Below are positions 1 to 9,459 of a stretch of 9,459 bases of DNA, piece after piece (position 1 is the stretch's first letter; each line of letters begins with the position of its first letter). Below the pieces are notes generated by a model. The model had not been told where the DNA came from and searched no databases. It worked only from the letters and a program-made list of their open reading frames with translations. Position numbers and translations under genes: made by a program. The stretch is from an uncultured bacterium (GTDB lineage Bacteria > Calescibacteriota > Calescibacteriia > Calescibacteriales > Calescibacteriaceae). Where the stretch lies: the NCBI GenBank assembly GCA_938036315.1, contig CALHPK010000029.1, positions 1-9,459 on the forward strand, given 5' to 3'.

Positions 1-704
1 TCTTTCAAAAGAGCTATAGCTGTTTCTTTTTTAAATTTAAAGCTAAAAAGGTTATAAACGGATAAATTTTTGACATAAAAGTAGATGTATCCCAAGGCTA
101 AAATAAAGCTGTCAAATACAAACGCAATTGCAAAGGCAATAAGAGGTGCATTGTAGATTATTAAAGCAATTTTAAACAAGCTACCCCCAAAAAGTGAGAG
201 ACTATTTGCAAGAGCTATATATTTACCCATTACCTTTGCCTGAAAATACATATCTATGACATTAAAAGCTTGGAATATTGTACCTGATGCAATGATAAAA
301 ATGAGTAAATTTGTATAAAAATCGTTAGATGTAAAGTTAATAGCAATTGCTATCACAGCAAGCGTAGCCAAGGCTCCCATAACTTTTAGCCAAAAGCTAG
401 TGCCCAAAAGCTCATCCCTTCTACCTTCATCCTTTACAAGCTCCCGCACTACGATTCCATCAAGCCCAAGGGTTGCAATAGCACCAAAAAGCGCCACAAA
501 ACTTTGGGCATAGCTTAAAAGTCCGAATTTTTCAGGTCCCAAATACCTTGCCACCCACACACTAACAAAAAGGCTTACCACAATGCGAAAGACTTTTTCC
601 GCAAAAAGCCAAGAAGTGTTGGTAAAGTAACGAATAAAGCCCTGATGACTTAGCAAATGTTGAATTTTTAATGTTAAGTGTTGAATTGAGTTATTTTTGA
701 ACAT
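1..704 (-). CDS. Wzx-type polysaccharide flippase (oligosaccharide transporter), partial
   Basis: This is the N-terminal 234 residues of a multi-pass inner-membrane protein of the MOP/RfbX flippase family, which moves undecaprenyl-linked oligosaccharide units across the membrane for O-antigen or capsule assembly. The frame is open to the left window edge, so the C-terminal part is missing. It starts at ATG 702-704. Residues 51-69 read VARYLGPEKFGLLSYAQSF, followed by LGLDGIVVREL at 79-89; both are hallmarks of this family. Hydrophobic helices alternate with short basic loops throughout. No good Shine-Dalgarno sequence precedes the ATG, and the stop of a small upstream frame overlaps it by 14 bases, so translational coupling is possible. 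The Arg codons are mixed (CGT, CGC and CGG besides AGA/AGG), unlike the AGA-rich genes to the right, which may hint at transfer, as is common for such clusters. The family call is firm; the exported sugar cannot be told. Confidence 0.9.
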   Translation of the reverse strand, partial: MFKNNSIQHLTLKIQHLLSHQGFIRYFTNTSWLFAEKVFRIVVSLFVSVWVARYLGPEKFGLLSYAQSFVALFGAIATLGLDGIVVRELVKDEGRRDELLGTSFWLKVMGALATLAVIAIAINFTSNDFYTNLLIFIIASGTIFQAFNVIDMYFQAKVMGKYIALANSLSLFGGSLFKIALIIYNAPLIAFAIAFVFDSFILALGYIYFYVKNLSVYNLFSFKFKKETAIALLK

Positions 705-862
705 TGTTTTTGCAGGTTTTGCTCTTCTGTGTAGTTTTCACACTGGTTAATAGCTTAATTATTTCATCTATCTGACTTCTTAACTCCGTAATTTTTTCAT
801 CATCATGTTTATGTCTCTTCCCGAGCCCATACTTATATTCCTCTTTTTATCTTAGATTCCAT
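691..862 (-). pseudogene. small coiled-coil ORF broken by a one-base frameshift
   Basis: An ATG at 862 (minus strand), with a GAGGAG about 11 bases upstream, opens MESKIK and then hits a stop after nine codons. If one A of the five-A run just after ATG GAA TCT AAG AT is dropped, the frame continues to the stop at 691-693. The restored product has about 56 residues and includes EEYKYGLGKRHKHDDEK and a heptad-like stretch ITELRSQIDEIIKLL. The composition (charged, helical, no stops for 50 codons) looks coding, but the downstream frame has no ATG, GTG or TTG early enough to start alone. It ends inside the start of the flippase gene, so the two would be one transcript. I do not recognise the family. 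It may be a decayed gene, an assembly error, a programmed frameshift or chance. Confidence 0.35.
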
Positions 863-976
863 ATTTTAGTTCTCTCCTCAGAACTCTAAAGCTAATATAG
901 GTTATAAAGCTTATGGATATAGATTGTAGAAGAATTGGGTATAAAACCCTACGGAGTAGTAAAAATCTGTATAAAA

Positions 977-993
977 TTTTACCAGTGGTAAAA
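977..993. promoter_or_regulatory. perfect 17-bp palindrome, candidate operator
   Basis: The sequence TTTTACCAGTGGTAAAA has two 8-base arms around a single central base. Arms with an ACCA/TGGT core are typical of sites bound by dimeric helix-turn-helix repressors such as the GntR class, but this is only resemblance. It lies about 115 bases upstream of the small minus-strand ORF and about 230 bases upstream of folBK. No regulator gene is present in the window. Confidence 0.35.
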
Positions 994-1060
994 ATATAGG
1001 AAGATAGGGGATATATTTCTTCACATATTGAGGATAAACTGCTTTTACCGCCGACAAAAC

Positions 1061-1093
1061 CTTCAGTACAAGCCAATAACTTCAGTACAAGCC
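1061..1093. repeat. two-copy direct repeat, 14 bases, period 19
   Basis: The 14-mer CTTCAGTACAAGCC occurs at 1061-1074 and again, identical, at 1080-1093, separated by AATAA. Only two copies are present and no further copies were noticed in the window. It may be a slippage duplication or a pair of binding half-sites. It lies in the gap upstream of folBK. Confidence 0.6.
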
Positions 1094-1222
1094 CATAGCT
1101 CCGGAATACATATACTGCAAAAAATAAAAGTAAGAAGTTAGAAATTTCTTTACATTGCAGCTAAGTTTGACAATTTGGGAAAAAGAGAATTTCGAGAGCA
1201 AGACGGATAAAAATAATGGAGA

Positions 1223-2074
1223 ATGGAGGACTTGATAAAAATTGATGATCTGCTTTTAAGATGCATAGTGGGAATAAACGAGTGGGAAAAGAGGGAAAAG
1301 CAAGATATCGTGATATCTGTTACGCTAGCTGGCGATTTCAAGAGAGCCGGAAGAACAGACGATATCAAAGATACGGTAGATTACAAAGCTCTAAAGAAAG
1401 AGATCATAGATCTTGTGGAAAATAATACTTTTTCACTTATTGAAAAAATAGCATACGAGATTGCCGAAATTTGCATAGTAAAATCTGGTGTGAAAAGAGT
1501 CGAGATAAAAGTCGATAAACCCGGAGCACTCCGGTTTGCCAGAAATGTCTCCGTACTGATCCGTAGGGAATGGTCGGATGTGATTTTAGGAATCGGATCA
1601 AATATAAAACCAGAAGAGAATATACCGTTGGCATTAGAACTTCTAAAAAGAATCAAAGGAGTAGAATTTGAAAAAGTAACAAAATTTTATGAAACTCTGC
1701 CCATAGATCAGCATGGAAATGTAGATAGGACTCAGCCAAATTTCCTGAATGGAGCAGTTAAAATAAGAAGCTACCTTAGTTACGAAGAATTACTTGCCAA
1801 CCTTGAGAATATCGAGGTTAAGCTCGGTAGGATTAAAAAGGAAGGAGGAAAATTTTCTCCACGACAGATAGATCTAGATATTCTCGTCTGGATAAATTCT
1901 TCCGGTAAAGTAACCTATGTTCATCATGATTTATTTTCAAAGGACTTTATCCCTGGGATGATTTATCCCCTGCTCGATAGATGCCCTGTAGAGCTTATGG
2001 ATTTTATATATCTGAAGAAAGATCGAATAAATAACTTTAAGGTGTCCACACTTACACTACAGCAGGAGTCCTAA
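1223..2074 (+). CDS. folBK: bifunctional dihydroneopterin aldolase / HPPK (FolB-FolK fusion)
   Basis: A 283-residue cytoplasmic fusion for two consecutive folate steps: cleavage of dihydroneopterin to 6-hydroxymethyl-dihydropterin, then its pyrophosphorylation with ATP. The FolB domain (about 1-117) keeps the active-site set in register with characterised aldolases: Glu22, Tyr54, Glu74 and Lys99 in KPGA. The FolK domain (about 118-283) opens with ILGIGSN, has QPNFLNGAV at 171-179, and carries the HPPK signature SPRQIDLDIL with the Mg-binding pair Asp217/Asp219; Arg203 and Arg214 match the conserved loop arginines. A stop at 1214 fixes the start to ATG 1223; GGAG at 1218-1221 is very close to it, so initiation may be weak, or may occur at TTG 1232 behind GGAGG. 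FolB/FolK fusions are known, for example in Streptococcus pneumoniae. Fifty-five bases separate it from the surface-protein gene downstream, to which it has no obvious functional link. Confidence 0.93.
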   Translation: MEDLIKIDDLLLRCIVGINEWEKREKQDIVISVTLAGDFKRAGRTDDIKDTVDYKALKKEIIDLVENNTFSLIEKIAYEIAEICIVKSGVKRVEIKVDKPGALRFARNVSVLIRREWSDVILGIGSNIKPEENIPLALELLKRIKGVEFEKVTKFYETLPIDQHGNVDRTQPNFLNGAVKIRSYLSYEELLANLENIEVKLGRIKKEGGKFSPRQIDLDILVWINSSGKVTYVHHDLFSKDFIPGMIYPLLDRCPVELMDFIYLKKDRINNFKVSTLTLQQES

Positions 2075-2129
2075 TGTGAATTGAACGTTAATAATAAAAA
2101 GGAATTTGTTTCCGATTTAAAATGTTTCT

Positions 2130-5100
2130 ATGTCGGTTGGATTATCATTATTAACTTTTACTATAATTTTAGGGTTTTCTCCTGAGACATCGTTTGTTTC
2201 GAAGACTGGGGATCAAAAGAGGGTTTCTGTGACAGCATTTGGAGGAAGGTTTATAGCGGTAGCAGAAGATTCAAACTGCGGTAAGCCAGAAAAACACATA
2301 TGCTTTTATAGTGGAGGAAGCGAGGAGCTGGCCGATGATTCGCCCGTATCAACAGCATATCCAGGAGTAAGTGTTGATTCTTCAGGAAATATATATCTGG
2401 TTTACTCAGCAGCTCGAGAGAAAGATCCAGAAACTAACACAATATCATGGGATATATACTTTAGAAAAAAGTCAGGGAATATATGGTCTGTGTCAAAGAG
2501 AATAAATTCAACAAGACCGGACGATCAGTGTAAACTTGCAGGAGATCAAATAAGACCCAGCATAGCGGTGACAAGTTCCGGTATTTATGTGGTTTGGCAG
2601 AGTATTGAGTCAACCGGAAGAAGTTTCATATGCTTTACTTATTCGCCGGATTTCGGCATAACATGGAGTCGTAATAAAAGGCTTTTTGAGGGATATACTC
2701 CTTCGATAGCAGTTTCTGGATCAGAGATCTACATAGTGTTTTCAGATATAAACTCTAATGTTCTTTTCGCAAGATCAGAAGATGGCGGGAATACTTTCAC
2801 AGTCAGAGCTGAACCTATTTTTACTGCATCAGGAAGAATCCCTGATCTGGCTTACCCATCCATAGCAATAACTCCTTCAGGTGTTCTAATAGCTGTCTGG
2901 CAAGCTAAAGCCATAAAGGGCTTTTCATCTGATATAGATATATTCATCTCAATGTCAAAAAACAAAGGTCAATCGTGGAGTTCTCCGAGAAATTTAGACT
3001 TACCCGGGGATCAGGTTAACCCATCGGTTGTGTTTTCAGGAGGTATATTCGTCTTTTATTCTACCATAAAATCTGTTCAGCTCGGGCATGATATATACTA
3101 TGTTGAATCAAGAGGAAGCGTGGTTGCTTCGGTAGGGGAGAATTCTCCAGTAGGGATATTAAGTGTAGCTTCGGGCTCAGAAAACATAACCGTCTTTCAG
3201 ATGAAGCTCACAGCCACGGAAGATATAGGATTCTGTGAGGTCAAAACAATAAAAGTCAGGGCTATCGGAACTATGAATGATCCTCAGGATATCATAAAAG
3301 TTCGGGCTTACCTTGATTCTGATATGGATGGGGTGGTCTCTCCTGCAGATACACTTATTGGTGAAGGAGTGTTTGCCGAGGATGACGGCTATGCCATATT
3401 GCCTGTGAACTTAACCTTATCGACTGAGCCGAGATATGTTATAGTTACAGTAACTCTGTCAAAGCCAATCCCAAGAGGGAAAACTTTTAACCTTCAAATA
3501 AATCCTCCTTCGGATATTCTGGCATATGCTGAAGGAACAGGAGTGGGGGTTCCTGTTGAAGGTTCCGTAATTTCTGGAAGACAAATCTCAATATCAAATA
3601 ATTTACCTGTTGCGGTTGCGAGCGCTAATCCTTCATCTGTTCTTGAAAACTCAGGTGTGGAAGTTCTTCTGGATGCTTCCAACTCCTATGATCCGGATGG
3701 AGATCAGATTTTATTTACGTGGCAACAGCTCTCGGGTCCTCCAGTTTCACTTGTGGGATCTGGATCTCAAGTCAAATTTACTGCTCCGTCATCTGTTACT
3801 CGAAATGAAAATTTAGTTTTCAGAGTTACGGTTTCAGATTCTTTCGGAGGTAGCGCAACAACTCAGGTTTCGGTCCTTGTCATTGATACTTTGAATGAAC
3901 CACCAGTGGCTGTCCCACGGATCAGGATTGCAGGGAATCTCTTCGCAGGACCGGTTGATCTTGAGGAAGGTACTGTAGTTGTTCTGGATGCATCGGAGAG
4001 CTATGATCCAAATGGTGATAAGTTGTTCTACTTTTGGAATCAGGTTGGTGGGACCTATGTCAATTTGGTGAATCCAGCTGGAGTAACCTCATATTTTGTA
4101 GCTCCCCCCGTCATCTGTGCTCAGTCGGAGACTTTGACATTTAATCTATCTGTGAGAGATCAAAAAGGTGCTGTTTCATCTTCAAGCATTACAGTAAGGA
4201 TTCTTAATACTCGGAATGATCCTCCAAGTGCTAAATTCGTACCGACTCCTAACATCGGTCAAGCTCCACTGCAAGTTACTTTCGATGCTGGAGCTTCTTA
4301 TGATTGTGACGGGAATATAATAAGCTATGCTTGGGACTTTGGAGATGGAACCCAGATTACAACATCGAACCCTGTTGTTGTTCATAACTTTTACACCCCG
4401 GGTGAATACCTAGTTAAGCTTAGGGTTCTCGACAATAGCGGGAACTTTTCGGAGTTTCTGACTCCGGTTACGGTCTTAGCATCGGTACCTACTTTATTTA
4501 TTTTTCCGGTAAAGTTGACAGATGAGTTGTCATATGGTGTTTTTCGTAATGTGGTCAAAATCAGATTTACAAATATCTCTGCCGAGACTATAGTTATCAA
4601 TTCAGTGAAGCTTGATTTAGCTGGAGTTCCGGATGCAGATTTTGAGATCTTACTTGATGTAAATTCTGATGGTATAGGAGATTTCAGTTTGTACTCCTTT
4701 TCTCTTAAGGGATCTTCTGGGAGTTTTGTTATACCTTTGAATCTGACACTGCAGGGTGGTAAGGCTTCTGATGTTATAATAAGGTTGAAACCTTTACCTA
4801 TTTCTGATATACCTGTAAATTACTCTTTAGTCTTATCTTCTGTTAATGCAAGAAGTTCTTTTTCAGGAGTTGATGTAGTTTTGGTCGGAGCTTCCCTTCC
4901 GTGGAGTTCTGAATTTTCTCTGAAAAAGTCAGCCTTAATATTCTTGACTCCATCTACTTTTGCTGTTTTGAGAGGAGGTGGAGTTATACCATTTTCGGTA
5001 GATGTTATAGGACTTGGGGCTTCATTTACTATAAATTCTCTCCAACTTTCATATGATCCAACAAAGATAGAAAGGGTAAGTGTTTTTGAGGACTCAAATT

Positions 5101-5588
5101 CCAATGGAAATTATGATGCTGGTGAAAGAATTTTGGCGGATTTGAGAGGAGAGCAGGTTTTTTCTCTAAATTTAGCAATTGAGAAAAGCGGGAGAAAAAG
5201 GATTGGATTTCTGGCATATCCTTCTGCATCTACAGGAGGTTCTTCACAATCTGCAGGAAACCTTTCAAGCCTTGCACTTGCCAGCGGGGCAGTTGTTTTG
5301 GTTGCATTTCTGATACCAGTGTTCAGAAGAAAAGAGATTTTTATAATTTCTGCTTTAGTCTTTATTATTATTGGATCGTGCGCAAACAAACCCGGGACAG
5401 GGAAGATTCCAGAAAAAGAGTTTCCAGGTGGTATGACTCAGTATCCCACTGATCTGACTCAGCAGATACCGACCGAGCTTCAATTTATGAAGACTACTGT
5501 ATTTTACATAACAGGTGCATCTGTTGTCTCTTCCTCTCCATCATTTGAAGTAATAGGGTTACCTCTTCAGGTTCAGCTGTTCTACTGA
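2130..5588 (+). CDS. large exported protein: Asp-box repeats, PKD/Ig-like domains, C-terminal anchor
   Basis: A 1152-residue surface or secreted protein of unknown function. Residues 1-18 are a hydrophobic signal-like segment with no basic n-region. Asp-box motifs (S-x-D-x-G-x-T-W) occur at 172-179, 216-223 and 276-283, with a degenerate one near 112-119, suggesting a BNR/sialidase-like beta-propeller; no sialidase FRIP motif is seen. An EF-hand-like loop, DSDMDGVVSPAD, lies at 396-407, with similar loops at 843-851 and 988-999. Three PKD/cadherin-like domains follow at about 493-588, 592-697 and 700-785; the last has the canonical WDFGDG at 735-740. A Ser/Gly linker, a membrane helix (1045-1065) and RRK (1066-1068) form a sorting-type anchor, but the frame continues into a second hydrophobic segment and Cys1084. 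The domains suggest adhesion or glycan binding, which is inference. ATG 2130 is the first possible start in this frame and has no close Shine-Dalgarno sequence; a frameshift near 2119-2122 may hide the true N-terminus. Confidence 0.85.
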   Translation: MSVGLSLLTFTIILGFSPETSFVSKTGDQKRVSVTAFGGRFIAVAEDSNCGKPEKHICFYSGGSEELADDSPVSTAYPGVSVDSSGNIYLVYSAAREKDPETNTISWDIYFRKKSGNIWSVSKRINSTRPDDQCKLAGDQIRPSIAVTSSGIYVVWQSIESTGRSFICFTYSPDFGITWSRNKRLFEGYTPSIAVSGSEIYIVFSDINSNVLFARSEDGGNTFTVRAEPIFTASGRIPDLAYPSIAITPSGVLIAVWQAKAIKGFSSDIDIFISMSKNKGQSWSSPRNLDLPGDQVNPSVVFSGGIFVFYSTIKSVQLGHDIYYVESRGSVVASVGENSPVGILSVASGSENITVFQMKLTATEDIGFCEVKTIKVRAIGTMNDPQDIIKVRAYLDSDMDGVVSPADTLIGEGVFAEDDGYAILPVNLTLSTEPRYVIVTVTLSKPIPRGKTFNLQINPPSDILAYAEGTGVGVPVEGSVISGRQISISNNLPVAVASANPSSVLENSGVEVLLDASNSYDPDGDQILFTWQQLSGPPVSLVGSGSQVKFTAPSSVTRNENLVFRVTVSDSFGGSATTQVSVLVIDTLNEPPVAVPRIRIAGNLFAGPVDLEEGTVVVLDASESYDPNGDKLFYFWNQVGGTYVNLVNPAGVTSYFVAPPVICAQSETLTFNLSVRDQKGAVSSSSITVRILNTRNDPPSAKFVPTPNIGQAPLQVTFDAGASYDCDGNIISYAWDFGDGTQITTSNPVVVHNFYTPGEYLVKLRVLDNSGNFSEFLTPVTVLASVPTLFIFPVKLTDELSYGVFRNVVKIRFTNISAETIVINSVKLDLAGVPDADFEILLDVNSDGIGDFSLYSFSLKGSSGSFVIPLNLTLQGGKASDVIIRLKPLPISDIPVNYSLVLSSVNARSSFSGVDVVLVGASLPWSSEFSLKKSALIFLTPSTFAVLRGGGVIPFSVDVIGLGASFTINSLQLSYDPTKIERVSVFEDSNSNGNYDAGERILADLRGEQVFSLNLAIEKSGRKRIGFLAYPSASTGGSSQSAGNLSSLALASGAVVLVAFLIPVFRRKEIFIISALVFIIIGSCANKPGTGKIPEKEFPGGMTQYPTDLTQQIPTELQFMKTTVFYITGASVVSSSPSFEVIGLPLQVQLFY
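5319..5588 (+). other. possible internal lipoprotein gene in frame with the surface protein
   Basis: From an in-frame GTG at 5319, the tail of the surface protein reads as a stand-alone 89-residue lipoprotein: n-region FRRKE, hydrophobic IFIISALVFII, then the lipobox IGSC with the cysteine at residue 1084 of the long frame, followed by ANKPGTGK and about 60 polar residues. No Shine-Dalgarno sequence precedes the GTG, so separate translation is unproven. It may instead be the relic of a neighbouring lipoprotein gene fused to the anchor, or a membrane hairpin. Confidence 0.3.
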
Positions 5589-5637
5589 TGACTGATTTCT
5601 CTTGTTTAATTTTTCTTTCTCATCTTTTCGGATCTGA

Positions 5638-5685
5638 TTTCTGAAGTGGGAGTTTCACTCTCTTTCTGAAGTGGGAACTTCACTC
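5638..5685 (+). repeat. tandem 23-bp repeats with internal dyads
   Basis: Two 23-base copies (5638-5660 and 5663-5685) differ at two positions and have a period of 25. The second contains the perfect dyad TGAAGTGGGAACTTCA (5667-5682): 6-base arms and a GGGA loop. The first has TGAAGTGGGAGTTTCA (5642-5657), which still pairs if G-U pairs are allowed. They lie after the surface-protein stop and about 45 bases upstream of a TATAAT. No U-run follows, so they are not ordinary intrinsic terminators; tandem regulator sites or RNA hairpins are both possible. Confidence 0.6.
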
Positions 5686-5707
5686 TTGGAATTTCCTTAT
5701 TTATTAT

Positions 5708-5736
5708 TTATTTTAAAAACGGTTCCGGTGTATAAT
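5708..5736 (+). promoter_or_regulatory. sigma70-type promoter for the crotonase-suhB pair
   Basis: A perfect -10 box, TATAAT, lies at 5731-5736. At a 17-base spacing the -35 position is TTATTT (5708-5713), a weak match to TTGACA, so an activator could be needed; the tandem dyads just upstream are well placed for that. Transcription would start near 5743. Confidence 0.55.
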
Positions 5737-5770
5737 AAATCTATCCTGAAATCTGTAGAGAGAATATTAC

Positions 5771-5810
5771 GGAGTAAATATTTTTGAATTTGCGATTAAA
5801 AAAGTGGTAG
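5771..5810 (+). promoter_or_regulatory. Shine-Dalgarno GGAG with possible 8-codon leader peptide
   Basis: GGAG at 5771-5774 is the only clear ribosome-binding signal between the promoter and the crotonase gene. Nine bases after it, TTG at 5784 opens an out-of-frame peptide, MNLRLKKW, ending at TAG 5808-5810, which overlaps the in-frame GTG at 5804. Alternatively ATT at 5780, five bases from GGAG and in frame with the crotonase, could be a rare start. Either arrangement would make initiation unusual. Confidence 0.3.
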
Positions 5811-5833
5811 GTAGAAGATTTTATAGATCTGCT

Positions 5834-6631
5834 ATGGCTGAGGCTGTTATTTATGAAGAGTTAGATGATGGAAGGATAGCAAAGATCACATTCAATAAAG
5901 CGGATAGGAGAAATCTTATGGATCCGGAAATTGTTGAGGGGTTTGTATCTGCTGTAGATAGGGTTATAGCTTCAAAGACTTTAAGATGTGTTATAATAAC
6001 TGGGAGTGGTAATTCTTTTTGCGCGGGGGCTGACTTTTCTACTTTGCAGAAATTTGCTGCCGAATCCGGATACACCGGTCCAGCTGCGATACGTGAAGGA
6101 ATAATGAGATTCTATAATTCGTTTATGAAGGTACTTGAAATCGAACCCCCTGTTATAGCGTCAATAAATGGCTATGCTATAGGTGGAGGGCTCGCATTAG
6201 CTCTTTTGTGCGATATAAGAATAGCATCTCAGAGCGCTAAATTATCCGCAAATTTTGCAAAGGTTGGTATACATCCGGGAATGGGAATAACCTATTCGCT
6301 CCCAAGATTAGTTGGGCTTGAAAGAGCTATGGAGCTTCTTTTCACGGGAAGATTTGTCTCAGCTGAAGAAGCCGAAAAAATAGGGCTTATCTTAAAGTGT
6401 GTCCCAGATGAAAAACTTGGCGAAGAAACCCTGAACCTGGCCAGAGCGATATCTGATAACGCTCCTTATGTTGTCAAGCTGTCAAAAAAGCTTATAAAAA
6501 GAGAGTTTTATGTGAAAGCTCACTCTGAAGTAGAATCATTCGCTCAGGCTATATGTGGGCAAATGGAGGATGCTGTTGAAGGGATCAAGGCCTTTTTCGA
6601 AAAAAGAAAACCTAACTTCAAAGGAAGATAA
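5834..6631 (+). CDS. enoyl-CoA hydratase/isomerase (crotonase) family protein, atypical active site
   Basis: A 265-residue crotonase-fold protein that should act on an acyl-CoA thioester. FCAGADF (62-68) and INGYAIGGGLALALLCD (111-127) supply the oxyanion-hole backbone amides, and HPGMG at 147-151 with SLPRLVG after it is the following family motif. The two catalytic glutamates of classical enoyl-CoA hydratase (Glu144 and Glu164 in the rat enzyme) align with Ala121 and Phe141. Hydratase activity is therefore doubtful; isomerase, hydrolase or another crotonase reaction is possible. I chose ATG 5834 because family members begin about there. In-frame GTG 5804 would add ten residues, and neither start has a good Shine-Dalgarno sequence; the nearest GGAG points to 5780-5784. 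A TATAAT promoter lies about 100 bases upstream, and an IMPase-family gene follows after five bases, forming an operon. No other beta-oxidation gene is nearby. Confidence 0.88.
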   Translation: MAEAVIYEELDDGRIAKITFNKADRRNLMDPEIVEGFVSAVDRVIASKTLRCVIITGSGNSFCAGADFSTLQKFAAESGYTGPAAIREGIMRFYNSFMKVLEIEPPVIASINGYAIGGGLALALLCDIRIASQSAKLSANFAKVGIHPGMGITYSLPRLVGLERAMELLFTGRFVSAEEAEKIGLILKCVPDEKLGEETLNLARAISDNAPYVVKLSKKLIKREFYVKAHSEVESFAQAICGQMEDAVEGIKAFFEKRKPNFKGR

Positions 6632-6636
6632 TCAAA

Positions 6637-7440
6637 GTGCTCTCAGAAAAAGAGTTAGAGTTTGCCTTAAGCTCTGCTAAAGAGGCTACAAAGCTCGCAG
6701 GAGAAATACTAAAGAAATATTTTTCTAAACTTAAAAATTTCGAAGAGAAAGGTATAAGTGACTGGGTTACAGAAGCTGATATCGAATCCGAAAAGATGAT
6801 AAAGGATTTTCTTCTTGATAGATTCCCTTATAGCTTCCTTGGAGAAGAATCCGGGCACGATAAAGGAAAAGAAGCAGAATTAACCTGGTACATAGATCCT
6901 CTTGACGGTACGAAGAACTTCGTCAAAAGAATTCCATTTTTTTGCGTTTCTGTAGCTTTGGGTAGCGCAGATGATATCATATTAGGGGTTGTTTATGATC
7001 CAATCAATGACAATATGTTTTGGGCTGTTAAAGGAAAAGGAGCATATCTTAATAGCGAGAGAATAAAGGTCTCTGAAAGCAGTGATTTATCAAAGTGTAT
7101 TGTAGCTTTAGGGCTTCATTTCAAGCATAGGCAATTTCTTGAACCGTTCCTTAACGTCTACAGAGATGTTTTTATGCAAGGTGCCGGCATAAGACATATG
7201 GGATCCGCAGCTTTGGAGCAGTGCTATGTAGCTTCTGGGTTTTTGGACGGCTTTTTAGAAGTTGGACTTTCTCCCTGGGATGTTGCAGCTGGATCTCTCA
7301 TAGTCAGAGAAGCTAACGGCGCAGTTTCCGACTTCTGGGGAGGAGATTCGTGGCTTCAAACCGGTTGCCTAATTGCAACAAATGGAAAAATCCATCAAGA
7401 GATCGTAAGAATAGTAAAAAATTATTTCTCAAAGATCTGA
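6637..7440 (+). CDS. suhB: inositol monophosphatase family protein (SuhB-like)
   Basis: A 267-residue cytoplasmic, Mg-dependent phosphatase of the IMPase family, which dephosphorylates inositol-1-phosphate or related substrates (fructose-1,6-bisphosphate or phosphoadenosine phosphate in some members). The metal ligands are all in place: TEAD (45-48), GEESG (69-73), DPLDGT (87-92) and the C-terminal WDVAAG (214-219). Length is normal for the family. It starts at GTG 6637, with AAGGAAG at 6621-6627 giving a well-spaced Shine-Dalgarno sequence, and lies five bases after the crotonase stop, so the two are surely co-transcribed. The 3' end overlaps the convergent thpR gene by 12 bases. The family is certain; the exact substrate is not, and the symbol follows the nearest well-known homologue. 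Confidence 0.9.
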   Translation: MLSEKELEFALSSAKEATKLAGEILKKYFSKLKNFEEKGISDWVTEADIESEKMIKDFLLDRFPYSFLGEESGHDKGKEAELTWYIDPLDGTKNFVKRIPFFCVSVALGSADDIILGVVYDPINDNMFWAVKGKGAYLNSERIKVSESSDLSKCIVALGLHFKHRQFLEPFLNVYRDVFMQGAGIRHMGSAALEQCYVASGFLDGFLEVGLSPWDVAAGSLIVREANGAVSDFWGGDSWLQTGCLIATNGKIHQEIVRIVKNYFSKI

Positions 7441-7980
7441 AGAATCGAGAGAGTAAGTATTAGCTATCTTTCTGTATATTGGTCCTTGAGGTGTCAGGAT
7501 ACTTTGGAACAGGGTTATCTCCCTAATTCTGAAGCTTCCGAAGTCTTCACCTTTTGAAATTATCTGTTCGATTATTTTTGGATTTTCTCTACTTTTTAGT
7601 CTTGCTATTGTTATATGCGGTATGAAATTGTAATCTTTTTCTACTCCTAATTCTTCCAGAGTTTCATCGATTTCTGTCTTGATTTTAAAGATTTCCGAAG
7701 ATTCAGCTCCGATCCATATGACCCTTGCACTATAGATGTTTGGGAAGACACCCACTCCTTTTATTTTGATTTCAAAGCTCCTGAAACTTATTCCACTTAT
7801 TCTTTTTACTATATTCTGAACTTTATCTTCTGCCATTTCACCTAAAAACTTTATAGTTATGTGAAGATTACTATCTTCTACTTCCTTTATGTTCTTCAGT
7901 TTTTTGAGATTCTCTTCCTTGAAATTTGCTATTTTATGTTTGATCTGAAAAGGTAGGTCTATACCTATGAATGTTCTCAT
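7429..7980 (-). CDS. thpR: RNA 2',3'-cyclic phosphodiesterase (ThpR / LigT family)
   Basis: A 183-residue member of the 2H phosphoesterase family, which opens 2',3'-cyclic phosphate ends on RNA to 2'-phosphates. Both catalytic HxTx motifs are present: HITI at 40-43 within LHITIKFLG, and HITI at 122-125 within FIPHITIAR. The N-terminus MRTFIGIDLP is typical. The ATG (7978-7980) directly follows the TAA of rdgB with no gap and no Shine-Dalgarno sequence of its own beyond rdgB coding sequence, which suggests translational coupling. Its stop lies inside the end of the convergent IMPase gene. The LigT/ThpR assignment is firm; the physiological RNA substrate is generally unclear for this family. 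Confidence 0.93.
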   Translation of the reverse strand: MRTFIGIDLPFQIKHKIANFKEENLKKLKNIKEVEDSNLHITIKFLGEMAEDKVQNIVKRISGISFRSFEIKIKGVGVFPNIYSARVIWIGAESSEIFKIKTEIDETLEELGVEKDYNFIPHITIARLKSRENPKIIEQIISKGEDFGSFRIREITLFQSILTPQGPIYRKIANTYSLDSSDL

Positions 7981-8589
7981 TTACGGTTCAAGATTGGCAA
8001 TTAAGTTTTTTAGTTTCCAGATCGCTCTTTTTCTGTGTGACACAGAAATTTTTTCTTCAACTGTTACTGAGCCAAAAGTCTTTCTTAGTTCAGCGGATAA
8101 GAAAATAGGGTCATAACCAAAGCCGTTTTCTCCTATCATTTCGTAGCTTATGGTGCCATAAGTTTCACCAAAATCATAGAACCATATATTCCAGGCGGGC
8201 AGATATAAAAGAGCACAGGAAATATATCTACACTCCCTTCTATTCAAATTTTTCATCCTCTCAAGTATGTAAAGACATCTTTCTTTGTCCGTAGAATTTT
8301 CAGATGGGATGATAGAAGAATTTACTCCAGGAAATTTGTTTAATGCAAAGATCTCAAGCCCAGAATCTTCCGCAAGTATCGGAATTTTTAATTCTTTGTT
8401 TTTTGCCCACCAGCAAGCTTTCATAAGAGCATTCTCAACATAACTTTTCCCTGTTTCTGGAACAGTTTCCTTCTCTTCAGGAAATAATGGGATCACTACC
8501 TTCCCAATTTCATGCGCAAGCATATTTAATATCTCCTTTATTTCTCTTTGTTTACCTTTATTTTGTGTTGTCACAAATATTTCTATCAT
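7981..8589 (-). CDS. rdgB: XTP/dITP diphosphatase (non-canonical purine NTP pyrophosphatase, RdgB/HAM1)
   Basis: A 202-residue house-cleaning enzyme that hydrolyses XTP, dITP and ITP to monophosphates, keeping deaminated purines out of nucleic acids. Family motifs appear in order: TTQNKGKQREI (7-17) for substrate binding, ETGKSYVENA (45-54), AEDSGLEI (73-80) with the catalytic Asp75, PGVNSS soon after, GFGYDPIF, and SHRKRA near the C-terminus. I chose ATG 8589 over the in-frame ATG 8604 because GGGGA sits eight bases ahead of it and the family starts just before the beta-strand IEIFVTT; the upstream ATG has no Shine-Dalgarno sequence. A promoter lies about 75-100 bases upstream. The stop abuts the thpR start, forming a two-gene operon. 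Confidence 0.94.
   Translation of the reverse strand: MIEIFVTTQNKGKQREIKEILNMLAHEIGKVVIPLFPEEKETVPETGKSYVENALMKACWWAKNKELKIPILAEDSGLEIFALNKFPGVNSSIIPSENSTDKERCLYILERMKNLNRRECRYISCALLYLPAWNIWFYDFGETYGTISYEMIGENGFGYDPIFLSAELRKTFGSVTVEEKISVSHRKRAIWKLKNLIANLEP
8030..8048. repeat. perfect 19-bp palindrome inside rdgB
   Basis: TTTCTGTGTGACACAGAAA has two 9-base arms around one base. It lies in the 3' part of rdgB, over the codons of the conserved SVSHRK motif, about 50 bases before thpR. As RNA it could fold into an 8-bp stem with a three-base loop. Because it overlaps a conserved protein motif, coincidence is quite possible. Confidence 0.4.
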
Positions 8590-8664
8590 CTTTTTATTCC
8601 CCATATTTATTTTTGGTGATTACTTTGTTGCAAACATAAAAAGATTGTCTATTTTAAAATTTAT

Positions 8665-8693
8665 ATTATAAAAAGTGCTATACCATAACACAA
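8665..8693 (-). promoter_or_regulatory. sigma70-type promoter for rdgB-thpR
   Basis: On the minus strand, TTGTGT (8693-8688) and a perfect TATAAT (8670-8665) are separated by 17 bases. Transcription would start near 8658, giving an untranslated leader of about 70 bases before ATG 8589. The -35 box matches only in TTG, but the -10 box and spacing are ideal. The rest of 8605-8788 is AT-rich with no other feature seen. Confidence 0.6.
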
Positions 8694-8788
8694 GATAAAA
8701 AAATTCAGGGTAATTAAGATTCTCTATATTAGGTGGGTATTTTTGAGGTTGTAAGTGCAAGCAAAGAACCTTGGCATTATCCTTCCTT

Positions 8789-9459
8789 TCAGCTCAGATT
8801 CAGATTTAGCTTCTCCCACTCAAAATTCAAAATGATTCTTTTTTTCTTGCTGAACTCAACTCCTACTATGTAGATTTCTTCAACATCAGTGTATTTCTCC
8901 CAGTACCTCCTTTCCTTTATCTGCTGTAATGCTGATATCTTCTTCGCTGATTTTACCTTCCTTTCCCTCCCCACTTTCCCTCTTTTCTTATCAACCCCAT
9001 TCCCCACAACCTTGAATTCAAATATATACACCTTGTCATAGTAGATCACCGTAAGGTCTATCCTGCCTTCAGATGTTATATCCTCAGGTCTTACCTCCGC
9101 CCCTATCGCACAAAAATACGAATAAAGTATCGAAGCATAAAATCCTTCATATCTCCCTAACTCCGCCTTCCTATACCAATCATACGGAATCCCTGCAAAA
9201 AGCGAAAATAAAGCCTCCCTCAGCCCCTCTATATCCCCCTCCCTCAAAAAATGCTTTATCTTATCCTTTACTCCTTCTTCCTTGCCTCTTAAGATAAAAT
9301 ATAGAAGATAATTTAAAAAGCTTATCTTGACTTCTCTATTGGGAAAGGTAAGAGTATATCTTACTCCCTCAGGTTCTTGTGACCAGTCCTTCACGGTTAG
9401 ATATCCTGTCTGGAAAAGAAGATTTTCAGGTTCTACAAAATCAACATCAAAGGAGCTGA
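8789..9459 (-). CDS. AAA-ATPase-type protein, C-terminal PD-(D/E)XK nuclease domain, partial
   Basis: The C-terminal 222 residues of a protein whose 5' part lies beyond the right edge. The frame stays open to 9459: residues before the GTG at 9394 read LLFQTGYLTV, a standard segment of this family, so that GTG is an internal valine and not a start. The family usually combines an N-terminal AAA-type ATPase with a restriction-like nuclease domain (DUF1703 type). In fragment numbering the nuclease residues are Glu104 in RYEGFY, Asp134 in GRIDLTV, and Glu147/Lys149 in FEFK. ALQQIKERRYWEKY and the ending VGVEFSKKKR then FEWEKL are also typical. A roughly 20-residue Lys/Arg-rich stretch (KKRGKVGRERKVKSAKK) between FEFK and ALQQIKE seems longer than usual. 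Such genes are often multicopy accessory genes; the cellular role is unknown. Confidence 0.85.
   Translation of the reverse strand, partial: SSFDVDFVEPENLLFQTGYLTVKDWSQEPEGVRYTLTFPNREVKISFLNYLLYFILRGKEEGVKDKIKHFLREGDIEGLREALFSLFAGIPYDWYRKAELGRYEGFYASILYSYFCAIGAEVRPEDITSEGRIDLTVIYYDKVYIFEFKVVGNGVDKKRGKVGRERKVKSAKKISALQQIKERRYWEKYTDVEEIYIVGVEFSKKKRIILNFEWEKLNLNLS

Follow-up and report, generated by a model that had tools for sequence, protein, structure and literature searches.

The window, a 9,459-nucleotide stretch of DNA from an uncultured bacterium, encodes a protein of 1152 amino acids that carries, near its C-terminus, a segment which may work like a lipoprotein signal. The explanation that we consider best, and whose chance of being right we put at about even, is that Lgt lipidates Cys1084, that LspA cuts before it and that a split β-sandwich keeps the two chains joined. 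The ORF, at 2130-5588 (+) and in a single open frame throughout, would be translated into one polypeptide, and its N-terminal Sec signal would export three parts: sialidase-like propeller, PKD/Ig stalk and, next to the membrane, a β-sandwich (domain C). The last loop of this domain would hold an insertion of about 87 residues, folded as a membrane hairpin: the first helix (TM1) would run out-to-in, a basic turn would lie in the cytoplasm and the second helix (TM2) would run in-to-out in the style of a prolipoprotein signal peptide, i.e. in the direction needed by Lgt and LspA. Lgt would diacylate Cys1084 and LspA would then cut before it; the last strands (residues 1122-1152), borne on a flexible tether, would fold back and finish domain C. 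The mature product would be made of two chains, one of residues 18-1083, anchored by its two helices, and one of 69 residues whose N-terminal Cys bears the lipid, both held together by the split domain C. The topology, the lipidation, the cleavage and the non-covalent holding of the chains are what we infer, and the completion of domain C by the tail is what the structural models predict. The explanation supposes that Lgt and LspA can act on a signal preceded by another helix.

The layout of the protein is given in Table 1. Its overall build recalls a stalked binding protein of the surface or the periplasm. Judged from the model, its N-terminal part has the six-bladed propeller fold of sialidases (VIA-align Z 24-27; about 280-300 residues aligned, mostly with rmsd 3.1-3.9), preceded by a probable signal peptidase I site after F16-S17. 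Domains A and C have a D-x-[DN]-x-[DN]-G region in common (hhalign), and the front of domain C contains an invariant D-x-N-x-N-x-x-x-D loop (D60, N62, N64 and D68 in the numbering of A4). The source genome amounts to 1.87 Mb. Elsewhere in the window, at 1223-2074, FolB (dihydroneopterin aldolase) and FolK (HPPK) domains are joined in a single ORF.

Table 1. Features of the 1152-residue protein (window coordinates) and, in the last line, loci of the Lgt-like proteins discussed in the text
Feature	Residues	Position	Strand	Evidence or remark
N-terminal Sec signal peptide	1-17	2130..2180	+	hydrophobic peak; M1, F16, S17 and E19 invariant in five orthologs
Sialidase-like (BNR/Asp-box) β-propeller	18-327	2181..3110	+	BNR_2 match just under the Pfam cut-off; VIA-align Z about 27 versus sialidases
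β-rich domain A	328-489	3111..3596	+	AlphaFold2 strands; hhalign
PKD/Ig-like stalk domains	about 490-785	3597..4484	+	K319L-like_PKD, PKD_4, PKD
β-rich domain B	786-929	4485..4916	+	ten strands in AlphaFold2 model
Front part of split β-sandwich C	930-1034	4917..5231	+	pLDDT mostly 76-95
TM1	1048-1065	5271..5324	+	hydropathy peak in 5/5 orthologs
Basic turn RRK	1066-1068	5325..5333	+	basic residues in 5/5 orthologs
TM2, putative internal type II (lipoprotein) signal, then Cys1084	1070-1083, 1084	5337..5381	+	invariant Cys; hinge profile; matrix rank 1 of 1180
Disordered tether, begins ANKPG, rich in Pro/Gln/Glu	1085-1121	5382..5492	+	pLDDT below 50; A-N-K-x-G invariant
Tail strands, predicted to complete β-sandwich C	1122-1152	5493..5585	+	pLDDT 78-93; structural alignments reach model residue 224; dN/dS 0.17 (whole post-Cys tail)
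Lgt-like loci		L115:539-2161, L116:1187-2779, L117:1161-2771, L118:1065-2675, L119:998-2625		fused in four genomes, split in G002 (L119)

The original prediction had listed a Ser/Gly linker, a membrane helix, an RRK ending at residue 1068 and an IGSC lipobox-like signal, all of which are present as described. The linker occupies about 1035-1047, ahead of TM1, and I1081-G-S-C1084 closes TM2, with a TGC codon at 5379-5381 for Cys1084. Helices and signal were judged by hydropathy and by a lineage-specific position matrix. From the positive-inside rule the basic turn would be cytoplasmic. A basic n-region followed by a hydrophobic helix is found in each of the five orthologs, and the idea that RRK acts both as stop-transfer for the first helix and as n-region of the second signal fits the basic loop of all five. 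The window protein extends 84 residues beyond the basic turn, and the orthologs likewise continue past it.

The orthologs were compared among five genomes of the phylum, the window genome included. Each has a full-length copy, the other four being 47-49% identical to that of the window, and all end alike, with a hydrophobic helix, a turn of basic residues and a further hydrophobic helix, then C-A-N-K-[PA]-G, a Pro/Gln/Glu-rich linker and, last, a strand-rich conserved end. The C-A-N-K-x-G stretch, Cys included, is invariant amid a poorly conserved, fast-changing region. The Ser/Gly linker is not conserved, the basic turn varies (RRK, RRK, KVKRQ, KVKRQ, MRKEN) and so do the letters ahead of the Cys (IGSC, LLTC, NITC, NITC, EFSC). 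Because the pre-Cys letters and the exact RRK vary, only the Cys and the following residues are fixed. Homologues conserving the whole 1152-residue form with no lipobox Cys had been named as evidence against a lipoprotein signal; the whole form is conserved, yet the Cys is conserved too. Between the two closest orthologs, L008 and L009, dN/dS is 0.17 over the tail and 0.29 over the hinge, the latter a rough ratio because synonymous sites are few (31.8). The gene neighbours mostly differ between genera, and the protein is therefore conserved on its own. Outside the phylum, only PKD and propeller pieces were matched among 36 other genomes, and scans of genome contigs and viral contigs gave no relatives.

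The hinge was compared with the lipoprotein signals of the lineage itself. When a profile of hinge plus tail was run against the five genomes, the better matches after the orthologs were mostly ordinary N-terminal lipoprotein signals, among them LAAGCADEPG, FSLRCAGEPG, LYRCAQEPT, IFSCAKKP and LIGCAKKA. A sample of 415 ORFs in about 536 kb yielded 20 candidate N-terminal lipoprotein signals. Many residues are tolerated ahead of their Cys (at -1 there are S, G, T, K, L and others), which means that the pre-Cys letters of the orthologs are not disqualifying; behind the Cys, Ala is the most frequent. Among the lipoproteins of the lineage, three small ones (L063, L064 and L065) have Gln-rich tethers and a C-x-x-C-H haem-binding motif, and two of the three have an Arg directly before the lipobox Cys.

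A position matrix was built from 19 of the lineage's N-terminal signals, the hinge family being left out, and set against a background of 1180 sampled internal cysteines. The hinge Cys ranked first for the window and for L007, third for L010 and ninth for L008 and L009; the scores of L008, L009 and L010 (4.5, 4.5 and 10.6), which have N or E at -3, overlap those of the best chance positions. The training list was hand-picked, which inflates the scores of the training proteins and leaves the comparison with internal cysteines unaffected. The matrix is also strict, as L119, which is probably a genuine lipoprotein and was not used for training, scores only 1.4. A looser scan of the same 415 ORFs for a helix, a Cys and a polar tail away from the N-terminus returned only the hinge family and two soluble-looking, enzyme-like proteins. 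The first rank of the window Cys and the invariant C-A-N-K-x-G mark the observed pattern as more than chance. Compared with the textbook lipobox [LV][ASTVI][GAS]C (PMC8689077), the window I-G-S-C fits at -1 and differs at -3 and -2, and the LLTC, NITC and EFSC of the orthologs stray further, so that the motif is suggestive and not conclusive. The putative signal occupies residues 1066-1084 in a single conserved frame and is not at an N-terminus; given this internal position, what we propose is that it works like an ordinary lipoprotein signal, not that it is one. Each of Lgt, LspA, Lnt, LolA and Omp85 is found in 5/5 genomes, from which we conclude that these bacteria are diderms with the full pathway.

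In the structural models the last 31 residues, overlooked in the original prediction, seem to form the closing part of the domain before them. For the full-length protein the AlphaFold2 model was of modest quality (mean pLDDT 68, pTM 0.36), with pLDDT 73-81 for residues 1121-1150 and disorder (pLDDT below 50) over 1034-1120. In a second AlphaFold2 model, restricted to residues 929-1152 (224 residues), values were mostly 76-95 for the front of domain C, 78-93 for the tail and mostly below 50 for the membrane and tether part. Three short strands that are confident after a long disordered linker are presumably packed on something. All 50 structural matches listed stop within the tail, 47 of them at the last residue, and the alignments cover up to 133 residues, which exceeds the roughly 105 ordered residues that the domain C front has by itself. 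This placement is consistent across the structural matches, and the tail most likely provides the last strands of domain C, the basis of this claim being AlphaFold2 models built on five sequences, together with Z values of middling size. Examples are the cohesin 6kgf_A (Z 8.3, rmsd 3.0, 121 of 143 residues) and the CLIPPER domain 9ifr (Z 8.6, rmsd 3.3, 117 of 123 residues); over the cohesin and CLIPPER comparisons, Z was 8.2-8.6 for 117-131 aligned residues, near the values given by common β-sandwiches, and, with Z values of 8-9 being no more than middling, we give the fold its name tentatively. No sequence match of domain C to solved structures was detected.

Two further ideas about the tail were set aside. 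A first hhalign comparison gave encouraging signs that the tail is homologous in sequence to the closing strands of domains A and B, but shuffled and decoy controls did equally well, and in a profile Smith-Waterman scan against the last strands of the sister domains the tail scored below shuffled tails; as the controls equal the real tail, this homology is not claimed. CLIPPER domains appear in an isopeptide survey (PMC12617251). An isopeptide bond holding the tail was discarded, there being no invariant Lys, Asn or Asp in its folded part.

A parallel and independent case is offered by a second, Lgt-like protein encoded in each of the five genomes. In four of them this paralog has 531-541 residues and carries an extra hydrophobic helix and an invariant Cys leading into a Cys-rich periplasmic domain of about 250 residues; the contexts of the internal Cys are SSCSGKNKKN, INCSQNDKKN, VRCSDKKSN and VMCSDKKSN. 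In the fifth genome, G002, the halves are two genes overlapping at the stop codon, one for a 265-residue Lgt-like protein and one for a 278-residue protein that begins MRTKKKTTNKKIAILMILLTLTQNC, an N-terminal lipoprotein-type signal. Against the fused form, the G002 halves gave BLASTP E values of 1e-75 and 9e-39, and the Cys residues align. Judged from these alignments, an internal helix-Cys in one genome is the counterpart of an N-terminal lipoprotein-type signal in another. The C-terminus of E. coli Lgt is cytoplasmic, hence the added helix would run in-to-out, as a lipoprotein signal needs. The case makes internal lipoprotein signals in the phylum more likely and does not by itself prove processing. 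The paralog may be another lipidating enzyme, paired with a lipoprotein of its own.

The same hinge could also be a plain two-pass inner-membrane anchor, in which the hairpin is inserted in domain C, the tail completes the domain and Cys1084 stays free of lipid and uncut; were Lgt and LspA not to act, a free Cys would be left at the outer face of the inner membrane. Such an anchor would explain the pair of helices, the basic turn and the folded tail with no need of processing, and the lack of conservation before the Cys agrees with it. What it leaves unexplained is why conservation in a fast-changing region peaks at C-A-N-K-x-G, why the hinge resembles the N-terminal signals of the lineage's lipoproteins, why a disordered tether stands behind the Cys and why the Lgt-like protein offers a parallel. 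We regard such an anchor as the main rival, and as rather unlikely, though well within reach.

In a second alternative, the protein would be a two-product polyprotein: after lipidation and cleavage the tail would leave domain C as a small lipoprotein, bound for example for the outer membrane, and the long chain would stay in the inner membrane. The motif evidence for it is identical to that for the nicked and retained domain, LolA is present in all five genomes and the Lgt-like case shows such a pair both fused and separate. The tail, however, has only 31 ordered residues, with strands predicted to belong to domain C, and a search with the hinge and tail profile found no stand-alone version of the tail in the five genomes, the remaining matches sharing the signal part. 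The release of the tail is, in our opinion, distinctly improbable, and a stand-alone tail lipoprotein as the source of a gene fusion, one of the options first considered, was rejected. A polypeptide cut into two membrane-attached products, also among those options, is the best supported of them, though unproven; its weak side is the tail as a lipoprotein of its own, given that it likely completes domain C.

The third option, internal initiation near codon 1064 giving an extra small lipoprotein beside the long protein, started from the GTG at 5319 in the window, which is codon 1064 as had been stated, and an ATG or GTG is also present near the hinge in L008, L009 and L010. L007, however, has no ATG, GTG or TTG before the second helix, its sole GTG being inside the helix and after the basic residues; the sisters L008 and L009 differ at the candidate ATG, which in L008 reads ACG; and upstream of GTG 5319 there is nothing like a Shine-Dalgarno sequence. 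From these codons and the missing ribosome-binding site it follows that a separate internal-start lipoprotein is not the conserved explanation, and we give it very little credence. Finally, an assembly or sequencing error joining two genes, for instance one hiding a stop near 5330, is refuted, as is a recent or chance fusion: five genomes share the full-length frame, dN/dS indicates purifying selection and nothing was found in favour of an artefact.

Known systems share some of these traits. In the Bradyrhizobium cytochrome b/c1 precursor (fbcH), signal peptidase I cuts at an internal signal peptide and two membrane proteins result. This precursor is alike in that one bacterial polypeptide with an internal signal peptide gives two membrane products, and differs by the use of signal peptidase I, the absence of lipid and the independence of its two proteins, where Lgt, LspA and a split domain are proposed for the window protein. 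Bacterial lipoproteins, the substrates of Lgt and LspA, are alike in their basic residues, hydrophobic helix, invariant Cys, polar tether, folded part and pathway genes; their signal is N-terminal, whereas here it stands behind another transmembrane helix and is loose in its pre-Cys letters. The CLIPPER domain (PDB 9ifr) and the cohesins (6kgf, 4dh2) may share a fold with domain C plus tail, judged from structural alignment, but are continuous domains, and no sequence relationship to domain C was detected. In RTX adhesins a ligand-binding domain emerges from a split domain (PMC12077191); the likeness is an insert interrupting a domain of an adhesin-like protein, the insert here being a membrane hairpin with a lipobox-like motif.

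MYXO-CTERM tags consist of a C-terminal helix followed by basic residues and are Cys-dependent and predicted to be lipidated (PMC11980579). These traits are the likeness; here the protein continues past the basic residues and the Cys comes after the second helix, whereas theirs precedes the first. The window protein does not carry a C-terminal sorting tag of this type, and no CTERM model matches it. Two giant proteins of 2087 and 1958 aa, at L052:11343-17603 (-) and L053:8883-14756 (-), have an N-terminal lipobox and a C-terminal GCSS-helix-basic tail that resembles MYXO-CTERM-like tags with no match to an NCBIfam CTERM model. There is also one match per genome (L110-L114, 5/5) to CPBP/Rce1-like intramembrane proteases (PF02517), the family of myxosortase; these could serve C-terminal tags of the L052/L053 type.

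An exact-term search of the open-access literature found no report of an internal lipobox, which, given that scope and those terms, is weak evidence of absence. Lipoprotein signals are described as N-terminal, so that internal ones are easily missed by annotation. Since sister genomes have the Lgt-like gene both fused and as separate halves, the idea of an internal signal lends itself to direct testing in a laboratory strain. If it is true, the lipoprotein machinery would cut and lipidate in the middle of a protein and a split domain would hold the pieces. To conclude, we tentatively suggest, at somewhat less than even confidence, a new mode of anchoring in which a hairpin with an internal type II signal sits in a loop of the membrane-proximal domain, lipoprotein processing nicks and lipidates the protein, and the split β-sandwich retains the lipidated C-terminal chain; the stalk would be anchored twice in the inner membrane, or linked to the outer membrane if the lipid is passed to Lol, and, in view of the Lgt-like case, internal signals may be a general habit of the phylum.
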